In this document: positions 1 through 64,000 of the stretch, one piece after another
Numbering within the stretch: the stretch's first letter is position 1
How the letters are laid out: each line of letters starts with the position of its first letter
NCBI GenBank assembly: GCA_026396835.1
Contig: JAPLWA010000004.1
Location: 248,001 to 312,000, forward strand
Length of the DNA stretch: 64,000 nucleotides
DNA from: Candidatus Falkowbacteria bacterium
Lineage (GTDB): Bacteria > Patescibacteriota > Patescibacteriia > Patescibacteriales > Patescibacteriaceae
Direction of reading: 5' to 3'
Position numbers and translations under genes: made by a program
The notes under the pieces: model-generated
What the model saw: the letters and a program-made list of their open reading frames with translations, nothing else
What the model was told of the DNA's origin: nothing
Database searches by the model: none

Positions 1-480
1 TTGGTTGCCTTGTTCATGATTATTTATTATCGCTTCCTAGGTTTCTTATCAGTAATTGCCTTGGGCGTTTATGGAATCTTGTCACTAGCTATTTTCAAGC
101 TCTGGCCAGTAACCTTAACTTTGTCTGGTATTGCTGGTTTCATTCTTTCTATAGGTATGGCGGTTGACGCGAATATTCTTATCTTTGAACGCTTGAAAGA
201 AGAATTACGCGCTGGCAGATCATTAAGCTCAGCGATTCAAGAAGGGTTCTCTCGTGCATGGCCATCTATTCGCGATAGTAACTTCACAACTCTTATAACC
301 TGTGTCGTATTGATTGAATCATCAACCAGTGTTATCAAGGGATTTGCTGTTACATTAATGCTTGGTGTTTTATTGTCACTGTTTAGCGCAATTACAGTTA
401 CTCGTACTTTCTTACGTTTATTCAGCGAAAAATGGTTTGAAAAACATCGCTGGCTTATTGGCTATAGAAAATCAAATTAA
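1..480 (+). CDS. secD: Protein translocase subunit SecD, C-terminal part (5' end outside window)
   Basis: This is the end of SecD, the membrane partner of SecF that uses the proton gradient to help SecYEG release exported proteins. The visible 159 residues are almost all membrane segments and include the conserved SecD/SecF signature [17 protein letters not shown] (residues about 52-68). A full SecD is usually over 400 residues, so the periplasmic domain lies upstream of the window and the TTG at base 1 is not the real start. secF begins 5 bases after the stop, the usual secDF pairing. The family call is sure; only the start is unknown. Confidence 0.95.
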
Positions 481-485
481 CATAT

Positions 486-1403
486 ATGGTAAATTTCATC
501 TCAAAAAGATCCATTTGGCTTTCACTTTCCACGCTTTTTGTCGTAGCATCTCTTGTTGCTTTGTTTGGCTGGGGCTTTAAGCTTGGTATTGATTTCACAG
601 GCGGCAGTTTACTTGAAGTAAAGTTTAATGGTACACAACCATCAGTTACTGAGGTTGAAAAATCTTTAGAACCATTAAAACTTCAAAGCTTAACCGCTCA
701 ACCAGCTGAAAAAGAAGGTATGATTTTAAGATTCCAACAGACTTCAGAAGAAACTCACCAAGCTGCTTTAGAAAATCTTAGAAAATTAGCAAAAGATAAG
801 GGCGCTAAGGAACCAGTTTTGGAAGAACAGCGTTTTGAAGCAGTTGGTCCATCAGTTGGACAAGAATTACAACGCAAAGCAATCTACTCAATCATTTTAG
901 TTTTGCTGGCTATCAGTTTGTATATTGCCTGGGCCTTTAGAAAAGTTTCTCGTCCAGTCGCTTCTTGGAAATATGGCGCAGCTACCTTGGTTGCTTTATT
1001 GCATGACGTAATCATTGTTCTTGGTTTTTATGCCTTATTAGGTCATGTCTTAGGCGTTGAAGTAAATACTACTTTTGTTGCCGCGGCGTTAACCGTCTTA
1101 GGTTTCAGTGTCCACGATACTATCGTTGTGTTTGACCGTATTCGTGAAAACTTACCACGCTCTAGCGAAGACTTTGCTGGAACAGTTAATACCAGTCTTA
1201 ACCAAACCGTTGTCAGATCTATTAATACTTCTTTGACCGTACTTTTGGTTTTAGCTTCAATTTATTTCCTAGGCGGTTTGTCTATTAAATATTTTGCTTT
1301 GTCATTGTTAGTTGGTATTTTCTTCGGAACATACAGCTCAATTTTCTTGGCTTCTCCTTTGTTGGTAGTTTGGGATAATATAAGCAGAAAAAGAGCTAAA
1401 TAA
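486..1403 (+). CDS. secF: Protein translocase subunit SecF
   Basis: SecF forms a complex with SecD that assists late stages of Sec-dependent export. The 305 residues show a first membrane helix (about 9-31), then the family motif GIDFTGG (34-40), an extracytoplasmic domain, and five more helices. The second signature, GFSVHDTIVVFDRIREN, is the SecF counterpart of the SecD motif. Length is normal for SecF. The ATG is 5 bases after secD, with no clear SD, as for most housekeeping genes here. It is probably translated from the same message as secD. Confidence 0.96.
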   Translation: MVNFISKRSIWLSLSTLFVVASLVALFGWGFKLGIDFTGGSLLEVKFNGTQPSVTEVEKSLEPLKLQSLTAQPAEKEGMILRFQQTSEETHQAALENLRKLAKDKGAKEPVLEEQRFEAVGPSVGQELQRKAIYSIILVLLAISLYIAWAFRKVSRPVASWKYGAATLVALLHDVIIVLGFYALLGHVLGVEVNTTFVAAALTVLGFSVHDTIVVFDRIRENLPRSSEDFAGTVNTSLNQTVVRSINTSLTVLLVLASIYFLGGLSIKYFALSLLVGIFFGTYSSIFLASPLLVVWDNISRKRAK

Positions 1404-1420
1404 TTTTTTTTCTTAACTAT

Positions 1421-1768
1421 ATGTTTAACTTTAATCCTTTAGGGGCTTTTCAAAGTTTTAAAGTTGTAGATGATTTGAATAAAGAAGGGGAGTCTAAAGA
1501 AAATAAGTCTGTCGCGATAAACAAAGAAAAAGAAGCTTCTTCTACTGTGTTGCGTTTAGATAGAGAATCTAATACTTTAGTTAATACCTTTGGAGAGGAG
1601 ATTCTGTCTTACGAAAGGGCGAACGATTTAAAAAATCATTTTCAGAAAAAAAATAATAGAGACATTACGGACAATGAGCTAAATAATTTACAGATTAAAG
1701 AGTCTGGCGGGAGAAAGAAAATTACCCTTAATGGGTCAGACGATTTATTTGATATAGATATTGATTAA
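1421..1768 (+). CDS. Hypothetical protein, 115 aa, hydrophilic
   Basis: I do not recognise this protein. It is hydrophilic, with no signal peptide or membrane segment, and is rich in Lys, Glu, Asp and Asn. It starts 17 bases after secF and precedes another unknown gene on the same strand, so it may be a trailing gene of the secDF message. The last residues are very acidic (DDLFDIDID). The low-complexity middle (about residues 22-45) looks disordered. A real but poorly conserved small protein is likely; function unknown. Confidence 0.6.
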   Translation: MFNFNPLGAFQSFKVVDDLNKEGESKENKSVAINKEKEASSTVLRLDRESNTLVNTFGEEILSYERANDLKNHFQKKNNRDITDNELNNLQIKESGGRKKITLNGSDDLFDIDID

Positions 1769-1804
1769 ACTTCAATTCTATATAGTATTATATTAAATGA
1801 TCTT

Positions 1805-2479
1805 ATGAATAATAGAGAAAAACTTGGTGTTTCGGAAAACATTTCTGATTATTCTCTAAATAATACTGATATAACAAGCATTTCTCAACTTAAAAGAATG
1901 CCTGAAGTAATTGAAGAATTAAATTGGCCAATTGAATTGCAAGGAAAAGGTTTGACTGACAGAATAAATAAAAAGATGTTTGTTGAATTTCCTGAAGGTG
2001 ATGTATTATTGTCTTACGTTACCACTATTCATGAGCTAGGGCATCTTCGACAGAATGAAATTAATCCTGAGCTAGAGGCTGAATCAAATAAATATTTAAA
2101 ATTATTAGCAGAAGAAAAAGATGCTTGGGCCAGAGGATGGGAACGATTTTCTAAATCAAATCAAGATATTGTTGATATATTAGAAAATAAATTTAGCGAA
2201 AATTTTAGCGATGGAGAAATCAAGTCTTTTAAAGAGTTGTATCTCTGGGTTGAAAGAAATGCGCTTAAAATGGTTGAAGCTCAAGCACCATTGTTTGAAT
2301 GCGGTAAAGAAACCACAGAAGAAGAAAGATTTAAAATGTTAGCAGAAAGTTTAAAAAAAGTAGAAATTTCTAAATTCCTAGAGGAGTACAAAGGTTATCG
2401 TATTGATGAAGCTATTAATATTAAAGAAGCTCAGGCAGCAATTAAAAATACTGTTGAACAAATTATTAGTGAACAATAA
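1805..2479 (+). CDS. Hypothetical protein with an HExxH (zincin-like) motif
   Basis: A 224-residue soluble protein of unknown function. Residues near 78 carry HELGHLRQNE, an HExxH motif of the form seen in zinc metallopeptidases, followed by a Glu-rich helix (ELEAESNKYLKLLAEEKDAW) that could supply a third metal ligand, as in ImmA/IrrE-type proteins. No signal peptide or membrane segment is visible, so it would act in the cytoplasm. It follows another unknown gene and ends just before a strong terminator. The motif is clear; peptidase activity is an inference, and HExxH can occur by chance. Confidence 0.6.
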   Translation: MNNREKLGVSENISDYSLNNTDITSISQLKRMPEVIEELNWPIELQGKGLTDRINKKMFVEFPEGDVLLSYVTTIHELGHLRQNEINPELEAESNKYLKLLAEEKDAWARGWERFSKSNQDIVDILENKFSENFSDGEIKSFKELYLWVERNALKMVEAQAPLFECGKETTEEERFKMLAESLKKVEISKFLEEYKGYRIDEAINIKEAQAAIKNTVEQIISEQ

Positions 2480-2489
2480 TTGTGTACTG

Positions 2490-2520
2490 AAACACCGACT
2501 CAGGTCGGTGTTTTATTTTT
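2490..2520 (+). terminator. Rho-independent terminator after the secF-distal genes
   Basis: A 10-bp perfect stem (AAACACCGAC, 2490-2499, with GTCGGTGTTT, 2504-2513) and a 4-base loop are followed by a T-rich tail. It closes the transcript of the two unknown genes after secF. Confidence 0.9.
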
Positions 2521-2547
2521 GACACAAAGTGTTTTTTGGGCTAAACT
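2519..2547 (+). promoter_or_regulatory. Candidate sigma-70 promoter for proS
   Basis: TTGACA at 2519-2524 emerges from the T tract of the preceding terminator. After 17 bases comes TAAACT (2542-2547), a 4-of-6 match to the -10 box. The same terminator-then-TTGACA arrangement recurs at 16811, 18691 and 40763. Confidence 0.55.
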
Positions 2548-2557
2548 AAAGCCATAA

Positions 2558-2585
2558 TAGCCCTTCGCATTAAGCTTCGGAGCTA
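2558..2585. repeat. Short palindromic repeat (CTTCGC..AAGCTTCGG type)
   Basis: An imperfect palindrome whose ends are TAGC and AGCTA and whose core is CCTTCGCATTAAGCTTCGG. Related hairpins lie at 34107-34134 and 50219-50236, which makes this one a member of a dispersed family. It sits between promoter and start codon of proS, so it would be in the 5' leader. Confidence 0.5.
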
Positions 2586-2593
2586 TAAATTAT

Positions 2594-3835
2594 ATGAAAC
2601 AATCAATCCTTTTTACTAAAACAACCAAAGAAATACCGCATGATGAGACTAGTACAAATGCACAGCTTTTGCTAAGAGCTGGTTTTATTAATAAACTATC
2701 GGCTGGCATTTTTACTTTTTTGCCAATGGGCTTAAAAGTTCATGAAAAAATTTGTAATATAGTTCGCGAAGAAATTAATTTAATTGGCGGACAGGAAATT
2801 TTAATGCCGGCTTTGACTCCGAAAGATATTTGGGAAAAAACTGGTCGCTGGGATAGCTTCGACGCTTTGTTTAAATTAGAAGGTGGCGATGAAAAAGAAT
2901 ATGCCTTAGGTGCGAGCCATGAAGAAATTGTTACGCCTTTAATAAAACAATTTGTAAATTCATATAAAGATTTACCAATTGCGGTTTATCAAATTCAAAC
3001 TAAATTTAGAAATGAATTACGTCCCAAAGCCGGACTTTTACGTGGGCGAGAATTTTCAATGAAAGATTTATATTCTTTTCATAAAGATGAGGCTGATCTT
3101 GATGCCTTTTATGAAAAAGCTGTTGTGGCTTATAAAAATATTTATAAACGTCTGGGCATCGGTGACTCGACTTTCTTGACTTACGCTTCGGGTGGCGCTT
3201 TTAGTAAAGCATCCGATGAATTTCAAACCTTAACCGAGGCCGGCGAAGATGTTATTCACATTTGCGAGGCTTGCCGCATTGCTATAAACAGTGAAATTAA
3301 AGACGAAAAAGCAGTTTGTCCAAAGTGTGGTAATGTTAAATTAACCGAGAAGAAAGCCGTTGAAGTAGGAAATATCTTTAAGCTTGGAACTCGTTTTTCC
3401 GAGGCCTTTGATTTCGAGTATATTGATGAGTCTGGCGCTAAACAACCGATTATCATGGGCTGCTATGGTTTCGGTCCTAGTCGTGTCATGGGCACATTAG
3501 TTGAAGTTTTGCATGATGACAGAGGAATAATTTGGCCCGAGGAAGTTGCGCCATTTAAAGTCCACTTGCTTGAGTTAAATTCTGCTGATAGCGAAGTGAA
3601 AACAAAAACCACTGAACTCTATGAGGCTTTACTAAAAGCGAATGTTGAAGTTCTATATGATGACAGAGAAAAAACAGCCGGTGAGAAATTTGCAGAAGCT
3701 GATTTAATTGGTTGCCCTTGGCGAATTGTTGTTAGTGAAAAAACTCTTAAAGAAAATAAAGTTGAATTAAAAGCACGCAGTAGCGAGAAATTTGAATTAA
3801 TTGATTTTAAGGAAGTCGTTTCTAAATTAAAATAA
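2594..3835 (+). CDS. proS: Proline--tRNA ligase, short form without the editing domain
   Basis: Class II synthetase that charges tRNA-Pro. Motif 2 (FRNELRPKAGLLRGREFSMKD) and motif 3 (GCYGFGPSRVMG) are present, and the C-terminal anticodon-binding domain ends the protein. At 413 residues it is much shorter than the bacterial long form (about 570), because the INS editing domain between motifs 2 and 3 is absent. Short ProRS of this kind is known in alphaproteobacteria and CPR. In place of INS there is a small CEAC...CPKC segment (about residues 228-248) that could bind zinc. The ATG has no clear SD. The identity is certain. Confidence 0.97.
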   Translation: MKQSILFTKTTKEIPHDETSTNAQLLLRAGFINKLSAGIFTFLPMGLKVHEKICNIVREEINLIGGQEILMPALTPKDIWEKTGRWDSFDALFKLEGGDEKEYALGASHEEIVTPLIKQFVNSYKDLPIAVYQIQTKFRNELRPKAGLLRGREFSMKDLYSFHKDEADLDAFYEKAVVAYKNIYKRLGIGDSTFLTYASGGAFSKASDEFQTLTEAGEDVIHICEACRIAINSEIKDEKAVCPKCGNVKLTEKKAVEVGNIFKLGTRFSEAFDFEYIDESGAKQPIIMGCYGFGPSRVMGTLVEVLHDDRGIIWPEEVAPFKVHLLELNSADSEVKTKTTELYEALLKANVEVLYDDREKTAGEKFAEADLIGCPWRIVVSEKTLKENKVELKARSSEKFELIDFKEVVSKLK

Positions 3836-3839
3836 TACT

Positions 3840-4883
3840 GTGCTTAATAAATTTTTCGGAAAATTTAGCAAAGATTTAGGTATTGACCTGGGAACGGCCA
3901 ATACTTTAGTTTACACGCCAGACAAGGGGATTGTTATTAATGAGCCTTCGGTTGTCGCCGTAAATATGCGTACTGAAGAAATTTTAGCTGTGGGTGAAGA
4001 AGCTAAGAAAATGCTTGGCAAAACTCCGGCTCATATTCAGGTTATTAAACCTTTGATTGACGGTGTTATTTCTGACTTTGAAGTAACCGAAAAAATGTTG
4101 AAATATTTTATTGATAAAGCTCACTCTGAACAATTTACTTTAGTGCCTCGCCCAAAAGTTGCGATTGGTATTCCGCTAGATATTACTGAAGTAGAAAAGA
4201 AGGCGGTTGAAGATGCTGCTAAATCAGCTGGTGCACGTGAAGTTCATTTAGTTGAAGAGCCAATGTTAGCTGCGATTGGTGCTCGCTTACCAGTTACTGA
4301 AGCTACGGCAACCATGATTGTTGATATTGGCGGAGGTACAACTGAAATTGCTGTTATTTCTTTGGCCGGCGCTGTTAACTGGAAAAATCTTCGCATGGCT
4401 GGTAATTTTCTTAATCATGATATTATTCAATACTTACGTGAAGAATTTAATATTTTGATTGGCGAACAATTAGCTGAAGATATAAAGATTAGAATTGGTT
4501 CAGCTGCACCACTTAGAGAAACATTGGAAATGGTTGTTCGTGGTCGTGATTTAATGAATGGTTTACCAAAAGAATTGCGCGTTACTGACGGACAAATTAG
4601 AGAAGCTATTTCTCGTAGTATTCATCAAATAATTGATAATATAAAATTGATTCTTGAAACAACTCCACCTGAATTAGTGGCTGATATTTATGAATACGGC
4701 ATTGTTCTTACTGGTGGTGGCGCCTTGCTTAGAGGCTTAGATCAAGAAATTGCTCAAGCTACAAAGATTCCTGTGCGCGTGGCTGATGATCCTTTAACTT
4801 GCGTTGTTCGCGGCACCGGTATTCTTTTGTCTGATCCAAAATTATTAGAACGCGTACTAATTCCTAGTACTAAAGAGTTATAA
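3840..4883 (+). CDS. mreB: Rod shape-determining protein MreB
   Basis: Bacterial actin homologue that organises lateral cell-wall synthesis. The N-terminal phosphate loop reads DLGIDLGTANTLVY, and further actin-fold motifs are GGGTTEIAVIS and LTGGGALLRGLD near the C-terminus. The length of 347 is typical. The start is a GTG at 3840, four bases after proS. It heads the rod-shape operon mreB-mreC-mreD-mrdA with gaps of 4-15 bases, so these genes are almost certainly co-transcribed, and the cell is likely rod-shaped or at least uses elongasome machinery. Confidence 0.98.
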   Translation: MLNKFFGKFSKDLGIDLGTANTLVYTPDKGIVINEPSVVAVNMRTEEILAVGEEAKKMLGKTPAHIQVIKPLIDGVISDFEVTEKMLKYFIDKAHSEQFTLVPRPKVAIGIPLDITEVEKKAVEDAAKSAGAREVHLVEEPMLAAIGARLPVTEATATMIVDIGGGTTEIAVISLAGAVNWKNLRMAGNFLNHDIIQYLREEFNILIGEQLAEDIKIRIGSAAPLRETLEMVVRGRDLMNGLPKELRVTDGQIREAISRSIHQIIDNIKLILETTPPELVADIYEYGIVLTGGGALLRGLDQEIAQATKIPVRVADDPLTCVVRGTGILLSDPKLLERVLIPSTKEL

Positions 4884-4898
4884 TCTAATACCTTTATT

Positions 4899-5708
4899 AT
4901 GAATAAACGTCCCGTTGTTACACTGGCCGTTTTAGGCGGTATTGTGGCCTTCTTGATTATATTAGGCGCAACAAATAGTTTGCCATTTATTGGTGGAATC
5001 TTTCGAGCTATTCTAAATCCTTTTTCTACTATCACTCATCAAATTGCTGAAAAAATAAGACCAAGCAGTCTTGGTGATCTTTCAATTGGAGATATAAAAA
5101 CTAAACTTGAAACTGTTGAAAAAGAAAATCAAACTTTAGCAGCAGAGAATGCAAGACTTCTAACTTTAGAAGATGAAAATAAACGTTTGCGTGATTATTT
5201 AGTTTTTGCTCAAGCTAACAAAGTTTCATTACAGATGGCTGAGGTTATTTCTCGCGGTGTAGCCGAAGACTCCTGGCATAATCGTAAAACCATTACTCTT
5301 AACCAAGGTTCAGATCAAGGTGTTAGCGTCGGTCTACCAATTGTTAGTTCAGAAGGTGTTTTAATTGGTAAAATAACTGCAGTCAAAAATAACATTGCTG
5401 AAGCTTGTCTTTTATATAGTGCTGATTGTCGTTTAGCAGTTAGTATCGCTGGGCTTGGTAAAACAGTTGGAATTGCACGCGGCGACCTTGGACTTAATGT
5501 TATTGTCGAGCTTATTCCTCAAAATCAAGAAATACTGGAAAAACAGGTTATTGTAACATCTGGCCTTGAATCTGGCATGCCGCCAGGCCTTCTAATTGGC
5601 TCTGTCAGCCAAGTTATTAAGCAAAGCAATGAATTGTGGCAAAGTGCTATTATCGAGCCTGCCGCTGACTTTGACAATATACGATTCGTTGCCATTCTTA
5701 AACAATAA
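4899..5708 (+). CDS. mreC: Rod shape-determining protein MreC
   Basis: Elongasome scaffold that links MreB to the wall synthases on the outer face of the membrane. It has one N-terminal membrane helix (about residues 8-28), a coiled coil (about 60-102) and the two-lobed beta domain typical of the family (for example GSDQGVSVGLPIVSSEGVLIG). The length of 269 matches the family. It lies between mreB (15-base gap) and mreD (4-base gap). Confidence 0.96.
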   Translation: MNKRPVVTLAVLGGIVAFLIILGATNSLPFIGGIFRAILNPFSTITHQIAEKIRPSSLGDLSIGDIKTKLETVEKENQTLAAENARLLTLEDENKRLRDYLVFAQANKVSLQMAEVISRGVAEDSWHNRKTITLNQGSDQGVSVGLPIVSSEGVLIGKITAVKNNIAEACLLYSADCRLAVSIAGLGKTVGIARGDLGLNVIVELIPQNQEILEKQVIVTSGLESGMPPGLLIGSVSQVIKQSNELWQSAIIEPAADFDNIRFVAILKQ

Positions 5709-5712
5709 ATCA

Positions 5713-6228
5713 ATGTATCGCCATTTTCTTACCAGTTTAATCGCGATCGTCGCCGTAGCTTTTTTAGATGCGGTTTTTGTTGGTTCTTTGCCCTTTGGTT
5801 TGCATCGTCTTCACTTATTACCTTTGGCTTTAATCTTTGTTTTACTTTTATCAAACATAAGATTGGCTTCATGGTGGGCTTTAGTCGGTGGCTTAGTTTT
5901 AGAACTATTTTCTTTTCGTTTTTTCGGGAGCTATCTAATAATTCTTTTCATAGTTTTAGCTATCATTCAATTCATGTTTGAAAAAGTTATTACTAATCGC
6001 TCTATTTACTCAATTGTTATTATTAGCGCAGTTGTTACTGTTGTTTGGGACCTTTTCTTCTTAGTGGTAGATTATCAAACAGAAATAATTGCTTATGGTG
6101 GGCTGGAAATAATTAAAATAATGATTTTATCTCTAATTGCAAATATTCTAGCGGCCAGTCTAACTTTTTATACTATCAATGCTTTCTCTCGACGTTTTAG
6201 ACCAGTCTTCTTATCTTTTAGAAAATAG
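5713..6228 (+). CDS. mreD: Rod shape-determining protein MreD
   Basis: Small integral membrane elongasome protein, 171 residues with about five membrane helices. The reading frame is open far upstream, but I take the ATG at 5713 because it gives a normal MreD start (MYRHFLTSLIAIVAV) four bases after mreC; the longer version would overlap mreC by more than 100 bases. The call rests on topology and on position between mreC and mrdA, since MreD is weakly conserved in sequence. Confidence 0.9.
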   Translation: MYRHFLTSLIAIVAVAFLDAVFVGSLPFGLHRLHLLPLALIFVLLLSNIRLASWWALVGGLVLELFSFRFFGSYLIILFIVLAIIQFMFEKVITNRSIYSIVIISAVVTVVWDLFFLVVDYQTEIIAYGGLEIIKIMILSLIANILAASLTFYTINAFSRRFRPVFLSFRK

Positions 6229-6233
6229 TTTTT

Positions 6234-8204
6234 ATGATGATTTCACGTCGTCGACAATCTAATCGTAAAGATCCTTTTGTAATTCAAGAAGGTAAGCTTA
6301 GTTACGGAAATTTCAATGGTAAATTTCATCTTAATTGGGTTGAAGAAGCTTTTACACCAACCGAACGCGGCGAAGAAACGGTTGGTAATCATTTACCACC
6401 AAAATATATTTATTTTTTGCGCGTGATTGTGGCGATCTTTTTAACTATTTTGGGTAGTCGTTTATTATGGCTACAGATTGCCAAAGGGGATTACTATCGT
6501 GACTTGGCGAATGGAAATCGATTGCGTTTAGAGCATCCTGAAGCTAATCGAGGAATCATTTATGATGCCAATGGAAAAGATTTGGTTCATAACGTTGCTA
6601 ATTTTTTGCTATATTGCGTGCCTGCAGATTTACCAAAAGATTCAAGCGAGCGAGATAAGTTAATTGATCATTTAGCAGATATTACCAAAGGTTTTGATGC
6701 AACAGAAATTAAAACTAAATTAAATGATTTAAAACCATCAAAGATTGAATATTATCAACCATTATTTTTGGCTGACAATATTGAGTATGATCAAGCTCTA
6801 AAAATTTATTTAGAATCATTTTCAGTGCCCGGTATTACCTTGTCTAGCGCTAGTCGCCGTAATTATGATTTACCTACTTTGTCTCTATCCCATGTCTTAG
6901 GTTATACCGGAAAAATTAGCCCAGAAGAATATTCGGCTAATTCAGATGTATATTCATCGATTGATTATATTGGAAAAGTTGGTTTAGAAAAATCATGGGA
7001 AGAAGAATTACGCGGCATTCCCGGTCTGAAACAAGTTGAAGTTGATGCTTTAGGCAAAGAAAAAAAAGTTGTTAGTGAAACGCCTTCTGTTCCAGGAAAT
7101 AATCTACTCTTATCTTTAGACGTCACAGCGCAACAAAAGCTAGAAGCTATTATGGCAACCTACTTAGCCAAAGTTGGTTTAAAAAAAGGCTCTGCTGTGG
7201 TGCTCAATCCACAAACAGGCGAAATAATATCCTTAATTAGTTTGCCAGCCTATGATAACAATATTTTTGCACGTGGCGTTACTAAAGATGAGTATAAAGC
7301 CTTAGCTGATAATCCTGACAATCCTTTATTTAGTCGAGCGGTTTCTGGCGAATATCCATCTGGCTCCACGATTAAGCCGATTTACGCCGCGGCCGCTTTG
7401 CAAGAAAAGATTATTACTGAATCAACTTCGTTTCTTAGTACCGGAGGTTTAAGAGTAGGGCAGTGGATTTTTCCAGACTGGAAAGCTGGTGGACATGGAC
7501 AAACTAATGTTAAAAAAGCGATTGCTGAATCAGTTAACACTTTCTTTTATTACATCGGAGGTGGCTATGATAATTTTGTTGGCTTGGGCATTGATAAAAT
7601 GGTTTTCTATTTAAGAAAGTTTTTATTAGGCGCTCCTTTAGGTATTGATTTACCTCATGAAGGTTCTGGTTTTGTCCCAACTAAAGAATGGAAAGAAACT
7701 ACCAAAAAAGAAAAGTGGTATATTGGTGACACTTACCACGTAGCGATTGGTCAGGGAGATTTAATTGTTACGCCATTGCAGGTTGCAGCTTATACTATGT
7801 ACTTTGCTAACAGCGGAACAATTTATCGTCCACATGTCGTTAAAGAAATTGTTAAGCCAAGTGGTGAATCAGTTAAGAAGATTGAACCTCAGATTTTAGC
7901 TAAGGGCATGATTGATCAATCAAATATTCAGGTTGTGCGTGAAGGCATGCGTCAAACCGTGACCTCTGGTTCGGCGCGCAGTATGAGCAGCTTGCCAGTC
8001 GAGGCGGCCGGTAAAACTGGAACGGCGCAGTGGTCAACTAAAAAAGATCCACACTCTTGGTTTACGGGTTTTGCGCCTTTCAATAATCCATCGATCGTAA
8101 TTACGGTTTTAGTTGAAGAAGGTAAAGGAGGGGACTTAATTGCTTCGCCTGTTGCGCGCGAGTTTATGCAGTGGTATTTTGGGGAATATAAGAAAGTAAA
8201 ATAA
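6234..8204 (+). CDS. mrdA: Penicillin-binding protein 2, cell-elongation transpeptidase
   Basis: Class B PBP that cross-links peptidoglycan in the elongasome. After a cytoplasmic tail of about 60 residues there is one membrane helix (about 62-82), the PBP dimerisation domain (NRGIIYDANGKDL), and the transpeptidase domain with all three active-site motifs: STIK (in YPSGSTIKP), SVN (in AESVNTFFYY) and KTG (in AGKTGTAQW). At 656 residues it is normal in size. It ends the mre block and is followed 4 bases later by the CDPS-like gene. Confidence 0.97.
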   Translation: MMISRRRQSNRKDPFVIQEGKLSYGNFNGKFHLNWVEEAFTPTERGEETVGNHLPPKYIYFLRVIVAIFLTILGSRLLWLQIAKGDYYRDLANGNRLRLEHPEANRGIIYDANGKDLVHNVANFLLYCVPADLPKDSSERDKLIDHLADITKGFDATEIKTKLNDLKPSKIEYYQPLFLADNIEYDQALKIYLESFSVPGITLSSASRRNYDLPTLSLSHVLGYTGKISPEEYSANSDVYSSIDYIGKVGLEKSWEEELRGIPGLKQVEVDALGKEKKVVSETPSVPGNNLLLSLDVTAQQKLEAIMATYLAKVGLKKGSAVVLNPQTGEIISLISLPAYDNNIFARGVTKDEYKALADNPDNPLFSRAVSGEYPSGSTIKPIYAAAALQEKIITESTSFLSTGGLRVGQWIFPDWKAGGHGQTNVKKAIAESVNTFFYYIGGGYDNFVGLGIDKMVFYLRKFLLGAPLGIDLPHEGSGFVPTKEWKETTKKEKWYIGDTYHVAIGQGDLIVTPLQVAAYTMYFANSGTIYRPHVVKEIVKPSGESVKKIEPQILAKGMIDQSNIQVVREGMRQTVTSGSARSMSSLPVEAAGKTGTAQWSTKKDPHSWFTGFAPFNNPSIVITVLVEEGKGGDLIASPVAREFMQWYFGEYKKVK

Positions 8205-8208
8205 TATT

Positions 8209-8910
8209 ATGGAAGAGAAAGCTTATTTTGATACTAATCAAAAAATAATTGATCAGAAAAAGCACAATATAATAATTCCAGTTTGTCTCGGTAATAAGTT
8301 CTTTGTTGCAGACAAAAAGGTTACTGATAATTTTCGTTATTACATTGACTACGCACTTAAAAGAACAAAGGAGAAAGTTTTAGTATTAATTGCTGATAAA
8401 GTTCAAGATACAAACTATATAGTTCGAAATAAGAACAAGAATGAGGCATCAAATAAACGAAGGGTCATGCGAGAGGGGCTGGAAGTCTATATTAGTGCTA
8501 TAGAGTTGATTGAGAAAAAGTTTAAATCAAATAAGGATAGGTTGTTAGTAGTTAGATGGGAAGATTATGAAAAGAAAGATTTGTATTTTGAGGAAACAAG
8601 AATAATTGTTTATGATGAGTTTAGAAGCAACAAGGTTTTTGCTGCTCACGTTTTAGAAACAATTAAAACAACCGTATTGGATAAAAGTTTTAGTGAATCC
8701 GAATATCTGAGATTGTGTAATTACATTCTCGATGAATTTTCTTTGTGCTATTCGGGTGTAAACTATTACGATATTCAATACGATTTAATGATTTATCCAA
8801 ATATCGACACCACTTTATATTTTTTTCAAGACTTGAAAGATGGTAAAATATACAAACGATTAACAGCAAAGTTGCCTAAAAAGAAGTTGGCTTATCTAAT
8901 AATAAATTAA
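8209..8910 (+). CDS. tRNA-dependent cyclodipeptide synthase (CDPS) family protein
   Basis: CDPSs take two aminoacyl-tRNAs and make a cyclic dipeptide. The 233 residues follow the AlbC layout as I remember it: a first strand ending IPVCLGNKFF (about residues 24-33) where the family has G-[IV]-S-x-x-N, a basic helix (KNEASNKRRVMREGLEVY), then NYILDEFSL, which places Tyr and Glu four apart like AlbC Tyr178 and Glu182, and a later MIYPNIDTT with the Tyr-Pro pair of the XYP subgroup. The nucleophilic Ser is replaced by Cys. The gene starts 4 bases after mrdA with no SD, so it looks co-transcribed with the rod-shape operon. No tailoring enzyme is adjacent. Family assignment is good, activity unproven. 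Confidence 0.8.
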   Translation: MEEKAYFDTNQKIIDQKKHNIIIPVCLGNKFFVADKKVTDNFRYYIDYALKRTKEKVLVLIADKVQDTNYIVRNKNKNEASNKRRVMREGLEVYISAIELIEKKFKSNKDRLLVVRWEDYEKKDLYFEETRIIVYDEFRSNKVFAAHVLETIKTTVLDKSFSESEYLRLCNYILDEFSLCYSGVNYYDIQYDLMIYPNIDTTLYFFQDLKDGKIYKRLTAKLPKKKLAYLIIN

Positions 8911-8968
8911 ATCGATGCTTGAGTATAATCTTTATGTCAAGCATAATGATACTTTATATTCCGCTGCG

Positions 8969-9005
8969 GCAGAGTCTCCCAAAAGGGGGATTCTGCTGTT
9001 TGTTG
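8969..9005 (+). terminator. Hairpin at the end of the rod-shape/CDPS transcript
   Basis: A 12-bp stem with two wobble pairs (8969-8980 with 8985-8996) closes an AAAA loop and is followed by TGTTTGTTG. The T run is weak. A second 8-bp inverted repeat (8915-8922 with 8937-8944) lies just upstream. It is the likely end of the rightward transcript, because the next genes run left. Confidence 0.6.
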
Positions 9006-9054
9006 TGGTAGGGTGAAATACCGGCAGATTTTCTAGCAGCTGAATCTGCTGTGG

Positions 9055-9101
9055 TCAAAAAAACAAATAAAAAAGTGTCGGAAACCAATGGTAACCGACA
9101 C
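9055..9101 (-). terminator. Terminator of the leftward integrase-repeat gene
   Basis: On the minus strand AGTGTCGG (9094-9101) pairs with CCGACACT (9073-9080) and is followed by a long T-rich stretch. It lies about 25 bases past the stop of the gene at 9125-10024. Confidence 0.85.
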
Positions 9102-9124
9102 TAACGCTTGAACTGATATTTAAA

Positions 9125-10024
9125 TTAACATTTTCCGAAGAGATCGGGATAGCTTTTCCATTCTCCGGTATTTTTATAGTGGACATATGGATTTGAGGGC
9201 CAGCCTTCTTCTGCTTTACGTTTTAATCTGTATTCATCATATGATGTAATACAATTCCTCTTCAAGAAATACTTTAAAACTTCATATGGTAGAAAGTCTT
9301 TCTTCTTTATTGTTTCCGGTCTATCTATGTTGAGCAAGTTATTCCAACCAACCCAATCTTTGTAGATTTTTTGATTTGGATTTGCCGGCCACTTAGTTAG
9401 GATATTTTCCCGTCTGAAATTCGTATAGTGCTGTCTTGAGGAAATTTTGTGTTTAGTGACCTCATCGCGTAGTTCTTCCAGTGAAATAATATGTCTCTCG
9501 AAGAAATCGTCAAAAGTCGTAAACTCAGGATAATCTCTTGGATTAGTTGGCCAATCCAGCTCTTGCGCAGCCATCTTAAGATAATCCGTTAAACTCTTTA
9601 TGTTTAACTTATTAACCTTGATTTTAAGAAGACTGAATGGTATCCGTGATTTTTGTGTTGCTTTCGGTTTTCTTTTTACTAGTTTAGTATTAAGAAAATC
9701 TTCCCAGCCTTGCCAGCCTAACTTATGAAATTCTCTTTCCGGTCTCGCTGGCCAGTTGTATTTATTTCTTTGGGATTCGTATTCCGAATAATTTTTGACC
9801 CCCGACGCTTGTACTTCTTTCTTGATACGAGCAAATTTCGCTAGCTTAGTTTCGCAGTTTAGGAAGTCAATCCATCCATTCCAGCCAAAGTTCTTAAACT
9901 CTCTTTCTGGTCTGCTTGGCCATTTTTCTTTTGTTCTTTTAGCCTCATAATCAACGAAGTTTTTAATTCCCTTGGCTTGAACCTCAGCCCTAACTTTGAT
10001 AAATTTATCCTTTTTGTTTTCCAT
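9125..10024 (-). CDS. Protein of five integrase-type repeat units, no recombinase domain
   Basis: A 299-residue soluble protein made almost entirely of about 50-60 residue repeats with the pattern Y-x(6-9)-WP-x-x-P-x(5-8)-GW-x-x-[WF]-x-[DN]-[FL]-L. Clear copies contain WPSRPEREFKNFGWNGW, WPARPEREFHKLGWQGW and WPANPNQKIYKDWVGW, and weaker ones occur in the middle and at the end. This resembles the phage-integrase repeat unit (Pfam INT_rpt) found in front of some tyrosine recombinases, but no catalytic R-H-R-Y domain is present. I start at the ATG at 10024 rather than an in-frame TTG 9 bases upstream. It shares a leftward unit with the gene at 10085-10672. A DNA-binding role is inferred only. 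Confidence 0.7.
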   Translation of the reverse strand: MENKKDKFIKVRAEVQAKGIKNFVDYEAKRTKEKWPSRPEREFKNFGWNGWIDFLNCETKLAKFARIKKEVQASGVKNYSEYESQRNKYNWPARPEREFHKLGWQGWEDFLNTKLVKRKPKATQKSRIPFSLLKIKVNKLNIKSLTDYLKMAAQELDWPTNPRDYPEFTTFDDFFERHIISLEELRDEVTKHKISSRQHYTNFRRENILTKWPANPNQKIYKDWVGWNNLLNIDRPETIKKKDFLPYEVLKYFLKRNCITSYDEYRLKRKAEEGWPSNPYVHYKNTGEWKSYPDLFGKC

Positions 10025-10084
10025 TCTTTGCAATTGTTTTTGAAAAAATTGTTTTAATAATACTTTGACTGTGCAAAATAGTTT

Positions 10085-10672
10085 TTAATTTAAGAATCGT
10101 GAAAAATCCTCATTCATAAACTGTTCATGGCTTGGAATGTTGCCAGAACCAAATGCATCATTCAGGAACAAAAGAAAGCCTGCCGCAATTTCATTATCCT
10201 TGAAGCTAATTTCGCCTTCAATTGATATGTTTAGAATTACTTTACCGTCAGTAATAAAACTGACTCCACTTTTGTCGTCTGCTGTATATTTTAGATCTAC
10301 CATCATTGGCAGGCGACTATGCAAATACAGTTGCATATCGCAGATAGATGGAAATAGATAGGTTAGAAAACCGATTGTACCCTGATATCTCAGTGAGCCA
10401 AGATACTGTCCGTATCTTCCTTTCCATTTCCACATGTTCTCTAAGTGTAGACAATAGTCTCGCACTTCGAATGGGATTGGCAAGCTTTTTAGTTTCAGAA
10501 TTGATAACCTTGTTTTATTCGTCTCTTCTTCAAGTCTATCAAGTTTTGCTTGTTTGTTGCCATCGTCAGCCCTTTCTGCGATTCTTTTGAAATAACTAAT
10601 GTACTTTATTTGTTCATAAATTAAATGAATGCAAATAATTGTCCATAGGTCTTTCTTTGTTAATTTTTTCAT
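10085..10672 (-). CDS. Hypothetical protein, 195 aa
   Basis: I do not recognise this protein. It begins with a basic, partly hydrophobic helix (KKDLWTIICIHLIYEQIKY), then a charged stretch (about 35-60) that could be a coiled coil, and ends in an alternating pattern that suggests beta strands (SFITDGKVILNISIEGEISF). There is no signal peptide. It is the first gene of a leftward pair with the integrase-repeat protein. A consensus promoter lies about 120 bases upstream, and its leader contains a 17-bp inverted repeat. Function unknown. Confidence 0.65.
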   Translation of the reverse strand: MKKLTKKDLWTIICIHLIYEQIKYISYFKRIAERADDGNKQAKLDRLEEETNKTRLSILKLKSLPIPFEVRDYCLHLENMWKWKGRYGQYLGSLRYQGTIGFLTYLFPSICDMQLYLHSRLPMMVDLKYTADDKSGVSFITDGKVILNISIEGEISFKDNEIAAGFLLFLNDAFGSGNIPSHEQFMNEDFSRFLN

Positions 10673-10697
10673 TTACGCTATTTTTTGAGTTTTAAAA

Positions 10698-10758
10698 ATA
10701 TTAGTTAAATTTTCTTAGCCGCTTAAATTTTAAGAAGCTTGGAAAATTTAGCTAATAT
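10698..10758. repeat. 17-bp inverted repeat in the leader of the leftward pair
   Basis: The arms at 10698-10714 and 10742-10758 are inverted copies with a single mismatch, separated by 27 bases that contain a further small palindrome (CTTAAATTTTAAG). It lies between the promoter at 10798-10826 and the start codon at 10672, so it would form a large stem in the 5' untranslated RNA. It could equally be an operator. Confidence 0.6.
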
Positions 10759-10797
10759 AGAAAATACTCACTTTTTTAAGGTGCAGTTAACAACGAG

Positions 10798-10826
10798 ATT
10801 ATACTACAATACTATAATTGTGTCAA
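10798..10826 (-). promoter_or_regulatory. Perfect-consensus sigma-70 promoter, leftward
   Basis: On the minus strand TTGACA (10821-10826) and TATAAT (10798-10803) are separated by exactly 17 bases. All 12 box positions match. It should drive the genes at 10085-10672 and 9125-10024. Confidence 0.85.
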
Positions 10827-10883
10827 CGTATGCTAAATACGCAATTTTGTTGCGGTGTAATCATCTCCCGTCAAATATTTTAA

Positions 10884-10925
10884 GAAATAAAAAAGCGTTA
10901 ATGACCACGAATGGAAATCAACGCC
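10884..10925 (-). terminator. Terminator of the 48-aa membrane protein gene
   Basis: On the minus strand a stem opening GCGTT (10920-10924) and closing AACGC (10895-10899), with inner pairs, an internal loop and a TTCG tetraloop, is followed by TTTTTTATT. It lies about 15 bases past the stop at 10940. Confidence 0.8.
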
Positions 10926-10939
10926 TTTACTCTTTGTTT

Positions 10940-11086
10940 TTATTTTTTCATATCCAAATAACCAAGAAAGAAAAACATAGCCAATGTTACCGTTACGAAA
11001 ATATCAAAGTTATTACTCAATATACCGGCCGTAATACCGGTGAAGAAACTTGCTACTAAGGCAAAAACGACTACCGTTTTACTCAA
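10940..11086 (-). CDS. Small membrane protein, 48 aa, TTG start
   Basis: An unannotated-looking short gene supported by a full set of signals. There is a consensus promoter (11130-11158), an SD AGGAG five bases before a TTG start (11084-11086), and a terminator right after the stop. The product begins MSKTVVVFALVASFFTGITA and continues with a second hydrophobic stretch (FVTVTLAMFFFLGYL), so it should span the membrane twice. The function is unknown. Its promoter lies back to back with the CIRCE-controlled hrcA promoter, so the two may influence each other. Confidence 0.75.
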   Translation of the reverse strand: MSKTVVVFALVASFFTGITAGILSNNFDIFVTVTLAMFFFLGYLDMKK

Positions 11087-11129
11087 AGCGACTCCTGTTT
11101 AATATTTGAAAAAAGAACTTCATAGTAAT

Positions 11130-11158
11130 TTTATATCATAATATTTACTATATGTCAA
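11130..11158 (-). promoter_or_regulatory. Sigma-70 promoter of the 48-aa gene
   Basis: On the minus strand TTGACA (11153-11158) and TATAAA (11130-11135) are 17 bases apart. The -35 box is only 6 bases from the CIRCE element on the other side. Confidence 0.8.
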
Positions 11159-11164
11159 GTCTTA

Positions 11165-11191
11165 TTAGCACTCTTGACGCGTGACTGCTAA
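11165..11191 (+). promoter_or_regulatory. CIRCE element (HrcA operator)
   Basis: TTAGCACTC-N9-GACTGCTAA, which matches the CIRCE consensus TTAGCACTC-N9-GAGTGCTAA with one mismatch. It overlaps the promoter of hrcA itself, as expected for autoregulation by the HrcA repressor, and should control the whole hrcA-grpE-hsp20-dnaK unit. Confidence 0.92.
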
Positions 11192-11201
11192 TAATGATAA
11201 A
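11174..11201 (+). promoter_or_regulatory. Promoter of the hrcA operon
   Basis: TTGACG (11174-11179) lies in the CIRCE spacer, and GATAAA (11196-11201) follows 16 bases later. Bound HrcA would cover the -35 box. The ATG of hrcA is about 29 bases further on. Confidence 0.65.
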
Positions 11202-11229
11202 ATGACAATGTTTAGAGATAATATATTTT

Positions 11230-11919
11230 ATGGAAGAAAGAAAAAGGCTAATATTAGAAATAATAATTAAGGAACATATTGCTTCTGGCTGTCCAGTTGC
11301 TTCTAGTTCTATTGTGGAAAAGTACCATGTACCTGTTTCTTCGGCTACGGTTCGTAATGATATGGCTGAATTAGAGGAAGATGGCTGGATTGTTCAGCCA
11401 TATACTTCAGCTGGTCGCGTACCAACTGAAAAGGCCTATGCTCAATATGCTAGCGAACTAGTTGATAAGCCATTAAGCAAGAAAGAAACTGATTTATTGA
11501 TCGGCGCAACTAGCGATGATGAATTAGAAGTTAAACAAGCTGTTAAACAATTAGCTGCTTTATCTGGCGTTGCTGTGATTTGGGCATTCCATAAATATAA
11601 TGTTTATTACACCGGCATTTCTAATCTTCTGCAGCAACCAGAATTTAATCAACCACAATTAGTTTATGATGTTTCATCTATTATTGATCGCATTGATGAT
11701 ATTGTTGGCGAAATTTTTGAACAAGTTAGCTTTACTCCAGAAATCAAAATTGGTCATGAAAGTCCTTTTGGAATTTTTTCTGGTGCAATTTTAAGCCGTT
11801 ATCAAGCCCGCGATAGAGTTGGCTTAATTGGTCTAGTTGGTCCGGTTAGAATGGATTATGCTGCCAATAAAGCGCGCATTAACTACTTGGTTAATCAATT
11901 ATCATTAAAAAATAATTAA
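11230..11919 (+). CDS. hrcA: Heat-inducible transcription repressor HrcA, compact form
   Basis: Repressor that binds CIRCE and is stabilised by chaperonins in other bacteria. The N-terminal winged helix and the signature TSAGRVPTEKAYAQYA (about residues 56-71) are typical, and the C-terminal GLIGLVGPVRMDYA closes the GAF-like domain. At 229 residues it is about 110 shorter than usual. Both ends are conserved, so the loss is in the middle (the inserted dimerisation region). It sits directly behind a CIRCE element and in front of grpE, six bases away. Confidence 0.95.
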   Translation: MEERKRLILEIIIKEHIASGCPVASSSIVEKYHVPVSSATVRNDMAELEEDGWIVQPYTSAGRVPTEKAYAQYASELVDKPLSKKETDLLIGATSDDELEVKQAVKQLAALSGVAVIWAFHKYNVYYTGISNLLQQPEFNQPQLVYDVSSIIDRIDDIVGEIFEQVSFTPEIKIGHESPFGIFSGAILSRYQARDRVGLIGLVGPVRMDYAANKARINYLVNQLSLKNN

Positions 11920-11924
11920 TTTCT

Positions 11925-12449
11925 ATGGACGAACAAGAGGAACAAATAGTTGATCAGGCAGATGATAATCATGACGATTGTCAAAAACGCTGCGATGAAT
12001 TAGATCATAAATACAAATTAGCCTTAGCTGACTATCAAAATTTATTAAAGCAGACCGCTAAGGAAAGAATTGATTTAGCAATGTATGCTAACGAAGCTTT
12101 AATCTTAGAATTACTTCCGGTGTATGATAATTTAAAACTTACCCTAGTTCATTATCCCTCTGACGGAGATAAGAATTGGTTAATTGGTTTACAGCATGTT
12201 ATTCAGCAATTTAAAAAGACATTAGAAGATAATGGAATAAAAGAGATTGAAACTAAAGATAAAAAGTTTGATCACAATTTAATGGAAGCAGTCGAGACCA
12301 CAGATAGCACAGATAAAAAATTGGATGAAACAGTAGCTAATGAGTTGAAGGGTGGTTATCTCTTGCATGACAAAGTAATTATCCCAGCAAGAGTTTCGGT
12401 TTATAAAATTTCCGCCAAAGGCGGATCCGCCCCTGGCGGAAAAAATTAA
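11925..12449 (+). CDS. grpE: Nucleotide exchange factor GrpE
   Basis: GrpE releases ADP from DnaK. It has an acidic N-terminus, a long coiled coil (about 20-60) and the C-terminal beta domain with DNGIKEIETKDKKFDHNLMEAV. The 174 residues are normal, but the last ten (KGGSAPGGKN) are encoded by a GC-rich palindrome (12410-12442) and look like a tail added by a repeat element. The gene begins 6 bases after hrcA. Confidence 0.95.
   Translation: MDEQEEQIVDQADDNHDDCQKRCDELDHKYKLALADYQNLLKQTAKERIDLAMYANEALILELLPVYDNLKLTLVHYPSDGDKNWLIGLQHVIQQFKKTLEDNGIKEIETKDKKFDHNLMEAVETTDSTDKKLDETVANELKGGYLLHDKVIIPARVSVYKISAKGGSAPGGKN
12410..12442. repeat. GC-rich palindrome forming the 3' end of grpE
   Basis: TTCCGCCAAAGGCGGATCC and its inverted partner GGATCCGCCCCTGGCGGAA share a GGATCC centre. 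The unit is far richer in GC than the flanks, and it encodes the last residues of GrpE before the TAA at 12447-12449. Confidence 0.75.
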
Positions 12450-12468
12450 ATCATTTATTAATCAATGT

Positions 12469-12582
12469 GTCATCCTGAACTTGTTTCAGGATCCATGTTA
12501 ACGTAATTATTACGAAATAAAAACTAATAGGTTTATATCGAGGTAATACGAAATAATGGATCCTGGCCTTCGCCAGGATGAC
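12469..12582. repeat. MITE-like palindromic element (GTCATCCTGAACTTG type)
   Basis: A 114-bp unit that starts GTCATCCTGAACTTGTTTCA and ends GCCAGGATGAC. Each end is a small hairpin, the inner flanks GGATCCAT and ATGGATCC are inverted, and the middle is AT-rich. The design matches the elements at 15145, 22566 and 26247, although the hairpin sequences differ. It sits between grpE and hsp20. Confidence 0.8.
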
Positions 12583-12593
12583 AAGACAACCAT

Positions 12594-12974
12594 ATGAGCT
12601 CACTAATTAAATGGATGCCAATGCTTGAGCCATTTGAAGAAATGGGAAGCATTCCGGCCATCGACATGTATGAAGATAAAGATAATGTCATTGTAGAGAC
12701 ACAACTTGCTGGAATTGATCCAGCTAAGGTCGATATCTCAATTGAGAATGATATTTTATCAATTAAAGGCGAAGCTGAGAAACAAAGTGAAATTGACGAA
12801 AAGAATTATTACCGGAAAGAGATTCGTCGTGGTAGCTTCTACCGCAGCGTTCAACTACCGACTCATGTTTTAGGCAATGAAGCGAAGGCAATTTCAGAAT
12901 CTGGTATTTTAAAGATCATGATTCCGAAAGCGCCAGAAGCGAAGCCGAATAAGATAAAGATCGAGACTAAATAA
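12594..12974 (+). CDS. Small heat-shock protein, Hsp20/alpha-crystallin family
   Basis: ATP-independent holdase that keeps unfolding proteins soluble. The 126 residues are essentially one alpha-crystallin domain: it opens with PAIDMYEDKDNVIVETQLAG, contains the strand pair NDILSIKGEAEKQSE and the family motif GSFYRSVQLP, and ends with SGILKIMIPKAPEAKP. The C-terminal extension is short. It lies between grpE and dnaK, which fits CIRCE control, but the palindromic element upstream could carry its own transcription signals. Confidence 0.95.
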   Translation: MSSLIKWMPMLEPFEEMGSIPAIDMYEDKDNVIVETQLAGIDPAKVDISIENDILSIKGEAEKQSEIDEKNYYRKEIRRGSFYRSVQLPTHVLGNEAKAISESGILKIMIPKAPEAKPNKIKIETK

Positions 12975-12990
12975 TATATTATAAAAATTT

Positions 12991-14880
12991 ATGGCAAAAA
13001 TACTTGGAATTGACTTGGGAACCACTAACTGCGCCATGGCTATCATGGAAGGTGGTCAACCAAAAATTATTGAAAACATTGAAGGCAATAGAACAACTCC
13101 TTCGATTGTTGCGGTTTCTAAAACCGGCGAACGTTTAGTTGGTTTAACTGCTAAGCGTCAGGCTGTAACTAACCCAGAGAATACAATCTTTGCGGTTAAG
13201 CGTTTAATTGGTCGTCGTTTTGATGATCCAGAGGTTCAACGCGACTTAAAGAACATGCCTTATAAGATTACTCAATCTGGCGATGGCGTTAAAGTAAAAA
13301 TTCAAGATAAAGAATACACACCGCAAGAAGTTTCAGCTATGATTTTGTCAAAATTAAAAGCTGATGCTGAAGCTAAGATTGGTGAAAAAATTACTGAAGC
13401 TATTATTACAGTGCCGGCATATTTTGATGACAGTCAAAGACAGGCAACCAAAGACGCTGGTAAAATCGCTGGCTTAGATGTTAAGCGTATTATTAACGAA
13501 CCAACCGCCGCCGCGCTAGCTTATGGCTTTGATAAAAAGAAAGGTCAGAAAGTTGCGGTTTATGATTTAGGTGGCGGAACTTTTGACGTTTCTATTTTGG
13601 AAATTTCTGAAGATACAGTTGAAGTTAAATCAACTAATGGTAACACTCACTTAGGTGGTGAAGACTTTGACCAGATTTTAGTTAACTGGATTATTGATGA
13701 ATTTAAGAAAGATCAAGGAATTGATTTATCAAAAGACACACTATCTCTACAACGTATTAAAGAAGCGGCCGAAAAAGCTAAGATTGAATTATCAACAGTA
13801 ACTGAGACTGAAATCAATCAACCATTTATTACATCAGATGCCTCAGGTCCAAAGCACTTAGTTATGAAAATGACTCGTGCAAAACTAGAATCATTAGTTG
13901 GTGATTTAGTAGAGCAAACAATTGAACCATGTAAAAAAGCTTTAGCTGATGCTGGTATGACAGTTAATGATTTACAAGAAATCATTATGGTTGGTGGTAT
14001 GACTCGTATGCCTTTAGTCTTAGAAAAAGTAAAAGCTTTCTTTGGTAAAGAGCCAAACTTAACTGTTAACCCAGACGAAGTTGTTGCTTTGGGCGCTGCG
14101 GTTCAAGCTGGTGTTATGCAAGGTGATATTCGCGACGTTTTATTACTAGATGTTACACCGTTAACCCTAGGTATTGAGACGTTGGGCGGCGTCGCCACGC
14201 CTTTGATTGAAAGAAATACAACTATTCCAACATCAAAATCTCAGATTTTCTCAACAGCAGCCGATTCTCAAACCAGCGTTGAAATTCATGTAGTTCAAGG
14301 TGAACGACCGATGGCTAGCGACAATAAGAGTCTAGGCAGATTTATTTTAGATGGTATTCCACCAGCCCCAAGAGGAATTCCTCAGGTTGAAGTTGGTTTT
14401 GATCTTGATGCTAACGGAATTCTAAATGTTAAAGCCACTGATAAAGCCTCAGGTAAGGCTCAGCACATTACGATTACTGCTTCTTCAGGTTTGTCTAAAG
14501 AAGAAGTTGAGAAGATGCGTAAAGAAGCTGAACTACACGCTGATGAAGACAAAAAGAAGAAAGATTCAGCTGATGTCAAAAATCAAGCTGAAGCAGTTGT
14601 CTTCCAAACTGATAAATTATTGAGTGAATCAGGCGATAAGATGAAAGCTGAAGATAAGACTGATTTGGAAGCTAAGTTAAAAGCTTTGAAAGATGTTAAA
14701 GATACTGATAAGTATGATGACATTAAAAAAGCCATGGATGAGTTGAATACAGTAGCGCAGAAGATCGGCGCCGCGATGTATCAGCAGGCCGCTGACGCTC
14801 AACCAAAAGCCGAGGAAACTAAAGCCGAAGAGCCAAAGACAGAAGCTCCAGTTGAAGGTGAGTTTGAAGAGAAGAAATAA
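12991..14880 (+). CDS. dnaK: Chaperone protein DnaK (Hsp70)
   Basis: Hsp70 ATPase that cycles on unfolded substrates with DnaJ and GrpE. All parts are present over 629 residues: the start [17 protein letters not shown], phosphate motif [13 protein letters not shown], adenosine motif [11 protein letters not shown], linker [16 protein letters not shown], substrate-binding domain and helical lid, and a C-terminal tail rich in Ala, Glu and Lys. It starts 16 bases after hsp20. Confidence 0.99.
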
Positions 14881-14886
14881 ACATAT

Positions 14887-15138
14887 ATGTTTAAAGAAGG
14901 GATAAGCAGTGAATTAAAAGAGCCAATAGATAAATTTGTCTCAAAAGATGGCTATTATTTAGCTTATCTAGATGGTCAAATAAATTTAGCAAATATTAAT
15001 AAAGATAATGTAGAAAAATTATCTTATGATGATATTGGTTTGAATAGAGCAAACAATTATTCTTGGGATGAAATTGAGAAGGCATTTGCTGAATCATATG
15101 GCGAATCTGAAGAATATGAAAAATGGAAAAATAATTAA
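14887..15138 (+). CDS. Hypothetical protein, 83 aa
   Basis: A small, acidic, soluble protein that I do not recognise. It begins six bases after dnaK and ends just before a MITE-like element, so it is probably expressed with the chaperones. It contains the repeated patterns YYLAYLDGQINLANIN and YSWDEIEKAFAESYGESEE, with no cysteine or membrane segment. It could be an accessory gene that trails the heat-shock message. Confidence 0.6.
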   Translation: MFKEGISSELKEPIDKFVSKDGYYLAYLDGQINLANINKDNVEKLSYDDIGLNRANNYSWDEIEKAFAESYGESEEYEKWKNN

Positions 15139-15144
15139 ATAACT

Positions 15145-15259
15145 GTCATTCCCGCGCAAGCGGGAACCCAGGAGTAAAACGTACAAACTTTAAAAATTAT
15201 TATTCTATAATTAAGGTTAATACGGTAAAATCCTGGGTCCTAGCTTTCGCTAGGATGAC
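15145..15259. repeat. MITE-like palindromic element, copy 1
   Basis: A 115-bp unit with hairpin ends: GTCATTCCCGCGCAAGCGGG at the left, and CCTAGCTTTCGCTAGGATGAC (written in two overlapping parts, ending 15259) at the right. The inner flanks CCCAGGAG and TCCTGGG are inverted. By eye it is about 85-90% identical, in the opposite direction, to the elements at 22566-22679 and 26247-26361, including the AT-rich middle. Confidence 0.9.
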
Positions 15260-15274
15260 AAATAAAAAAATAAT

Positions 15275-15556
15275 ATGGCCGAACAAAATAATCAGCAGGT
15301 TCAAATTAATGATTCAATTCCTGGTGGTGAATATGCTAACATTGCTTGGATTGATCATAACGAGGAAGAATTTCGTGTAATTTTTGGAAACATTGTTGGT
15401 GCTTCAGGAAAAGTTACAGCTAAAGTTGTAACAACACCAGGTCACTTCAAAAGAATTATCGCTGCTATGACAGAGAACCTAAAAAAATACGAAGATCAGT
15501 TCGGTGCAGTTAAACAAGCTGAACAGAATGAAAAAGAAATTGGCTTCAAAGGTTAA
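15275..15556 (+). CDS. DUF3467 family protein
   Basis: A 93-residue conserved protein of unknown function. It shows the DUF3467 pattern: YANIAWIDHNEEEFRVIFGN, then a strand KVTAKVVTTPGHFKRIIAAM, then a helix ending ENLKKYEDQFG. DUF3467 proteins are short, soluble and widespread, and no activity has been assigned to them. It sits between dnaK and dnaJ, but a MITE-like element separates it from dnaK, so shared control is uncertain. Confidence 0.8.
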   Translation: MAEQNNQQVQINDSIPGGEYANIAWIDHNEEEFRVIFGNIVGASGKVTAKVVTTPGHFKRIIAAMTENLKKYEDQFGAVKQAEQNEKEIGFKG

Positions 15557-15684
15557 TTTTATAATTTTTAATTTTGTAATTTTATACTTAATTTTTATTG
15601 TCTTAATTTTTAGTTTTGAAATTAAAAATTTAGAGCATTAACTAAAAATTAAAAACTATAAAACTATAAAATTTACAGTATTTC
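15557..15684. repeat. AT-rich imperfect inverted repeat before dnaJ
   Basis: Almost pure A and T. The left half (TTTTATAATTTTTAATTTTG) and the right half (AACTAAAAATTAAAAACTAT) are imperfect inverted copies around 15620. I see no clear promoter box with a good -35 partner. It could act as a terminator for the gene before it or as an upstream AT-rich region for dnaJ. Confidence 0.4.
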
Positions 15685-16764
15685 ATGTCTAAAGATTACT
15701 ACGATATATTAGATGTATCTAAAACCGCCTCAGAAGAAGAAATAAAAAAAGCTTTTCGTAAAAAAGCCCATCAACATCATCCTGATAAAGATGGTGGTGA
15801 TGAAGCTAAGTTTAAGGAAATAAATGAGGCTTATCAGGTTTTAGGCAATAAAGACAAGCGCTCACAATATGATCGCTTTGGTTCAGCTTACTCAAACCAA
15901 GCCGGTGGCCAAGGCGCCAGCGGTTTTGGTGGTTTTGACGGATTTTCCGGACAAGGCATTAACATGGATGATCTAAGTGAAATGTTTGGCGGCTTTGGAG
16001 ATATTTTTGGATTTGGCGGCGGACAGAATCGTCGTTCACATTCGACACGCGGTAGTGATGTACAGGTTAATGTTAGTATTCCATTTATGGAATCTGTTTT
16101 CGGCGTTGAAAAAGAAATAAAATTTTATAAAACAAGTACTTGTAAAGATTGTACTGGGACCGGAGCAGAAAAAGGTTCTGATGTAGAAACCTGTAAAAAT
16201 TGTCATGGCTCTGGAATGGTTATGAAAATTCAACGTACTATTTTAGGCGCTATGCAGATGCAAACACCTTGTTCAGATTGTCAGGGTGAAGGTCGTATTA
16301 TTACAAAACCTTGTAAACATTGTCATGGCACAGGTTTGTTTAAAGATGATGTAACAATGACAGTAAAGATTCCAGCTGGTATTTCTGATGGCGAAATGAT
16401 TCGTTTAACCGGTCAAGGTGAAGCTGGCACTAAAGGCGGTGGAACAGGCGATTTATATATTAAAGTTTCAGTTAACAACGATAATCGTTTTACAAGAAAA
16501 GGCGATGACATTGTATCACAAGCTACAATTGGTTTTCCTGATGCTGCGCTTGGTACTAAAATTGATATTAATACAGTTGATGGTTTGGTTAGTTTGAAAA
16601 TTCCTGAGGGCACTCAATCGGGCAAGATTTTTATACTAAAAAGTAGGGGAGTGCCGCATCTTAGATCTAATGGTCGTGGTAATCACTTAGTTGAAGTAAT
16701 TGTTAAAACGCCGACGGATTTAAGTAAAAAACAGAAACAATTATTAGAAGAGTTTAAAAATTAA
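15685..16764 (+). CDS. dnaJ: Chaperone protein DnaJ
   Basis: Hsp40 co-chaperone that delivers substrates to DnaK and stimulates its ATPase. The J domain is intact with HPD (in HQHHPDKDGGDEAKF), followed by a Gly/Phe-rich linker (about 73-115), four zinc-binding CxxCxGxG repeats (CKDCTGTG, CKNCHGSG, CSDCQGEG, CKHCHGTG) and the two C-terminal substrate domains. The length of 359 is normal. A terminator follows directly. Confidence 0.98.
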   Translation: MSKDYYDILDVSKTASEEEIKKAFRKKAHQHHPDKDGGDEAKFKEINEAYQVLGNKDKRSQYDRFGSAYSNQAGGQGASGFGGFDGFSGQGINMDDLSEMFGGFGDIFGFGGGQNRRSHSTRGSDVQVNVSIPFMESVFGVEKEIKFYKTSTCKDCTGTGAEKGSDVETCKNCHGSGMVMKIQRTILGAMQMQTPCSDCQGEGRIITKPCKHCHGTGLFKDDVTMTVKIPAGISDGEMIRLTGQGEAGTKGGGTGDLYIKVSVNNDNRFTRKGDDIVSQATIGFPDAALGTKIDINTVDGLVSLKIPEGTQSGKIFILKSRGVPHLRSNGRGNHLVEVIVKTPTDLSKKQKQLLEEFKN

Positions 16765-16781
16765 GTAAAACTACATAAATT

Positions 16782-16805
16782 AGGCCTTAATAGGCCTTTT
16801 TTGTT
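16782..16805 (+). terminator. Terminator of dnaJ
   Basis: AGGCC-TTAAT-AGGCCT followed by a T run. It closes the chaperone region. Confidence 0.85.
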
Positions 16806-16810
16806 TACTA

Positions 16811-16839
16811 TTGACAATACTTAAAATAAGTGTTATTAT
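16811..16839 (+). promoter_or_regulatory. Sigma-70 promoter for the secreted-protein gene
   Basis: TTGACA (16811-16816), 17 bases, TATTAT (16834-16839). Eleven of twelve box positions match consensus. Confidence 0.85.
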
Positions 16840-16907
16840 CTAGTATTGCTATTTTACATTATAATATTAAAAAACAAATTATATAAACTTAAAGGAAAGG
16901 TTCGCAG

Positions 16908-17939
16908 ATGAAAAAGCTATTTTTAGTTTTATTCGTTATTTCTTCATTATTCATTGTAAATGTCATAAAGGCAGATCCAGTTATTGTTATTAAAAAAAGC
17001 ACAAATCTCGAGAATTTTATTTTTGCTGCACCAACCAACTTTCCATATTCAGTCGATTTTACAGTTGAAGGTGTTATAAAAAATTCAGATGATGTGGGTG
17101 TGAAAACTAGCAGCGGATACGTTATAGACCAGACAGGTTGGAAAAAAGTACACTGCTTATTTGAAGATAAATTTTTAGTTACTTTTCTGAGTTTGTCTTC
17201 TACGTTGAGCGACGAATTGAATAAATTTCTAAACAATGAGTCAAAATCTGGTACATTTAAGTGGGTTATGAAAGACGAAGAAGAGATTTATGTAGGCAAT
17301 TCTAAAACCTGGCTTGAAGGTTATTACACGTTCATGAGCATGAATAATACTTCTCACGAATGTAGTAGTCAGGGTGGTAAAATTACATTTACAATCAACA
17401 GAAAATACGGAACGGTAAAAATTCACATTAAGAATGTTAGGCCGTACTTTGATAAGCCTGAATTTCTGACAATGGACCCCAAAAAAGTTAAGGCAAATTT
17501 TCCCACAATGTATAGTAATTATGATTTTAATTCCCAAAGAACATGTAAGGTCTACATCCCTTCCTTTGACGGTTGCGGTGATGCAGGACTTAGAATAATT
17601 GCCAAAATAGACAATACTCCAGATAAGGACTACTCAACTATTAACGGCACGTTCATTCATGGTAAATATAAGAATTGTGGTTTCGAACTTAAGATACTTA
17701 AAGAGAGGCCAAGCCATGCATATATTGAACTTTTTCGAAAAGAAATTCCGGTCAGAGAAATTAATTCGGCTATCCTCACTATAGTAATGGGCAGAAATCA
17801 AAAGATAACTCAAAAAATAACCGGAGTTTTCTATTTAGCTCAAGACCTTCATAAAGTTGATCAGAATAATTACCGTAGAGATCAACTATTAATAGAAGGA
17901 ACTTTTTCTGAATTAAATTCAGAATCAGTAAGTTTCTAA
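16908..17939 (+). CDS. Hypothetical secreted protein, 343 aa
   Basis: I do not recognise the mature protein. It has a clear signal peptide (MKKLFLVLFVISSLFIVNVI, likely cleaved just after) and a mature part with alternating hydrophobic residues and few helices, which suggests a beta-rich exported domain. Eight or so cysteines (for example KVHCLF, HECSSQ, RTCKVY, DGCGDAG) could form disulfides. Its own promoter, a strong SD (AAAGGAAAGG) and a terminator frame it as a one-gene unit, unlike the SD-poor housekeeping genes nearby. This style suggests acquired DNA. Confidence 0.75.
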   Translation: MKKLFLVLFVISSLFIVNVIKADPVIVIKKSTNLENFIFAAPTNFPYSVDFTVEGVIKNSDDVGVKTSSGYVIDQTGWKKVHCLFEDKFLVTFLSLSSTLSDELNKFLNNESKSGTFKWVMKDEEEIYVGNSKTWLEGYYTFMSMNNTSHECSSQGGKITFTINRKYGTVKIHIKNVRPYFDKPEFLTMDPKKVKANFPTMYSNYDFNSQRTCKVYIPSFDGCGDAGLRIIAKIDNTPDKDYSTINGTFIHGKYKNCGFELKILKERPSHAYIELFRKEIPVREINSAILTIVMGRNQKITQKITGVFYLAQDLHKVDQNNYRRDQLLIEGTFSELNSESVSF

Positions 17940-17965
17940 GATGCAATAAAGCATCAAAATTATTT

Positions 17966-18003
17966 ATAGCTCACACGTAAAAAGGTGAGCTATATTTTTT
18001 TAG
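17966..18003 (+). terminator. Terminator of the 343-aa secreted-protein gene
   Basis: ATAGCTCAC (17966-17974) pairs with GTGAGCTAT (17985-17993), then a T run. A small extra hairpin (GATGC-AATAAA-GCATC) precedes it. Confidence 0.9.
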
Positions 18004-18081
18004 TTAATCTTGACTAATTATCGTCTTTAGGGTAAGGTTTTGACAAACAAAAAATTAAAACAATCGGAAAGGAATTTTAGA

Positions 18082-18624
18082 ATGAGGAGAAAATTGCTCT
18101 TTTTATTGTTAATGTCAATTTTAGCTGTGTCTACTTTTGCTCAGCTCATTCAACCAGTTTTTATAGTTGAAAGTGTTGATTCAAAATTTAAAGACGTGAA
18201 TGATTTTGTCTTTACAGGTAAGCCCGTGAGTAGCGATGAATGTGGAATCTTCTTCTATAATTGCGAAGATTTAGACTATTGTCCTCTCAATATTTTGTAT
18301 AAAGGCAGGATGATATCAGTTTATCCGGAACATGATCTTGGTTTGAAAAAGTTTCTGGCTGAAAGTAAAAGTGCTTGCCATTCACGTCCACGTTGGTTTG
18401 ACGAGGCCGCATCTGCTACTTAGCTGGCTTATAGATTTGATGAGATTAATGAAGCTTATATCCAAACTACTGATATAAAAAGTAAGTGCAGATTGATTGG
18501 TAATATTGAGTCCGGTCTAATTACGATTGAGTACCAATATAGATCCATGAAGATCGTTGTCTACTTTTCAAATCTCGAAGTTCCCTGGAAAGAGGCTGAG
18601 GAAGATAACGAAGAGGAAGAATAA
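18082..18624 (+). pseudogene. Secreted-protein gene with an in-frame TAG
   Basis: An SD (GGAAAGGA) precedes the ATG at 18082, and the product starts with a signal peptide (MRRKLLFLLLMSILAVSTFA). The frame reaches a TAG at 18421-18423, after 113 residues, but then stays open for 66 more codons to TAA at 18622-18624 (LAYRFDEINEAYIQTTDIKS and onwards, ending in an acidic tail), just before a terminator at 18642. Codon use is continuous across the TAG. A recent nonsense mutation or read-through is more likely than two genes, because the second part has no start of its own at the junction. The function is unknown. Confidence 0.65.
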
Positions 18625-18641
18625 GTTTTGTGTTAGTTTTT

Positions 18642-18680
18642 GCCCTGTTGTTTTTATTAACAGCAGGGCTTTATATTTTT
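18642..18680 (+). terminator. Terminator after the interrupted secreted-protein gene
   Basis: GCCCTGTTGTT pairs with AACAGCAGGGC (one wobble) around a short A/T loop, then a T-rich tail. Confidence 0.85.
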
Positions 18681-18690
18681 TCGGATAACC

Positions 18691-18719
18691 TTGACAAAAC
18701 GTTAATTGTATGATTATAT
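18691..18719 (+). promoter_or_regulatory. Sigma-70 promoter for the lipoprotein gene
   Basis: TTGACA (18691-18696), 17 bases, TTATAT (18714-18719). It directly follows the preceding terminator. Confidence 0.75.
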
Positions 18720-18797
18720 GTAATATCCAGAAATGGATAAATTATTTGAATAATAATTGCTCATTTAAAAAAGCCTGCAGAAGGAGCAGGATAATAA

Positions 18798-19457
18798 ATG
18801 GTAAAAATATTTATAACTTTAATACTTTCACTTTTAGTAATTAGCTGCGGGGATGAGACACTTTCCTCGAATCAGCCAACTCAGGGGTCTTTGACTAGCG
18901 CAGACTCAATCGTCTCGCTATACAAAAACATTTCCACTGGTTTGGTAAAATACTCTGAGTTACCCAATTCAGCAATAAGATTTGATTCTCTTGAGGAGCG
19001 CTCTCCTGACCCGCCATATTTTATGACAAAAGGAGTGCTTTACTTATATATTAAAGACGTACTTTTTGATTCAATAAAATATTATTCTTATCACGGCGGA
19101 ATGTTTAGACCACCTGTATATGCTTGCATCACGAATGGAACATATATACTTAGCATAAAGAGCAGAGTAGATAATATGTATAATCAAGGAGAAGCGAATT
19201 GGTATTTAATGAAGAATGATGGAAGCGATGCATTTAAAATCCCGAAAGTCCTTTCCTTAAATGGAGCGGGTTTATACGAGGCTAATTACGTAAATATTTG
19301 TAACGTAAAGCCTGGGCCAACAATGCTCATTTTTTACGGGTTCTATTATTGTGACAGAGAAACCTATGTTACGTACAATATTCCCGACGGTTTTAAAAAT
19401 TATCATCGTCGCCGCGAAACAGGCTGTGAAAGTCCATGGAAATGGATTACACAATAG
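18798..19457 (+). CDS. Hypothetical lipoprotein, 219 aa
   Basis: A secreted, probably lipid-anchored protein of unknown function. It opens with a short signal peptide and a lipobox (LLVISCGDE), so Cys17 or so would be acylated. A low-complexity Ser/Thr/Gln-rich spacer follows, then a beta-rich domain with several Tyr-rich strands (for example YSYHGGMFRPPVYACITNGT). An SD (AGAAGGAG), its own promoter and a terminator make it a complete cassette. It is the third secreted-protein cassette in a row. Confidence 0.75.
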   Translation: MVKIFITLILSLLVISCGDETLSSNQPTQGSLTSADSIVSLYKNISTGLVKYSELPNSAIRFDSLEERSPDPPYFMTKGVLYLYIKDVLFDSIKYYSYHGGMFRPPVYACITNGTYILSIKSRVDNMYNQGEANWYLMKNDGSDAFKIPKVLSLNGAGLYEANYVNICNVKPGPTMLIFYGFYYCDRETYVTYNIPDGFKNYHRRRETGCESPWKWITQ

Positions 19458-19462
19458 TTTTA

Positions 19463-19500
19463 AGTCTTGCATTTATTTCGGTATCTGCAAGGCTTTTTTA
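19463..19500 (+). terminator. Terminator of the lipoprotein gene
   Basis: AGTCTTGCA (19463-19471) pairs with TGCAAGGCT (19486-19494), one wobble, then TTTTTTA. Confidence 0.9.
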
Positions 19501-19528
19501 ATTTCTAAAAAACAAGTACAATAGCCTT

Positions 19529-20482
19529 ATGAAACAAGCTAAGATTGTAGTTATTCTAGGTCCAACTGCTTCCGGCAAAACTAAACTAGGAGTAGAGCTG
19601 GCTCGCCAATTTAATGGCGAGATTATTAGTGCTGATTCAAGACAGGTTTATAAGGGTATGGACGTAGGAACAGGCAAGGATTTGGCTGAGTATGACAAGG
19701 GGAGAAATGGGGTGAATTATCACCTTATAGACGTCGCCTTGCCAAAGCAGCAGTATGACCTTAAAAAGTACCAAAAAGCCGCCTACGAGGCGATTTTAGG
19801 CCTTATAAAGCACGATAAACTGCCAATAATTGTCGGTGGTTCAGGTCTGTATTTGCAAGCCGTTGTTGATGGCTATGTTTTAACTGACAAAAAACCTGAG
19901 ATATCTAAGCGAAGTGATTTAGAGAAAAAAAGTTTGAAGCAGATTCAGATGATGATTGCTAAGGCTGATAAGAATTTTTTTGAACGATTTAATAACAGTG
20001 AAAAGAATAACAAACGAAGACTGATTAGATATCTAGAAATAATTACTGCCAGTAAAAGTATAATTGCTGAAAAACCAAAAATTAAAAAACCACCCTATGA
20101 CTTTTTAGTAATTGGTTTAGAGTTGGGTATGGAAACTTTGCGTAAAAGAATTAAGCAACGCATTTTAGATAGACTGGGTCCCAGCTTACGCTGGGATGAC
20201 AATATGATAGAAGAGGTTAAGAAACTTCATGAAGCTGGTTTAAGTTATAAGCGATTAGAAAGCTTCGGATTAGAATATAAATTCATTGCTTTATATTTAC
20301 AAAAAAAACTTTCCAAAGCTGAGATGATTGAAAAGTTGTCGATTGCGACTGGTCAGTTTGCGAAGAGGCAGATGACTTGGTTTAGAAGATGGGAAAAGCA
20401 GGGGAGAGAGATTGAATGGTTCAACGCAAAAGAAAATAAAAAAATAGTTAAAACAGTAAAACAATTCCTAAGTTCTAAGTAG
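19529..20482 (+). CDS. miaA: tRNA dimethylallyltransferase MiaA, with a repeat-derived insertion
   Basis: Adds a dimethylallyl group to A37 of tRNAs that read UNN codons. The P-loop GPTASGKTKLGVELA, the DSRQVYKGMDVGTGK loop, RRLIRYLEI and the C-terminal AKRQMTWFRRW are all present. Residues 216-224 (LGPSLRWDD) are encoded by a 27-bp hairpin (20174-20200) that matches one half of the MITE-like elements in this window. In E. coli MiaA, as I recall it, this helical region is about six residues shorter. The insertion is in frame, so the enzyme may still work. Confidence 0.95.
   Translation: MKQAKIVVILGPTASGKTKLGVELARQFNGEIISADSRQVYKGMDVGTGKDLAEYDKGRNGVNYHLIDVALPKQQYDLKKYQKAAYEAILGLIKHDKLPIIVGGSGLYLQAVVDGYVLTDKKPEISKRSDLEKKSLKQIQMMIAKADKNFFERFNNSEKNNKRRLIRYLEIITASKSIIAEKPKIKKPPYDFLVIGLELGMETLRKRIKQRILDRLGPSLRWDDNMIEEVKKLHEAGLSYKRLESFGLEYKFIALYLQKKLSKAEMIEKLSIATGQFAKRQMTWFRRWEKQGREIEWFNAKENKKIVKTVKQFLSSK
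20174..20200 (+). repeat. Half of a MITE-like element inside miaA
   Basis: CTGGGTCCCAGCTTACGCTG plus GGATGAC. It matches the right half of the elements at 15145-15259 and 26247-26361 (CCTGGGTCCTAGCTTTCGCT and onwards). It is exactly nine codons long and in phase with miaA. Confidence 0.9.
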
Positions 20483-20486
20483 TATT

Positions 20487-21536
20487 TTATTTTGTTGAGT
20501 TATATAAAGCTAAAATTTCAGCTGCTGATAAAGCACGATTATAAATTCGAACGTCATCTATAGAGCCATTGGTAAAATAACTACCAGCAAAAGAGCCGAT
20601 TACTATGTTAGCTGAAGAAATCCCAACAGAAGCATTAGACGTTGAAGCTCTAGGTACGCCATTAACATATAAGGTCATGCTATTTAAGGAAGCATTAGCT
20701 ACTCCAGCATAATGATTCCAGGTATTTATCACAGGATCGCTGCTATATACAGCATCATAACGCACAGAATCAAAAATAGTCCATCTGACTCCATTGCCAG
20801 GGCCATCAGAATATATATAATATGTTCCTGTATTTGGGTAATCATTTTTTAGTATAAGCATCCAGTTGCTTGTGTTTGTAATTTTAATCCATCCCATAAC
20901 TGTAATAGACCTATTGTTTAGGTTCGAAGAATTTGAAATATTTATATTATTTATGCCATTAAATTGACCCGCATAAATTCCGGTTTTGCCGGAACTATAG
21001 TGAATACCAGCTCCACTCCAAGTTCCGGTGTTACTGTTTCCAGAAGAATCAATTGCTGTTGTTCCGCTGCCTTCATCAAATTTCCACCAACCAACTAGGC
21101 CAGGAGCGGTTCCAAAACCGGAGCTAGAACTAGAATTAACGCCAGCAGAGGTAGAGTTAACATTATTACCAAGACAAAAGTTAAGACTGTAGTTGCTGTT
21201 ATCAGGAGTAGAAGAGTAAGTATAGTTATTATCACCACAACCTGAGTCATTTCTAGGGCTTGGATTATTAGGTATGTTATTAATATAAATTTTAGTACCA
21301 TCAGCCGATGCTAGGGCATTACCTGGAGTAATGATTGTCGGATAATATCCATAGTCTGAGTAATATAATTCTAAGGCTGTGCTAATTTGTTTTATATCTG
21401 CTACTCTTCTAGCGTCTCTTGCTTTAGCCCTAGCGTTGCCTAACGCAATAATAGCCATAGTGGATAAGACTCCAATAATGGCTATTACTACAAGTAATTC
21501 AATTAAAGTGAAACCTTTTTCACTTTTTAGATTCAT
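20487..21536 (-). CDS. Type IV pilin-like protein with a LamG-type C-terminal domain
   Basis: A surface protein that starts like a type IV prepilin: a short basic leader, then GFTLIELLVVIAIIGVLSTM, with Glu at mature position 5. The conserved pilin head (about residues 8-110, ending in a Cys-containing loop) is followed by a Ser/Gly linker and a laminin-G/concanavalin-like domain (PGLVGWWKFDEGSGTTAIDS to SIDDVRIYNRALSAAEI). Such fusions probably display a sugar-binding domain on or near a pilus. It shares its head with the four pilins at 28756-33199 but stands apart from them. Confidence 0.88.
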   Translation of the reverse strand: MNLKSEKGFTLIELLVVIAIIGVLSTMAIIALGNARAKARDARRVADIKQISTALELYYSDYGYYPTIITPGNALASADGTKIYINNIPNNPSPRNDSGCGDNNYTYSSTPDNSNYSLNFCLGNNVNSTSAGVNSSSSSGFGTAPGLVGWWKFDEGSGTTAIDSSGNSNTGTWSGAGIHYSSGKTGIYAGQFNGINNINISNSSNLNNRSITVMGWIKITNTSNWMLILKNDYPNTGTYYIYSDGPGNGVRWTIFDSVRYDAVYSSDPVINTWNHYAGVANASLNSMTLYVNGVPRASTSNASVGISSANIVIGSFAGSYFTNGSIDDVRIYNRALSAAEILALYNSTK

Positions 21537-21539
21537 ATT

Positions 21540-22547
21540 TTATAATGCTTTTACCTCATTTACAGTCTTGCCTTTTATAAAGCTTTTGATATTTTCAATT
21601 GTTGTCTTAGTAATTCTATCAACCGCTTCTTGACTATAGAAAGCGATATGCGGCGTGTAAATTACATTGTCTTTAGCAAGGAGTTTATGGTCTTTTATAA
21701 GCATGGCCATTTCTTTGTTATTAGATTTTTCGCGATGCAACATGTGGTGTTCTTCTAACAATAAATTCTCACCTTCTAGAACATCAAGTCCAATTCCTCT
21801 TAAGATTTTTTTATCGAGTGCCTCGATTAAAGCGCTAGTGTCAACCAAACCACCGCGAGCGGTATTAATTAATATCGCGCCTTTCTTAATTAGTTTAATA
21901 TTCTTTTTGTTGATAATGTGATGAGTTGCTTTGCAGTATGGAAGATGCATTGAAATGACATCTGACTTTTTTAGCAATTCATTTAAGCCAACATATTTAA
22001 AGTTAAGAGTTTCTGATAAAAATTTGTCTCGATTTATATCATAAACTAAAACATCCATACCAAAGCCGCGAGCAATTCTAATAAGATGTAAGCCAATATG
22101 GCCACAACCAACAACACCAATAGTTTTGTCTTGTAAGTCAAAGCCTTTTAAGCCCTCGATAGAGTAATCTTTTTTTAAACTTCGCAAATATGATTTAAAA
22201 ACATTTCTTGATAAATTTAAAATTAAGGCAAAGGCATGTTCAGCCACTGTGTTTTCACCATAAGTTGGCACGTTAACTACTTTAACTTTTTGGGCTGTTG
22301 ATTGCTTTAAGTCAATGTGATCAAAACCAGTTGAGCGCGTAGCAATTAATTTGAGGTTTGGTAGCTCTTTAATAATTTTCGCGTCAATTTTAGAAGTAAT
22401 AAAACTTGTAATGACATTAGTATTTTTAAACTTTTTAAGAGGTACTTTTTGAATTGGTTCCTTAAAAAATGTAATCTTTTGCCCTTTTAATTCTTTCTTA
22501 AACATGTCCTGTTCCCAAGGTTTTGTTTCAAAAATAGCGATGTTCAT
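21540..22547 (-). CDS. D-isomer-specific 2-hydroxyacid dehydrogenase (D-lactate dehydrogenase-like)
   Basis: NAD-dependent oxidoreductase of 335 residues. It has the Rossmann motif GVVGCGHIGLHLI, and the catalytic Arg, Glu and His appear in NTARGGLVDTSALIEAL, GIGLDVLEGE and YTPHIAFYSQ. The long helix near residue 270-285 and the overall length fit the D-lactate dehydrogenase branch. In a fermenting CPR cell it would reduce pyruvate to D-lactate and regenerate NAD+, but the exact substrate cannot be read from sequence alone. It is directly followed by the pilin gene (3-base gap). Confidence 0.88.
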   Translation of the reverse strand: MNIAIFETKPWEQDMFKKELKGQKITFFKEPIQKVPLKKFKNTNVITSFITSKIDAKIIKELPNLKLIATRSTGFDHIDLKQSTAQKVKVVNVPTYGENTVAEHAFALILNLSRNVFKSYLRSLKKDYSIEGLKGFDLQDKTIGVVGCGHIGLHLIRIARGFGMDVLVYDINRDKFLSETLNFKYVGLNELLKKSDVISMHLPYCKATHHIINKKNIKLIKKGAILINTARGGLVDTSALIEALDKKILRGIGLDVLEGENLLLEEHHMLHREKSNNKEMAMLIKDHKLLAKDNVIYTPHIAFYSQEAVDRITKTTIENIKSFIKGKTVNEVKAL

Positions 22548-22565
22548 AGGTTTATTTTTAGAATG

Positions 22566-22679
22566 CCATCCTAGCGAACGCTAGGATCCAGGATTTGACC
22601 GAAACAGCTTTAATTGTAGAGTAATAATTTTTAAAGCTTGTACGTTTTACTCCTGGTTTCCCGCTTGCGCGGGAATGAC
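22566..22679. repeat. MITE-like palindromic element, copy 2
   Basis: It starts CCATCCTAGCGAACGCTAGG and ends CCCGCTTGCGCGGGAATGAC. The AT-rich middle (TTTAATTGTAGAGTAATAAT, TTTTTAAAGCTTGTACGTTT) is shared with copy 3 at 26247 and, inverted, with copy 1 at 15145. It lies between gatB and the dehydrogenase gene. Confidence 0.9.
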
Positions 22680-22685
22680 AAATTA

Positions 22686-24188
22686 TTATTTTTTTAATTC
22701 TTCTTCTAATAATTCTTTGACCACGGCTGGGTTAGCCGCTCCTTTGCTGGCTGCCATAACTTGACCGATAAAGAATTGAATAACTGTTACTTTACCTTTC
22801 TTGTATAATTCAACCTGATCTGGTTTGGCTGAGATAATTTTTTTAATAATTTCCTTAAGTGCAGTCTTATCATCAATTTGCGCTAAACCTAAACTATTCA
22901 TGATAGAAGTTGGTTCACCGCCTTTATTCATCATAACACTCAAGATTTTTTGCGCCGCACTAGAATTAATTTTGCCTTGATGAACCATTAAAATAAATTC
23001 AGCTAAGTTCTCAGCGGTTAATTTTAGATCCTTAGCGCTTTGATTTTTTTCGTTAAGGTTTTTGCTTAATTCATTAATAATCCAGTTAACAGCTAATTTA
23101 GATAAAATAACTCTTTGTCTTTCCCAGTTATCACCTTTAGTTTTAACCCAGGCTTGTAACTCAGAAATAACGTCTTCAGTAAAAGACAAAAGATTTTTAT
23201 CAAGTGCTACAACCATGGCATCATATTCAGATAGGCCATATTCTGCTCTTAAACGACTTTCTGTTTTCCACGGTAATTCAACCATGCGAGCTTTAATATC
23301 TTTAAGCCATGAATTTGTAATAACAACTGGTGGCAAGTCAGGTTCAGGGAAGTAGCGGTAGTCAGCTGAAGTTTCTTTAACGCGCTGTCTGACAGTTTCG
23401 CTCTTTTGGTCATTCCAGCCACGTGTTTCAGGTAAAATTGTTTCACCTTTGTCTAAGGCAATGCTTTGACGTTTAATTTCAAATTCTAAAGCACGCTCAA
23501 GAGAACGGAAAGAGTTAATATTTTTTAATTCAACCTTGGCGTTCAATTTTGCTTTGCCAACAGGAATAATCTGGCCATTTTTATATTTCCATGAACCCTT
23601 GGTCTGTAAGCTGATATTTCCTTCACAACGCATTTCTCCTTTTTCCATGTCAGCCGTAGAAATATTAAAGTAGCGCAAAACTTGCTGATAGCGTTGGCCA
23701 AAAGCTTTGGCTGTGGCAGGATCAGGAATAATTGGTTCAGTTACTAATTCTAAAAGTGGAGTTCCGGCGCGGTTGAAGTCAACTAGTGAGTCATCAGATA
23801 ATGCTGGATGCGACAAACGTCCAGTGTCTTCTTCTAAGTGAATTCTGGTTATAGCAATTTTTTTGTCATTAACTTCTAATGAGCCGCCTTCACAAAAGGG
23901 GATATCATACTGTGAAATTTGATAGCCTTTTGGTAAATCAGGATAAAAATAATTTTTGCGATCAAATTTAGAATGCTGATTAATAGTGCAGTCTAAGGCT
24001 AAACCAAGCAGAATAGTTTTCTCAACAGCTTCTTTATTGACAGTCGGTAGTGTTCCAGGATGGCCAAGACAAATTGGGCAAACATTTGTGTTTGCTTCAG
24101 CAGAGGTTTCGTTCGCACAAGAACAAAACATCTTTGATTTAGTTTTAAGGCCAGCATGTATTTCTAGCCCGATAATTATGTCGTACAT
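22686..24188 (-). CDS. gatB: Aspartyl/glutamyl-tRNA amidotransferase subunit B
   Basis: GatB activates and transfers ammonia to Glu-tRNA-Gln (or Asp-tRNA-Asn) in the GatCAB complex. Key features are GLEIHAGLKTKSKMFC, the zinc site CSC...CPICLGHPGTLP, the catalytic-domain motif ADYRYFPEPDLPP and the C-terminal YqeY-like tail domain. The 500 residues are complete. gatA and gatC are not in the window. Its presence implies that the cell makes Gln-tRNA or Asn-tRNA indirectly, which matches the ordinary gltX found at 50629. Confidence 0.97.
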   Translation of the reverse strand: MYDIIIGLEIHAGLKTKSKMFCSCANETSAEANTNVCPICLGHPGTLPTVNKEAVEKTILLGLALDCTINQHSKFDRKNYFYPDLPKGYQISQYDIPFCEGGSLEVNDKKIAITRIHLEEDTGRLSHPALSDDSLVDFNRAGTPLLELVTEPIIPDPATAKAFGQRYQQVLRYFNISTADMEKGEMRCEGNISLQTKGSWKYKNGQIIPVGKAKLNAKVELKNINSFRSLERALEFEIKRQSIALDKGETILPETRGWNDQKSETVRQRVKETSADYRYFPEPDLPPVVITNSWLKDIKARMVELPWKTESRLRAEYGLSEYDAMVVALDKNLLSFTEDVISELQAWVKTKGDNWERQRVILSKLAVNWIINELSKNLNEKNQSAKDLKLTAENLAEFILMVHQGKINSSAAQKILSVMMNKGGEPTSIMNSLGLAQIDDKTALKEIIKKIISAKPDQVELYKKGKVTVIQFFIGQVMAASKGAANPAVVKELLEEELKK

Positions 24189-24240
24189 GGCTTTATTTTA
24201 GCATATTTTTTGTTTCTTTAGCATATTTTCAGGGCTATAT

Positions 24241-24269
24241 TTGACATATATTGATATATATGATATAAT
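24241..24269 (+). promoter_or_regulatory. Perfect-consensus sigma-70 promoter of the small-ORF locus
   Basis: TTGACA (24241-24246), 17 bases, TATAAT (24264-24269): all 12 positions match. Transcription should start near 24276 and run through two small ORFs and structured RNA to the terminator at 24995-25026. Confidence 0.88.
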
Positions 24270-24301
24270 ATAGATACAATAAAATAGTTTATTGTCCCAT
24301 G

Positions 24302-24341
24302 TTGCGGGGTTCGCAAAAAGGTTCTTTAAAAAGGAGATCAA
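24302..24341 (+). promoter_or_regulatory. Hairpin leader 1 of the twin-leader locus
   Basis: TTGCG (24302-24306), loop GGGTT, CGCAA (24312-24316), then 25 bases with an SD (AAAGGAG) to the ATG at 24342. The same plan, with a changed but still paired stem, occurs before the second ORF (24641-24680). Confidence 0.65.
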
Positions 24342-24524
24342 ATGAAACATCCTTTTTTAGTTTTCTTCTGTGTATCAGTACCATTATTGGTATGCGGATT
24401 CGGTTTAATGGTTTTGGGCGCAGTCTCTTGGCCATTAGACGTGGAAACATCTGTCATAGCTTTGACAGATGGTGGAGTCGCTTTAAGCGGATTCTTTGTT
24501 TCTTTGCATGCTTTGTCTTCGTAG
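24342..24524 (+). CDS. Small membrane protein, 60 aa
   Basis: A short hydrophobic protein that I do not recognise. It has two likely membrane helices (FLVFFCVSVPLLVCGFGLMV and the stretch VIALTDGGVALSGFFVSLHA). It is supported by a perfect promoter, a strong SD (AAAAGGAG) at good spacing, and a repeated leader hairpin. The stop lies inside an 8-bp hairpin (24510-24517 with 24524-24531), which could couple termination of translation to downstream RNA folding. Confidence 0.7.
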   Translation: MKHPFLVFFCVSVPLLVCGFGLMVLGAVSWPLDVETSVIALTDGGVALSGFFVSLHALSS

Positions 24525-24537
24525 ACAAAGCACAGAC

Positions 24538-24597
24538 CCTCGCTAGACGTGAACTGGACTAGTAATAGTTGGCTAGTGAGGAGTAAACGGGTTCACG
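24538..24597 (+). ncRNA. Possible pseudoknotted RNA between the two small ORFs
   Basis: CCTCGCTAG (24538-24546) can pair with CTAGTGAGG (24573-24581), nine pairs with one wobble. CGTGAAC (24548-24554), which lies between those arms, can pair with GTTCACG (24591-24597), seven pairs. Together they make an H-type pseudoknot. A competing hairpin, ACTAG (24558-24562) with CTAGT (24573-24577), would break the first stem. The structure is untested. Confidence 0.45.
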
Positions 24598-24640
24598 GTT
24601 AATGAAAAATATTCAGTTTTGCGAAAGGCAGAAACCTATA

Positions 24641-24680
24641 CTGCGGGGTGCGCAGAAAATCCTTAAAAAAGGAAAAAATA
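24641..24680 (+). promoter_or_regulatory. Hairpin leader 2 of the twin-leader locus
   Basis: CTGCG (24641-24645), loop GGGTG, CGCAG (24651-24655), then 25 bases with AAAAGGA to the ATG at 24681. Compared with leader 1 the outer pair changes from T-A to C-G, so pairing is kept although both bases changed. The distance from hairpin to ATG is identical. Confidence 0.65.
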
Positions 24681-24902
24681 ATGGACAATCCAAAAATGAC
24701 TGATAAAAGATGGGCGGAAATTGCTCAGATTGCTATTGGTTATTTGTTGGGAAAGCTCGGAATTGAGCTTTCTCACGACTCTTCAAGGGAATTAAAAAAT
24801 CTAGCAAAGAAGCTAGAAATTCCTTTCGAAGAATTGCAGTACTTTGCAAGACCATTTATCCAGGAGATGCTGGATAAAACTTACGGCAAAGAAAAAAACT
24901 AA
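24681..24902 (+). CDS. Small soluble protein, 73 aa
   Basis: I do not recognise this protein. It is helical and charged, with the pattern RWAEIAQIAIGYLLGKLGIE, then SSRELKNLAKKLEIPFEELQ, which could be a small helical domain. I start at the ATG at 24681, which is placed well behind an SD and the repeated leader hairpin, not at an upstream in-frame alternative at 24648. It shares its promoter with the membrane protein at 24342 and is followed by a strong terminator. The two may act as a pair. Confidence 0.7.
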   Translation: MDNPKMTDKRWAEIAQIAIGYLLGKLGIELSHDSSRELKNLAKKLEIPFEELQYFARPFIQEMLDKTYGKEKN

Positions 24903-24994
24903 GCCAGAGTTGAGCTTATTTAATAAGTTCGGAAAAGGGTAAATGAGATCCTCATAATGACGATACTCAGAACAAGAACCCAGCTCCGCTTAGT

Positions 24995-25026
24995 AAGCCG
25001 GTTATATTCGTATAACCGGCTTTTTT
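24995..25026 (+). terminator. Terminator of the twin-leader locus
   Basis: AAGCCGGTTATA (24995-25006), TTCG loop, TATAACCGGCTT, then a T run. A 12-bp stem with a stable tetraloop. Confidence 0.95.
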
Positions 25027-25690
25027 ATTTAATTAAAGTAGAAACTTTAGCTTTGATAATTTCGTGAATTTCTTCGCGGCTCATAATTTGATCATCTTTG
25101 ACGCATTCAATCATGGTCATGTCTTCAGAAAAAAGTTTAGCGATTTCCAGATAAGTAAGCTCAGCTTTTTTTAAGTGCTCAGGATCTTTTTCATGAATAT
25201 CTTGAACGTTGCCGCGATTAGTAATAAGTTTAGTGTTTATTTCTGAGCTAACATGTAAAAGTATATTTAAATCAGGTTTAGGAATTTGGCAAATTTCATA
25301 TTCAAAATCATATAACCAAGTAAAATATTCCCGAAGCGCTGCTTGATCTGTGAACTTACTGCCTTGATGACCCATATTAGCAGTAACATAGCGATCAGTT
25401 ACAACAATTTTACCTTCGGCCAACATTTCTTTGATGGCTTGGCTTTTATCAAAGCGATCAAGAGCATAAAAAATAGAACTTAAGCGAGGGTTAACTTCAT
25501 TAGCTTTTTGACCATAATCACCATTCAAATATCTTTCAACAAAATAGGCTGATGGCGTACCATAGCTTGGAAAACTAATTTTTTCAACTGGATGATTATT
25601 TTCTTTTAACCAATTATAAAGTAATTCGGTTTGAGTTTTTTTGCCCGAACCATCCGTACCGTCGATGACTATTAAAAAGCCTTTACTCAT
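25025..25690 (-). CDS. tmk: Thymidylate kinase
   Basis: Phosphorylates dTMP to dTDP. It has the P-loop IDGTDGSGKKTQTELL (residues about 8-23), the DR[YH] motif in VVTDRYVTANMGHQG, and the lid region near LTYLEIAKLF. The length of 221 is normal. It is the last gene of a leftward operon with dCMP deaminase, ThyX and another P-loop kinase, and overlaps the latter by 8 bases. Together these give a pathway from dCMP to dTDP. Confidence 0.93.
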   Translation of the reverse strand: MSKGFLIVIDGTDGSGKKTQTELLYNWLKENNHPVEKISFPSYGTPSAYFVERYLNGDYGQKANEVNPRLSSIFYALDRFDKSQAIKEMLAEGKIVVTDRYVTANMGHQGSKFTDQAALREYFTWLYDFEYEICQIPKPDLNILLHVSSEINTKLITNRGNVQDIHEKDPEHLKKAELTYLEIAKLFSEDMTMIECVKDDQIMSREEIHEIIKAKVSTLIK

Positions 25691-26237
25691 ATTGTTTTAT
25701 TTTTTCAATTATAGAATTAATTTGTTTATCTAAATCTTCTTCGCTGCCATTATTATCAATCTGAAATTCAGCCTTAGTCATCAATATAGGAACTGAAGCA
25801 TCAGCCTCTCTTTTATGATCCTCGACAAACTCTTCAAATGTTTTATTGTCATCGTCTGTGTTTTGTGATCTTTTGACTAATCGTTCATAACGCAATTTAA
25901 TGTCAGCATCAATCGCAACTAAATGAAAATTAGGTATTTCCTTTAAGTAGGCAATATCAGCTTCGCGTCTAATTCCTTCGACAACAATATATTCATGATT
26001 ATCCTCTCTGATGTCTTTAGCCATGGCTTTAGCTAAAAGATCTTCACCAAATCTTTGTCTTAAAAAAGTTGATAAATCTTGAAAATTTACTCGGTTTTTT
26101 TCAATTTGCAGTCGGTCCATAGCGTCTCTAAGCGAATCAGAAAAACCATGGCGGCTTGCCCCGTATTTATTTACAATGTATTCAGACACTCTGCCTTTAC
26201 CAGCAGAAAGCGGTCCGACTAAGCCAATTACAATCAT
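25683..26237 (-). CDS. P-loop nucleotide kinase-like protein
   Basis: A 184-residue member of the nucleoside/dephospho-CoA kinase-like group. The N-terminus has a Walker A of the form GLVGPLSAGKGRVSEYIV, followed by a substrate-binding segment (HGFSDSLRDAMDR), the Walker B-like strand EYIVVEGIRREADI, and an Arg-rich lid (RYERLVKRSQNTDD). The position between thyX and tmk suggests that it phosphorylates a deoxynucleotide. A dephospho-CoA kinase role is also possible. The fold is clear; the substrate is an inference. Confidence 0.75.
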   Translation of the reverse strand: MIVIGLVGPLSAGKGRVSEYIVNKYGASRHGFSDSLRDAMDRLQIEKNRVNFQDLSTFLRQRFGEDLLAKAMAKDIREDNHEYIVVEGIRREADIAYLKEIPNFHLVAIDADIKLRYERLVKRSQNTDDDNKTFEEFVEDHKREADASVPILMTKAEFQIDNNGSEEDLDKQINSIIEKIKQYE

Positions 26238-26246
26238 ATTTTTGTT

Positions 26247-26361
26247 GTCATCCTAGCGTAAGCTAGGACCCAGGAGTTGACCGTAGGAGCTTTAATTGTA
26301 GGGTAATAATTTTTAAAGCTTATACGTTTTTCTCCTGGGTTCCCGCTTGCGCGGGAATGAC
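26247..26361. repeat. MITE-like palindromic element, copy 3
   Basis: It starts GTCATCCTAGCGTAAGCTAG and ends CCGCTTGCGCGGGAATGAC, 115 bp. It has the same direction and middle as copy 2 (22566-22679). It separates thyX from the kinase gene inside what otherwise looks like an operon. Confidence 0.9.
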
Positions 26362-26368
26362 AGTTAAA

Positions 26369-27670
26369 TTATTTTTTAATTATATCTTGTTCACCACGCC
26401 TAATATCCCAGTCGCTAGCAGACAGATTAGAGTGCAATTTCAAATCAGGGAAATTCTTAGCTAAAGCATGGTGCATCTGATGAGCGATTAAACGATAAGT
26501 TGGGTGAACCGTAGTATCAGCTCTTAACTCAGTTACATAAATCATTTGTGGCAAACTGTAGTAGGTGCGGCATGAAACTAGGAAGCCTAGTGAAACATAA
26601 TACTGCTTTTCTTCTTCGCTAACATTAAGTTTGGCAATTCTTTCAGTTTGAGTTTTGATTAATTCTCTTGCTTGAGTTCGCAAATCTTCTGGCAGCTGTT
26701 CTAAATACCAAGCATGAAAACCAAAATGTGTAGTAGCTAAAGGCATACGGAATACGCCGTTACGATGGCGCTGAGCATCACGTGACGAGCCAAAATCTAA
26801 TAAATAATCGCACCAACAACCACCTAATTCATCTAAGAATGAAGGCAGATTAGTTTTGATTGGTCGTTCACTTATTACTTCCTTAAATGGAGCTAATGAT
26901 TCAGCTTTTATGTTTGTTGAAAAATCAAAAGTAGGGGACTCAGGATTAAAGTAGTAAGTATAGTCTTTGGAAATACTTTCTCGATAAGCTTCTTGACCTT
27001 CATAAAGCTTGTGACTAAAACTTGAGGGATATTTCTCTTTTAGTTGTCGCAAAATTTCTTTTGAGATTTCTTTTATTTCTTGCAGTGGGTGATGATTTAA
27101 TAAGGCTAGGCGATCAGCAGCCTGGCGTAAGTTTGTGTGCCAACTTAATTGAGTTGCGATGCCAGATGGTAAAAATGATCTTAGAATATCGAAAACGCGG
27201 GCATTGACAGCTCGTTCATAAACTTTTTCATCTTCTTCTTCGCGTCGTGGATGAGTTAAACGAAGATGTTCTTTAACTTTCTCCTGACTGCCAATATAAA
27301 ATTCCATCCAACTATTAATAATCTCTTTACTCTCAGCTGAATTAATAGGATCAATGATTGGTTGCTTAGCCATATCAATATAACGCGTGGAAGTTTCTTG
27401 CCCAGAATATAAACGCCAATCTTGAATGGCTTTAGCAGCTAATATGCTGACACTTTCCACAAAGATTGTTGTTGAGCCGCAGTCACCAATACTGCCATGG
27501 CCATAACCAACATAAAATTGCTCCATGAATTTTCCAGAGCCAGCCTTCTTAACTTTTTCTAAGTGTTCAGTGACACTTGCTGAGCTACGAGAATATAAGG
27601 CTTGTAACATAGCATTATCCTCTGGAGCACAAGAGTCTTCAATTAAAATTAAACGTTTTTTATCTTCCAT
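26369..27670 (-). CDS. thyX: FAD-dependent thymidylate synthase-like protein, tandem ThyX domains
   Basis: ThyX makes dTMP from dUMP with FAD and methylene-tetrahydrofolate. This 433-residue protein is about twice a normal ThyX. The first half has a ThyX-like motif, DWRLYSGQETSTRYID, and the second has RDAQRHRNGVFRMPLATTH plus the C-terminal CRTYYSLPQMIYVTELRADT. The canonical RHRxxS-x(n)-SxRY elements are thus split between halves, which suggests a pseudo-dimer in one chain. I start at the ATG at 27670, one base after the dCMP deaminase stop; an in-frame ATG at 27712 lies inside that gene. Confidence 0.85.
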   Translation of the reverse strand: MEDKKRLILIEDSCAPEDNAMLQALYSRSSASVTEHLEKVKKAGSGKFMEQFYVGYGHGSIGDCGSTTIFVESVSILAAKAIQDWRLYSGQETSTRYIDMAKQPIIDPINSAESKEIINSWMEFYIGSQEKVKEHLRLTHPRREEEDEKVYERAVNARVFDILRSFLPSGIATQLSWHTNLRQAADRLALLNHHPLQEIKEISKEILRQLKEKYPSSFSHKLYEGQEAYRESISKDYTYYFNPESPTFDFSTNIKAESLAPFKEVISERPIKTNLPSFLDELGGCWCDYLLDFGSSRDAQRHRNGVFRMPLATTHFGFHAWYLEQLPEDLRTQARELIKTQTERIAKLNVSEEEKQYYVSLGFLVSCRTYYSLPQMIYVTELRADTTVHPTYRLIAHQMHHALAKNFPDLKLHSNLSASDWDIRRGEQDIIKK

Positions 27671-27671
27671 A

Positions 27672-28142
27672 TTATTTTTCTTCGTGACAAGTAAATTGTC
27701 GATATTTAACACCAGCTAAATCAAGCATTTTCCTTGAAGCTAAACATATATCACTATCGTGGTATTTATCACTTTCATAAATTACTTCAACAATCCCGTT
27801 TTGAATTATTGTTTTAGCGCATTCATTGCAAGGAAATAGCGTGCAATAAAGTCGGCAATTTTTTGTTGAATGGTTTGCGTTATAGATTGCGTTTTCTTCA
27901 CCATGAACAACGTAAGCATATTTGGTATCTGACAATTTGCCTTCGCGATCCCAAGGCAGCTTATCGTTATCAATGCCGCGTGGCCAACCATTATAACCTA
28001 AACCGACCACCACATTGTCTGGCGTAACCACTGCTGCGCCAGCTTGAGTTGATGGATCTTTTGATCTTTGGGCAATTATTTTAGCAATTTGCATAAAACA
28101 TTCATCCCAAGATATAACACCAGTAGTTCGATGTTTTTCCAT
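27672..28142 (-). CDS. dCMP deaminase / ComEB-type cytidine deaminase
   Basis: Zinc enzyme that deaminates dCMP to dUMP, the substrate for ThyX. The zinc ligands lie in VVHGEENAIYNA (H-G-E where H-A-E is usual) and TLFPCNECAKTII (PCxxC). The N-terminal QRSKDPSTQAGAAVV and GYNGWPRG are also typical of the family. The length of 156 is normal. It is the first gene of the thymidylate operon and has a recognisable promoter upstream (28170-28198). Confidence 0.93.
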   Translation of the reverse strand: MEKHRTTGVISWDECFMQIAKIIAQRSKDPSTQAGAAVVTPDNVVVGLGYNGWPRGIDNDKLPWDREGKLSDTKYAYVVHGEENAIYNANHSTKNCRLYCTLFPCNECAKTIIQNGIVEVIYESDKYHDSDICLASRKMLDLAGVKYRQFTCHEEK

Positions 28143-28169
28143 ATTTATAGAGTAAATTATCTTAATATA

Positions 28170-28198
28170 AGATTAGCGTTTAACGCTGGATTAGTCAA
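28170..28198 (-). promoter_or_regulatory. Promoter of the thymidylate operon
   Basis: On the minus strand TTGACT (28193-28198), 17 bases, TAATCT (28170-28175). The spacer contains a small palindrome (AGCGTTAAACGCT). Confidence 0.55.
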
Positions 28199-28209
28199 AG
28201 TTTTATTGG

Positions 28210-28238
28210 TTGACAAAAGCATTTAAAAAACATATAGT
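28210..28238 (+). promoter_or_regulatory. Sigma-70 promoter of the small membrane protein gene
   Basis: TTGACA (28210-28215), 17 bases, TATAGT (28233-28238). The -10 box touches an ATG at 28239, which therefore cannot be the translated start. Confidence 0.75.
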
Positions 28239-28274
28239 ATGAGAAATATTTCGGAATCAAAAACATACTTGAAA

Positions 28275-28712
28275 ATGGAAAAATCAAACAATGGTGCAAG
28301 CCGTTGGTTTGCATTTTCTTTCGGGGTTACATTTGTTCTTTTATATTCAATTTTATTGATAGCTCTCTGTTTTGAGATACCACTTGAATCAGTACCTAAA
28401 ATTATGGATGATTCGAGGTACATGGTAGTTCTAGACATAATTTTGTTATTTGGCATACCCTACGGAATGATTCCTTATCTCAATAGTGTTGATAAGGAAA
28501 AAAATTCCGAGCTAAATAAAAAATATAATTATGTTTCAATACCTTTGAATGAGTGGACAGTGCTACCAATACTTATTGTACATGTCTTAATATTTGTTGT
28601 AGTTTTTAGTGCAACTTTTTGGAGTTTCATATTAGCTATTTGTTTAATGTTCTTGGTTAGTATTTATCGGGCTATTGCCAGATACACAAAACTAATACCT
28701 CGACATGGTTAA
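28275..28712 (+). CDS. Hypothetical membrane protein, 145 aa
   Basis: A membrane protein of unknown function with about four helices (FGVTFVLLYSILLIALCF, VVLDIILLFGIPYGMI, VLPILIVHVLIFVVVFSATF, FILAICLMFLVSIYRAI). The frame opens at 28239, but that ATG abuts the -10 box, so I choose the ATG at 28275 (MEKSNNGAS). No strong SD is seen. It has its own promoter and terminator, as a single-gene cassette between the thymidylate operon and the pilin cluster. Confidence 0.7.
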   Translation: MEKSNNGASRWFAFSFGVTFVLLYSILLIALCFEIPLESVPKIMDDSRYMVVLDIILLFGIPYGMIPYLNSVDKEKNSELNKKYNYVSIPLNEWTVLPILIVHVLIFVVVFSATFWSFILAICLMFLVSIYRAIARYTKLIPRHG

Positions 28713-28750
28713 AGAGGTTTCTTTTAAAGAAGCCTCTTATTTTTTTTAAA
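28711..28750 (+). terminator. Terminator between the membrane protein and the pilin cluster
   Basis: AAGAGGTTTC pairs with GAAGCCTCTT (one wobble), then an eight-base T run. On the other strand the A run upstream makes it usable by the converging pilin genes as well. Confidence 0.85.
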
Positions 28751-28755
28751 AAATA

Positions 28756-29835
28756 TTATTTAGTTGCTTCGTAGATAGCGTTTACTTCGGAGGAGGAGAG
28801 TACGCGATTATAAATTCGCACGTCATCGACGCCGCCATTCAAGAGATAAGTTGTTCCGCCGGCAATAAAGTTTCCAATAAATAATTTTGTTGTGCCCAAT
28901 GGCAAGGTCATTGTTTTATCTCCAGAAGAGCTGATAGTGTTATTTGTTGTTGCGTTCTTAATATATATATTTCCTCCGGCTGAATCCCAGGTTCCAACTA
29001 CATAATACCAACTATTAAGTGTTAGCGGAGCTGTATTAATATTTAGAACCGCACTACTGCTTTTTACGCCGTATAAATATAAGTTGGTAGTACCTATAAA
29101 AAAACCAATTCTTTCACTAGCTGCAGCGTTGCCAATGTCTACTAAACGACTATTGTTTCCAGGTGCTGAGAAATAAAACCACATTGAAATTGAGCCGCTA
29201 TTAATAATTAGATTATTATTTGCAGGAACACTAACATAACTGTCCGTGCCGTTGAATTTTCCAGCATAAGTTCCAATCTTTGCTGTTGTATAGTATGGAG
29301 CGGTTCCAATCCAGGATCCAGTGATATTATTACCTGACGAATCGATGGCCGTCGTACCAGAGCCCTCATCAAATTTCCACCAACCAACAAGACCAGGCGC
29401 AGTGCCTACGCCGGTACTAGAACTAGAGTTGATACCAGCCGGGGTTGAAGAGACGTTGTTACCAAGACAGAAGTTAAGACTATAGTTTGTGTTGTCTGGA
29501 GTAGAAGCGTATGTATAGTTATTGTTACCACAACCATTATCATTTCTGGGTGTAGGGTTATTAGGAATACTAGCCATATATACTTTAGTACCATCAGGAG
29601 ATGTTAGACTGTTACCTGGAGTAATGATAGTAGGATAGCTATTGTTATCTGCGTAATACAATTCTAAGGCGGTACTTATTTGCTTTATGTCAGCTACTCT
29701 TCTAGAGTCTCTAGCCTTAGCTCTAGCATTACCTAAAGCTATTATGGCCATAGTAGAGAGCACACCAATAATAGCTATTACTACGAGTAGCTCGATGAGA
29801 GTGAAGCCAGTTTTGTAATTTTTAGACAAAGACAT
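28756..29835 (-). CDS. Type IV pilin-like protein with LamG-type domain
   Basis: Same plan as the gene at 20487-21536. A prepilin leader ends before GFTLIELLVVIAIIGVLSTM, then comes the conserved pilin head with YPTIITPGNSLTSPDGTKVY and a CGNNNYTY loop, a Ser-rich linker, and a LamG-like domain that begins PGLVGWWKFDEGSGTTAIDS and ends VDDVRIYNRVLSSSEVNAIY. The first 150 residues are nearly identical to those of the other pilins here, while the end differs. It is the last gene of a four-gene tandem array read leftward. Confidence 0.88.
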   Translation of the reverse strand: MSLSKNYKTGFTLIELLVVIAIIGVLSTMAIIALGNARAKARDSRRVADIKQISTALELYYADNNSYPTIITPGNSLTSPDGTKVYMASIPNNPTPRNDNGCGNNNYTYASTPDNTNYSLNFCLGNNVSSTPAGINSSSSTGVGTAPGLVGWWKFDEGSGTTAIDSSGNNITGSWIGTAPYYTTAKIGTYAGKFNGTDSYVSVPANNNLIINSGSISMWFYFSAPGNNSRLVDIGNAAASERIGFFIGTTNLYLYGVKSSSAVLNINTAPLTLNSWYYVVGTWDSAGGNIYIKNATTNNTISSSGDKTMTLPLGTTKLFIGNFIAGGTTYLLNGGVDDVRIYNRVLSSSEVNAIYEATK

Positions 29836-29836
29836 T

Positions 29837-30901
29837 TTAGTTCTTTAGACATCTTACTGAAAGCCCATAAGTTTTATCGAAACTCGCTCTATCTATTCCG
29901 TCGTTATTGAAATATGCCCAGCGTACATATGAGTTTGAACTATCATATTGGCTTGAAGAAGTAAGTGACCAATGAGTTCCTCTGTACTGAAAATTGCTTG
30001 CACTATTCTTTATTCCAGTAGCTACCATATTAAGACCTGAAGAGCCGCCAACTTTTAATTTTTGACATGAGTTATAGCAATCACCAAGACCAGCACTTAA
30101 ACTCCTATTGGCATCGCAGGTTTGCCCTACATCAGTTAAATACTGTTCAAGAGTGTGTAATTCCGTATCACTTGGTATATGCCAACCACTTGGACAGATT
30201 CCTTGAGCACCGGCTGTTGTAGAACCATTCATTACTGCAGCCCAGGTATATAAAGCTCCATCACTTGTACAGATATTCTCGTCATTATTATAGCAAGATC
30301 GACCTAAACCATTATCAGCTACTGATGCATTAGGACAACCAGGATTAATACAATTTCCATTTGGATATTTTTTAGTTCTAAGATTTTCTTTCATCCAGCA
30401 CTGAGTGCCAACTTTTACGGTGTTGTAAGTATTGCCGTCTACGTCTATGACAGTAGCTTGGCCACAAGGTGCGATACCGCTATTATTACTTATAAAGATC
30501 GAGCCAGATGTTAAACTACTCGCATCATTACCAATGCAAGTAGCTACAGAAAAAGAAGAATTATTAATATTCGTTGAATAACTGTAGTCAGTGTTAGAAC
30601 AATTGCCATCATTCATTGGCGTTGGATTATTAGGTATCTTACCCATGTAGGTTTTAGTACCATCTGGTGATACCAAACTATTACCCGGAGTGATAATAGT
30701 TGGATAACTATTATTATCCGCGTAATATAATTCTAGCGCTGTACTTATTTGTTTTATATCAGCAACACGCTTAGCATCTCTAGCTTTTGTTCTTGCGTTA
30801 CTCAAGGCAATAATTGCCATAGTAGAGAGTACACCAATAATTGCTATTACAACCAAGAGTTCGATTAAGGTAAAAGCTTTTTTATTTTTATGAAACAACA
30901 T
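29837..30901 (-). CDS. Type IV pilin-like protein with FISUMP C-terminal domain
   Basis: A prepilin with the leader MLFHKNKKA, then FTLIELLVVIAIIGVLSTM. The pilin head is followed by a Fibrobacter-succinogenes-major-paralogue (FISUMP) domain: VGTQCWMKENLRTKKYPNG, GICPSGWHIPSDTELHTLEQ and a C-terminal GLSVRCLKN. Many cysteines in the FISUMP part suggest disulfides. Residue +1 is Ala rather than Gly. Two bases separate it from the next gene, so the array is probably one transcript. A surface adhesin role is likely but unproven. Confidence 0.88.
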   Translation of the reverse strand: MLFHKNKKAFTLIELLVVIAIIGVLSTMAIIALSNARTKARDAKRVADIKQISTALELYYADNNSYPTIITPGNSLVSPDGTKTYMGKIPNNPTPMNDGNCSNTDYSYSTNINNSSFSVATCIGNDASSLTSGSIFISNNSGIAPCGQATVIDVDGNTYNTVKVGTQCWMKENLRTKKYPNGNCINPGCPNASVADNGLGRSCYNNDENICTSDGALYTWAAVMNGSTTAGAQGICPSGWHIPSDTELHTLEQYLTDVGQTCDANRSLSAGLGDCYNSCQKLKVGGSSGLNMVATGIKNSASNFQYRGTHWSLTSSSQYDSSNSYVRWAYFNNDGIDRASFDKTYGLSVRCLKN

Positions 30902-30903
30902 AA

Positions 30904-32064
30904 TTAGTTTTTGAGACAGCGAACATTGTAGCCACTTGATTTTTCATTTAGGCCGTAGCGAAGTATTGTAGTATACGAAGTATAGAAGTTTCTCAGCCAA
31001 GAACTATTAGCTGCGTACTGCGAAGACTGCCAGAAAGTTGCATAGCTCAGTGAGCCTATAAATGATCCGCCAATAGCGCGATAGCCGCCAAGCATAGCGG
31101 AAAATCCAAGTAAGTCATCTCCGGCCCCAGCGCCTGAGCCCTGACCAACTTTTTTTAGAGCTTTGCCGGCTCCTTTAGCTCCTCCTGAATCAGCTCCGTT
31201 ATCATCTGCGCAGCGACGATAACTGGCAACTGAATTATTACAAGCAAATTGTGTACTAGAACTGCCAATGGTCTGAATTGCATATTGTTCAAGAATGTTA
31301 AACTCGGCATCGGTTGGAATGTGCCAGCCGCTAGGACAAATTCCTTGATGCGGTGTTTGAATTTGTGATGAACAGTCAGTATTCACACAGCTAGCAGGTA
31401 AAGCCATAGCTTCTTGCCATTCGTAAAGTCCTCCGTAAGTTACGCAGCTTGCAGAAAGATTAGAATAACAATATTTTTCTACAAGGCTGTCATTGGTTTG
31501 ATTTGAGTGATTTGAACCAGTGTTAACACTCGTAACCATTGTGCCAGCATTTAAATTTTGTTTCATCCAGCATTGACCGCCGATTTCTACCGTATCGTAT
31601 TGGTTGCCATCAGCGTCAGCAATTCTTTGGCCACAATTAAATGAACCAGAAGGGGAGTAGGATACGACCCCTGGGTTGAAGTTCGAAGCCGGTGAGCCAA
31701 GGCAGGTTGAGATGTTATATGAATTTATTGATGCAAGATATGTGTAGCCGTAATCAATATTTGAGCATGTTCCATCTGTCCTTGGTGTTGGGTTAGATGG
31801 AATTTTTGCCATATAGATAGTTGAACCATCAGGCGAAGCCAAGCTATTTCCAGGGGTGATAATTACTGGATAGCTGTTGTTATCTGAATAGTATAACTCT
31901 AAAGCCGTAGCAATTTGTTTTACATCAGCCACTCTTTTAGTATCTCTGGCTTTAGCTCTAATGTTGTTAAAAGTAATTATTGCCATGGTTGAAATTACAC
32001 CAATAATTGCTATTACTACTAGTAGCTCAATGAGAGTGAATCCTTTTTTAATTAAATAATTAAT
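30904..32064 (-). CDS. Type IV pilin-like FISUMP protein lacking a standard start codon
   Basis: The frame holds a complete prepilin signal, NYLIKKGFTLIELLVVIAII, upstream of the first ATG (31986), so the ATG cannot be the true start. Reading back to the stop at 32083-32085 there is no ATG, GTG or TTG. An ATT at 32062-32064 would give a leader of the same size as the other pilins, and I use it as the provisional start. The rest is normal: pilin head, then FISUMP domain (GGQCWMKQNL, GICPSGWHIPTDAEFNILEQ, NVRCLKN). It may use ATT, be coupled to the gene before it, or be damaged. Confidence 0.65.
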   Translation of the reverse strand: MNYLIKKGFTLIELLVVIAIIGVISTMAIITFNNIRAKARDTKRVADVKQIATALELYYSDNNSYPVIITPGNSLASPDGSTIYMAKIPSNPTPRTDGTCSNIDYGYTYLASINSYNISTCLGSPASNFNPGVVSYSPSGSFNCGQRIADADGNQYDTVEIGGQCWMKQNLNAGTMVTSVNTGSNHSNQTNDSLVEKYCYSNLSASCVTYGGLYEWQEAMALPASCVNTDCSSQIQTPHQGICPSGWHIPTDAEFNILEQYAIQTIGSSSTQFACNNSVASYRRCADDNGADSGGAKGAGKALKKVGQGSGAGAGDDLLGFSAMLGGYRAIGGSFIGSLSYATFWQSSQYAANSSWLRNFYTSYTTILRYGLNEKSSGYNVRCLKN

Positions 32065-32074
32065 ATTTGTGTTT

Positions 32075-33199
32075 TTAATTTTTTATACAGCGAAGCGATA
32101 AACCGTGAACTGCCGCAGCCATAACTTTTAAGATTAGAGTGTATTCTGAATGTACAGCTCTATAAAAAGGAGCTCCATAAGTCACTCCGCTTAATGAAGA
32201 TGTGTACATATAGCTTCCTCCATATTGACCTCCCCACCAACCTAAATACCCTCTACCAGAAAAGGTAGAACCGTCAGGTCCTCTTGTTCCTGCAAGTTGT
32301 GCGTCAAAGCCAGATGATCCGCAAGGAGTTCTTTGTCTGCATTGAGTGGCTGTTTGTAGCTTATCGCCGCCCTTATCACATGCCCAAACTCCGTTACGAC
32401 TTACATCGCAAGATTGCCCCGGGTCTGCTACGTATTGCTCTAAAACGCCAAATTCAGCGTCGGTCGGCACGTGCCAGCCATCAGGGCATATACCTTGAGT
32501 CCCGGGAATTATAGTGCCATTCATCACCGCTGCCCATGTATAGAGAGCGCCATAAGCCGCGCAATCATCTTCTGTGCCAGGAATTGTTGATCCAGATACG
32601 GCAGGACAAGATCTCTCTGAGTTAATTAAGATATTATCGCTAATAGAATTTGTCATAGCAACCCCGTTAGGTTTTGTTTTTGTCCGAAGATTTTGTTTCA
32701 TCCAACATTGAGGTCCAATTTGTACAGTTGTATAAACATAACCATCTCGGTCAGTAATATTTTGTCCACAAGAAAATGTTCCCTGAGGGGAAGCAGACAC
32801 TACACCAGCATTAATATTACTTGAGCCAGAACCAAGACAGGTTGAAATGTTATAAGTATTAGAAGTTGTAATATAGCTATAGTTGTAATCAATATTTGAA
32901 CAATTACCATCATTTCTTGGAGTCGGATTAGATGGAATAGTATTCATGTAAATAGTGCCTCCATTTGGCGCTTGCAAACTATTTCCTGGGGTAATAAGAG
33001 TAGGATATGTATTATTATCAGAATAATATAATTCTAAGGCCGTGCTAATTTGTTTTATATCAGCTAATCTTCTAGAGTCTCTAGCTTTTGTTCTAGCATT
33101 ACCTAGAGCTATTATAGCCATAGTAGAGAGTACACCAATAATTGCTATTACTACGAGTAGCTCAATGAGAGTGAAGCCGGATTTCTTAAACTTGGGCAT
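32075..33199 (-). CDS. Type IV pilin-like protein with FISUMP domain, first of the array
   Basis: A prepilin starting MPKFKKSGFTLIELLVVIAI at the ATG at 33199; the longer frame to 33250 would add residues in front of the leader peptide and is unlikely. The pilin head is followed by a FISUMP domain (IGPQCWMKQNLRTKTKPNG, GICPDGWHVPTDAEFGVLEQ, LSLRCIKN). It is the first gene of the leftward array, with a candidate extended -10 promoter about 30 bases upstream. The head is near-identical to the next three genes. Confidence 0.88.
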   Translation of the reverse strand: MPKFKKSGFTLIELLVVIAIIGVLSTMAIIALGNARTKARDSRRLADIKQISTALELYYSDNNTYPTLITPGNSLQAPNGGTIYMNTIPSNPTPRNDGNCSNIDYNYSYITTSNTYNISTCLGSGSSNINAGVVSASPQGTFSCGQNITDRDGYVYTTVQIGPQCWMKQNLRTKTKPNGVAMTNSISDNILINSERSCPAVSGSTIPGTEDDCAAYGALYTWAAVMNGTIIPGTQGICPDGWHVPTDAEFGVLEQYVADPGQSCDVSRNGVWACDKGGDKLQTATQCRQRTPCGSSGFDAQLAGTRGPDGSTFSGRGYLGWWGGQYGGSYMYTSSLSGVTYGAPFYRAVHSEYTLILKVMAAAVHGLSLRCIKN

Positions 33200-33227
33200 A
33201 ATAAAAAACACAATATCTTGCGATTTT

Positions 33228-33236
33228 ATTATAACA
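33228..33236 (-). promoter_or_regulatory. Extended -10 promoter of the pilin array
   Basis: On the minus strand TGT-TATAAT (TATAAT at 33228-33233). No convincing -35 box is seen. Its position about 30 bases before the first pilin ATG fits. Confidence 0.5.
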
Positions 33237-33315
33237 CAAATGTGAGGCAAAATTAGTTATTCTTTTTTGGCTATTAGATAAAAAGCGACTACCTGTTAAT
33301 AGCAAATCCATGCAA

Positions 33316-33346
33316 ACAAAAAACAGACCTTGCGGCCTGTTTTTAA
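33316..33346 (-). terminator. Terminator of the secE-nusG-rplK-rplA transcript
   Basis: AAACAGGCC (33334-33342) pairs with GGTCTGTTT (33321-33329, one wobble) and is followed on the minus strand by T residues. It lies 10 bases past the rplA stop. Confidence 0.85.
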
Positions 33347-33355
33347 TTGCACTAA

Positions 33356-34087
33356 TTAGAATTGAATTTTTATACCTGGTCCCATGCTTGAACAAATAGC
33401 GGCGTTCTTGATGTAAGTACCTTTTGAACCAGATGGTTTAGCTTTTTTAATGGCTGTAATAACAGTTTCAATATTTTCAGCTAACTTAGCTGTTTCAAAA
33501 GATGTTTTACCAACAGCCACGTGAACGTTAGCTGTGTCATCATTCTTAAAGCTAATCTTACCTTTCTTTAATTCAGCAATAGTTTTAGCTGGGTCAGTTG
33601 TAACTGTTTCGTTTTTTGGTGATGGCATCAAACCACGAGTACCTAAAACTTTTGCAATTTGACCTAGATTTTTCATTAAAGCAGGTTCTGCTACTGCGAC
33701 TTGGAAGTCGGTTTTTTCAGACTTTTTAATTTCAGCAATTAAATCTTCACCACCAACAATGTCAGCACCAGCATCTTTGGCTGCCTTTTCGTGCTCTGGT
33801 GTAACAAAAGCTGCAATTCTTACAGTTTTACCAGTTCCGTGTGGCAAACTAATAGCTGAACGGATTTGTTGATCACCCTTTTTAGTATCAATACCTAATC
33901 TAAAGTGAACTTCAACTGAAGAATCAAATTTAGTTTTAGAAAATTTCTTAACTAGTTCAACAGCTTCGGCTACTGAATATGATTTATTCTTTTCATATTC
34001 ATAGGCCACTTTTTTCTTAGTAGTTTTCTGAACAATCTTTTTCTTAGGTTTTGCACCTTCTGAACTCGACTTAGTTTTTGTAGTCAT
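33356..34087 (-). CDS. rplA: 50S ribosomal protein L1
   Basis: Binds 23S rRNA at the L1 stalk and helps release E-site tRNA. It has a Lys/Ser-rich N-terminal extension (about 28 residues), then the L1 core with the segments VEVHFRLGIDTKKGDQQIR, LGTRGLMPSPKNETVT and the C-terminal KNAAICSSMGPGIKIQF. The length is 243. In the usual order it follows rplK, with a palindromic repeat in between. L1 is missing from some CPR lineages, so its presence narrows the placement. Confidence 0.97.
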   Translation of the reverse strand: MTTKTKSSSEGAKPKKKIVQKTTKKKVAYEYEKNKSYSVAEAVELVKKFSKTKFDSSVEVHFRLGIDTKKGDQQIRSAISLPHGTGKTVRIAAFVTPEHEKAAKDAGADIVGGEDLIAEIKKSEKTDFQVAVAEPALMKNLGQIAKVLGTRGLMPSPKNETVTTDPAKTIAELKKGKISFKNDDTANVHVAVGKTSFETAKLAENIETVITAIKKAKPSGSKGTYIKNAAICSSMGPGIKIQF

Positions 34088-34106
34088 ATTTTTTCGTGGT
34101 AATAAC

Positions 34107-34134
34107 GTCCTCCGTAGCTTTAGCGAAGGGGGAC
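34107..34134. repeat. Palindromic repeat between rplK and rplA
   Basis: GTCCTCCGTAGCTTTAGCG followed by AAGGGGGAC, an imperfect hairpin. On the minus strand it contains CTTCGCTAAAGCTACGGAG, related to the repeats at 2558-2585 and 50219-50236. Confidence 0.6.
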
Positions 34135-34149
34135 TCCCACAATTAATAA

Positions 34150-34578
34150 TTAATCTTTTTTGATTTCAACGCCCATTTGTCTAGCAGTACCAGCAATAAT
34201 TTTGCTAGCTGCTTCAATGTCACGAGCGTTTAAATCAGAAATTTTTATTTTAGCAATTTCCTTAAGCTGACTCTCAGTAATAGAACCAACTTTTTCGGTC
34301 AAAGGTTTACCTGAACCCTTTTCGATTTTAGCGTACTTCTTAATCAATTCTGAAGCTGGAGCTGTTTTCATGATAAAAGTATAAGTTCTATCAGCGTAAA
34401 CAGTGATTTCTACTGGAACAACGTCGCCCATACGATCTTTGGAAGCGGCGTTAAATTTAGTACAAAATTCAGCAATGTTCAAACCATGTTGACCCAAAGC
34501 TGGACCAATTGGAGGAGCTGGGTTAGCTTGACCACCGCGAACTTGTAATTTTATAACTGTTAATATTTTTTTAGCCAT
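34150..34578 (-). CDS. rplK: 50S ribosomal protein L11
   Basis: Part of the GTPase-associated centre of the ribosome. The N-terminal signature is [20 protein letters not shown], and the C-terminal RNA-binding domain ends [20 protein letters not shown]. The 142 residues are typical. It lies between nusG and rplA, the standard order. rplJ and rplL do not follow in this genome segment. Confidence 0.98.
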
Positions 34579-34586
34579 ATAAAAGG

Positions 34587-34660
34587 TTGTTAGTAGATAG
34601 CCGTTAGTTGCTAGGGCGAAGTAAATTTATCGCCCAACAACCAACAACTAACAACTAGTT
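34587..34660. repeat. Nested inverted repeat between nusG and rplK
   Basis: GGGCGA (34612-34617) pairs with TCGCCC (34629-34634) around TAAATTTA. Outside it, GTTGTTAGT-type sequence on the left faces CAACAACTAACAAC on the right. It is probably another repeat element. It would fold in the leader of rplK. Confidence 0.5.
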
Positions 34661-34661
34661 T

Positions 34662-35207
34662 TTAGATTTTTTTAATTTGTAAGAAGTCAAGCTCCACTGG
34701 CGTTTCACGGCCGAACATGGATAGAAGCACCTTGACTTTACCTTTGCTCTGGTCAACTTCAATAACTTTACCTTCAAGGTTCTTAAAGGGACCATCAACC
34801 ACGCGAACAGGGGAACCTTCAGTAACATCAATTTGGAATTTAGGTTCTTCAACACCCATTCTCTTTTGTAAATCTTTAATTTCTACTTCCGAGACAGGAG
34901 TTGGAATATTACCTGTACCAATAAAACCTGTAACGTTTGGAGTATTGCGGACAGCGTACCAAGAATCATCAGTTACAACCATTTCAACTAAAATGTAGCC
35001 AGGGAAGATTTTTTCTTCAATGACTTTTCTTTTTCCATTATGGATTTTAATCTTCTTTTCTTTAGGGATTAGAATATTAAAAATTTTATCCTCCATATCC
35101 ATGGATTCAACACGTTGCTGAAGATTTTCAGCTACGTTTTCTTCATAGCCGGAATAAGTATGAATAACATACCAGCGTCGGCCTTGGTTTAGCGTTTGTT
35201 TCGCCAT
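34662..35207 (-). CDS. nusG: Transcription termination/antitermination protein NusG
   Basis: Binds RNA polymerase and couples it to Rho or ribosomes. It has an NGN domain opening RRWYVIHTYSGYEENVAENL and containing FPGYILVEMVVTDDSWYAVR, then a KOW domain (GSPVRVVDGPFKNLEGKVIE). The length of 181 is normal. It starts 5 bases after secE and is separated from rplK by a palindromic repeat region. Confidence 0.98.
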   Translation of the reverse strand: MAKQTLNQGRRWYVIHTYSGYEENVAENLQQRVESMDMEDKIFNILIPKEKKIKIHNGKRKVIEEKIFPGYILVEMVVTDDSWYAVRNTPNVTGFIGTGNIPTPVSEVEIKDLQKRMGVEEPKFQIDVTEGSPVRVVDGPFKNLEGKVIEVDQSKGKVKVLLSMFGRETPVELDFLQIKKI

Positions 35208-35212
35208 ATTGT

Positions 35213-35398
35213 TTAGCGATTAAGAGTTTTTTCAATGATAAAAACAAAAAGATAGTCTAGACCGCCTAGAAAGACAGCCATAGCAAGACTAACGCCAATA
35301 ACCAAAAGAGTATAGTTATATGTCTCTTTCTTTGTTGGCCAGGTCACTTTCTTCATTTCAGCAAGTGCCTCTTTAAGATAGTTTATAAGTTTGTCCAT
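35213..35398 (-). CDS. secE: Protein translocase subunit SecE
   Basis: Small subunit of SecYEG. It has 61 residues with the conserved amphipathic helix and motif EMKKVTWPTKKETYNYT, followed by one membrane helix (LLVIGVSLAMAVFLGGLDYL). It is the first gene of secE-nusG-rplK-rplA, with a promoter about 50 bases upstream. Confidence 0.96.
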   Translation of the reverse strand: MDKLINYLKEALAEMKKVTWPTKKETYNYTLLVIGVSLAMAVFLGGLDYLFVFIIEKTLNR

Positions 35399-35445
35399 AA
35401 AAATGGTTTAAAAAACAGCCCCGGACGGGCCATTAAGATGCTTTT

Positions 35446-35475
35446 ATAATACCAAAAATAGTCAAACAGTGTCAA
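35446..35475 (-). promoter_or_regulatory. Promoter of secE-nusG-rplK-rplA
   Basis: On the minus strand TTGACA (35470-35475), 18 bases, TATTAT (35446-35451). It leaves a leader of about 40 bases with a GC-rich segment (GGCCCGTCCGGGGC). Confidence 0.8.
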
Positions 35476-35489
35476 TAGCCACAAATAAT

Positions 35490-35519
35490 TTGGAGATAAG
35501 TAATAGAATACTGTATAAT
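35490..35519 (+). promoter_or_regulatory. Promoter of the membrane protein/Clp unit
   Basis: TTGGAG (35490-35495), 18 bases, TATAAT (35514-35519). It is divergent from the secE promoter, and the ATG follows 14 bases after the -10 box. Confidence 0.65.
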
Positions 35520-35532
35520 TAAGATAATTCAT

Positions 35533-35901
35533 ATGAATCTAACATCAGCCATAATTGACAGCGGAAAAGTTTTAATCCAGTTCATCTGGGATCTTTTGTA
35601 TTTTCCATTTTGGTGGTATTCGCGAGGTTTTTGGGAGGTCTTAAAATGGGCTGGAAGATTCTTATTACGTCAAATCAGTATAACTGGTTTGATAGTTTGG
35701 GTACAAAATCTATTTACTCCGATGTTCGGTCAGCACGATTTCTCTGGCGTGGTAATTAGTTTTTTTGTGCGCTCCATCCAGATTATTGTTCGCAGTATCG
35801 TGATGCTTTTTTGGTTATTCTATGTTGTGGCTGCTATTTTGCTTTGGTTAATCGCTCCGGTTTATATACTTTATCAATTAATACTTCAGTTAAGTTTTTA
35901 A
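35533..35901 (+). CDS. Hypothetical membrane protein, 122 aa
   Basis: A membrane protein that I cannot assign. It is rich in Trp and Phe and has about three helices (LIQFIWDLLYFPFWWYSRGF, FFVRSIQIIVRSIVMLFWLF, VVAAILLWLIAPVYILYQLI). It lies 9 bases before the membrane-anchored Clp ATPase, on the same message, so the two may act together at the membrane. Confidence 0.7.
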   Translation: MNLTSAIIDSGKVLIQFIWDLLYFPFWWYSRGFWEVLKWAGRFLLRQISITGLIVWVQNLFTPMFGQHDFSGVVISFFVRSIQIIVRSIVMLFWLFYVVAAILLWLIAPVYILYQLILQLSF

Positions 35902-35910
35902 AACATTGTC

Positions 35911-38685
35911 ATGTCCGAAACAGCTTCTCAAAATCAAACATTGCCTTTAGTTGTCTGTCCAACTTGTAATGGTACTGGTCGCTTGCGAACGTCCGCTTGT
36001 TCTAATTGCGGTGGTTTAGGTTTAGGCGCTTTTCATAATGAAAAATTTTTGTATTTTTCTTTAGCCTTATCGCCAGCCTTGATTCGCCTACAAGCTGTAA
36101 AGAAGATTATTGATTTAGTAATCAATATTGTTTGTTTTGTTTTAGGTGGTCTTGGTATAGTAGCGCTCGGTTTTTGGCTTTATCTTCATGGCGGAATTAT
36201 AAGTGCTTTTACTTTAATGACTCCAGCAGCCTTAAAGCACCTAGCATTTTGGCGAATGCAACATTGGCTTCTATTCTTATTTTGGTTAAGTACTATTCCT
36301 GACATGTATGTTGTTTATCGTCTAGCTAGAGCTAGACAAAATGATCATAAAATCAAACCGCCAATGTATAGCAGTAATCAGGTTATAACAGCAGCCTCTC
36401 AGGATTGGGCGGTACTTAAAAAACAACACGCCAAACACATTAACACTTCTGAAAGTTTGGATAAACAGGCCGAGAAAGTCGTTGAAGAGGCATTTATGAC
36501 CGCAACTCGTTTTAAACACAGTACTATTGAACCAATACATATTTTTACAGCTTGCTTGTTTACGAGCGGAGAAATTGGTGCGGTTTTTTCTCGCTTAACG
36601 GTTAATGAAAAGAAATTTGTTCAAGGTCTTGAACATCAACTAGAAGCAAGAGCTGCACAAGGTGGTGCACCAGTTTTTAGTTCGGCAGTAAACGAAATAA
36701 TAGTTGAAGCCTACGCTACTGCTTGGGATTATGGGCAAGAAAAAATTCGAGCTCTTGATTTACTTGTGCCAGCTTATGATCGTGATGAAAATCTTAGAGA
36801 GTTATTATATGAGTTAGAAATTGAGCGCACTGAATTAGTTAATGCTGTGGCTTGGTTTAGAACAAATAATCAAATCATTACTCAACATGAACTTTTCCGT
36901 CGTTTAGCTCGTCTTAAGCCATCAACCAACATGGATCGAGCTTATACGGCTTTATCAACTCCGTTATTAAATAATTATTCTCATGATTGGACACTTGCTG
37001 CTAAATGGGGGAGAGTTGATCTTTGTTTGGCGCGCGATAAAGAAATAAGACAAATTTTTGATGGTGTTGAAAGTGGCCGTTATGGCATGATGTTAGTTGG
37101 TCCGATTGGCGTTGGTAAAGAAACTTTGATTGGCGGCATCGCTCGTTTAATGGTTTTAGAAACTGTACCAAAACAGTTTCAAGATAAACGCTTAATCGAA
37201 GTTGATATTCCTCGCTTAATCGGGGGCTCAACTCCAGCTCAGGCTGAAGAGCGATTATTAACTGTTATTGCCGAAGTTTCACGCGCCAGAAATATTATTT
37301 TATATTTGAAAGATTTGGAAAAGATTTTAGGTATTAGCTCTGGTGGGGAAGAAAGTCTAGATTTAGCATCAGTCTTAGCTGACGCTATAAGTCGCGGCGC
37401 TATATATTGCTTGGCATCAACGACGGATGAAAACTATGCTAAATACTTAGAGAAATCAGCGCTCGGTTCAGTCATGGCTAAAATCGATGTACCTGAGCCT
37501 GATGTTAACCGCGCTATCTTAATGATTGAAAGTAAGCTTGGTTATATGGAAGGCAAATATGGTGTTTATTTTTCTTATCATGCTTTAGCCGAAGTTGTTT
37601 CTCTAACTGACCGCTACATGCATGATAAATATTTACCATCAATTGCTTTAGAAGTACTTGAATCAGTTGCCGTAAAAGTTTCACGCCGCGAAAATAAAAC
37701 TGTTGATCGTGATGCGATTGCTCAAGTTATTACGGAAATTACTAAAATCCCAGTTACAAAACTAACTCAAGACGAAAGCGCTAATTTATTAAATCTTGAA
37801 GAAAAAATTCACGCTCGAATGATTGGCCAAGATGAAGCGGTTGATATGGTTTCTTCAGCCTTGCGTCGTGCTCGTGTTGAGCTACGTGAAGGCAAGCGAC
37901 CAATTGCGAACTTCTTATTCCTTGGACCAACCGGTGTTGGTAAAACTGAATTGGCTAAAACTGTTGCTGAGGTTTATTTTGGTCGCGAAGATTATATGAT
38001 TCGTTTGGACATGAGTGAATATCAGAATAAAGACAGTGTTAGCAAAATGATTGGTGATCAAACTGGTGTTAGTGGTTATTTAACTGAAGCCGTTCGTAAG
38101 ATGCCATTCTCACTTATCTTGTTGGATGAAATTGAAAAAGCTCACCCTGATATTTTAAACTTGTTCCTACAGGTAATGGATGACGGACGATTAACTGACG
38201 GACAAGGCAAAACAATTGATTTCACAAACTCAGTTATTATTGCCACTTCAAACGTGGGCTCAGCATTAATTCAAGAAAATGTTCGCGCCGGTAAATCTAT
38301 GGAAATTATTAAGGAAGAATTGATTGAAAAGGAATTAGTTAAAGCCATGCGACCAGAACTTATTAACCGTTTTGATGGTGTTATTATCTTTAAGCCTTTA
38401 GAAAAAGAAAATGTTATCGCCATTGCTCGCAATATGCTTAAAAAGATTGCTAAGATGTTGGAGACTAAAGGTTATGGCTTTGAAGTATCAGATAAAGCAG
38501 TTGAGCAATTAGCTGAGTTAGGTTTTGAACCTGAATTCGGAGCACGTCCTCTACGAAGACTTTTGCAGGAAAGAGTTGAAGATCAGATTGCCACGAAAAT
38601 TCTTGAGGGCGGTATGGGACGCCGCGATACAATTGTAATTGCTGATGATTTAAGTTTGTCGGTTAAAAAGGCGGAAACCTTATAA
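35911..38685 (+). CDS. Membrane-anchored Clp/Hsp100-type AAA+ ATPase with zinc-finger head
   Basis: A 924-residue relative of ClpC/ClpB. In order: two CxxCxGxG zinc motifs like DnaJ (CPTCNGTG at 16-23 and CSNCGGLG at 30-37), two membrane helices (about 68-95 and 115-135), a Clp-N-like region, AAA domain 1, and AAA domain 2 with the small C-terminal domain. Domain 2 is intact (GPTGVGKTELAK, LILLDEIEKAHP). Domain 1 looks inactive: Walker A reads GPIGVGKE with Glu for Thr/Ser, and the Walker B region reads ILYLKDLEK. No ClpP loop is obvious. It probably unfolds proteins at the membrane. Confidence 0.88.
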   Translation: MSETASQNQTLPLVVCPTCNGTGRLRTSACSNCGGLGLGAFHNEKFLYFSLALSPALIRLQAVKKIIDLVINIVCFVLGGLGIVALGFWLYLHGGIISAFTLMTPAALKHLAFWRMQHWLLFLFWLSTIPDMYVVYRLARARQNDHKIKPPMYSSNQVITAASQDWAVLKKQHAKHINTSESLDKQAEKVVEEAFMTATRFKHSTIEPIHIFTACLFTSGEIGAVFSRLTVNEKKFVQGLEHQLEARAAQGGAPVFSSAVNEIIVEAYATAWDYGQEKIRALDLLVPAYDRDENLRELLYELEIERTELVNAVAWFRTNNQIITQHELFRRLARLKPSTNMDRAYTALSTPLLNNYSHDWTLAAKWGRVDLCLARDKEIRQIFDGVESGRYGMMLVGPIGVGKETLIGGIARLMVLETVPKQFQDKRLIEVDIPRLIGGSTPAQAEERLLTVIAEVSRARNIILYLKDLEKILGISSGGEESLDLASVLADAISRGAIYCLASTTDENYAKYLEKSALGSVMAKIDVPEPDVNRAILMIESKLGYMEGKYGVYFSYHALAEVVSLTDRYMHDKYLPSIALEVLESVAVKVSRRENKTVDRDAIAQVITEITKIPVTKLTQDESANLLNLEEKIHARMIGQDEAVDMVSSALRRARVELREGKRPIANFLFLGPTGVGKTELAKTVAEVYFGREDYMIRLDMSEYQNKDSVSKMIGDQTGVSGYLTEAVRKMPFSLILLDEIEKAHPDILNLFLQVMDDGRLTDGQGKTIDFTNSVIIATSNVGSALIQENVRAGKSMEIIKEELIEKELVKAMRPELINRFDGVIIFKPLEKENVIAIARNMLKKIAKMLETKGYGFEVSDKAVEQLAELGFEPEFGARPLRRLLQERVEDQIATKILEGGMGRRDTIVIADDLSLSVKKAETL

Positions 38686-38687
38686 TT

Positions 38688-39308
38688 ATGTCCAATATAG
38701 AACGAATTTGTGTTTTTGGCGACTCAACAGCTTGGGGAGCCTGGGATTGCGAAAGAGGCGGCTGGGTTAATCGACTCTGGCTTTTTGTTGGAGAAAGATA
38801 TCTTTCTCATCAAGGAGATTTCAAAGAATTTTATAATTTAAGTATTTCAGGGGCTACTTCACAAACTATTTTAGATCGCTTTGAAAATGAAGTTAAAATT
38901 AGAGAAGCCGAGGCAATAATTTTCCAAACTGGTAATAATGACTCAGCTTTTCTTAAGGAGCTTGGTAACTATTGGATTAAACCGGATCAATTTAGAGCCA
39001 ATATTGAAGAAATTATTAAACGCGCCAAAAACATAACTTCAAATATTATATTTATTGGTGCTGAAAAAATGGATGAAACAAAAACTAAGCCAGTTTCTTG
39101 GGCTGATGTTTATTATGTTAATGAATCAATAAAAAAATATAATGACATAATGCAAGAAGCTTGCCTTAGAGAAGGCGTTCTATTTTTAGACACTTTTAAT
39201 CTGTTAGATAATAATGATTTAAAAGACGGCGTTCATCCAAACAGTTCAGGCCATACTAAAATATTTGAAAAAGTTAAAGAGTGTTTGATTAATCAAGCCT
39301 GGATTTAA
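38688..39308 (+). CDS. SGNH/GDSL-family hydrolase
   Basis: An esterase or lipase-like enzyme of the SGNH superfamily, 206 residues. Block I is CVFGDSTAWGAW (nucleophile Ser), block II has a Gly in NLSISGATS, block III is FQTGNNDS, and block V is DGVHPNSSGH with the catalytic Asp and His. There is no signal peptide, so it is probably cytoplasmic. The gene starts 2 bases after the Clp gene and is followed 6 bases later by the WecA-like transferase, which suggests work on cell-surface carbohydrate or lipid. The substrate is unknown. Confidence 0.88.
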   Translation: MSNIERICVFGDSTAWGAWDCERGGWVNRLWLFVGERYLSHQGDFKEFYNLSISGATSQTILDRFENEVKIREAEAIIFQTGNNDSAFLKELGNYWIKPDQFRANIEEIIKRAKNITSNIIFIGAEKMDETKTKPVSWADVYYVNESIKKYNDIMQEACLREGVLFLDTFNLLDNNDLKDGVHPNSSGHTKIFEKVKECLINQAWI

Positions 39309-39314
39309 ATAATT

Positions 39315-40343
39315 ATGATATTTTATTTTGTTTTTTTTATTGTCACCTTTTTTCTTTCTTGGCTCTTAACTATCGTGGTCAAAGAACTAGCATTTCAATA
39401 CAAAGTTTTAGATTATCCTCGTGGCAGACATCAACATGAAAAGCCAACTCCTTTGTTGGGTGGCTTGGCTATATTCTTAGCTTTAGCTATTAGTTTATAT
39501 GCTGGCAGGTTTTTAATTTTAGCTGGCAAACTTGAACCACGTCATTGGTTAGGTGTTTTAGCTGGCGCTACAATTTTACTAATTGGTGGCATAATTGATG
39601 ATGTAAAAAAACTTTCTCCTTACAAACAATTTCTTTTTCCATTGTTAGCTGCCGTCGCTGTTGTCGTCGGGGGAGTGGGTATTGAAAAAATCACTAATCC
39701 ATTTGGCGGATTTTTTTACTTTAATGATTGGTTAATTCCTGCTTTTTCTATTCTATGGCTTTTAGGTATGATGTTTACGACAAAATTATTAGATGGAGTT
39801 GATGGCTTAGTTAGTTCGATTGGTGCGGTTGGTGCATTTATTATTTTTCTCTTTACAATTACGACACGTTGGTATCAACCAGACATTGCTTTCGCTGCTT
39901 TAATGTTAGCCGCTGCTTGTCTTGGTTTTTTGGTTTTAAATTGGTCTCCAGCTAAAATATTTTTAGGTGAATCAGGCGCATTGTTAATTGGTTTTGTGCT
40001 TGGTGTATTATCAATCATTTCTGGCGGTAAAATTGCCATTGCCTTACTTATTATGGGTGTTCCAATACTAGATGTAGCTTGGACCATAATAAGGCGTTTA
40101 CTAGCTAAAAAGAATCCATTTAAATCAGCCGACAGAGAACATCTTCACTTTAGACTGCTAGATTCAGGCCTAGGAGCTAGGAAAACAGTTCTGGCCTTTG
40201 CTTTGACTTCCTTTATTTTTGGACTAAGTGCGTTGTTTTTGCAGAGTAGAGGCAAGCTGTTAAGCTTGGTCATTCTTGGCGCTTTAATGATTTTGGCAAT
40301 TGCTATGTTTTCTTGGCTTGACAGGAAAGCTAAAATTAGATAA
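39315..40343 (+). CDS. Undecaprenyl-phosphate sugar-1-phosphate transferase, WecA/TagO type
   Basis: Membrane enzyme that starts lipid-linked glycan synthesis by moving a sugar-1-phosphate onto undecaprenyl phosphate. The 342 residues have about ten helices. Family motifs are visible: YPRGRHQHEKPTPLLGG near the N-terminus, GGIIDDVKKLSP, TTKLLDGVDGLVSS and HLHFRLLDSG. It belongs to the MraY superfamily but lacks MraY features, and a true mraY is at 48023. It is probably the first enzyme of a surface polysaccharide or teichoic-acid-like pathway. Confidence 0.9.
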   Translation: MIFYFVFFIVTFFLSWLLTIVVKELAFQYKVLDYPRGRHQHEKPTPLLGGLAIFLALAISLYAGRFLILAGKLEPRHWLGVLAGATILLIGGIIDDVKKLSPYKQFLFPLLAAVAVVVGGVGIEKITNPFGGFFYFNDWLIPAFSILWLLGMMFTTKLLDGVDGLVSSIGAVGAFIIFLFTITTRWYQPDIAFAALMLAAACLGFLVLNWSPAKIFLGESGALLIGFVLGVLSIISGGKIAIALLIMGVPILDVAWTIIRRLLAKKNPFKSADREHLHFRLLDSGLGARKTVLAFALTSFIFGLSALFLQSRGKLLSLVILGALMILAIAMFSWLDRKAKIR

Positions 40344-40403
40344 TATTTGGTTATTATTCCTTAGCTCTGCTAGGGTGTTTTACTAAGAAAATAATTATTC
40401 ACT

Positions 40404-40712
40404 ATGAAATTTGCAGTAATCAAGACTGGCGGAAAGCAATATACAGTCAAAGAAAAAGATATAGTTTCTATTGAAAAACTTGTAGCCGATGACGGCGGTA
40501 AAGTTATTTTTGATACTTTAATGACCTTTGATGACAAGGGCGAGATTGATCTAGGAACCCCAACGTTAGGCGAAAAAGTTGAAGCTAAGGTTATTTCAAC
40601 TGCTAAGACTGATAAGGTTAGCGTTATTAAATATAAGAATAAGACTCGTTATCGACGTAATGTTGGGCATAGACAGATTATGACTAAGGTTGAAATCACA
40701 AAAATCTCTTAA
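40404..40712 (+). CDS. rplU: 50S ribosomal protein L21
   Basis: A 102-residue ribosomal protein with the start MKFAVIKTGGKQYTVKEKD and the C-terminal signature KNKTRYRRNVGHRQ. It normally precedes rpmA (L27), but here a terminator and a Nudix gene follow instead, so the pair is split. Confidence 0.97.
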   Translation: MKFAVIKTGGKQYTVKEKDIVSIEKLVADDGGKVIFDTLMTFDDKGEIDLGTPTLGEKVEAKVISTAKTDKVSVIKYKNKTRYRRNVGHRQIMTKVEITKIS

Positions 40713-40730
40713 ATTTTTTAAGTTTTATAA

Positions 40731-40764
40731 AAGCCCTGAGCTGAATTAGCCCAGGGCTTTTTTT
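40731..40764 (+). terminator. Terminator of rplU
   Basis: AAGCCCTG (40731-40738) pairs with CAGGGCTT (40752-40759), then a T run that merges with the next -35 box. Confidence 0.92.
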
Positions 40765-40791
40765 GACAATTTTTAGTATTTGTTGTTATAT
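40763..40791 (+). promoter_or_regulatory. Sigma-70 promoter of the Nudix gene
   Basis: TTGACA (40763-40768), 17 bases, TTATAT (40786-40791). The -35 box is part of the preceding terminator's T tract. Confidence 0.75.
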
Positions 40792-40828
40792 AAGAACAAA
40801 CGTTTTTTCGAATTAAAAGGAGGGGACA

Positions 40829-41326
40829 ATGCTCCTAAAAAATGGGCCAGTGGTTTTCACTGTTCCACCAATAGATTTTAAGCGAAAGTTTGAAGCCGTG
40901 AGTTGCTATCTTTTATACCGCGAATATATACTTTTCTTAAAGCGTTCTGATGAAGACGATTCAGAACCAGGCAAGCTCGGTGTCCCCACTGGTAAGAGAA
41001 GATCGTACGAAGTGGACATAGATACTGGAGTAAGAGAGGTAAAAGAAGAAACTGGGATTGACTTAAGTAAGCATAAAAATAGATTTATATTTTCAAATCA
41101 ATTTTATATGCGCTATGAGAAGTTTGATTTTTCTTGTAGGACATATGTCATGCATTTACTTGAAAAACCAACAATAGTTCTTTCTTCTGAACATCAGGCC
41201 TATGATTGGTATAAATTAGGTCATGTTCTGTGTCCTACTAGAACCGATGTTCTAGTTAAGGGTTTAAAAGAAGTACTTATCTGTGAAGAAAGATTAGTTC
41301 ACGAAATAATTTCAAAGGCAGCTTAA
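40829..41326 (+). CDS. Nudix hydrolase
   Basis: A 165-residue pyrophosphohydrolase of the Nudix family. The Nudix box is complete: G-x5-E-x7-REVKEETGI, beginning at GKRRSYEVDIDTGV. The strand LLYREYILFLKRSDEDDSEP before it and the later EHQAYDWYKLG fit the fold. The substrate could be a damaged nucleotide or a nucleotide sugar. It stands alone with a promoter, a very strong SD (AAAAGGAGGGG) and a terminator, one of the cassette-type genes that differ from their SD-poor neighbours. Confidence 0.9.
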   Translation: MLLKNGPVVFTVPPIDFKRKFEAVSCYLLYREYILFLKRSDEDDSEPGKLGVPTGKRRSYEVDIDTGVREVKEETGIDLSKHKNRFIFSNQFYMRYEKFDFSCRTYVMHLLEKPTIVLSSEHQAYDWYKLGHVLCPTRTDVLVKGLKEVLICEERLVHEIISKAA

Positions 41327-41340
41327 ATCTTAGAATTAAA

Positions 41341-41375
41341 AAAGGAGTCACGTTTATCGCTGACTCCTTTTAAAA
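41341..41375 (+). terminator. Terminator of the Nudix gene
   Basis: AAAGGAGTCA (41341-41350) pairs perfectly with TGACTCCTTT (41361-41370). Confidence 0.88.
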
Positions 41376-41407
41376 TTTATAAATAGTTTTCCGCTTTTGA
41401 AATATTT

Positions 41408-42061
41408 TTATTTAAGATAATCTTGATAGTGTTTTTGCGCTTCTTCGATTTTTCTCTTGGCAAAACTTAAGTTAGTATTAATCTTTTCTTGATGTTCGGT
41501 TACTTCTCTTAAGAGGGCCTCTAACTGCTCTATTTTGTAAGCTTTTTTGTTTATAGCAAGCCTGTCTGATTCTGGAATTTGTTCTAGAGCGGCTTCTTCT
41601 GACATATTAAATTGCTCTTTGAGTTTTTCAATTGGTTTTTCTAGATCCGCTAACTCCGAATAATCTTTTTCAATTATAGTTTTAATATTTTCGAGTAGGG
41701 GGTTGAAAACATTTTCAATGTAATCATCTTTCTCCATCTTAAGCTCTCTTGCCTCAGCTTCTTCAAGTTCCTTAGTTAATTTAGAGGTTTTTATACAAGT
41801 ATCTTTATGTTGTTTGATAAGAGCATGGTTAACTACCCCCTCTAAACTAGCTAATATTTTAGTAATTTCTTCCATCCTTTTTTTGCCAGCCTCTGTTTTT
41901 GTATCAGTTTTTTCTTGATAAAATTTATTATCCATGTACTTTTTATCATCAGCTGTCAGTGCAGATTCAATTATGTCTTGCTCTCTGTAAGCTTGCTTGA
42001 GTCTTCCTCCTATTATTTCCGAAGTGACTAGGCTAGGTGTTGTTTCTAGAGCTTCTTTCAT
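41408..42061 (-). CDS. Hypothetical coiled-coil protein, 217 aa
   Basis: A soluble, highly charged protein of unknown function. Most of it is predicted by eye as long helices with heptad-like spacing (for example EEITKILASLEGVVNHALIK and KKAYKIEQLEALLREVTEHQ). Its ATG overlaps the recR stop (ATGA), so it is translationally coupled to recR. It could have a role in DNA maintenance or simply be carried along. Confidence 0.65.
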   Translation of the reverse strand: MKEALETTPSLVTSEIIGGRLKQAYREQDIIESALTADDKKYMDNKFYQEKTDTKTEAGKKRMEEITKILASLEGVVNHALIKQHKDTCIKTSKLTKELEEAEARELKMEKDDYIENVFNPLLENIKTIIEKDYSELADLEKPIEKLKEQFNMSEEAALEQIPESDRLAINKKAYKIEQLEALLREVTEHQEKINTNLSFAKRKIEEAQKHYQDYLK

Positions 42062-42654
42062 ATTTCATTTCTAAATTTTAAAGCATGACCTAGAGTTAAT
42101 CCATCAGCGTATTCAATATTCGCACCAGACGGCAAGCCTTTGGCTAAGCGAGTAATTTTAATACCAGCTGGTTTTAGAAGTTTTGCAATATATAGAGAAG
42201 TTGTTTCACCGTCTAAGGTAGGATTCAGTCCTAAGATAACTTCTTTTGGTTTTAAAACTTTAACGCGATCAACCAAACCTTTGATATTAATTTTTTCAGG
42301 TCCAATATCATCTAAAGTGTTAATTGTACCGCCTAAAACAAAATAAAGGCCTTTATATATGTTAGTATCTTCTAAAACAAATAAATCACGTTCATCAGCA
42401 ATAACACAGAGCGCGGTTTGATCTCTATTTTTGTCTTTGCAGATTGAACAAGGATTAGTTTCTGTTAAGCCGTTGCATAAATCACAAGTCATGACTTTTT
42501 TTGGTAAGTCATGTAAAGCCTCAGATAATTCTTCAATTAGTTGAGGTTTTTGTTTTAGTAAATAAAAAACATAACGCTCGGCAGTTTTTGGACCAACGGA
42601 GGGAAGGCGTGAAAATAAGCTTATTAGTCTTTCGAGTGGAGAGGGGAGACGCAT
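42058..42654 (-). CDS. recR: Recombination protein RecR
   Basis: RecR works with RecO/RecF in loading RecA at gaps. The 198 residues have the N-terminal helix-hairpin-helix (LPSVGPKTAERYVFYLL), the zinc finger (CDLCNGLTETNPCSIC), a Toprim domain (VILGLNPTLDGETTSLYIAK) and the C-terminal ITRLAKGLPSGANIEYAD. In many bacteria ybaB and recR are adjacent downstream of dnaX; here ybaB is nearby, with one unknown gene in between and dnaB further upstream. Confidence 0.97.
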   Translation of the reverse strand: MRLPSPLERLISLFSRLPSVGPKTAERYVFYLLKQKPQLIEELSEALHDLPKKVMTCDLCNGLTETNPCSICKDKNRDQTALCVIADERDLFVLEDTNIYKGLYFVLGGTINTLDDIGPEKINIKGLVDRVKVLKPKEVILGLNPTLDGETTSLYIAKLLKPAGIKITRLAKGLPSGANIEYADGLTLGHALKFRNEI

Positions 42655-42660
42655 GATGAA

Positions 42661-43383
42661 TTATTTGTTTTTTAATTCTTCTTGGATTATTTTTCGCATT
42701 ATATCTTCTAACTCTTTATCTGAGATAGCGGTAAATTTATTGTCTTGGTTAATAGTATCTAGTCTCTTTTGCCAGACATCCCTTTCTTCGGTGTATCTTT
42801 TTTTATCAGTTTTTGAACCTAAGCGCCTAATCATTTCATTACATCTAATAATATGCTTTTGGTAGAGTCTTATCAGGACTCGTTCAGTCGTGTTTTCAGG
42901 TATTAATTCTTCAAACTCGAGAGTTTTACCTTCAAACTCTTTGTCCGGCATGGCGTTGATTAAAAACTTTATGACAGGGTTTTCTAATAAGGTTTTAACG
43001 AGCGCCTTATCTCTTTCATCAGAAATACTTATGTTATCTCCGTCACCATCTAACATCTCAAGATTCTCTTCATACCAAACTCCTATATTAGCTTCTTTAA
43101 TCATTGTCTTGTAGAAAATAGCTTCGGCCGTACCTCTTTCTACATAGGTTTCCATCATGTTCGTATAGTCATCATTAAACAAGGTTTCATTTTTCTTTTT
43201 TTTAGACTTAGCTAAATCAGAAAGAATATTTTTTGCTTCAATATTAGGATAGCTAGAATTTTTTAATAACTCTTCTGTTTTTTCTTGATTAGCTACTCTT
43301 TGTAAAACATCAGTTTCTTTTGAGTTATTCAAAAGTTCCTTTTGTTCGTCGGCCGAATAATGTTTAAGTAGCTCGTTATTCAT
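42661..43383 (-). CDS. Hypothetical protein, 240 aa
   Basis: I do not recognise this soluble, mostly helical, charged protein. It has no signal peptide or cysteine motif. A DGDGDNISISDERD segment in the middle looks like an acidic loop that might bind a metal. It sits between ybaB and recR, 6 bases before recR, within one leftward gene run. Confidence 0.6.
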   Translation of the reverse strand: MNNELLKHYSADEQKELLNNSKETDVLQRVANQEKTEELLKNSSYPNIEAKNILSDLAKSKKKKNETLFNDDYTNMMETYVERGTAEAIFYKTMIKEANIGVWYEENLEMLDGDGDNISISDERDKALVKTLLENPVIKFLINAMPDKEFEGKTLEFEELIPENTTERVLIRLYQKHIIRCNEMIRRLGSKTDKKRYTEERDVWQKRLDTINQDNKFTAISDKELEDIMRKIIQEELKNK

Positions 43384-43392
43384 GATAATTAC

Positions 43393-43671
43393 TTATAGTC
43401 CAAAATTCTTTAAACCGCCCATGTCTTGCATCTTTTGGGCCATTATTTTTTGAACCTTCTTAATTGCTTCGTTAATAGCATCTTTAGCTGAATTCGCGAT
43501 TTGAGATTGGCTCATATTTTCAGCTACAGTAAAAGCAGTAACTTCTAAGTTACCGTTAATAGTAATTGTTAAGCCATTTTTTTCTACAGTAACTGATTCG
43601 CCAGACAAAGCATTTTGCATGGTTTTGGCTTGAGTACGTAAATCTTTGATTTGCTTTAATTTTTCAAACAT
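43393..43671 (-). CDS. YbaB/EbfC family nucleoid-associated protein
   Basis: A small DNA-binding protein, 92 residues, with the family pattern MFEKLKQIKDLRTQAKTMQN, a central strand pair, and a C-terminal helix rich in Lys and Met (NEAIKKVQKIMAQKMQDMGG). I start at the ATG at 43671, which gives the usual YbaB N-terminus. An open extension to 43710 reads through a palindromic repeat and is unlikely to be real. The gene is near recR, as in many bacteria. Confidence 0.9.
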   Translation of the reverse strand: MFEKLKQIKDLRTQAKTMQNALSGESVTVEKNGLTITINGNLEVTAFTVAENMSQSQIANSAKDAINEAIKKVQKIMAQKMQDMGGLKNFGL

Positions 43672-43694
43672 ATAATTAATATCCTCTTTGAGCT

Positions 43695-43733
43695 CCCCGT
43701 CCTGAATCAAGTTCAGGATAAACTCCAGCGGGG
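43695..43733. repeat. Palindromic repeat upstream of ybaB
   Basis: CCCCG ends enclose TCCTGAATCAAGTTCAGGA, the same hairpin type as the left end of the element at 12469. It is a solo hairpin without the second half. Confidence 0.7.
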
Positions 43734-43792
43734 ATATCTAAGTTGTTAATAATAAATAAAATTAGATTTCCTGAATCGTACGGGACATTAAA

Positions 43793-45193
43793 TTATTCAT
43801 CTCCTATGTCAGGGGGAATATCGTAATCACCTTTAGCTAGGTTTTTAAAGCTAACTGTTTCTTCATCAAAGAATAGGTTAACTTTTCCAGTCGGTCCGTT
43901 ACGATGTTTAGCAATATACACTTGTGCAGTAGTTTTTTCAGATTGAGATAATTCTTCAATGTTATAGCCTCTATCCGCTGCTTTACGATAAATAAACATA
44001 ACCACGTCAGCGTCTTGCTCAATAGAACCGGATTCTCTCAAGTGAGACAACTTAGGAATAGCTGGACGAGTTTGTTCAACGTTACGAGAGAGCTGTGACA
44101 AAGCTAAAACAGGAATATTTAATTCTCTGGCGATACCTTTAAGTGAACGGCTGATTTCAGCAATTTCTTGTACGCGGTTGTCGCCATGACGACTGCGACC
44201 CTCCATTAACTGCAAGTAGTCAATAACTAAAAGTTCTAGTTTATTTTCCATCTGAAGTCGACGAGCTTTCGTTCTGATTTCCATGATGTTAGCGCTAGCC
44301 GAGTCATCAATAAAGATAGGAGTTTCAGATAAGACACCCATAGCTTGTCCAATACGAGAGAAGTCGTCTGACTCTTGTTTGTCTGACAATTTACCAGTTC
44401 TCATTTTCCATAAGCTAACGCCAGCTTCAGCACAAAGCATACGATCAACTAATTGTTCTTTGCTCATTTCCAAAGAAAAGACACCAACAGCCGCTTTGTT
44501 AATGGTTGCAACTTGTCGAGCAATATCAAGCGCTAAAGAAGTTTTACCAACTGAAGGTCGAGCGGCCAAAATGATCAAGTCTGATTTCTGCAAACCAGCT
44601 AATAAGTTATCTAGATCAGTAAAACCAGTGGCTAGACCACGCAACTTACCTGATTGCTTGTGTAAATCATCAATACGATCAAAAGCTTCGTTAAGCAAGG
44701 TGTCGATTGGCTGAAAGGCTTGTTTTAAGAATTTCTGGGAAACATTGAATAATCGTTTTTCTGATTCATCTAATAACTTATCAATTTCTTCATCTTCGTT
44801 ATAACCCATTTCACCAATCTCTGAAGCAGCTGCTATTAAACGACGTAAAGTGGCTTTACGTTGAACTAATTCAGCATAGTAAGTAACGTTAGAAGTTGTA
44901 CCAACCGCATTAGCTAAACCAGCAATATATGTTCTACCACCTATTTTATCTAAAAGATTCTTTTCCTCTAATTTTGAAGTTAAACTTAAAATGTCAATTG
45001 GTTCGCGACGAGCATAAAGCTCTTGCATGGCGCTATATATCTTTCCATGACTATCTTTATAAAAATCCTCAGGATTCAAAATATCTGCCACTTTAATAAT
45101 GACGTTTTGATCAATTAAAAGAGAACCGAGAATAAAGGTTTCGGCTTCAAGGTTCTGAGGTGGTAGTTTTTTTAGTTCGTCTTGGGAGGGCAT
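43793..45193 (-). CDS. dnaB: Replicative DNA helicase DnaB
   Basis: Hexameric helicase at the replication fork. The N-terminal domain starts with PPQNLEAETFILGSLLID. The RecA-like domain has a Walker A of the form AARPSVGKTSLALDIA (Ala where Gly is usual at the first position), Walker B LELLVIDYLQLM, and the Arg finger region SKHRNGPTGK-like (AKHRNGPTG). The length of 466 is normal, with no intein. Confidence 0.97.
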   Translation of the reverse strand: MPSQDELKKLPPQNLEAETFILGSLLIDQNVIIKVADILNPEDFYKDSHGKIYSAMQELYARREPIDILSLTSKLEEKNLLDKIGGRTYIAGLANAVGTTSNVTYYAELVQRKATLRRLIAAASEIGEMGYNEDEEIDKLLDESEKRLFNVSQKFLKQAFQPIDTLLNEAFDRIDDLHKQSGKLRGLATGFTDLDNLLAGLQKSDLIILAARPSVGKTSLALDIARQVATINKAAVGVFSLEMSKEQLVDRMLCAEAGVSLWKMRTGKLSDKQESDDFSRIGQAMGVLSETPIFIDDSASANIMEIRTKARRLQMENKLELLVIDYLQLMEGRSRHGDNRVQEIAEISRSLKGIARELNIPVLALSQLSRNVEQTRPAIPKLSHLRESGSIEQDADVVMFIYRKAADRGYNIEELSQSEKTTAQVYIAKHRNGPTGKVNLFFDEETVSFKNLAKGDYDIPPDIGDE

Positions 45194-45319
45194 AATATCT
45201 ATATAGTACAGGGCGAAGAGAGTTTAGGCAAATGCTTAATTTGTTGATTAATTGTTGATGAAGTGTCTATAAATATTTAGCTGGAATTATCTAAAATTAG
45301 CACATTTTAGGCTATTTCC

Positions 45320-45348
45320 TTGACATATATTACTATAAATGTTATCAT
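45320..45348 (+). promoter_or_regulatory. Sigma-70 promoter of the 76-aa membrane protein gene
   Basis: TTGACA (45320-45325), 17 bases, TATCAT (45343-45348). It gives a leader of nearly 90 bases containing a long hairpin. Confidence 0.8.
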
Positions 45349-45371
45349 ATTAAAGTTGATCTTTCAAAAAT

Positions 45372-45427
45372 GTTTGTAAAAAAAGCTAGAATCCTAAATA
45401 TTTAGGTCTTTAACTTTTTTTACAAAC
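45372..45427 (+). promoter_or_regulatory. Long leader hairpin before the 76-aa gene
   Basis: GTTTGTAAAAAAAG (45372-45385) pairs over 14 bp with CTTTTTTTACAAAC (45414-45427), and the interior holds another perfect palindrome (CCTAAATATTTAGG). It lies between promoter and ATG at 45443. It could be an attenuator, an RNA stability element or a remnant of a repeat. Confidence 0.6.
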
Positions 45428-45442
45428 TAATTAAATTTATAA

Positions 45443-45673
45443 ATGAATAAAACAACGATTCATTCATCTCCGTTGCTTCCATTAATATCTGCAATCGCAG
45501 CAATTACATTATGCATAGGAGAGGTTACAGGCACTATTCGCCTTAATACAAATGCGGGTCAGCTTGTTTCAATATTTCAAGCTTTTGTGTACGGAACCTT
45601 TACTATACTCTTTATAGCATTTAGTTATGTTTTTATGCTTATAAGGAGAGGTAGTAAGCACCAGAATAGTTAA
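45443..45673 (+). CDS. Small membrane protein, 76 aa
   Basis: A small hydrophobic protein that I do not recognise, with two likely helices (LISAIAAITLCIGEV and FVYGTFTILFIAFSYVFMLI) and a basic tail. It has its own promoter, a structured leader and a terminator (45694-45728). Unlike most other cassette genes it has no visible SD. It could be an independent small gene carried between the dnaB run and the cell-wall genes. Confidence 0.65.
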   Translation: MNKTTIHSSPLLPLISAIAAITLCIGEVTGTIRLNTNAGQLVSIFQAFVYGTFTILFIAFSYVFMLIRRGSKHQNS

Positions 45674-45693
45674 TACCCCAAACCAATTTAAAG

Positions 45694-45728
45694 GCGGTTT
45701 CTCTAAACAAGGAACCGCTATTATTTTT
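45694..45728 (+). terminator. Terminator of the 76-aa gene
   Basis: GCGGTTTC pairs with GGAACCGC (one wobble) around CTAAACAA-type loop, then TATTATTTTT. Confidence 0.75.
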
Positions 45729-45758
45729 GTCAAAAACCTGTTATATTTATAGTATCAT

Positions 45759-46352
45759 ATGAAAAAAATCCTTTTTGCTTTTGCCATTTTTTTGGCAATG
45801 CTTTTCCCAATTCTTAGTCAAGCAGCTGAACCACTAATAGATACTGATAAAGATGGTCTAGTTGATAACTTGGAATTAAAATTTAAAACCGATATTAATA
45901 ATCCCGACACTGACGGTGACGGTTTTGTTGACGGCCTAGAGATTGCCAAGGGTTTTGATCCTTTATCAAAAGAAGACAAAAAGTTAACAAAAAATATTTT
46001 AGTTAATCTAAAGAAGCAAGAATTATATCAACAACTAAATGGCATAACAATTAGAACTCACACTGTCTCAACTGGCAAAGCCACTATGCCAACACCAAAG
46101 GGAACCTTTACGATTGCAAATAAATCAGTGCGAGCTTGGTCAAAGACTTATGGTCTATGGATGCCTTATTGGATGGGAATAAGAGGTACGCGCGCCGGAA
46201 TCCATGAATTACCAGAATGGCCTAATGGTTACAAAGAAGGCGCTAACCATCTTGGCAGGCCTGTTTCACATGGCTGTATCAGACTTGATGTTACGGCCGC
46301 AAAGATTGTTTATGATTGGACTGATGTCGGTACGAAGGTTGTTATTAATTAG
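45759..46352 (+). CDS. L,D-transpeptidase (YkuD family) with calcium-type repeats
   Basis: An exported wall-linking enzyme. It has a signal peptide (MKKILFAFAIFLAMLFPILS), then Asp-rich thrombospondin type-3/EF-like repeats (DTDKDGLVDNLELKFKTD and DTDGDGFVDGLEIAKGFDPL), then a YkuD domain with the catalytic motif HLGRPVSHGCIRLD. It would form 3-3 cross-links or attach proteins to peptidoglycan, and the repeats may bind calcium. A weak promoter (TTGTCA at 45727, TAGTAT at 45750) lies so close that the message could be nearly leaderless. Confidence 0.92.
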   Translation: MKKILFAFAIFLAMLFPILSQAAEPLIDTDKDGLVDNLELKFKTDINNPDTDGDGFVDGLEIAKGFDPLSKEDKKLTKNILVNLKKQELYQQLNGITIRTHTVSTGKATMPTPKGTFTIANKSVRAWSKTYGLWMPYWMGIRGTRAGIHELPEWPNGYKEGANHLGRPVSHGCIRLDVTAAKIVYDWTDVGTKVVIN

Positions 46353-46358
46353 TAAGCT

Positions 46359-47570
46359 ATGATTTATTTTGATTACAGCGCGACTACGCCGCTAGACCCA
46401 AAAGTTCTTAAGTCAATGACTCCTTATTTTTCTAAGGATTTTTTTAATCCAGCTTCTATTCATAGCGCCGGACAAAAAGCACTTAAAGCAGTTGAGGATG
46501 CACGTTATAAAATTGCTAGACTAATTGGCAGCAGAGGCTCAGAAATTGTTTTTACTTCAGGTGCAACCGAAGCTAATAATTTGGCTTTAAGAGGCTTACT
46601 TGAAGGTGCTTTATCAAAAGGTGACAAACGTAAACATATTATTAGCACGTCGATTGAGCACAGCTCTATTCTAGAACCACTAAATGATTTAAAAAAGAAG
46701 GGTTATAAAGTTGATTTATTACCAGTTGATAAAAATGGCCTAGTTAGTTTAAGTGTTTTAGAAAAAGCTATTACTGAGGATACGATTTTAATTTCTATTG
46801 GCTATGTTAATAGCGAAGTCGGTAGTATTCAGCCTTTAAATCGTTTTGGTCGCTTAATAAAAAAATTAAATTCACATCGCTATGAGACTTGGCTTAAATT
46901 ATCAACTCGCAAAAGAGGGGATAAGCCTAGACCAATGTATTTTCATAGTGATGCGACACAAGCTTTTAATGTTATTGATTGTGATATAAATAAGTTACAT
47001 CTGGATTTAATGAGTTTATCAGGTCATAAACTTTATGGACCAAAAGGAGTTGGTTTATTATTTGTTCGTCGTGGCACAATTCTTAAGCCACAACAACTTG
47101 GCGGTCATCAAGAACGAAACTTAAGGAGTGGAACTTTAAATGTTCCAGCCATCGTTGGTTTAGCTCAAGCAATGATAATTGCACAAAAAAATCGTGTTAC
47201 TTTTAATAATAAAATTTCTAAGTTACGTGATACTTTTATTAAAAGTTTATTAAAACTAGAGCCTAGTTTAATGATAACTGTTAAATCTTTCGCACTTTCA
47301 GCAATGCACGCCAATATTATTTTCCCTAAAGTGCAGGGTGATGCTTTGTTGTCGGCTTTGGATGAAAAGGGAATTGCAGTTTCAGCTGGTTCAGCTTGTG
47401 CTTCCGGTGATCTAGAAGCCTCTCATGTTTTAGTGGCCCTCGGTTATGAAAAGTCTTTAGCTCAATCGGCGCTGCGTTTTACCTTTGGAAGAATTACTAA
47501 TATTAAAGAAGTTAATCAAGCCGTAAAAATCGTGTCTTTAGCTTATAGGGCCTGTTTACGCCGCGGTTGA
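46359..47570 (+). CDS. Cysteine desulfurase, NifS/IscS-like
   Basis: PLP enzyme that takes sulfur from cysteine for Fe-S clusters or tRNA thiolation. It has the PLP lysine in SLSGHKLYGPKGVGLLF, the active-site cysteine loop SAGSACASGDLEASHVL, and HSDATQAFN before the lysine. At 403 residues it is slightly long because of a basic insertion (NSHRYETWLKLSTRKRGDKP) in front of the HSDATQ motif. It starts 6 bases after the L,D-transpeptidase gene. Stop codon TGA. Confidence 0.94.
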   Translation: MIYFDYSATTPLDPKVLKSMTPYFSKDFFNPASIHSAGQKALKAVEDARYKIARLIGSRGSEIVFTSGATEANNLALRGLLEGALSKGDKRKHIISTSIEHSSILEPLNDLKKKGYKVDLLPVDKNGLVSLSVLEKAITEDTILISIGYVNSEVGSIQPLNRFGRLIKKLNSHRYETWLKLSTRKRGDKPRPMYFHSDATQAFNVIDCDINKLHLDLMSLSGHKLYGPKGVGLLFVRRGTILKPQQLGGHQERNLRSGTLNVPAIVGLAQAMIIAQKNRVTFNNKISKLRDTFIKSLLKLEPSLMITVKSFALSAMHANIIFPKVQGDALLSALDEKGIAVSAGSACASGDLEASHVLVALGYEKSLAQSALRFTFGRITNIKEVNQAVKIVSLAYRACLRRG

Positions 47571-47604
47571 GGTAAAGATGATTAATGTGATAAAGTAGAA
47601 ATAT

Positions 47605-48021
47605 ATGAAAATGATTGTTTCTAAAGCGCTTAATTACATGTATATTGGGTTAGATTGGACAAAACTAGCCCTTAAAACACTTTTAGCTGATAAATTGTCA
47701 GCTATTTTACTTATTATCACCCTGTTGATTAATGTTCTGACATGGGTGGCTTCATATTTTCTCAATAACATAATCGCCACTGATTTGGCGGTTCTGCATT
47801 ATAATGTCGTCTTTGGAATTGACTTAGTTGGTGACGCTAGCCAGCTTTACTTTACACCGTTTATTGCTCTAGTAATTTTGATTGTTAACATTTTATTAGC
47901 CGCATTTTTGAAAAACAAGCGAGATAAATTAATTTCCGCCATGCTTTTATCAATTGCTTTGGTAGTTAATATTTTTTGTTTAGCGGCACTTTATTTCTCA
48001 TACATTATAAATTTTAGTTAA
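47605..48021 (+). CDS. Hypothetical membrane protein, 138 aa
   Basis: A membrane protein with three helices (AILLIITLLINVLTWVASYF, FTPFIALVILIVNILLAAFL, AMLLSIALVVNIFCLAALYF). I cannot assign a family. It lies 1 base before mraY, so it is probably made from the same message and may be part of wall synthesis, but that is context only. Confidence 0.7.
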   Translation: MKMIVSKALNYMYIGLDWTKLALKTLLADKLSAILLIITLLINVLTWVASYFLNNIIATDLAVLHYNVVFGIDLVGDASQLYFTPFIALVILIVNILLAAFLKNKRDKLISAMLLSIALVVNIFCLAALYFSYIINFS

Positions 48022-48022
48022 T

Positions 48023-49069
48023 ATGGAATCAGAAATTATCATTATCTTAGTTTTATCAGGCCTAGCTTTTTTGTTAGCTCTTTTTTTAACTCCTTTGTGG
48101 ACGAAGATTCTCTATAAATACAAACTTGGTAAAACAATTCGCAATTCTGGTTCGACGCCAATTTTTTCTAAATTGCATGCTGCAAAAAGTGGCACACCAA
48201 CAATGGGCGGTGTCTTGATTTGGTTAACAACCGTTGTTTTTGCGTTCGGCTTTTTTTATATATCACAAATTTTTTCTTGGCCGATTTTTTCTCAACTTAA
48301 TTTTTTAACTCGTACAGAAACTTGGTTACCTCTTGGTTGTTTAGTAGCCTCTGCTTTAGTTGGTTTGTTTGATGATTGGCTCGACGTTAAAGGTAGGGGA
48401 ACTGCTGGTGGAGGAGGCTTACGAATGATGCATCGCATATTAATTTATACGGCGATCGCGGCGATTGGCGCCTTATGGTTTTATTTCAAATTAGAGCGTG
48501 ATACTTTCAATATCCCATTCTTGGGCGACTTTCATCTAGGTTGGATGTATATCGTTGTTTTTATTTTTGTAATTGTTGGAACGGCTTTTTCTGTTAATCA
48601 AACCGACGGTTTAGACGGTTTAGCCGGGGGAGTATTACTAACCAGTTTCTGTGCTTATGCGGTGATTGCTTTTATGAATGGTAAATTTAATCTTGCGGCC
48701 TTTTGCGGCGTTATTGTTGGTGCTTTATTAGCGTTCTTGTGGTTTAACGTAACTCCAGCTCGTTTTTATATGGGTGATACTGGCTCAATGAGTCTTGGTA
48801 TTACCTTGGGCGTAATTGCTATGTTAACCGATAGCGCCCTAATTCTAGTTTTAATTGGTTCGATTTTTGTAATTGAAGCAGTCTCAACAATTATGCAGAT
48901 CGTTTCAAAAAAAGTACGTGGAAAAAAAATATTCTTGTCTGCTCCAATCCATCATCATTTAGAAGCAATTGGTTGGTCGGAAGCAAAGATTGTTATGCGA
49001 GCCTGGATTATTGCTGGCGTTTCAGCAACCAGTGGCTTAGTTATATTTTTATTAAACAGACTCCATTAA
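48023..49069 (+). CDS. mraY: Phospho-N-acetylmuramoyl-pentapeptide-transferase
   Basis: First membrane step of peptidoglycan synthesis, forming lipid I. It has about ten helices, with GTPTMGGVLIW near the N-terminus, the Asp-containing motifs LVGLFDDWLDVKG and FSVNQTDGLDGLAGG, and the HHHLEAIGWSE motif that marks MraY. The length of 348 is normal. ftsW follows 14 bases later. Confidence 0.97.
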   Translation: MESEIIIILVLSGLAFLLALFLTPLWTKILYKYKLGKTIRNSGSTPIFSKLHAAKSGTPTMGGVLIWLTTVVFAFGFFYISQIFSWPIFSQLNFLTRTETWLPLGCLVASALVGLFDDWLDVKGRGTAGGGGLRMMHRILIYTAIAAIGALWFYFKLERDTFNIPFLGDFHLGWMYIVVFIFVIVGTAFSVNQTDGLDGLAGGVLLTSFCAYAVIAFMNGKFNLAAFCGVIVGALLAFLWFNVTPARFYMGDTGSMSLGITLGVIAMLTDSALILVLIGSIFVIEAVSTIMQIVSKKVRGKKIFLSAPIHHHLEAIGWSEAKIVMRAWIIAGVSATSGLVIFLLNRLH

Positions 49070-49083
49070 AATAAACTTACTTC

Positions 49084-50217
49084 ATGTTTGCTCGCCTCAA
49101 AGCATTATTTAATAAACATGTTGAATTTTCCCCTGACAGACTTGAGTCTGACCAGGTTTTTAAAGTTGTTGTAGCTTTATTGCTTATCTTTGGCTTAATA
49201 ATGTTGGCCAGCGCCTCTTCTATAACAGCTTATAATTCATATCAAGATACTTATTACTTCTTTAAGAAACAATTTGTAAGCATTCTTGTTGGCGTAGCTT
49301 GTTTTTGGTTTTTTTCAAAAATTAATTATAAAAGATTACGTTTTTTTGCATTACCAGCTTTAATAATTTCAATTGTTTTGTTGCTATTGGTCTTTATTCC
49401 TGGCTTGGGTAAAGAAATTAATGGTTCTAAAAGTTGGTTGAATATCTTCGGCTATTCATTGCAGCCAGCCGAGTTCGTTAAATTAACTTTCATTGTTTAT
49501 TTGGCGGCTTTATTTGAAAAAGGTTCTGAAACAGCGAATCGTTTTCGATCATTTTTAGTGCTTTATGGAGCTTTGGCTGTTTTAATGCTATTGCAACCAG
49601 ACTTGGGAACTTTATCTATTTTAACAGTAGCTTCATTTTGTGTTTATTATGTTGGTGGAGGAAAATTGAAACATATCTTAGGCTTTATCGCTGCTGGTGT
49701 TATTGGTTTAGTAATTCTAGTAAACTTGCCAGGGCAAGGTTATAAATTAGATCGTTTCAAATGTTTTATTGATTCTAATCGCGATACTGGTAAATCTTGC
49801 TATCAAATTAATCAGTCTTTAATTGCTATTGGTTCCGGCGGCGTTCTTGGTCGAGGCCTAGGTGAAAGTCGTCAAAAATTTTTATATCTGCCAGAAGTGC
49901 AAAACGATTTTATCTTTGCAATTATCGCTGAAGAAACTGGCTTAGTTGGTTCAGCGATTGTTATTCTTTTGTTTGTTTTAATTTTTTATCGTGGTTGGAT
50001 AGTGGCACATCGTTTAACTGATCCTTATGGAAGAAATTTGGTTGTTGGTATTATGGTTTGGATTGTTGGTCAAGCGGTTTTGAATATTGGTGGTATTACA
50101 AATTTTTTACCGATGACAGGAGTGCCTTTGCCTTTAATTAGCTATGGTGGAACCGCAATTATCGCGGCGCTCGCCGGCCTTGGAATTATTTCCAGCGCCA
50201 GTCGCTATGTCAGGTAA
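49084..50217 (+). CDS. ftsW: SEDS family peptidoglycan polymerase, FtsW/RodA
   Basis: Lipid II polymerase with ten membrane helices, 377 residues. Family motifs: LIMLASASS near the first helix, a loop with QPAEFVKL, and the C-terminal GVPLPLISYGGTAIIAALAG. FtsW and RodA are hard to separate by motif. Being next to mraY favours FtsW (division), while the mre block at 3.8-8.2 kb has no rodA, so it might serve both machines. Confidence 0.92.
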   Translation: MFARLKALFNKHVEFSPDRLESDQVFKVVVALLLIFGLIMLASASSITAYNSYQDTYYFFKKQFVSILVGVACFWFFSKINYKRLRFFALPALIISIVLLLLVFIPGLGKEINGSKSWLNIFGYSLQPAEFVKLTFIVYLAALFEKGSETANRFRSFLVLYGALAVLMLLQPDLGTLSILTVASFCVYYVGGGKLKHILGFIAAGVIGLVILVNLPGQGYKLDRFKCFIDSNRDTGKSCYQINQSLIAIGSGGVLGRGLGESRQKFLYLPEVQNDFIFAIIAEETGLVGSAIVILLFVLIFYRGWIVAHRLTDPYGRNLVVGIMVWIVGQAVLNIGGITNFLPMTGVPLPLISYGGTAIIAALAGLGIISSASRYVR

Positions 50218-50218
50218 G

Positions 50219-50236
50219 CCTACGCTAAAGCTTCGG
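50219..50236. repeat. Short palindromic repeat after ftsW
   Basis: CCTACGCTAAAGCTTCGG, related to the hairpins at 2558-2585 and 34107-34134. Confidence 0.5.
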
Positions 50237-50248
50237 TTTATAAATAAT

Positions 50249-50632
50249 ATGAAATTGACATTATTAAAAATATCTCGTTATATAAGTTTAATAGTCTTTG
50301 TTTTTTCTTTATCTGCCTGTGGCTCAAATCAAAATGTTGAACAAGTAAAAACCGAACTTACTATTCCGCCGGGGAAAATACTTTTCATATCTAAAACTTG
50401 TTCTCATTGTGCTTTAGTTAAACAATATATCTCAGACAATAAAGTGTTAGCTAAAACATATTTTGTCGAGCGAGACATTACTAGTGATCAAGAAGCCTAT
50501 CAAATAATGCCATTAGTTGGGCAACGCTGTGGTTTTACCGAAAGCAATTTAGGTGTACCATTATTCTGGGATGGCACTAAGTGCTATTTAGGAGATGAAA
50601 ATATAATTAATTATTTTAAAACCTTACCATGA
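50249..50632 (+). CDS. Glutaredoxin-like lipoprotein
   Basis: A 127-residue exported protein. The N-terminus is a lipoprotein signal (LIVFVFSLSACGSN), followed by a thioredoxin-fold domain with an active-site CSHC (in FISKTCSHCALVKQY), a cis-Pro region (NLGVPLFWDGTKCYLGDENI) and an extra pair of Cys. It would work as a membrane-attached thiol-disulfide protein on the outer face. I start at the ATG at 50249 because it begins the signal peptide; the frame is open further upstream but would overlap ftsW. It overlaps gltX by 4 bases. Confidence 0.85.
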   Translation: MKLTLLKISRYISLIVFVFSLSACGSNQNVEQVKTELTIPPGKILFISKTCSHCALVKQYISDNKVLAKTYFVERDITSDQEAYQIMPLVGQRCGFTESNLGVPLFWDGTKCYLGDENIINYFKTLP

Positions 50633-52107
50633 ACGCTCTAGCTAAAAAACCACGTTTGCGCTTAGCGCCTTCGCCAACTGGATTCCTACATCTAGGTAAT
50701 TTACGTACCGCTTTATTTGGTTATTTATTAGCTAAGCACTGGGGTGGCTCATTTATTTTGCGCATCGAAGACACAGACGAGAAGAGATTTGTTCCTGGCG
50801 CAATTGAAAGTTTAGTTAAAATTTTTCAGAACTTAGGCATCGCTTTTGACGAGGGGCCTGAAAAAGGTGGGGCCTATGGCCCATACGTACAAAGCGAACG
50901 CTTAGCGATTTATAAAGAAAAAGCTCAAGAGTTAATTGATAAAGGTGATGCCTATTATTGTTTTGCCGCCGCCGAAGAATTAGAGGCTATGCGACAAGAA
51001 CAAGTCGCTCGTCACGAACCGCCGCGTTATGATCGTCGTTATCGCGATTTACCACCCGAAGAAGCTAAGCAAAGAATTGCTAAAGGTGAAACTTACGTAA
51101 TTAGGCATAAAATGCCTTTAAGCGGAACCATTACGGTTCATGATGAATTGCGTGGCGATATTTCTTTTGCGGCCGAACAATTAGAAGATTATGTCTTGTT
51201 AAAATCAGATGGCTATCCAACTTATCAATTAGCTTCAGTAGTTGATGATCATTTAATGGAAATTTCTCATGTAACCAGGGGAGAGGAGTGGATTCCGTCT
51301 TTACCCAAAAATATCTTGTTATATAAAGCTTTAGGTTGGGAGGCGCCGCTATTTATACATCTACCATTAATTTTAAATAAAACCGGCGGCAAATTAAGCA
51401 AAAGACAGGGCGATGTATTTGTTGAAGATTATCTAAATAAAGGTTATCTTAAAGATGCGCTTATTAATTTTTGCGCCTTATTAGGCTGGCATCCTAAGGA
51501 TGAACAAGAGTTCTTTACTTTAAATGAATTAGAAAAATCATTTGACATTAATGGTATTGGAATTAGCCCGGCTGTTTTTGATCAAGAAAAATTAGATTTT
51601 ATTAATGGTCATTATATTAGAAACCTTTCACTTGATGAGTTACTAGATTTATCTAAACCATTTTTAGCTGAGCTACTATCAGGGGCTGATAAAAATAAAA
51701 ATAATTCTGAATTTATTAAAGCTGTCATCGCTCTGGAACAACCAAGATTAAAAACCTTAAACGAGTTAAGTGAATCTACTGCTTTCTTTTTTGCAAAGAC
51801 GCTTAGCTATGAAAAAGATTTGCTAATTTGGAAATCTTTAAGCGAGTCAGAGATAAAATCTAATTTAAATGAATTACAAGAAAAGCTTGCCAAAATTAAT
51901 GAATCAGAATGGCAAACAAAAGATATTGAAAACGTAATTGTTTCTTGGTTAAAAGCTGACAATAAAAAGTTAGGTGATTATTTATGGCCTATGCGTGTGG
52001 CTTTAAGTGGTTTAAAGGCTAGCCCGGGACCATTTGAAATAGCTGCCGTTCTTGGCAAAGAAGAAACCATAGAAAAAATTACTTTCGCCTCTAGTCTTCT
52101 TTCTTAA
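50629..52107 (+). CDS. gltX: Glutamate--tRNA ligase
   Basis: Class I synthetase that charges tRNA-Glu, and in cells using GatCAB also tRNA-Gln. The HIGH-like motif is in APSPTGFLHLGNLRTALFGY and the KMSKS-like motif is KLSKRQG. The C-terminal anticodon-binding helical domain is intact, length 492. Its ATG overlaps the TGA of the preceding lipoprotein gene, so the two are coupled. Confidence 0.97.
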   Translation: MNALAKKPRLRLAPSPTGFLHLGNLRTALFGYLLAKHWGGSFILRIEDTDEKRFVPGAIESLVKIFQNLGIAFDEGPEKGGAYGPYVQSERLAIYKEKAQELIDKGDAYYCFAAAEELEAMRQEQVARHEPPRYDRRYRDLPPEEAKQRIAKGETYVIRHKMPLSGTITVHDELRGDISFAAEQLEDYVLLKSDGYPTYQLASVVDDHLMEISHVTRGEEWIPSLPKNILLYKALGWEAPLFIHLPLILNKTGGKLSKRQGDVFVEDYLNKGYLKDALINFCALLGWHPKDEQEFFTLNELEKSFDINGIGISPAVFDQEKLDFINGHYIRNLSLDELLDLSKPFLAELLSGADKNKNNSEFIKAVIALEQPRLKTLNELSESTAFFFAKTLSYEKDLLIWKSLSESEIKSNLNELQEKLAKINESEWQTKDIENVIVSWLKADNKKLGDYLWPMRVALSGLKASPGPFEIAAVLGKEETIEKITFASSLLS

Positions 52108-52111
52108 AATG

Positions 52112-52120
52112 TGTTATAAT
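52112..52120 (+). promoter_or_regulatory. Extended -10 promoter of the M23 peptidase gene
   Basis: TGT-TATAAT (TATAAT at 52115-52120), about 33 bases before the ATG. No strong -35 box. Confidence 0.5.
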
Positions 52121-52152
52121 ATAAGTAGTTAGATAAAAAATTAAGCTTTACC

Positions 52153-53409
52153 ATGCAATTTAAACTTAAAAAAAGCACAATTTATATTTCATTAGCAGCC
52201 ATAATTGCCATTGTTGGCGTTAGTGGTTATTTAGTTAATGGCGTTATCGCCGCAATTCAAGCTCCGACCACAAATTCTGTCAGTTCTAAAGAGATTAATG
52301 ATTTAAATAGTTCTATTGAACAAAAAAAGAAGCAACTTGACGAGATTAAAGACAAACAAGAGCAATATAAAAAAGTTATTGCCGAAAAACAAGCTGAACA
52401 GGCTACTTTAAAAAACCAACTCGCCATAGTTGATAACCGATTAGCTGAATCTCAATTAAATCTAGATCAGGTTAAAGTAGATATTGAAACAACAAATTTA
52501 GAAATTCAAAAAAACGATTTAGAAATTAATGAAACCGATAAATCAATTAAAGCCAATAAGAGTCACCTCAGTTCAGCTATTAGACTCTTAAGCCAAGAAG
52601 GTGATAGGTCGCAACTAGAGGTCCTATTACTTAATAACTATTTAACCGACTATATTAGTCAGGTAAAATATTTAGAAGATATCAATGGTAAAATTACCAA
52701 CGGTTTGTCAGATTTAAAGACCTCAAAAGACGAGCTTGCGGAAAGTAAAATTAAACTTGAGGCAGGTAAAGAAAAACTTAGACAGTTAAGATCACAATTA
52801 GAAGAGCAGAGCGTGCAACTTGCATCTGAAAAAGATTCTAAGGCCTATATACTTGATGAAACAAAATCATCTGAAGCTGAATATCAGCGTTTATTGGCGC
52901 AAGCAAAAAGGGAACAGCAATCCGCATCATCGGACATCGTAAGTCTTGAAAAGAAAATTCGCAGCAAGTTAAATGCACAAGGAAGTACTAGTGTTCCTTT
53001 AAAGTACAATGGTTTTATTTGGCCAGTGCCAAAAAATACGATTACTGCAACATTTCATGATCCATCTTATCCTTTTAGATATGTTTTTGAGCATCCAGCC
53101 ATAGACATTAGAGCAGGGCAAGGTACGCCACTAAGAGCTGCTGCTTCGGGTTATGTTGGACGAGCTAAAGATGGTGGTATGGGTTATAGTTACATCATGC
53201 TAGTTCATGGCGATGGCTTAGCAACTGTTTATGGTCACGTTTCGCGCATTTACGTAAAGGAAGATGAATATGTTACTCAAGGACAAGTTATCGGACTTTC
53301 TGGCGCAATGCCTGGAACACCGGGAGCAGGCTCACTTACAACCGGACCTCACCTTCACTTCGAAGTACGTCTTAACGGAATTCCAGTTAACCCTCTTGAA
53401 TACCTCTAA
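52153..53409 (+). CDS. M23-family peptidase with coiled coil (EnvC/NlpD-like)
   Basis: An exported peptidoglycan-hydrolase or hydrolase activator. It has an N-terminal membrane anchor (TIYISLAAIIAIVGVSGYLV), a coiled coil of about 220 residues, and a C-terminal LytM domain with the zinc ligands in HPAIDIRAGQGTPLRAAASG and GPHLHFEVRLNGIPVNPLEY. The ligand His of the first motif and the HxH are both present, so the domain is probably catalytic rather than degenerate. The role would be cell separation or wall remodelling. Confidence 0.93.
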   Translation: MQFKLKKSTIYISLAAIIAIVGVSGYLVNGVIAAIQAPTTNSVSSKEINDLNSSIEQKKKQLDEIKDKQEQYKKVIAEKQAEQATLKNQLAIVDNRLAESQLNLDQVKVDIETTNLEIQKNDLEINETDKSIKANKSHLSSAIRLLSQEGDRSQLEVLLLNNYLTDYISQVKYLEDINGKITNGLSDLKTSKDELAESKIKLEAGKEKLRQLRSQLEEQSVQLASEKDSKAYILDETKSSEAEYQRLLAQAKREQQSASSDIVSLEKKIRSKLNAQGSTSVPLKYNGFIWPVPKNTITATFHDPSYPFRYVFEHPAIDIRAGQGTPLRAAASGYVGRAKDGGMGYSYIMLVHGDGLATVYGHVSRIYVKEDEYVTQGQVIGLSGAMPGTPGAGSLTTGPHLHFEVRLNGIPVNPLEYL

Positions 53410-53435
53410 ATATTTAATTACAAATACATGTAAAT

Positions 53436-53466
53436 AAAACAACTTCAATGTTGTTTTATTTTTTGT
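53436..53466 (+). terminator. Terminator of the M23 peptidase gene
   Basis: AAAACAAC (53436-53443), loop TTCAAT, GTTGTTTT (53450-53457), then TATTTTTT. Confidence 0.92.
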
Positions 53467-53501
53467 ATGCAAGATAAATCTATGGCCGATGTTATTTTAT
53501 A

Positions 53502-53510
53502 TGATATAAT
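53502..53510 (+). promoter_or_regulatory. Extended -10 promoter of the Kef-type gene
   Basis: TGA-TATAAT with TATAAT at 53505-53510. The ATG lies at 53519, so a start site 6-7 bases past the box would give a nearly leaderless message. Confidence 0.55.
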
Positions 53511-53518
53511 ATTAGTAT

Positions 53519-55258
53519 ATGGAAAACATCCTATTTTCAATCACTCCTGACTTTACACTTTTTTTTGAACTAAGCATCGTCATTGCGATTGGCGTCATTA
53601 TTGCTATTGCTATGAGGTTAATGCGCCAGCCGCTAATTATTAGCTATATTATAACTGGTTTGATTGTCGGGCCGTTTGTGTTTAATTTTATAAAATCTTT
53701 TGAAACGTTTAATCTTTTCAGCGAGATTGGAATTGCGATTTTACTATTTACCGTTGGTCTAAATTTAACACCGAATGTAATTAAGCAATTCGGGAAGGTA
53801 TCTGCCGTCGCTGGAATTGGTCAAGTAATTTTTGCTTTCAGTATTATATTCTCGGTTTGTTTGATGCTAGGCTGGACTCCAATCGTCGCCGCGTACGTAG
53901 CTATCGCCTTATCTTTTTCTAGCACCATCATCATTCTAAAGCTAATATCCGACAAAAAAGAACTTGAATCATTATATGCTAAAATCTCAGTTGGTTTTTT
54001 ACTTATTCAAGATATTATTGCCCTGATATTACTGTTCTCAATTCCTTTGCTATCAACACCTGATCGCAGCTGGTTATCTATTTTAATAATGTTTTGCAAG
54101 GGAGCGACTCTCACTTTTCTAGTTTGGCTAATAGCACATAAAGTTCTTAAACCGCTTAACTCCTTCTTATCTCATTCACAAGAACTTCTCTTTATCTTTT
54201 CTGTTAGCTGGGGATTTATAATTGCTGCTTTATTTAAGGCCGCGGGATTTTCACTCGAAACAGGTGCTTTAGTAGCCGGTGTTGCTCTCGCTGTCATGCC
54301 ATCGCGACATGAAATAAGTGCGCGCTTAGTCACCCTAAGAGATTTCTTTATTGTTGTCTTTTTCATAATGCTGGGTGCTCAAATGGTACTAACAGGAATA
54401 ACTGCAATATTACCAGCGGCGATTATATTGTCTTTGTTCGTCTTAATCGCTAATCCGTTAATTCTTATGACTATTATGGGAATCTTCGGTTACCGAAAAC
54501 GAACAAGTTTAAAAACTGCCCTGACTGTCGGTCAGATTAGCGAATTTTCCTTGATCTTAGTTGCCTTAGGAGTAAAGTTAGGTCATGTTGATTCTAAAAT
54601 TTTATCATTAGTAACTCTTGTAGCTCTAATAACCATATTCTTTTCAACTTACATGATCCAATATTCTGAGAATATTTACAAAGTCCTTGAATCATTTTTA
54701 TCAATTTTTGAAAGAAAGATTAATCGAGAACAAAAAGTTATTAAGTATAATTATTCAGTAGTATTGTTTGGTTGCAGTAGAATCGGGTCAGACTTTATAG
54801 AAGTTTTTAATAAAAAGAAAAAAAAGTTTTTAGTCGTTGATTATGATCCGGAAACCGTTGAAAATTTAGCTGCATCTGATATGCAAGTTGAATACGGCGA
54901 CGCTACTGACATTAACTTTTTAGAATCATTAAACTTTAAAGATTTAGAAATTGTTATTTCTACAATTCCGACAGCAGAGTCAAATGTGTTGATTTTAGAA
55001 ACCGTTCGTCGTTCAAATAAAAAGGCGACGATTATGATGGTTTCGCATAGCATCAAAGACGCTTTGAAGCTTTACAGCTTAGGTGCTGATTATATTATTT
55101 TGCCTCACTTCCTTGGTGGTAGATATGCGGCAGATATGTTAGTAAAACTCGATGGTCAATTTGGTCGGCGCAAATTCAGTGGTCTTAAAAACAGACATCT
55201 TGATTATTTACAAAAGAAATTGAACTTAGGACACGAACATCCAACTAACTCAAACTAG
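53519..55258 (+). CDS. Kef-type cation:proton antiporter (CPA2) with TrkA-N domain
   Basis: Membrane antiporter that probably exchanges K+ or Na+ for protons, 579 residues. The first 390 residues have about 12 helices (for example SEIGIAILLFTVGLNLTPNV, and ETGALVAGVALAVMPS). The C-terminal part is a cytoplasmic Rossmann domain (VVLFGCSRIGSDFIEVFNKK, LVVDYDPETV, EYGDATD) that senses NAD(H) or nucleotides in this family. The next gene begins 1 base after the stop. Confidence 0.93.
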   Translation: MENILFSITPDFTLFFELSIVIAIGVIIAIAMRLMRQPLIISYIITGLIVGPFVFNFIKSFETFNLFSEIGIAILLFTVGLNLTPNVIKQFGKVSAVAGIGQVIFAFSIIFSVCLMLGWTPIVAAYVAIALSFSSTIIILKLISDKKELESLYAKISVGFLLIQDIIALILLFSIPLLSTPDRSWLSILIMFCKGATLTFLVWLIAHKVLKPLNSFLSHSQELLFIFSVSWGFIIAALFKAAGFSLETGALVAGVALAVMPSRHEISARLVTLRDFFIVVFFIMLGAQMVLTGITAILPAAIILSLFVLIANPLILMTIMGIFGYRKRTSLKTALTVGQISEFSLILVALGVKLGHVDSKILSLVTLVALITIFFSTYMIQYSENIYKVLESFLSIFERKINREQKVIKYNYSVVLFGCSRIGSDFIEVFNKKKKKFLVVDYDPETVENLAASDMQVEYGDATDINFLESLNFKDLEIVISTIPTAESNVLILETVRRSNKKATIMMVSHSIKDALKLYSLGADYIILPHFLGGRYAADMLVKLDGQFGRRKFSGLKNRHLDYLQKKLNLGHEHPTNSN

Positions 55259-55259
55259 T

Positions 55260-56045
55260 ATGTATTACTTTGCATCCATAATACTGATGTTGGTAATTTT
55301 TTTTGTATGGCAAGTACCAAAAAATCAAATTGAAAACATAGAAATTAATCAAGCAAATACAACAATAGAAGTTTTAGTAGAGGAACGTAAAGACCTGAAG
55401 CCACCAGCAGTAGTAAAGACAGAGACAAATAATGAGCAAATTAAAGTTGAGACTACGATAAGCAAATTAGTAGACCAAGTCGTACCATTCACTTCACAGG
55501 CTCCATTTGGGGGCTGGAGCGACGAAAGACAGCAAGATGGCTGTGAGGAAGCCTCGGCATTAATGGCTGTCTATTGGGCTAGGGGAGACAAATTAAGTAA
55601 GTTGGTTGCTTGGGAGAAAATTTCTGATATATCAGACTTTGAATTAAGAAATTATGGAGAATATCGCGACATAACATTGGACGATGTTGTTGATCATGTA
55701 TTTAAAGATTATTTCAGTTACGAAAAAGTAGAGTTACAAGCTAACGTATCAATTGATGATATTATTAGCGAACTAAATAAGGGCAATCTTGTCCTCGCAC
55801 CAATGGATGGACAAAAATTACATAATCCTTACTTTACTGCACCCGGGCCAGAAAGACATATGATAGTCATTCGAGGCTATGATCCAACAACTAAAGAATT
55901 CATTACAAATGATCCGGGTACGAAAAGAGGGGAGGCTTACCGTTATAACGAAGATATTTTATACGAAGCTATAAGAGTTTATCCGACTGGTTACCATGAA
56001 GAAATTAAAAAAGACGAAAGATCAATGATCATAGTTAGAAAATAA
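55260..56045 (+). CDS. C39-like peptidase family protein, membrane-anchored
   Basis: A 261-residue protein with one N-terminal helix (FASIILMLVIFFVWQV), a spacer, and a papain-like C39_2 domain. The catalytic Cys lies in QQDGCEEASALMAVYW, the His in GPERHMIVIRGYD, and the Asp-containing FITNDPGTKRGEAYRY follows. It could be an outer-face cysteine peptidase or amidase. It is cotranscribed with the Kef-type gene, and the message ends at a hairpin at 56048. Confidence 0.88.
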   Translation: MYYFASIILMLVIFFVWQVPKNQIENIEINQANTTIEVLVEERKDLKPPAVVKTETNNEQIKVETTISKLVDQVVPFTSQAPFGGWSDERQQDGCEEASALMAVYWARGDKLSKLVAWEKISDISDFELRNYGEYRDITLDDVVDHVFKDYFSYEKVELQANVSIDDIISELNKGNLVLAPMDGQKLHNPYFTAPGPERHMIVIRGYDPTTKEFITNDPGTKRGEAYRYNEDILYEAIRVYPTGYHEEIKKDERSMIIVRK

Positions 56046-56047
56046 AA

Positions 56048-56085
56048 AAAAGGGCGTAAATGCATACAGCAAATACTCCCTTTAA
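56048..56085. terminator. Hairpin between converging genes
   Basis: AAAGGG...GTA pairs with TAC...CCCTTT (56048-56059 with 56073-56083). A-rich on the left and T/A-rich on the right, so it can serve the C39-like gene and the converging gene at 56096. Confidence 0.6.
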
Positions 56086-56095
56086 AATTTCGAGA

Positions 56096-56458
56096 CTAGC
56101 CTACTAATTTGTAGATAGTCTCTTCAAGGTCTTTCTCAAAAACAGGTTTTGACAACAAGGTTACGTTGCTTTTTTTGAAAAGACTGTGGTAGCCATTGTT
56201 TCTTTCAAAATCTTTATCAGACAAGGCTGATATGATAATAACTAAATTATCATCTTGTTTTGATATTTCTTTAAGTCTAACTAGCGAATCTTCTAAATTC
56301 GCCGTTACAACTTCAAAAACTACTAACCTATGTAAAACTAATGGGCCTTTCTGCTTACATGCCCTAAGTCGTATGTTTGTTAAATAGATGTCAATTAACT
56401 TTTTGTTAATTGGATTTTCCATAACAACAGATACTTCAAGTTTCAGATTTTTCTCCAT
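56096..56458 (-). CDS. Pseudo-receiver domain protein, 120 aa
   Basis: Resembles a stand-alone CheY-like receiver. The first strand region reads VSVVMENPINKKLIDIYL where hybrid-kinase receivers have ...VEDNPINxKLL, so the acidic pair is partly lost. The acceptor strand reads LVVFEVV, with Glu at the place of the phosphorylated Asp. The Ser/Thr position (IIISALS) and the final Lys-Pro (LLSKPVFEKDL) are kept. It may thus be a receiver frozen in an on-like state or used as a scaffold. It overlaps the gene upstream by 23 bases and is likely coupled to it. Confidence 0.6.
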   Translation of the reverse strand: MEKNLKLEVSVVMENPINKKLIDIYLTNIRLRACKQKGPLVLHRLVVFEVVTANLEDSLVRLKEISKQDDNLVIIISALSDKDFERNNGYHSLFKKSNVTLLSKPVFEKDLEETIYKLVG

Positions 56459-56711
56459 CGCGATATTTTGATTTTGATTTTTTGTTTAAGTAAGCTTCAG
56501 GTAGCCAGCCTAAAAGATGAGGGACTTGATCCTCAGCACTATGGGGCGACTCGAAAGTTGTTTTTCTGCCACTACTCATTTCAACCATAACTCTTTGCTT
56601 TTCTTTACCAAATATTGGATCAAAAGCTAGTGAGCCGGTAGTTACCCAGCCGTCCGCTACTAACTCAGAGATAACCTTGAGAAATTTCTCTGATTTTTCT
56701 AATCTTTTCAT
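56436..56711 (-). CDS. Hypothetical protein, 91 aa
   Basis: A short soluble protein that I do not recognise. It has SEKFLKVISELVADGWVTTG near the N-terminus, a strand KQRVMVEMSSGRKTTFESP, and a basic tail. It overlaps the pseudo-receiver gene by 23 bases, so the two form a small leftward operon. No promoter with two good boxes was found upstream. Confidence 0.6.
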   Translation of the reverse strand: MKRLEKSEKFLKVISELVADGWVTTGSLAFDPIFGKEKQRVMVEMSSGRKTTFESPHSAEDQVPHLLGWLPEAYLNKKSKSKYRDGEKSET

Positions 56712-56782
56712 TTTAAAGTACGATTGATTTTAAATAAATTGTTAACTGTAAAATATCACGAAAGTGTAATTTTGTCAAATAT

Positions 56783-56813
56783 AAAACAGACCGATACTAA
56801 GGCCTGTTTTTAT
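56783..56813 (-). terminator. Terminator of the 69-aa gene
   Basis: On the minus strand AAAACAGGCC (56801-56810) pairs with GGTCTGTTTT (56783-56792, one wobble), then TATATTTG. Confidence 0.8.
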
Positions 56814-56821
56814 GATATGTA

Positions 56822-57031
56822 TTATTTTTGCTTCTTTATTTCTTTAGCTGCCATGGTTCCCAAATCCATTACTTCTTCCTTTAATTCGATTAAAAGTTTC
56901 ATAATACTCATAAACTTGCGTTTGATTTTTGGGTCAGCGGTTTTAAGTAGGGGAGCTAGCTTGGAGATAGCGGCGCCTAAGATAGTTAATAGGCCAATCA
57001 CCTTAACTGCGTTTGCTAATTTCTTTGCCAT
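56822..57031 (-). CDS. Hypothetical protein, 69 aa, amphipathic
   Basis: A small basic protein with one hydrophobic N-terminal helix (VKVIGLLTILGAAISKLAPL) and a charged C-terminal helix (MKLLIELKEEVMDLGTMAAK). It could sit at the membrane. It has a terminator directly downstream and no obvious SD. Function unknown. Confidence 0.6.
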   Translation of the reverse strand: MAKKLANAVKVIGLLTILGAAISKLAPLLKTADPKIKRKFMSIMKLLIELKEEVMDLGTMAAKEIKKQK

Positions 57032-57078
57032 ATTTGTAAAATAATTGTAAGATTATATAATAATTATACTCTAATCTT

Positions 57079-57513
57079 ATGAAAAAGCTAATTTCTAGAT
57101 TGTTAATCATCGCTGTTCTATTGCTCATCTGTTTTATTGGCTACGTGTACAACATGAAGCCAAGCTGGTTGTCTTTCATTCCCTGGCCAAAGACTCCGGC
57201 TCTAAGCACGGAAGAAATAAGCTCAAAGCAAAAAGCCTGTGATGATCGTTTTACTGAGGCACAGAAGATAACCAATACCATAAGAGAAAGAGGTCAAAGA
57301 GTTACTGAGCCAAAAATATTTTACAGCCCCACAACAAATTCGTGCATTATAAGTTACTTTGTTCAAGATATGAAGCTGGAGGAAAACACAACCTATAACA
57401 CTTTTATAATATACGATTTAGATCGCAGCAAAAGACTTTATGAAAATGGAGCCGATGCAATTACCAACTATCCATCATATTTAGAAAAAATTAAATCCTT
57501 AGGCGGAAAATAA
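57079..57513 (+). CDS. Hypothetical membrane-anchored protein, 144 aa
   Basis: One N-terminal membrane helix (LLIIAVLLLICFIGYVYNM) and an extracytoplasmic domain of about 110 residues with two Cys (KACDDRF, NSCIISYF). I do not recognise the domain. It precedes the DUF305-like gene, but a promoter-like box between them argues for separate transcription. Confidence 0.65.
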   Translation: MKKLISRLLIIAVLLLICFIGYVYNMKPSWLSFIPWPKTPALSTEEISSKQKACDDRFTEAQKITNTIRERGQRVTEPKIFYSPTTNSCIISYFVQDMKLEENTTYNTFIIYDLDRSKRLYENGADAITNYPSYLEKIKSLGGK

Positions 57514-57534
57514 TTTTGTTATTGAAACATATTC

Positions 57535-57543
57535 TGTTATAAT
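57535..57543 (+). promoter_or_regulatory. Extended -10 promoter of the DUF305-like gene
   Basis: TGT-TATAAT with TATAAT at 57538-57543, about 29 bases before the ATG. Confidence 0.5.
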
Positions 57544-57571
57544 TAAAACAATATTTATTAAACAAAAAAAT

Positions 57572-58114
57572 ATGATTAAAACAAAAGCGCGTGTAAAAAG
57601 TAAAGCTAAAACAAAATCAATCGCCCTAGCAATCGACAAGCCGGTTTCTAAAACAGCTAGCATGTCATGTGGTACGTCATGCTGGATTTGCCCATTGTTT
57701 AAAGTAATGATTGTACTATTTGTAATTATGATTATTCTTTGGCTTGGCTTCTTTTTTGGAAACTTAAGTGCTCAAAGCTATATTGGTTCAGGCTACCGTG
57801 GGATGTCAGTAACAAAAACTGGCTGTATGAAGAATTTAAATGCCGAAAAGAAAATGTGTAATGGAGCACCAGTTGATCAGCTAGCCTCAAAAATAAACTC
57901 AGTTTTAAAAGATAAAGAGGGGAATGAGTTTGATAAAGAGTTTCTTCTTGAAATGACTATCAACCATCAGGCCACGCTAGAAATGGCTCAATTAGCACTA
58001 ACTAAGTCTAGCCGAGCTGATATCAAGACTTTAGCTCAAAGCATTATTGATTCACGCACCAAAGAGCTTGAGCAAATGAAGGCATGGCAAACGGATTGGT
58101 TTACTACTAAGTAA
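57572..58114 (+). CDS. DUF305-like membrane-anchored protein
   Basis: A basic N-terminus and a Cys-rich stretch (SMSCGTSCWICPLF) precede one membrane helix (about 50-70). The C-terminal part matches the DUF305 ferritin-like pattern: a helix with FLLEMTINHQATLEMAQLAL, then DIKTLAQSIIDSRTKELEQM. DUF305 proteins are exported helical proteins, often near metal-handling genes. Only one His of the usual pair is kept (NHQA for HHxxA). The four Cys before the membrane might bind a metal. Confidence 0.75.
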   Translation: MIKTKARVKSKAKTKSIALAIDKPVSKTASMSCGTSCWICPLFKVMIVLFVIMIILWLGFFFGNLSAQSYIGSGYRGMSVTKTGCMKNLNAEKKMCNGAPVDQLASKINSVLKDKEGNEFDKEFLLEMTINHQATLEMAQLALTKSSRADIKTLAQSIIDSRTKELEQMKAWQTDWFTTK

Positions 58115-58121
58115 GATATTC

Positions 58122-58150
58122 AAAAACTAGCTCACAAGGCTAGTTTTTTT
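58122..58150 (+). terminator. Terminator of the DUF305-like gene
   Basis: AAAAACTAGC (58122-58131) pairs with GCTAGTTTTT (58139-58148), then more T. Confidence 0.93.
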
Positions 58151-58151
58151 G

Positions 58152-58209
58152 TAACAAAAAAACCGACCAATTATTTGCTCTTCGTTGAAAGAGACAAATA
58201 ACTAGTCGG
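58152..58209 (-). terminator. Long terminator of the leftward gene at 58229
   Basis: On the minus strand CCGACTAGTTATTTG pairs with CAAATAATTGGTCGG (wobbles included), with an inner CTCTT...AAGAG, followed by TTTTTTTG. Confidence 0.9.
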
Positions 58210-58228
58210 ACCGTCCGCGATACTTCGT

Positions 58229-58720
58229 TTAGAAGTATATATGGACATATAGGTTGGTTGTTTTGAACTCCTTAAACTCGTGGCCTATACCAATAAGAGT
58301 TTTGCAGCTCAAGTTGTTTGTTACCTTTGTGGTAAATGTTTTTGTTAATCCGATTTCGAGATTAACAATGTTTTTCTTTACATCATCAACCGTACTTGAA
58401 GGATTTTTCGTTGTTGTGAATGTAAAGTATGGACAGAATATAGGGAAAGTGTAGTCGACGTAGACTGACGCTTCGTCGTTACTATTTAAGTAGACTAGCC
58501 AGGATGTCTTATCCAAATCCATTGTCAGAGCAAGCCCTGATTTTTTTGGTGAATAATAGCCACCGACGCCTACCTTTACATCTTTAAAACTGTTTGTTGC
58601 GAACATGCCATATTCCATTTGCTTATCTTTTGCAAGATAGCAAGCACCAGTTATAATATCAAGTGAACCGAATCTTCCGCTCAAGTTTAAACCAGTATGA
58701 GAACCTGGCGTCCTAACCAT
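58229..58720 (-). CDS. C-terminal part of a beta-rich protein, start disrupted
   Basis: The 163-residue frame has alternating hydrophobic residues and ends in a strand with a terminal Phe (TTNLYVHIYF), a beta-barrel-like pattern (for example MEYGMFATNSFKDVKVGVGG). I do not recognise a family. The ATG at 58720 lies inside a tRNA-Glu 5' fragment (58692-58734), so the first dozen residues derive from tRNA sequence and the genuine 5' end is probably missing. A strong terminator shows that it was once a normal gene. It is possibly a remnant left at a recombination junction. Confidence 0.5.
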   Translation of the reverse strand: MVRTPGSHTGLNLSGRFGSLDIITGACYLAKDKQMEYGMFATNSFKDVKVGVGGYYSPKKSGLALTMDLDKTSWLVYLNSNDEASVYVDYTFPIFCPYFTFTTTKNPSSTVDDVKKNIVNLEIGLTKTFTTKVTNNLSCKTLIGIGHEFKEFKTTNLYVHIYF

Positions 58721-58734
58721 TAGACGAAGGGGCC
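58692..58734 (-). pseudogene. 5' half of a tRNA-Glu (CTC) gene
   Basis: On the minus strand the sequence opens GGCCCCTTCGTCTAATGG, then TTAGGACGCCAGG and the anticodon loop TTCTCA. This is the acceptor strand, D arm and anticodon 5' arm of a tRNA-Glu. After the anticodon loop the homology ends: no T arm and no AGGGGCC acceptor partner follow within several hundred bases. Breaks in the anticodon loop are typical of tyrosine-recombinase attachment sites. Confidence 0.7.
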
Positions 58735-58830
58735 AGAATGGTTTATATCTTTATTTTAAAGGTGTTATTGCCTTTAAATAGAGAGTTCTGTGTTTATTAT
58801 CTATTACTATCTTTATCTATATTCTACTAC

Positions 58831-58898
58831 ACTTCATCACTTTTTAGTCATCATTTAGTCATCCTTTTAAATGGCGATACAGGGAAGAGTGATGAAGT
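58831..58898. repeat. 11-bp perfect inverted repeat in a gene-free stretch
   Basis: The 58735-59155 stretch has no convincing gene. It holds ACTTCATCACT (58831-58841) inverted at 58888-58898, a direct repeat TTTAGTCATC between the arms, a smaller hairpin near 58756-58779, and a run of eight G residues (58915-58922) followed by GGGCCCCC. These could be recombination or replication signals of a mobile element. Confidence 0.5.
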
Positions 58899-59100
58899 TA
58901 GCCGGAATGACATAGGGGGGGGTGGGCCCCCAATATGTTTGGTCTATTCTTAATAGGGGTATTCAAATACAACCTCTATTTTTGAAAATGATTTTTATTA
59001 TAACAATAACTGATAAATATATCAATTTCAGCTTTTAAATTATAGCATAGTCTTAGTTGGGTCTAGTGCTTCAGATAGGTAAATTTATACTTAACAAAAG

Positions 59101-59128
59101 TTGACAATAGTTTACGTGGGTGTAAGAT
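59101..59128 (+). promoter_or_regulatory. Promoter of the 59-64 kb accessory cluster
   Basis: TTGACA (59101-59106), 16 bases, TAAGAT (59123-59128). The first ATG follows 28 bases later. Confidence 0.6.
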
Positions 59129-59155
59129 ATGAATATATAATATTATTAAAAAAAT

Positions 59156-60331
59156 ATGAAAACAGTAGAAATTTTTGACGAAGATAATTCAATTATTATA
59201 GATGATGATTATAGTACAACGGACTTCACATTCTATCCTGAAGAGAAAAAAATTAAAGTAAGCAGTAGTGTCAAAAATGATTGTTTTTATAATAATGACA
59301 CGATTGAATATAAAATATCCGCAGATCCTATCGAGATATGGATGCGTACGTTAGAAAGTTCACATGAGCCTCCTTTGGAATATTCTATAAAAGATGGTGT
59401 AATTTTAGAATCCGAGATTAAAAAGAAAAACAGTATTTTTCCTGATAGAATTGAAAATCTAAAAAAGGAGGTTGAGTGGAGTAAAGTGCCTTTGTTTGGT
59501 AATTATGAAGTTAATCTTTATATATTGTCCAAACACCCAGAGATTATTTCAAAGGAAGATTACAAGAGATTTCTAAGACAATCAGCAGAAAAAATAAAAA
59601 TTGGTGTTTCAAAAATAGAAGAGGCGGTTAAAACAGATAGTCATGGTTTAGAAATTTATAAAAGTGAATATGGTAAAAACATATGGTATATAAATAGTGA
59701 ATCAGAAAAAAAAGAGATGGATGAATATTATGATCTGCCAGAGAAAAAAAGGAAAGACACCAACTACGCAAAAAAACTTGAATATATAGAAAAATTCAAT
59801 AATTCCTTGTTCGATGAAAAGTCACCTAAGTATGTGGGGATACCAAATTATGAATTTAAAATGAGCGTTGAAATTTTAGAATATATAGAAAAATTATTAG
59901 ACAAAAAAGAAATAGTTGCTAGTGAAGATAGTGATGCAATAAAGAAAAACCCGTGGCGATGGCTTGGCTATACTTGGACCATTATTATTAATTTAATAAC
60001 AATCGGTGTCGTTTTAGCAATTTATGATAAAGTTTACGCGAATTTTGAAATAATTGTAGTGTCAATTCTTATTTTAATTTATTTAAGTTTACAAAGCTTT
60101 TCAATGATTTATGGCCGAACGATTTGGCAGACTGCCTTAGGGCTAGACGTAGAATTTAAACGTATTAGAAAATTATTGAAAAATGAACCAAATAAAGATG
60201 AAAAGGATGAAATGCAAGAAGCTAAAAAGACAGTTAACGAAGCAATGATAAAAATGTATATCAATGCTGCGTTTTTGTTTATTATTTACTTAATTACACT
60301 TCTTCATCTTTTTGGCGCATTACAAAATTAA
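59156..60331 (+). CDS. Hypothetical membrane protein, 391 aa
   Basis: I do not recognise this protein. A large soluble N-terminal part (about 265 residues, beta-rich at the very start, then charged helices) is followed by three C-terminal membrane helices (WTIIINLITIGVVLAIYDKV, IIVVSILILIYLSLQSF, AAFLFIIYLITLLHLFGAL) separated by a charged loop. It is the first gene of the accessory cluster, and the next ATG is 1 base past its stop. The layout, a sensor-like soluble part plus membrane helices, is common in defence modules, but that is only suggestive. Confidence 0.7.
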   Translation: MKTVEIFDEDNSIIIDDDYSTTDFTFYPEEKKIKVSSSVKNDCFYNNDTIEYKISADPIEIWMRTLESSHEPPLEYSIKDGVILESEIKKKNSIFPDRIENLKKEVEWSKVPLFGNYEVNLYILSKHPEIISKEDYKRFLRQSAEKIKIGVSKIEEAVKTDSHGLEIYKSEYGKNIWYINSESEKKEMDEYYDLPEKKRKDTNYAKKLEYIEKFNNSLFDEKSPKYVGIPNYEFKMSVEILEYIEKLLDKKEIVASEDSDAIKKNPWRWLGYTWTIIINLITIGVVLAIYDKVYANFEIIVVSILILIYLSLQSFSMIYGRTIWQTALGLDVEFKRIRKLLKNEPNKDEKDEMQEAKKTVNEAMIKMYINAAFLFIIYLITLLHLFGALQN

Positions 60332-60332
60332 T

Positions 60333-60500
60333 ATGAAAGAAAAATGTGAATATCAGTTCTATACAGTAGAAGAAATAGCAAAGATTTTAAAAGTTAGTAA
60401 GATGACTATTTTTAGGTATATCAAAAGCGGTAAGTTAAAAGCTATTAAGGTTGGTCAATGGAGAATTAAAAAAGAAGATTTTGATAAATTTATTAAGTAA
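60333..60500 (+). CDS. Excisionase/MerR-type helix-turn-helix protein, 55 aa
   Basis: A one-domain DNA-binding protein with the HTH_17 (excisionase-family) pattern: YTVEEIAKILKVSKMTIFRY, then the wing IKSGKLKAIKVGQWRIKKED. I start at the ATG at 60333, 1 base after the preceding stop. Such proteins occur in mobile elements as excisionases or small regulators. The tRNA fragment 1.6 kb upstream fits a mobile-element setting. The target is unknown. Confidence 0.85.
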   Translation: MKEKCEYQFYTVEEIAKILKVSKMTIFRYIKSGKLKAIKVGQWRIKKEDFDKFIK

Positions 60501-60504
60501 TCAT

Positions 60505-61026
60505 ATGACAATAAAAGAGTTAAATAACAAATGGTGGTATAGGCTAGTGAAGGTTTCCTATATCGCTATATTTGTTCTGTTCTCTGTAATTGCAATAACG
60601 TTGTCTATTGAAGAAGTTGGGAACTATCAAGAAGATTACACTGTTAAATGCAATTACGGGAATAAAGGAACATTTTTAGCGGCTAAAGATAAGAATATCT
60701 ATATATCGTCAACGTATGATTACTCTAATAGCTTGACTGATTTACCAGATTATATAAAAACTGACTTACAATCAGCATGCGGAATTTCAAAAAATGAAAT
60801 ATCTGAAATACTTGGTTATACCGACGGATTTATACCTGACGATAGACTAAATTCGTTCGAAGGTAAAAAGTTATTTGAATTAACAAAGACAAAAATAAAC
60901 ATCACTACCCACTTGGACGCAATCCTTCAGGCGCTGTTTTCATTATTTGGTATTTGTGTAGGGTTCGAGGTAATAAGAAGAGTTTTTTATTATGTTGTTA
61001 TCGGAAAAATTAAACCGAAAGAATAG
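60505..61026 (+). CDS. Hypothetical membrane protein, 173 aa
   Basis: A protein with two membrane helices (LVKVSYIAIFVLFSVIAITL near the N-terminus and ILQALFSLFGICVGFEVIRR near the C-terminus) and an outside loop of about 90 residues with two Cys (VKCNYGN, QSACGIS). The start at 60505 follows the HTH gene by 4 bases; an open extension upstream would overlap that gene. No family recognised. Confidence 0.65.
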   Translation: MTIKELNNKWWYRLVKVSYIAIFVLFSVIAITLSIEEVGNYQEDYTVKCNYGNKGTFLAAKDKNIYISSTYDYSNSLTDLPDYIKTDLQSACGISKNEISEILGYTDGFIPDDRLNSFEGKKLFELTKTKINITTHLDAILQALFSLFGICVGFEVIRRVFYYVVIGKIKPKE

Positions 61027-61057
61027 TGAATATTTGATAAATTTATAAACAAATAAT

Positions 61058-61786
61058 ATGAGTAATAAATTAGTTTCATCAATAATAGGGAAAATTAACA
61101 GCATACGTCGAAAAGAATTTGAAAAAAAATTGCCGGAAGGGCAAACTCTTGAATTCGAAAAAGCTAGAATTATTGAAGAATTAAAAAAATATTTATTTTT
61201 TTTAGAAGAGTACATCAAAAATATTCTAAGTAAAAAAGATGAAATTGAAGCAAAAATTAAACAAATAAAAGCTGAAACTAATCAAAGTTTGAATGAGGAA
61301 CAACTCATAAAAGAGTTATGGATTCTGCGGTACACTTGTTTGCACCTATGGTTCTTTGGTATCAAGCCACCAAAAAATCAAAACGATATAGATGAAAATG
61401 TTTCTCTCATTAATCACGCCTTTCAGAGCATAGAAGAAGTGTCTAATTTTTTACCATGGCTTAAAAAAGGATTTACAGAATATACTAGTATTGATGAATT
61501 AAGGTTTTCTGATTTAGAAGAACTTGAATCAAAAATTTCAGAAAAAATTTCAGGAAAGATTCCTTTAATTGCTTTTGAGTGTACGGGGGGTAGGCTCGGT
61601 GGTGAATTGCATGATTTTGTAATCGAGTTATTAATGACAACTATTACACAAGATAAAGGAATCTTTGAAACAGGACATGGTGATATAACAGGAGAAGAGA
61701 CAGAAAACATAAAAAAGGTTATCGGTGATATGAGCACTAATAGAACTAAATTAGCTGAAGATTTTTTTGATGAACTTATTAATTAA
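61058..61786 (+). CDS. Hypothetical protein, 242 aa
   Basis: A soluble, mainly helical protein. The first half looks like a coiled coil (EFEKARIIEELKKYLFFLEE and KDEIEAKIKQIKAETN), and the second half is globular with ECTGGRLGGELHDFVIELLM. I do not recognise it. It lies in the middle of the rightward cluster, 17 bases before the nuclease-like gene. Confidence 0.65.
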   Translation: MSNKLVSSIIGKINSIRRKEFEKKLPEGQTLEFEKARIIEELKKYLFFLEEYIKNILSKKDEIEAKIKQIKAETNQSLNEEQLIKELWILRYTCLHLWFFGIKPPKNQNDIDENVSLINHAFQSIEEVSNFLPWLKKGFTEYTSIDELRFSDLEELESKISEKISGKIPLIAFECTGGRLGGELHDFVIELLMTTITQDKGIFETGHGDITGEETENIKKVIGDMSTNRTKLAEDFFDELIN

Positions 61787-61803
61787 CAGAGAGCTCTACT
61801 AAC

Positions 61804-63036
61804 ATGGACAAAGATATAAAAAAATATTCAACAGAGTTCTCTAAGCTGTTTTTTGGCACAGCTGTTGTTGCTATTATTTTTTTAGCAATTTTCGAAGCTT
61901 CTACGCCAATAATAATTATAGTATTTTTTATAATTGTTATCTCTATCTCATTTTCGACACATAAGACTATAGCCAACGAAGAACGTAAACAACACAATAA
62001 TGAAATAGAAAAATTTCAAGAACAGTTAAAAATCTCAGTAAATAACCTTGAGCAGGCTCGGATAGATGAAAATCTATGGAAGAAAACATTACTAGAAAGA
62101 GCTTCTGGATTTCCAAGTTTAATTAATAGAATTTTAGAATATGAAAAATTAAGAGATGATGGGACCTCTTATTCTCTAAGGGTTAAAAGTCACCCCGCTT
62201 ATAAGGCTTCTGATGTAGTAAAAGAAGAGGCAAAAAGAAGACGAGAGGCAGAGTTTATTAGAAAAAAAACAGAAGCTATTATTGAATACTATGAATATTT
62301 AGCACCGTTTTTATTAGATGTAAAAGAAGATGTTGATATAGACCAGGCTGAAATTTTTGGAGAATATACAGAAGAGGAACAGCAAGATCCAGCGATTAAC
62401 TATCTTACAAAAGAAGAATATAGGAAACTGCCAGCCGTCGAGAGAAATCAATTAGCATTAGATCGATTTTGGAAGCGCCCCAATAAGTCTAAATGGCTTA
62501 TTGGTAAATTATATGAAAGGTATGTTGGATATTTGTATGAAAAAGATGGTTACAATGTTGAGTACCATGGGATACAATATAAACTAGAAGATCTAGGAAT
62601 AGATTTAATTTGTAAGAAAAATAATGAAATAGTATTAATACAATGTAAAAATTGGGCGAGTTTTAGAACTATTTATGAGAAACATATCTTTCAGTTTTTC
62701 GGAACATTTTTTCAGTATAGAGATTCTAATCCTGGGAAAAAAATAAGAGCAGTTTTCTGCACAACTACAAAGCTATCTGAATTAGCCACAAAATTCGCAA
62801 ATGCCTTGGGTATTGAATTGAAAGAAAATTTTAAATTTGATCAGTCTTACCCATGTATTAAATGTAACATAAATAATTCTACTAATGAAAAGATTTACCA
62901 CCTACCATTTGATCAGCAATATGATAAAACTAAAATTCTTGGTAAAAATGAAATTTATTGCAGGACAACAAAGGAAGCTGAGGTCGCCGGATTTAGAAGG
63001 GCTTTCCGTTGGCATGGAAGCAAGAGTGATGGCTAG
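61804..63036 (+). CDS. Membrane-anchored restriction endonuclease-like (Mrr/PD-(D/E)xK) protein
   Basis: A 410-residue protein. Two N-terminal membrane helices (about 14-34 and 37-56) are followed by a coiled coil, a linker, and a restriction-endonuclease-like domain: GKLYERYVGYLYEKDGYNVE, then LGIDLICKKNNEIVLIQCKNW with the D...QxK catalytic pattern. The C-terminal end (EKIYHLPFDQQYDKTKI, then EAEVAGFRRAFRW) resembles the Ada-type metal-binding tail but without its usual Cys. Similar proteins often appear in defence islands. Activity on DNA is likely but unproven. Confidence 0.85.
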   Translation: MDKDIKKYSTEFSKLFFGTAVVAIIFLAIFEASTPIIIIVFFIIVISISFSTHKTIANEERKQHNNEIEKFQEQLKISVNNLEQARIDENLWKKTLLERASGFPSLINRILEYEKLRDDGTSYSLRVKSHPAYKASDVVKEEAKRRREAEFIRKKTEAIIEYYEYLAPFLLDVKEDVDIDQAEIFGEYTEEEQQDPAINYLTKEEYRKLPAVERNQLALDRFWKRPNKSKWLIGKLYERYVGYLYEKDGYNVEYHGIQYKLEDLGIDLICKKNNEIVLIQCKNWASFRTIYEKHIFQFFGTFFQYRDSNPGKKIRAVFCTTTKLSELATKFANALGIELKENFKFDQSYPCIKCNINNSTNEKIYHLPFDQQYDKTKILGKNEIYCRTTKEAEVAGFRRAFRWHGSKSDG

Positions 63037-63128
63037 CAATATGGAATTTTTGAATGATCTAGAGATAATTAAAACAATATAATAAGATTGCTTTTTAATG
63101 CTACTTAAATAAATAATTATATTTTAGT

Positions 63129-64000
63129 ATGGCATCTTTATTTAGAGAAGATTTACCCGTATGTACTCCTAAAAACCTCAGACAAGTTGCCGAAAAACTT
63201 GAATTAGATTCTGGCTATCTAGCTTTGGCATCATATCCAGAGCTTGTTGAAGTAAGAAATATTTTTAATCGTTGGTACTTGGAAATAAAAGATTTTTTAG
63301 ATAAGCAATATATTAAATTTATACAAAAAGATTTTCACAGTAGATCATGGGAACTTTTTTGTGGGAAATTATTAAATACTAACTTTGGCTTAAAAACAAA
63401 AAAATCACAAATCGGGACGCCAGATTTCCTCATAGGTATTAATAGTACACCGGCCTGGATTGAATCAATGGCCCCAGAAAATGCAACCAATGCAAATAAA
63501 ATTCTACTTTTGCGTGATCAATTTAATACTGCTAATTCAGGAACAATGATATCAGGTGGCGGTCCTATAAATGAACTTGCTGATCCGGTTGTCTTTAGAA
63601 TCAAAAGTAAGATTCTTGATAAATATAAGTCATTCTTCACAACCTATTTAAATTTTGGAGTTAAAAAGAGTGATTTTTATATAATAGCTTTAAACATTCA
63701 TTCTTTTGATGACGGATTTTTAGATGAAAGGATATTCAGACAAATATTTTTTGGGCAAGGTAATAACATTGTTTTCCCCGGAGATAAAAAGAATATTACT
63801 AATAATACTAAATATGTTGAAAATAGGGCAACCGCAACTAATTTAGAGGGTAAAAATATTTCGGTAGGTATCTTCTTAGATGATAGATTTAAGTACTTAA
63901 GCGGTGTTTTAATCACTTCTAATGATGTGTTTAACCTTGCGATTAAAAAAGATATTGGCTCTAGCTTATTTTTTATTCATAACTGCAATGCCCAAAATAA
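63129..64000 (+). CDS. Nuclease-like protein (PD-(D/E)xK type?), 3' end outside window
   Basis: An open frame from the ATG at 63129 to the window end, 290 codons without a stop, so the gene is truncated by the window only. The segment SWELFCGKLLNTNFGLKT, then IGTPDFLIGINSTPAWIESM has the shape of a PD-(D/E)xK-type core (an early Glu, PD on a strand, then a charged residue on the next strand), although the last residue pattern is IES rather than ExK. I cannot name a family. It follows the membrane nuclease by about 90 bases on the same strand. Confidence 0.65.
   Translation, partial: MASLFREDLPVCTPKNLRQVAEKLELDSGYLALASYPELVEVRNIFNRWYLEIKDFLDKQYIKFIQKDFHSRSWELFCGKLLNTNFGLKTKKSQIGTPDFLIGINSTPAWIESMAPENATNANKILLLRDQFNTANSGTMISGGGPINELADPVVFRIKSKILDKYKSFFTTYLNFGVKKSDFYIIALNIHSFDDGFLDERIFRQIFFGQGNNIVFPGDKKNITNNTKYVENRATATNLEGKNISVGIFLDDRFKYLSGVLITSNDVFNLAIKKDIGSSLFFIHNCNAQN

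Follow-up and report, generated by a model that had tools for sequence, protein, structure and literature searches.

A cyclodipeptide synthase homologue of the XYP type with a predicted cysteine nucleophile, from a clade found in Patescibacteria and DPANN archaea

Results

The locus and its variable neighbourhood

The window analysed here, a stretch of 64,000 nucleotides from a Candidatus Falkowbacteria genome, contains an intact reading frame of 233 aa at 8209-8910 on the forward strand, which codes for a homologue of the cyclodipeptide synthases (CDPSs), enzymes that build cyclic dipeptides out of two aminoacyl-tRNAs. The stop of mrdA (PBP2; 6234-8204, forward strand) lies at 8204 and the ATG of the CDPS gene at 8209, which leaves the gap of 4 bases described in the first-pass annotation of this DNA. 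The same annotation gave the upstream genes as mreBCD-mrdA, and Pfam bears this out for MreB, MreC and PBP2/MrdA, with MreD as a weak match (E 0.34). HrcA and GrpE are also confirmed by Pfam; while the rod-shape genes precede the CDPS gene, hrcA-grpE follows further downstream. A terminator-like hairpin of 15 pairs, a consensus match only, is found after the CDPS gene (8966-8999, forward strand) and none between mrdA and the CDPS gene. This arrangement suggests that the gene is probably co-transcribed with the mre-mrd genes and read from their transcript.

The CDPS gene belongs to an accessory segment at 8205-11164, which extends from mrdA to the promoter of hrcA. The right edge of this insert is conserved according to the junction comparison and is formed by an element before hrcA (11165-11191, forward strand) that we take to be CIRCE. 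Besides the CDPS gene the insert of about 3 kb holds two minus-strand reading frames, and these flanking frames show no family matches, so that no tailoring enzyme is seen at the locus. The frame at 9125-10033 (minus strand) encodes a 302-aa protein of repeats of about 50 residues with W-P-S-x-P ... G-W motifs. It has no Pfam or NCBIfam match and marginal PHROG matches only, and its repeats are, as we assume, reminiscent of integrase-repeat units. The frame at 10085-10672 (minus strand) encodes a 195-aa orphan protein, another cargo gene of the insert between mrdA and hrcA, and is preceded by a promoter-like site at 10826-10798 with a perfect TTGACA-17-TATAAT.

We compared the junction between mrdA and hrcA (8205-11229 in the window; L047, L048, L049 and L051 in the relatives) and found it to be a variable insertion site within the genus. 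In the genus-mate G003, mrdA is followed by CIRCE and hrcA within 68 bases and there is no insert, and the junction of G004 is likewise without insert. In G001 and G002 the gap is filled by unrelated other reading frames; that of G002 resembles an NlpC/P60 protein by eye and that of G001 is lipoprotein-like and on the opposite strand. The CDPS gene is absent from the aligned junction in all four (G001-G004), and none of the 12 mates in the genus and family carries it; every one of them keeps mrdA. The adjacency of mrdA and the CDPS gene, whose conservation the first-pass annotation had proposed to check, is thus unique to this genome, and the synteny rules out that the CDPS gene is a conserved member of the rod-shape operon. 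We favour horizontal acquisition of the gene, as cargo at a variable junction and without a functional tie to rod shape. An origin from a phage or plasmid is not supported, as three scans of viral contigs and tblastn in phages and plasmids gave no relative. Searches for mobile-element repeats around the insert returned short AT-rich, chance-like matches only.

Assignment to the cyclodipeptide synthases

The first-pass annotation had recognised a CDPS-like protein by eye, and profile, sequence and fold searches all agree with it. The TIGR04539 model matches residues 10-198 with an E-value of 3.1e-9 and 36.7 bits, which is under the curated cut-off of 45 bits, and the Pfam CDPS model PF16715 gives no match. 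A phmmer search of the PDB returned cyclodipeptide synthases only, all of them by number ParcuCDPS entries (best E 1.4e-13), and aligned the VCLGNKFF of the window protein with the ISLGNKWF of ParcuCDPS. With a profile of seven relatives the PDB search gave 22 sequences at E 0.01, again all CDPSs, among them 3oqh, named as YvmC. An AlphaFold2 (AF2) model, built on an alignment of 20 sequences, has a mean pLDDT of 94.6 and a pTM of 0.90 and shows the class-I aaRS-like Rossmann fold in its CDPS form. Its best 50 matches in the PDB are 50 CDPS chains, led by ParcuCDPS, with TM-scores of 0.70-0.84 to the ParcuCDPS entries. Against viral structures two CDPSs rank first and Trp- and Tyr-tRNA synthetases come next, which is expected because the CDPS fold is of their type. 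Another Rossmann family, which the first-pass annotation had named among the findings that would overturn its assignment, is ruled out, since no better family match was obtained from Pfam, NCBIfam or the comparison of PDB folds. The searches and the model confirm that 8209-8910 encodes an XYP-type CDPS homologue, a predicted enzyme.

Active site residues

Cys26 (codon TGT at 8284-8286, forward strand) aligns with the catalytic serine of ParcuCDPS, in the motif P-V-C-L-G-N-K-F-F, and so replaces the serine that takes the aminoacyl group in canonical CDPSs. The protein is in consequence a variant with a candidate cysteine nucleophile and not a canonical CDPS. Asp63 (8395-8397) is the counterpart of ParcuCDPS Asp58, which hydrogen-bonds the nucleophilic serine (PMC7613923), and is invariant in 20 relatives. 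The counterparts of AlbC Tyr178 and Glu182 are Tyr172 and Glu176 in the stretch YILDE (8722-8736), and Tyr196-Pro197 (8794-8799) aligns with AlbC 202-203, where the tyrosine is the cyclisation residue and the Tyr-Pro pair places the window protein in the XYP group; the NYH-type sequences L003-L005 carry Tyr-His there. All of these residues are placed by alignment and encoded on the forward strand. The first-pass annotation had read correctly the replacement of the catalytic serine, the Tyr/Glu pair and the Tyr-Pro pair. Tyr172, Glu176 and Tyr196 are invariant across the 20-sequence alignment. Catalysis in ParcuCDPS involves Ser26, Tyr167, Glu171 and Tyr191 (PMC7613923), and among the catalytic positions the nucleophile alone differs between the two proteins; the roles of the CDPS residues are taken from PMC5935735, PMC7613923 and PMC12945691. 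Close to the nucleophile there are two more changes: Pro24, two residues before Cys26, stands in place of Gly (Ala in ParcuCDPS), and the loop after the motif is lengthened by 5 residues in the window protein and is longer in L066.

A cysteine clade in Patescibacteria and DPANN archaea

The nearest relatives of the window protein also carry Cys. In total it occupies the nucleophile position in six sequences from five genomes: the window protein and five relatives from four genomes, one of Paceibacterota and three in the GH57 Nanoarchaeota group. The Paceibacterota MAG (L012/L023) is of the same order but another family, and its enzyme is 46% identical to the window protein. A Nanoarchaeota MAG (L022) has two tandem copies (44 and 49%), and L061 (44%) and L066 come from genomes of the relatives or class around that MAG. 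All six sequences share the change from Gly to Pro two residues upstream of Cys and the motif P-x-C-[LV]-G-N-[KR]-F-F, while every other XYP relative examined has Ser. The second copy at L022 (1-685) lies at a contig end and carries an in-frame TAA close to the N-terminus, which may reflect a pseudogene, a contig-end error or an internal start.

In the tree the six sequences form one clade (support 98/96), which is kept at 96/88 when residues 20-44, the motif and the loop, are deleted. A single change from Ser to Cys is sufficient on this tree. The sister of the clade is L062, a Ser-type XYP enzyme from a relative of the GH57 Nanoarchaeota MAG (genome G810); it shares 36% identity with the window protein and differs from the clade in its AGT Ser nucleophile, in G-I-S in place of P-x-C and in lacking the 5-residue insertion. 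The Cys codons are TGT or TGC and the nearest Ser sequences have AGT or AGC, one base away. A sequencing error or a chance Cys is ruled out, as the residue is clade-wide and encoded by two different codons. The check for fixation of Cys in relatives, proposed in the first-pass annotation, thus gave a fixed residue in the clade. We infer that the clade was spread between Patescibacteria and DPANN archaea, with horizontal transfer as the route.

Several other CDPS-like sequences were observed. L006 (G339:C73, 1420-2154) is NYH-like (TIGR04539 91 bits) with AICLNN, a second and independent case of Ser to Cys; it was not repeated among 191 genomes around its host, and we therefore leave it as a single observation. 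L060 and L070 are diverged CDPSs with SISLKP/STSLKP for SLGNKYF, in which the Asn three past Ser is Leu, by sequence a further active-site variant. L011 (G475:C18, 736-3336), from a genome of the same order, has a CDPS-like domain (TIGR04539 E 2e-8) in a protein of at least 867 residues. In L062 and L070, loci from two genomes that are relatives of the GH57 archaeal MAG, the Ser-type CDPS adjoins a small protein like the C-terminus of a serine recombinase by eye (2183-2602 and 886-1416), and these loci also adjoin apparent uS9/uL13 ribosomal protein genes. The CDPS and the recombinase-like protein may move as one unit that favours this site.

Linked methyltransferase genes

Methyltransferase linkage is found in 3/5 of the Cys loci (3/4 without the window), twice as an adjacent gene and once as a fusion. 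The fusion is that of L012, which joins its CDPS to a class-I SAM methyltransferase (Methyltransf_11 in Pfam, E 2.9e-14); at L022 and L061 the gene directly after the CDPS, on the same strand, encodes a methyltransferase. These two methyltransferases are orthologous (40% identity over their length, 3e-47), and the domain of L012 is distantly similar to them. No methyltransferase lies close to the CDPS of the window or of L066. Elsewhere in the window genome, methyltransferases show weak similarity (26-29%) and lie on the same contig at distances of about 92 and 238 kb, so we claim no partner among them. The first-pass annotation's statement that tailoring genes are missing therefore holds for the window locus and fails for the clade. 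At the Ser loci compared, the sole similar gene is a weak match about 3.6 kb from the CDPS (L025); since many of these loci were covered by 1.5 kb per side, the contrast between Cys and Ser loci is suggestive. The linked SAM methyltransferase probably often methylates the product of the Cys clade.

Neighbouring or fused methyltransferases are known for CDPSs of the NYH or AlbC-like type, mainly from Actinobacteria (PMC5816076, PMC2922099). The pairs described here differ from them in that the CDPSs are XYP enzymes with Cys, the hosts are Patescibacteria and DPANN archaea, and at least two unlike methyltransferases are involved.

Discussion

Our preferred explanation, to which we give a probability of about two in three, is that the protein is a tRNA-dependent XYP CDPS with Cys26 as nucleophile, from a horizontally spread clade whose product is probably often methylated, and that it is a cargo gene here. 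We infer the CDPS activity, the thioester chemistry and the product by homology, following the ping-pong cycle of the family (PMC5935735, PMC12945691). Asp63 would probably polarise the thiol of Cys26, to which the aminoacyl group of the first aminoacyl-tRNA would move as a thioester. The amine of this bound aminoacyl group would then attack the second aminoacyl-tRNA, with Glu176 as base and Tyr172 as anchor, and the dipeptidyl thioester would cyclise with Tyr196 relaying a proton. The thiol nucleophile had been one of two proposals of the first-pass annotation, and the fixation of Cys in the clade together with the otherwise preserved active site argues for it. Counted against this explanation are the TIGR04539 score under the cut-off, the failure of the Pfam CDPS model and the missing methyltransferase at the window and at L066.

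The substitution of Cys could instead mean that acyl transfer was lost and that the homologue, catalytically dead or regulatory, does no more than bind aminoacyl-tRNA. The in-frame TAA of one L022 copy and the published statement that active CDPSs strictly conserve the Ser (PMC5935735) agree with such a loss. We nevertheless consider it unlikely, because the clade shows Cys only, a competent nucleophile, and no mixture of residues, retains Asp63, Tyr172, Glu176 and Tyr196, and has uninterrupted reading frames in five genomes and methyltransferase partners at three loci. It is very unlikely that a Ser-type activity proceeds through some other residue as acyl acceptor and that the change at Cys26 is neutral: this is a general possibility alone, Cys26, accompanied by Pro24, is the one catalytic position that has changed across the whole clade, and the P-x-C-x-G-N motif has no invariant Ser or Thr nearby.

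Thioesters are good acyl donors, and this chemistry would suit a transferase that depends on aminoacyl-tRNA and passes the aminoacyl or dipeptidyl group that it carries as a thioester on to a different acceptor without cyclising it. The acceptor could be a small molecule or, in the form proposed by the first-pass annotation, a peptidoglycan precursor. The pocket may be altered by the Pro at -2 and by the lengthened loop behind the motif, and no tailoring enzyme is linked to the window gene. Dipeptide formation and ring closure require the invariant Glu176 and Tyr196, however, and we regard a transferase as improbable, as we do the broader proposal that the clade is a new class of aminoacyl-tRNA-dependent ligases with another acceptor, finished by the methyltransferase and exchanged between ultra-small bacteria and archaea. 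The peptidoglycan form loses its footing in the neighbourhood, as mrdA and the CDPS gene are neighbours in no other genome compared, no mate has the CDPS, and none of the other Cys loci examined lies beside mre or mrd genes. The same comparison already contradicts a conserved role of the CDPS in cell-wall synthesis as part of the mre/mrd rod-shape operon. The short gap to mrdA, the hairpin only past the CDPS and the probable co-transcription would fit such a role, but with the gene missing from all the mates that have mrdA, and their junctions empty or holding other genes, we give it next to no credence.

The closest known enzyme to the predicted CDPS is ParcuCDPS from Parcubacteria bacterium RAAC4_OD1_1 (PDB 7QB8), which makes cyclo(His-Pro) and cyclo(His-Glu). 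The two share the XYP subfamily and the fold, ParcuCDPS being the best PDB match by sequence as well as fold, and Asp58, Tyr167, Glu171 and Tyr191 correspond to Asp63, Tyr172, Glu176 and Tyr196. They differ in Ser26 to Cys26, in the Ala to Pro change two residues upstream, in the longer loop after the motif and in Glu174, which is needed for His and is Leu179 here. This last difference makes another first substrate likely and suggests a product that is probably not cyclo(His-X). AlbC of Streptomyces noursei also has the same fold and matching catalytic residues, but is of the NYH type and natively has Ser; its Y202F variant accumulates a dipeptidyl adduct (PMC5935735). The equivalent substitution was engineered in AlbC S37C (PDB 4Q24) for attaching a substrate analogue (PMC5935735), whereas the Cys of the window protein is natural and fixed in its clade.

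In the open-access literature searched we found no report of a natural Cys CDPS, and the group, which is common to ultra-small bacteria and archaea, is apparently undescribed. A major survey of the CDPS family removed sequences without the catalytic serine (PMC5816076), so that a natural Cys lineage would be filtered out by design. The support from sequence and evolution for a natural Cys CDPS clade is strong, and its enzymatic chemistry is predicted. If these enzymes are active, the CDPS family can work via thioester intermediates, and the clade would let acylation and cyclisation be tested on natural variants and would provide enzymes whose intermediates could be trapped by thiol chemistry. 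It would also represent a natural-product enzyme common to Patescibacteria and DPANN archaea, ultra-small and mostly host-dependent cells, between which cyclodipeptides, methylated or not, could act.

What the first reader, a model, noticed from the sequence alone, without database searches (positions are those of the whole stretch)
59156..64000. Rightward cluster of unrecognised membrane proteins, HTH and two nuclease-like proteins
Six consecutive genes on one strand with short gaps: large membrane protein, excisionase-like HTH, two-helix membrane protein, coiled-coil protein, membrane-anchored Mrr-like nuclease and a second PD-(D/E)xK-like protein. The combination of a sensor-like membrane protein, unknown helical proteins and nucleases is typical of defence islands, and the cluster starts close to a broken tRNA. 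No known system type (R-M, CBASS, Gabija, Zorya, and so on) fits what I can read, so it could be an undescribed one.
Basis: inference. Interest (0 to 1): 0.7.

Follow-up and report, generated by a model that had tools for sequence, protein, structure and literature searches.

The report
Mobile element carrying candidate defence nucleases
The gene cluster is the cargo of a small mobile DNA element in the genome of a tiny bacterium; it carries a membrane-anchored DNA-cutting protein of a widespread, apparently undescribed family and a distant relative of a known phage-defence protein, so it probably protects its host against foreign DNA, though it is not one conserved six-gene system.

Summary
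The six genes are real, but they are cargo of an integrative element of about 11.2 kb that runs past the window: tyrosine integrase, excisionase and an AAA replication-type ATPase lie beyond 64000. The 'broken tRNA' is the 5' half of a tRNA-Glu(CTC) that the element itself carries at its attachment site; the other half is at the far end, and the element interrupts a secreted-protein gene.

The six genes are not one conserved system. Of 239 genomes of the phylum, g5 is in 6 others, g1 in 3, g6 weakly in 2, g4 in none, and no other genome has two. One sub-unit is supported: in G456, of 192 relatives, g4 and g5 again lie side by side.

g5 is an intact-looking Mrr-type nuclease with an N-terminal membrane anchor and a near-invariant C-terminal 'sunset' domain. 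Its family spans bacteria, archaea and provirus contigs, where it sits beside the lysogeny repressor. g6 belongs near the PD-T7-5 defence family. Best reading: element-borne defence cargo led by a membrane-tethered Mrr-like nuclease. Function is inferred, not shown.

The parts
58229..58720 (-). C-terminal half of a secreted, beta-barrel-like protein gene interrupted by the element; the N-terminal half is at L003:13794-14276 (beyond the window)
   Evidence: Rejoined flanks give one open frame across the 12-bp core; a 270-aa homologue in G193 is colinear with both halves, N half E 1.8e-10, C half E 0.003 with composition correction off
58691..58734 (-). 5' part of the element's tRNA-Glu(CTC); left end of the element, with the 12-bp core CCAGGTTCTCAT at 58697-58708
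   Evidence: Short joined ends give a 73-base tRNA-Glu(CTC) in ARAGORN; the other part is C4:317848-317894
58843..58864 (+). 22-bp repeat (two TTTAGTCATC units), repeated exactly near the right end at L003:13723-13744; possible integrase arm sites
   Evidence: Longest exact repeat shared by the two ends; role inferred
59156..60331 (+). g1, 391 aa, three hydrophobic C-terminal segments; mobile cargo of unknown role
   Evidence: No family above cut-off; sub-threshold 8xMP match E 0.11 over 12-133 of 136; 52-53% identical homologues in G064 and G226, C-terminal match in G056
60333..60500 (+). g2, 55 aa excisionase-type helix-turn-helix
   Evidence: TIGR01764, HTH_17; 94% DNA-identical copy in another element at C6:77263-77448
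60505..61026 (+). g3, 173 aa, two hydrophobic segments around an extracytoplasmic-looking middle
   Evidence: No family; one full-length relative, 33%, in G385, others short
61058..61786 (+). g4, 242 aa, mostly helical by its sequence; partner of g5
   Evidence: 50% identical homologue in G456 directly upstream of a g5 homologue, 17-bp gap in both
61804..63036 (+). g5, 410 aa: N-terminal membrane anchor, long helix, Mrr-type PD-(D/E)xK nuclease domain (about 229-349), sunset domain (352-400)
   Evidence: Mrr_cat and NF051437 above cut-offs; E238, D267, Q280, K282 invariant in 30 sequences; AlphaFold2 model pLDDT 84.5; VIA Z 13.7 to AF1548
63129..64000 (+). g6, PD-T7-5-like PD-(D/E)xK protein, 326 aa, runs 109 bases past the window
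   Evidence: PADLOC PD-T7-5 E 8.4e-15, positions 9-233 of 346; phrog_8571 E 1.2e-19

Best explanation
The cluster is the cargo end of an integrative element of about 11.2 kb, and the cargo most likely defends the host, and so the resident element, against incoming DNA. The active core would be the g4-g5 pair. g5 is held at the inner face of the cell membrane by its N-terminal helix; its Mrr-type domain cuts DNA; its sunset domain, which resembles the N-terminal DNA-binding domain of Ada only weakly, would hold or recognise the DNA; g4 would regulate or help it. g6, a distant PD-T7-5 relative, would be a second, independent defence gene. SHOWN: the element, its ends and its integrase; g5's domains and conserved catalytic residues; the wide spread of the g5 family and its place beside repressors in provirus contigs; g4-g5 recurrence in one other genome. 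INFERRED: membrane side, nuclease activity, DNA recognition, g4's role, and the defence function itself.
For: Integrase, excisionase and matching ends. g5: Mrr_cat and sunset above cut-offs; invariant E, D, QxK; fold match to Mrr-like and modification-dependent nucleases: AF1548 Z 13.7 over 135 residues, MspJI Foldseek E 1.2e-5. Anchor kept though built differently: of 48 loci 37 were usable; 17 have the anchor fused, 13 have a short membrane gene directly upstream, 7 neither; all 18 provirus copies have a hydrophobic segment in their first 130 residues. Ten of 150 neighbours of g5 are Zn_ribbon_Top1 proteins. Provirus position: 18 of 65 flanking genes match HTH_3, 5 Phage_integrase, 1 Resolvase; by my reading, 16 of 18 loci have a repressor-like gene within two genes upstream. 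Transfer: window g5 lies in a 100/99-supported group of 17 rows that mixes Patescibacteria with an archaeon, Planctomycetota, Nitrospinota and Thermodesulfobacteriota. g6: PD-T7-5; PD-T7-5 is listed as a PD(D/E)XK nuclease from Vassallo 2022 in PMC10952713 (table passage).
Against: No experiment. PADLOC does not know g5: of 30 members 2 match Type IV models weakly, best E 1.5e-4. Defence models near g5 are only weakly enriched: 251 PADLOC families matched in 150 near neighbours against 111 in 150 of 238 farther genes of the same loci, with similar top counts. No match in 50,697 phage records. The Ada resemblance is weak: Foldseek E 5.6, VIA Z 4.8, and 1 of 29 Pfam at E 0.069. g6's third motif reads WIESM, without the lysine. 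g4-g5 rests on two cases.
Confidence: 0.52

Rival explanations
1. The six genes form one undescribed defence system with g1 as membrane sensor and g5/g6 as effectors.
For: Same strand, short gaps; two nuclease-like proteins.
Against: No other genome of 239 holds two of g1, g4, g5, g6; g1 rides another element without g5/g6; a g6 homologue lies alone among transfer genes of an Erwinia plasmid.
Confidence: 0.06
2. g4-g5 is a toxin-antitoxin or abortive-infection pair: g5 cuts the host's own DNA when released by g4 on infection.
For: Two adjacent genes kept together with nucleases from two distant branches of the g5 family; in G456 the next gene has a sub-threshold Abi_alpha match, E 0.077.
Against: Most g5 homologues have no g4-like neighbour: a g4 profile finds no further strong hit in the loci held, so g5 is not generally toxic without g4.
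Confidence: 0.17
3. g5 is an exclusion or uptake-control nuclease of mobile elements: it cuts plasmid, conjugative or taken-up DNA at the membrane rather than phage DNA.
For: Membrane anchor retained by fusion or separate gene; serine-recombinase genes near several Patescibacteria copies; carried by plasmids of Hymenobacter.
Against: Provirus placement fits phage exclusion equally; no target was tested.
Confidence: 0.22
4. g5 is a maintenance nuclease of the element, for example in replication or junction resolution, not defence.
For: Fold rows include Holliday-junction resolvases and EndoMS.
Against: g5 occurs in unrelated elements, proviruses and plasmids with different neighbours; the membrane anchor and the place between repressor and integrase are odd for that role.
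Confidence: 0.1

Closest known systems
Mrr-type (Type IV) restriction endonucleases
   Same: Mrr_cat domain with the conserved E, D and QxK residues; fold matches to AF1548, MspJI and AspBHI
   Different: Membrane anchor and long helix in place of a winged-helix reader; C-terminal sunset domain; no Mrr_N hit; specificity unknown
PD-T7-5 (Vassallo et al. 2022)
   Same: g6 matches the PADLOC model over 22-263, E 8.4e-15; a homologue appears as a lone cargo gene
   Different: Match covers 9-233 of 346 positions; lysine of the third motif not seen
Sunset-domain proteins (NCBIfam NF051437)
   Same: g5 352-400, 30.0 bits against a cut-off of 27
   Different: Here fused to a membrane-anchored Mrr nuclease; no function is in print that I could find
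Phages with tRNA-dependent lysogeny (Guerrero-Bustamante and Hatfull 2024, PMC10865867; abstract and passages read)
   Same: Tyrosine integrase, short core, element-borne tRNA, secondary sites in protein genes
   Different: Here the core lies inside the element's own tRNA gene, so integration splits that tRNA

Membership tests
Mrr-type nuclease (Mrr_cat) | Mrr_cat domain above the curated cut-off | tested here: met
   39.2 bits, cut-off 21
Mrr-type nuclease (Mrr_cat) | Catalytic E, D and QxK residues | tested here: met
   E238, D267, Q280, K282 invariant in 30 of 30 aligned sequences
Mrr restriction enzyme proper (Type IV) | N-terminal winged-helix Mrr_N domain (recalled as typical) | tested here: not met
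   No Mrr_N match for g5 at E up to 1; residues 2-100 are one helix in the model
Mrr restriction enzyme proper (Type IV) | Cleaves modified DNA | not testable with these tools
   Needs biochemistry
Sunset domain NF051437 | Score above the curated cut-off | tested here: met
   30 bits, cut-off 27
N-Ada fold (for the sunset domain) | Significant structural or sequence match | tested here: inconclusive
   1u8b Z 4.8 (rmsd 6.7, 59 aligned) and 1adn Z 3.6 (rmsd 3.4, 62 aligned), Foldseek E 5.6, Pfam Ada 1 of 29 at E 0.069
PD-T7-5 | Match to the family model | tested here: met
   E 8.4e-15, 52.7 bits; the output gives no curated cut-off; found again at genome level, E 2.4e-14
PD-T7-5 | Complete PD-(D/E)xK motif | tested here: inconclusive
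   WELF, TPDFLIG and WIESM present, lysine absent
PD-T7-5 | Protects against phage T7 | not testable with these tools
   Needs a plating test
MADS (mad1) | HTH protein MAD1 above cut-off | tested here: not met
   g2 37 bits, cut-off 80; the excisionase model scores above its cut-off instead
Other known systems (R-M, CBASS, Gabija, Zorya) | PADLOC component matches among the element's proteins | tested here: not met
   Ten proteins scanned; apart from PD-T7-5, only HTH, ATPase and chance-level rows

The most novel reading that the evidence does not exclude
The g5 family is an undescribed immune nuclease: an Mrr-type cutter tethered to the membrane, either by its own anchor or by a partner gene with a zinc ribbon, that destroys DNA as it enters the cell, reads it through a near-invariant Ada-like sunset domain, and is passed between proviruses, plasmids and integrative elements of bacteria and archaea; g4 is one of its alternative partners.
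Probability: 0.28. Interest if true: 0.72.

Novelty: new variant of a known kind. Interest (0 to 1): 0.5.

Why it matters
Patescibacteria mostly lack CRISPR-Cas; PMC12455944 (passages read) says so and reports that their transferred genes are rich in defence functions. A membrane-tethered Mrr nuclease that turns up in 48 genome loci across many phyla, in archaea and in proviruses, but is nearly unknown to PADLOC, would be a common immune gene missed by present catalogues, and its almost unchanging sunset domain gives a concrete handle on what it recognises. If it is not defence, the strict conservation of that domain still needs explaining.

Tried and rejected
A single conserved six-gene system: rejected on distribution. 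A host tRNA broken by the insertion: rejected, because the halves are permuted and intact tRNA-Glu CTC and TTC genes exist elsewhere. g2 as MADS component: below cut-off. Relatives of g6, g1 and g4 in viral contigs: none. g5 in phage records: none. Empty site in close kin: the interrupted gene was found in 1 other of 144 class genomes and in 0 others of 61 relatives, so no empty site in the genus could be shown. PADLOC enrichment near g5: weak and confounded, since control genes come from the same loci. Sequence search of solved structures: none for g5 at E 0.01, chance rows for g6, g4 and the sunset domain. g1 as 8xMP: sub-threshold on g1 and one of its homologues, left open. Sunset domain alone folded only to pLDDT 72. 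g1, g4 and g6 were not folded: both fold jobs went to g5 and its sunset domain.
Full report
WHAT IS THERE. The window is G000:C4:248001-312000 of a 1.05-Mb draft genome. Six same-strand ORFs start at 59156; random DNA of the same dinucleotide make-up gave no ORF above 137 aa in 200 shuffles. Reading past the window (L003 = C4:304000-322000; window position = L003 position + 55999) shows g6 ending at L003:8110, then a 161-aa ORF on the other strand, a 234-aa ORF, an AAA_25 ATPase like those of helicase-primases (L003:10397-11593), a 125-aa protein with only chance-level zinc-finger matches, an excisionase-type HTH (L003:12484-12681) and a tyrosine integrase (L003:12691-13797; phrog_1 E 4.3e-69; Phage_integrase E 1.4e-30).

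THE ENDS. The two ends share the 12-bp core CCAGGTTCTCAT (58697-58708, and L003:13884-13895; 11,186 bases apart; positions worked out). Joining the short ends gives a complete 73-base tRNA-Glu(CTC) by ARAGORN; joining the short flanks gives one open frame ...KSIIPGSHTGLNLSG... of a secreted-looking protein. A homologue in G193, 270 aa, is colinear with both halves. Both ends also hold an exact 22-bp repeat made of two TTTAGTCATC units, possibly integrase arm sites (inference). The element's GC is 31.1%, against 35.9% for window 1-58700. The 3' part of the element's tRNA equals the host's intact tRNA-Glu(CTC), while the 5' part differs at three bases. Of three integrase relatives found in 229 genomes at E 1e-40, two lie next to intact tRNA genes, tRNA-Tyr/Thr and tRNA-Val; the third is on a short contig without one. 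So this integrase type probably uses tRNA genes as a rule, and here it probably used a secondary site in a protein gene. Secondary sites in protein genes are reported for phages with tRNA-dependent lysogeny (PMC10865867, abstract and passages).

IS IT ONE SYSTEM? In 239 genomes drawn from the phylum, own genome included, g5 has matches in 6 others (45-62% identity), g1 in 3 others, g6 in 2 others (29% and 22%), g4 in none; no other genome appears in two lists. g1 in G064 lies in a different element, with a serine recombinase and a 48% homologue of the 125-aa backbone protein but no g5 or g6. g2 has a 94% DNA-identical copy in another element of the same genome. In 192 closer relatives, 10 have a g4 match at E up to 0.1: own, G456 (50%, E 9e-67) and eight between 0.003 and 0.08 that I take as chance. 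In G456 a 44% g5 homologue follows g4 directly, with the same 17-bp gap. The G456 nuclease lies outside the well-supported 17-row group that holds the window's g5, so the pairing spans distant branches. Two cases are few, but this is the one sub-unit with support.

g5. Residues 2-100 form one long helix with a hydrophobic start, about 229-349 the nuclease, 352-400 the sunset domain. In 30 aligned sequences E238, D267, Q280 and K282 never change, nor do most of IYHLPFDQxYD in the sunset domain. Best solved-structure matches are AF1548 (Z 13.7, 135 aligned, rmsd 3.4), EndoMS (Z 12.4, 106 aligned, rmsd 2.7), the cyclic-oligonucleotide-bound nucleases Can2 and Cdn1, MspJI and AspBHI. Forty-eight genome loci encode relatives, in Patescibacteria, Bacteroidota, Bacillota, Planctomycetota, Cyanobacteriota, archaea and others. 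Eleven were set aside as partial or broken; of the 37 left, 17 carry the anchor fused, 13 have a short membrane gene directly upstream (8 of these with a zinc-ribbon-like cysteine pattern) and 7 neither. Pfam names that partner Zn_ribbon_Top1 in 10 of 150 neighbours. Eighteen IMG/VR contigs carry g5; two of them look like near copies (L106, L107). Around these, 18 of 65 flanking genes match HTH_3, 5 Phage_integrase, 4 Peptidase_S24; around genome loci HTH_3 was 4 of 150. By eye, 16 of 18 have a repressor-like gene within two genes upstream. Genes in that place are commonly expressed in lysogens and often exclude other phages (general knowledge; inference here). No INPHARED phage record matched; four Hymenobacter plasmids did.

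SUNSET DOMAIN. It scores above its NCBIfam cut-off. Folded alone it is only fair (pLDDT 72); its best structural rows are two structures of the N-terminal DNA-binding domain of Ada, at weak scores, and one of 29 members touches Pfam's Ada model at E 0.069. I take DNA binding as a lead, not a result.

g6. PADLOC's PD-T7-5 and phrog_8571 match. PMC10952713 lists PD-T7-5 among PD(D/E)XK nucleases from Vassallo et al. 2022 (table passage); PMC10270631 notes a low-probability RmuC-like prediction for it (passage); a word search of the main text of the Vassallo paper (PMC9519451) does not find 'PD-T7-5' (passages on related systems). A 21% homologue lies alone among transfer genes of the conjugative plasmid pEB102. 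The third catalytic motif lacks its lysine, so activity is uncertain.

CONTROLS AND LIMITS. PADLOC models matched 251 families in 150 near neighbours of g5 and 111 in 150 of 238 farther genes, but the most frequent families were alike: weak support. g5 itself is nearly unknown to PADLOC (2 of 30, best E 1.5e-4). Literature searches that turned up no description of this architecture (search listings only); the library holds open-licence papers only.

VERDICT. An integrative element with a tyrosine integrase carries mixed cargo whose best-supported role is defence or exclusion. The new part is the widespread membrane-anchored Mrr-sunset nuclease and its alternative partners; the six-gene 'system' is not supported.

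Noticed in passing
58691-58734 and L003:13849-13895: The element carries a whole tRNA-Glu(CTC) at its attachment site that integration cuts in two; the 3' part equals the host's tRNA, the 5' part does not.
   Followed up: partly
L004:4257-7442 (G000:C6): A second element with a serine recombinase appears to interrupt a ComM-like gene (name recalled) and carries a near copy of g2 among small lipoprotein-like genes.
   Followed up: partly
L129:6655-7845 (G456:C75): The gene after the G456 g4-g5 pair has a C-terminal Polyketide_cyc2 domain (E 6.4e-7) and a sub-threshold Abi_alpha match (E 0.077): a possible third component.
   Followed up: partly
L030:9196-10161 and L113:7141-8010: DUF4238 genes lie next to g5 homologues in a WWE3 genome and in a Hymenobacter plasmid; DUF4238 is 2 of 150 neighbours.
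   Followed up: no
L032:7486-7926, L035:711-1163, L042:2192-2677 and others: A family of short membrane proteins, most with a topoisomerase-type zinc ribbon, overlaps or abuts the start of anchorless g5 homologues.
   Followed up: yes
L003:2700-14000: Promoter-like sites in the element are no more frequent than in shuffles (45 against 53.7 expected), so transcription units could not be called from sequence.
   Followed up: no
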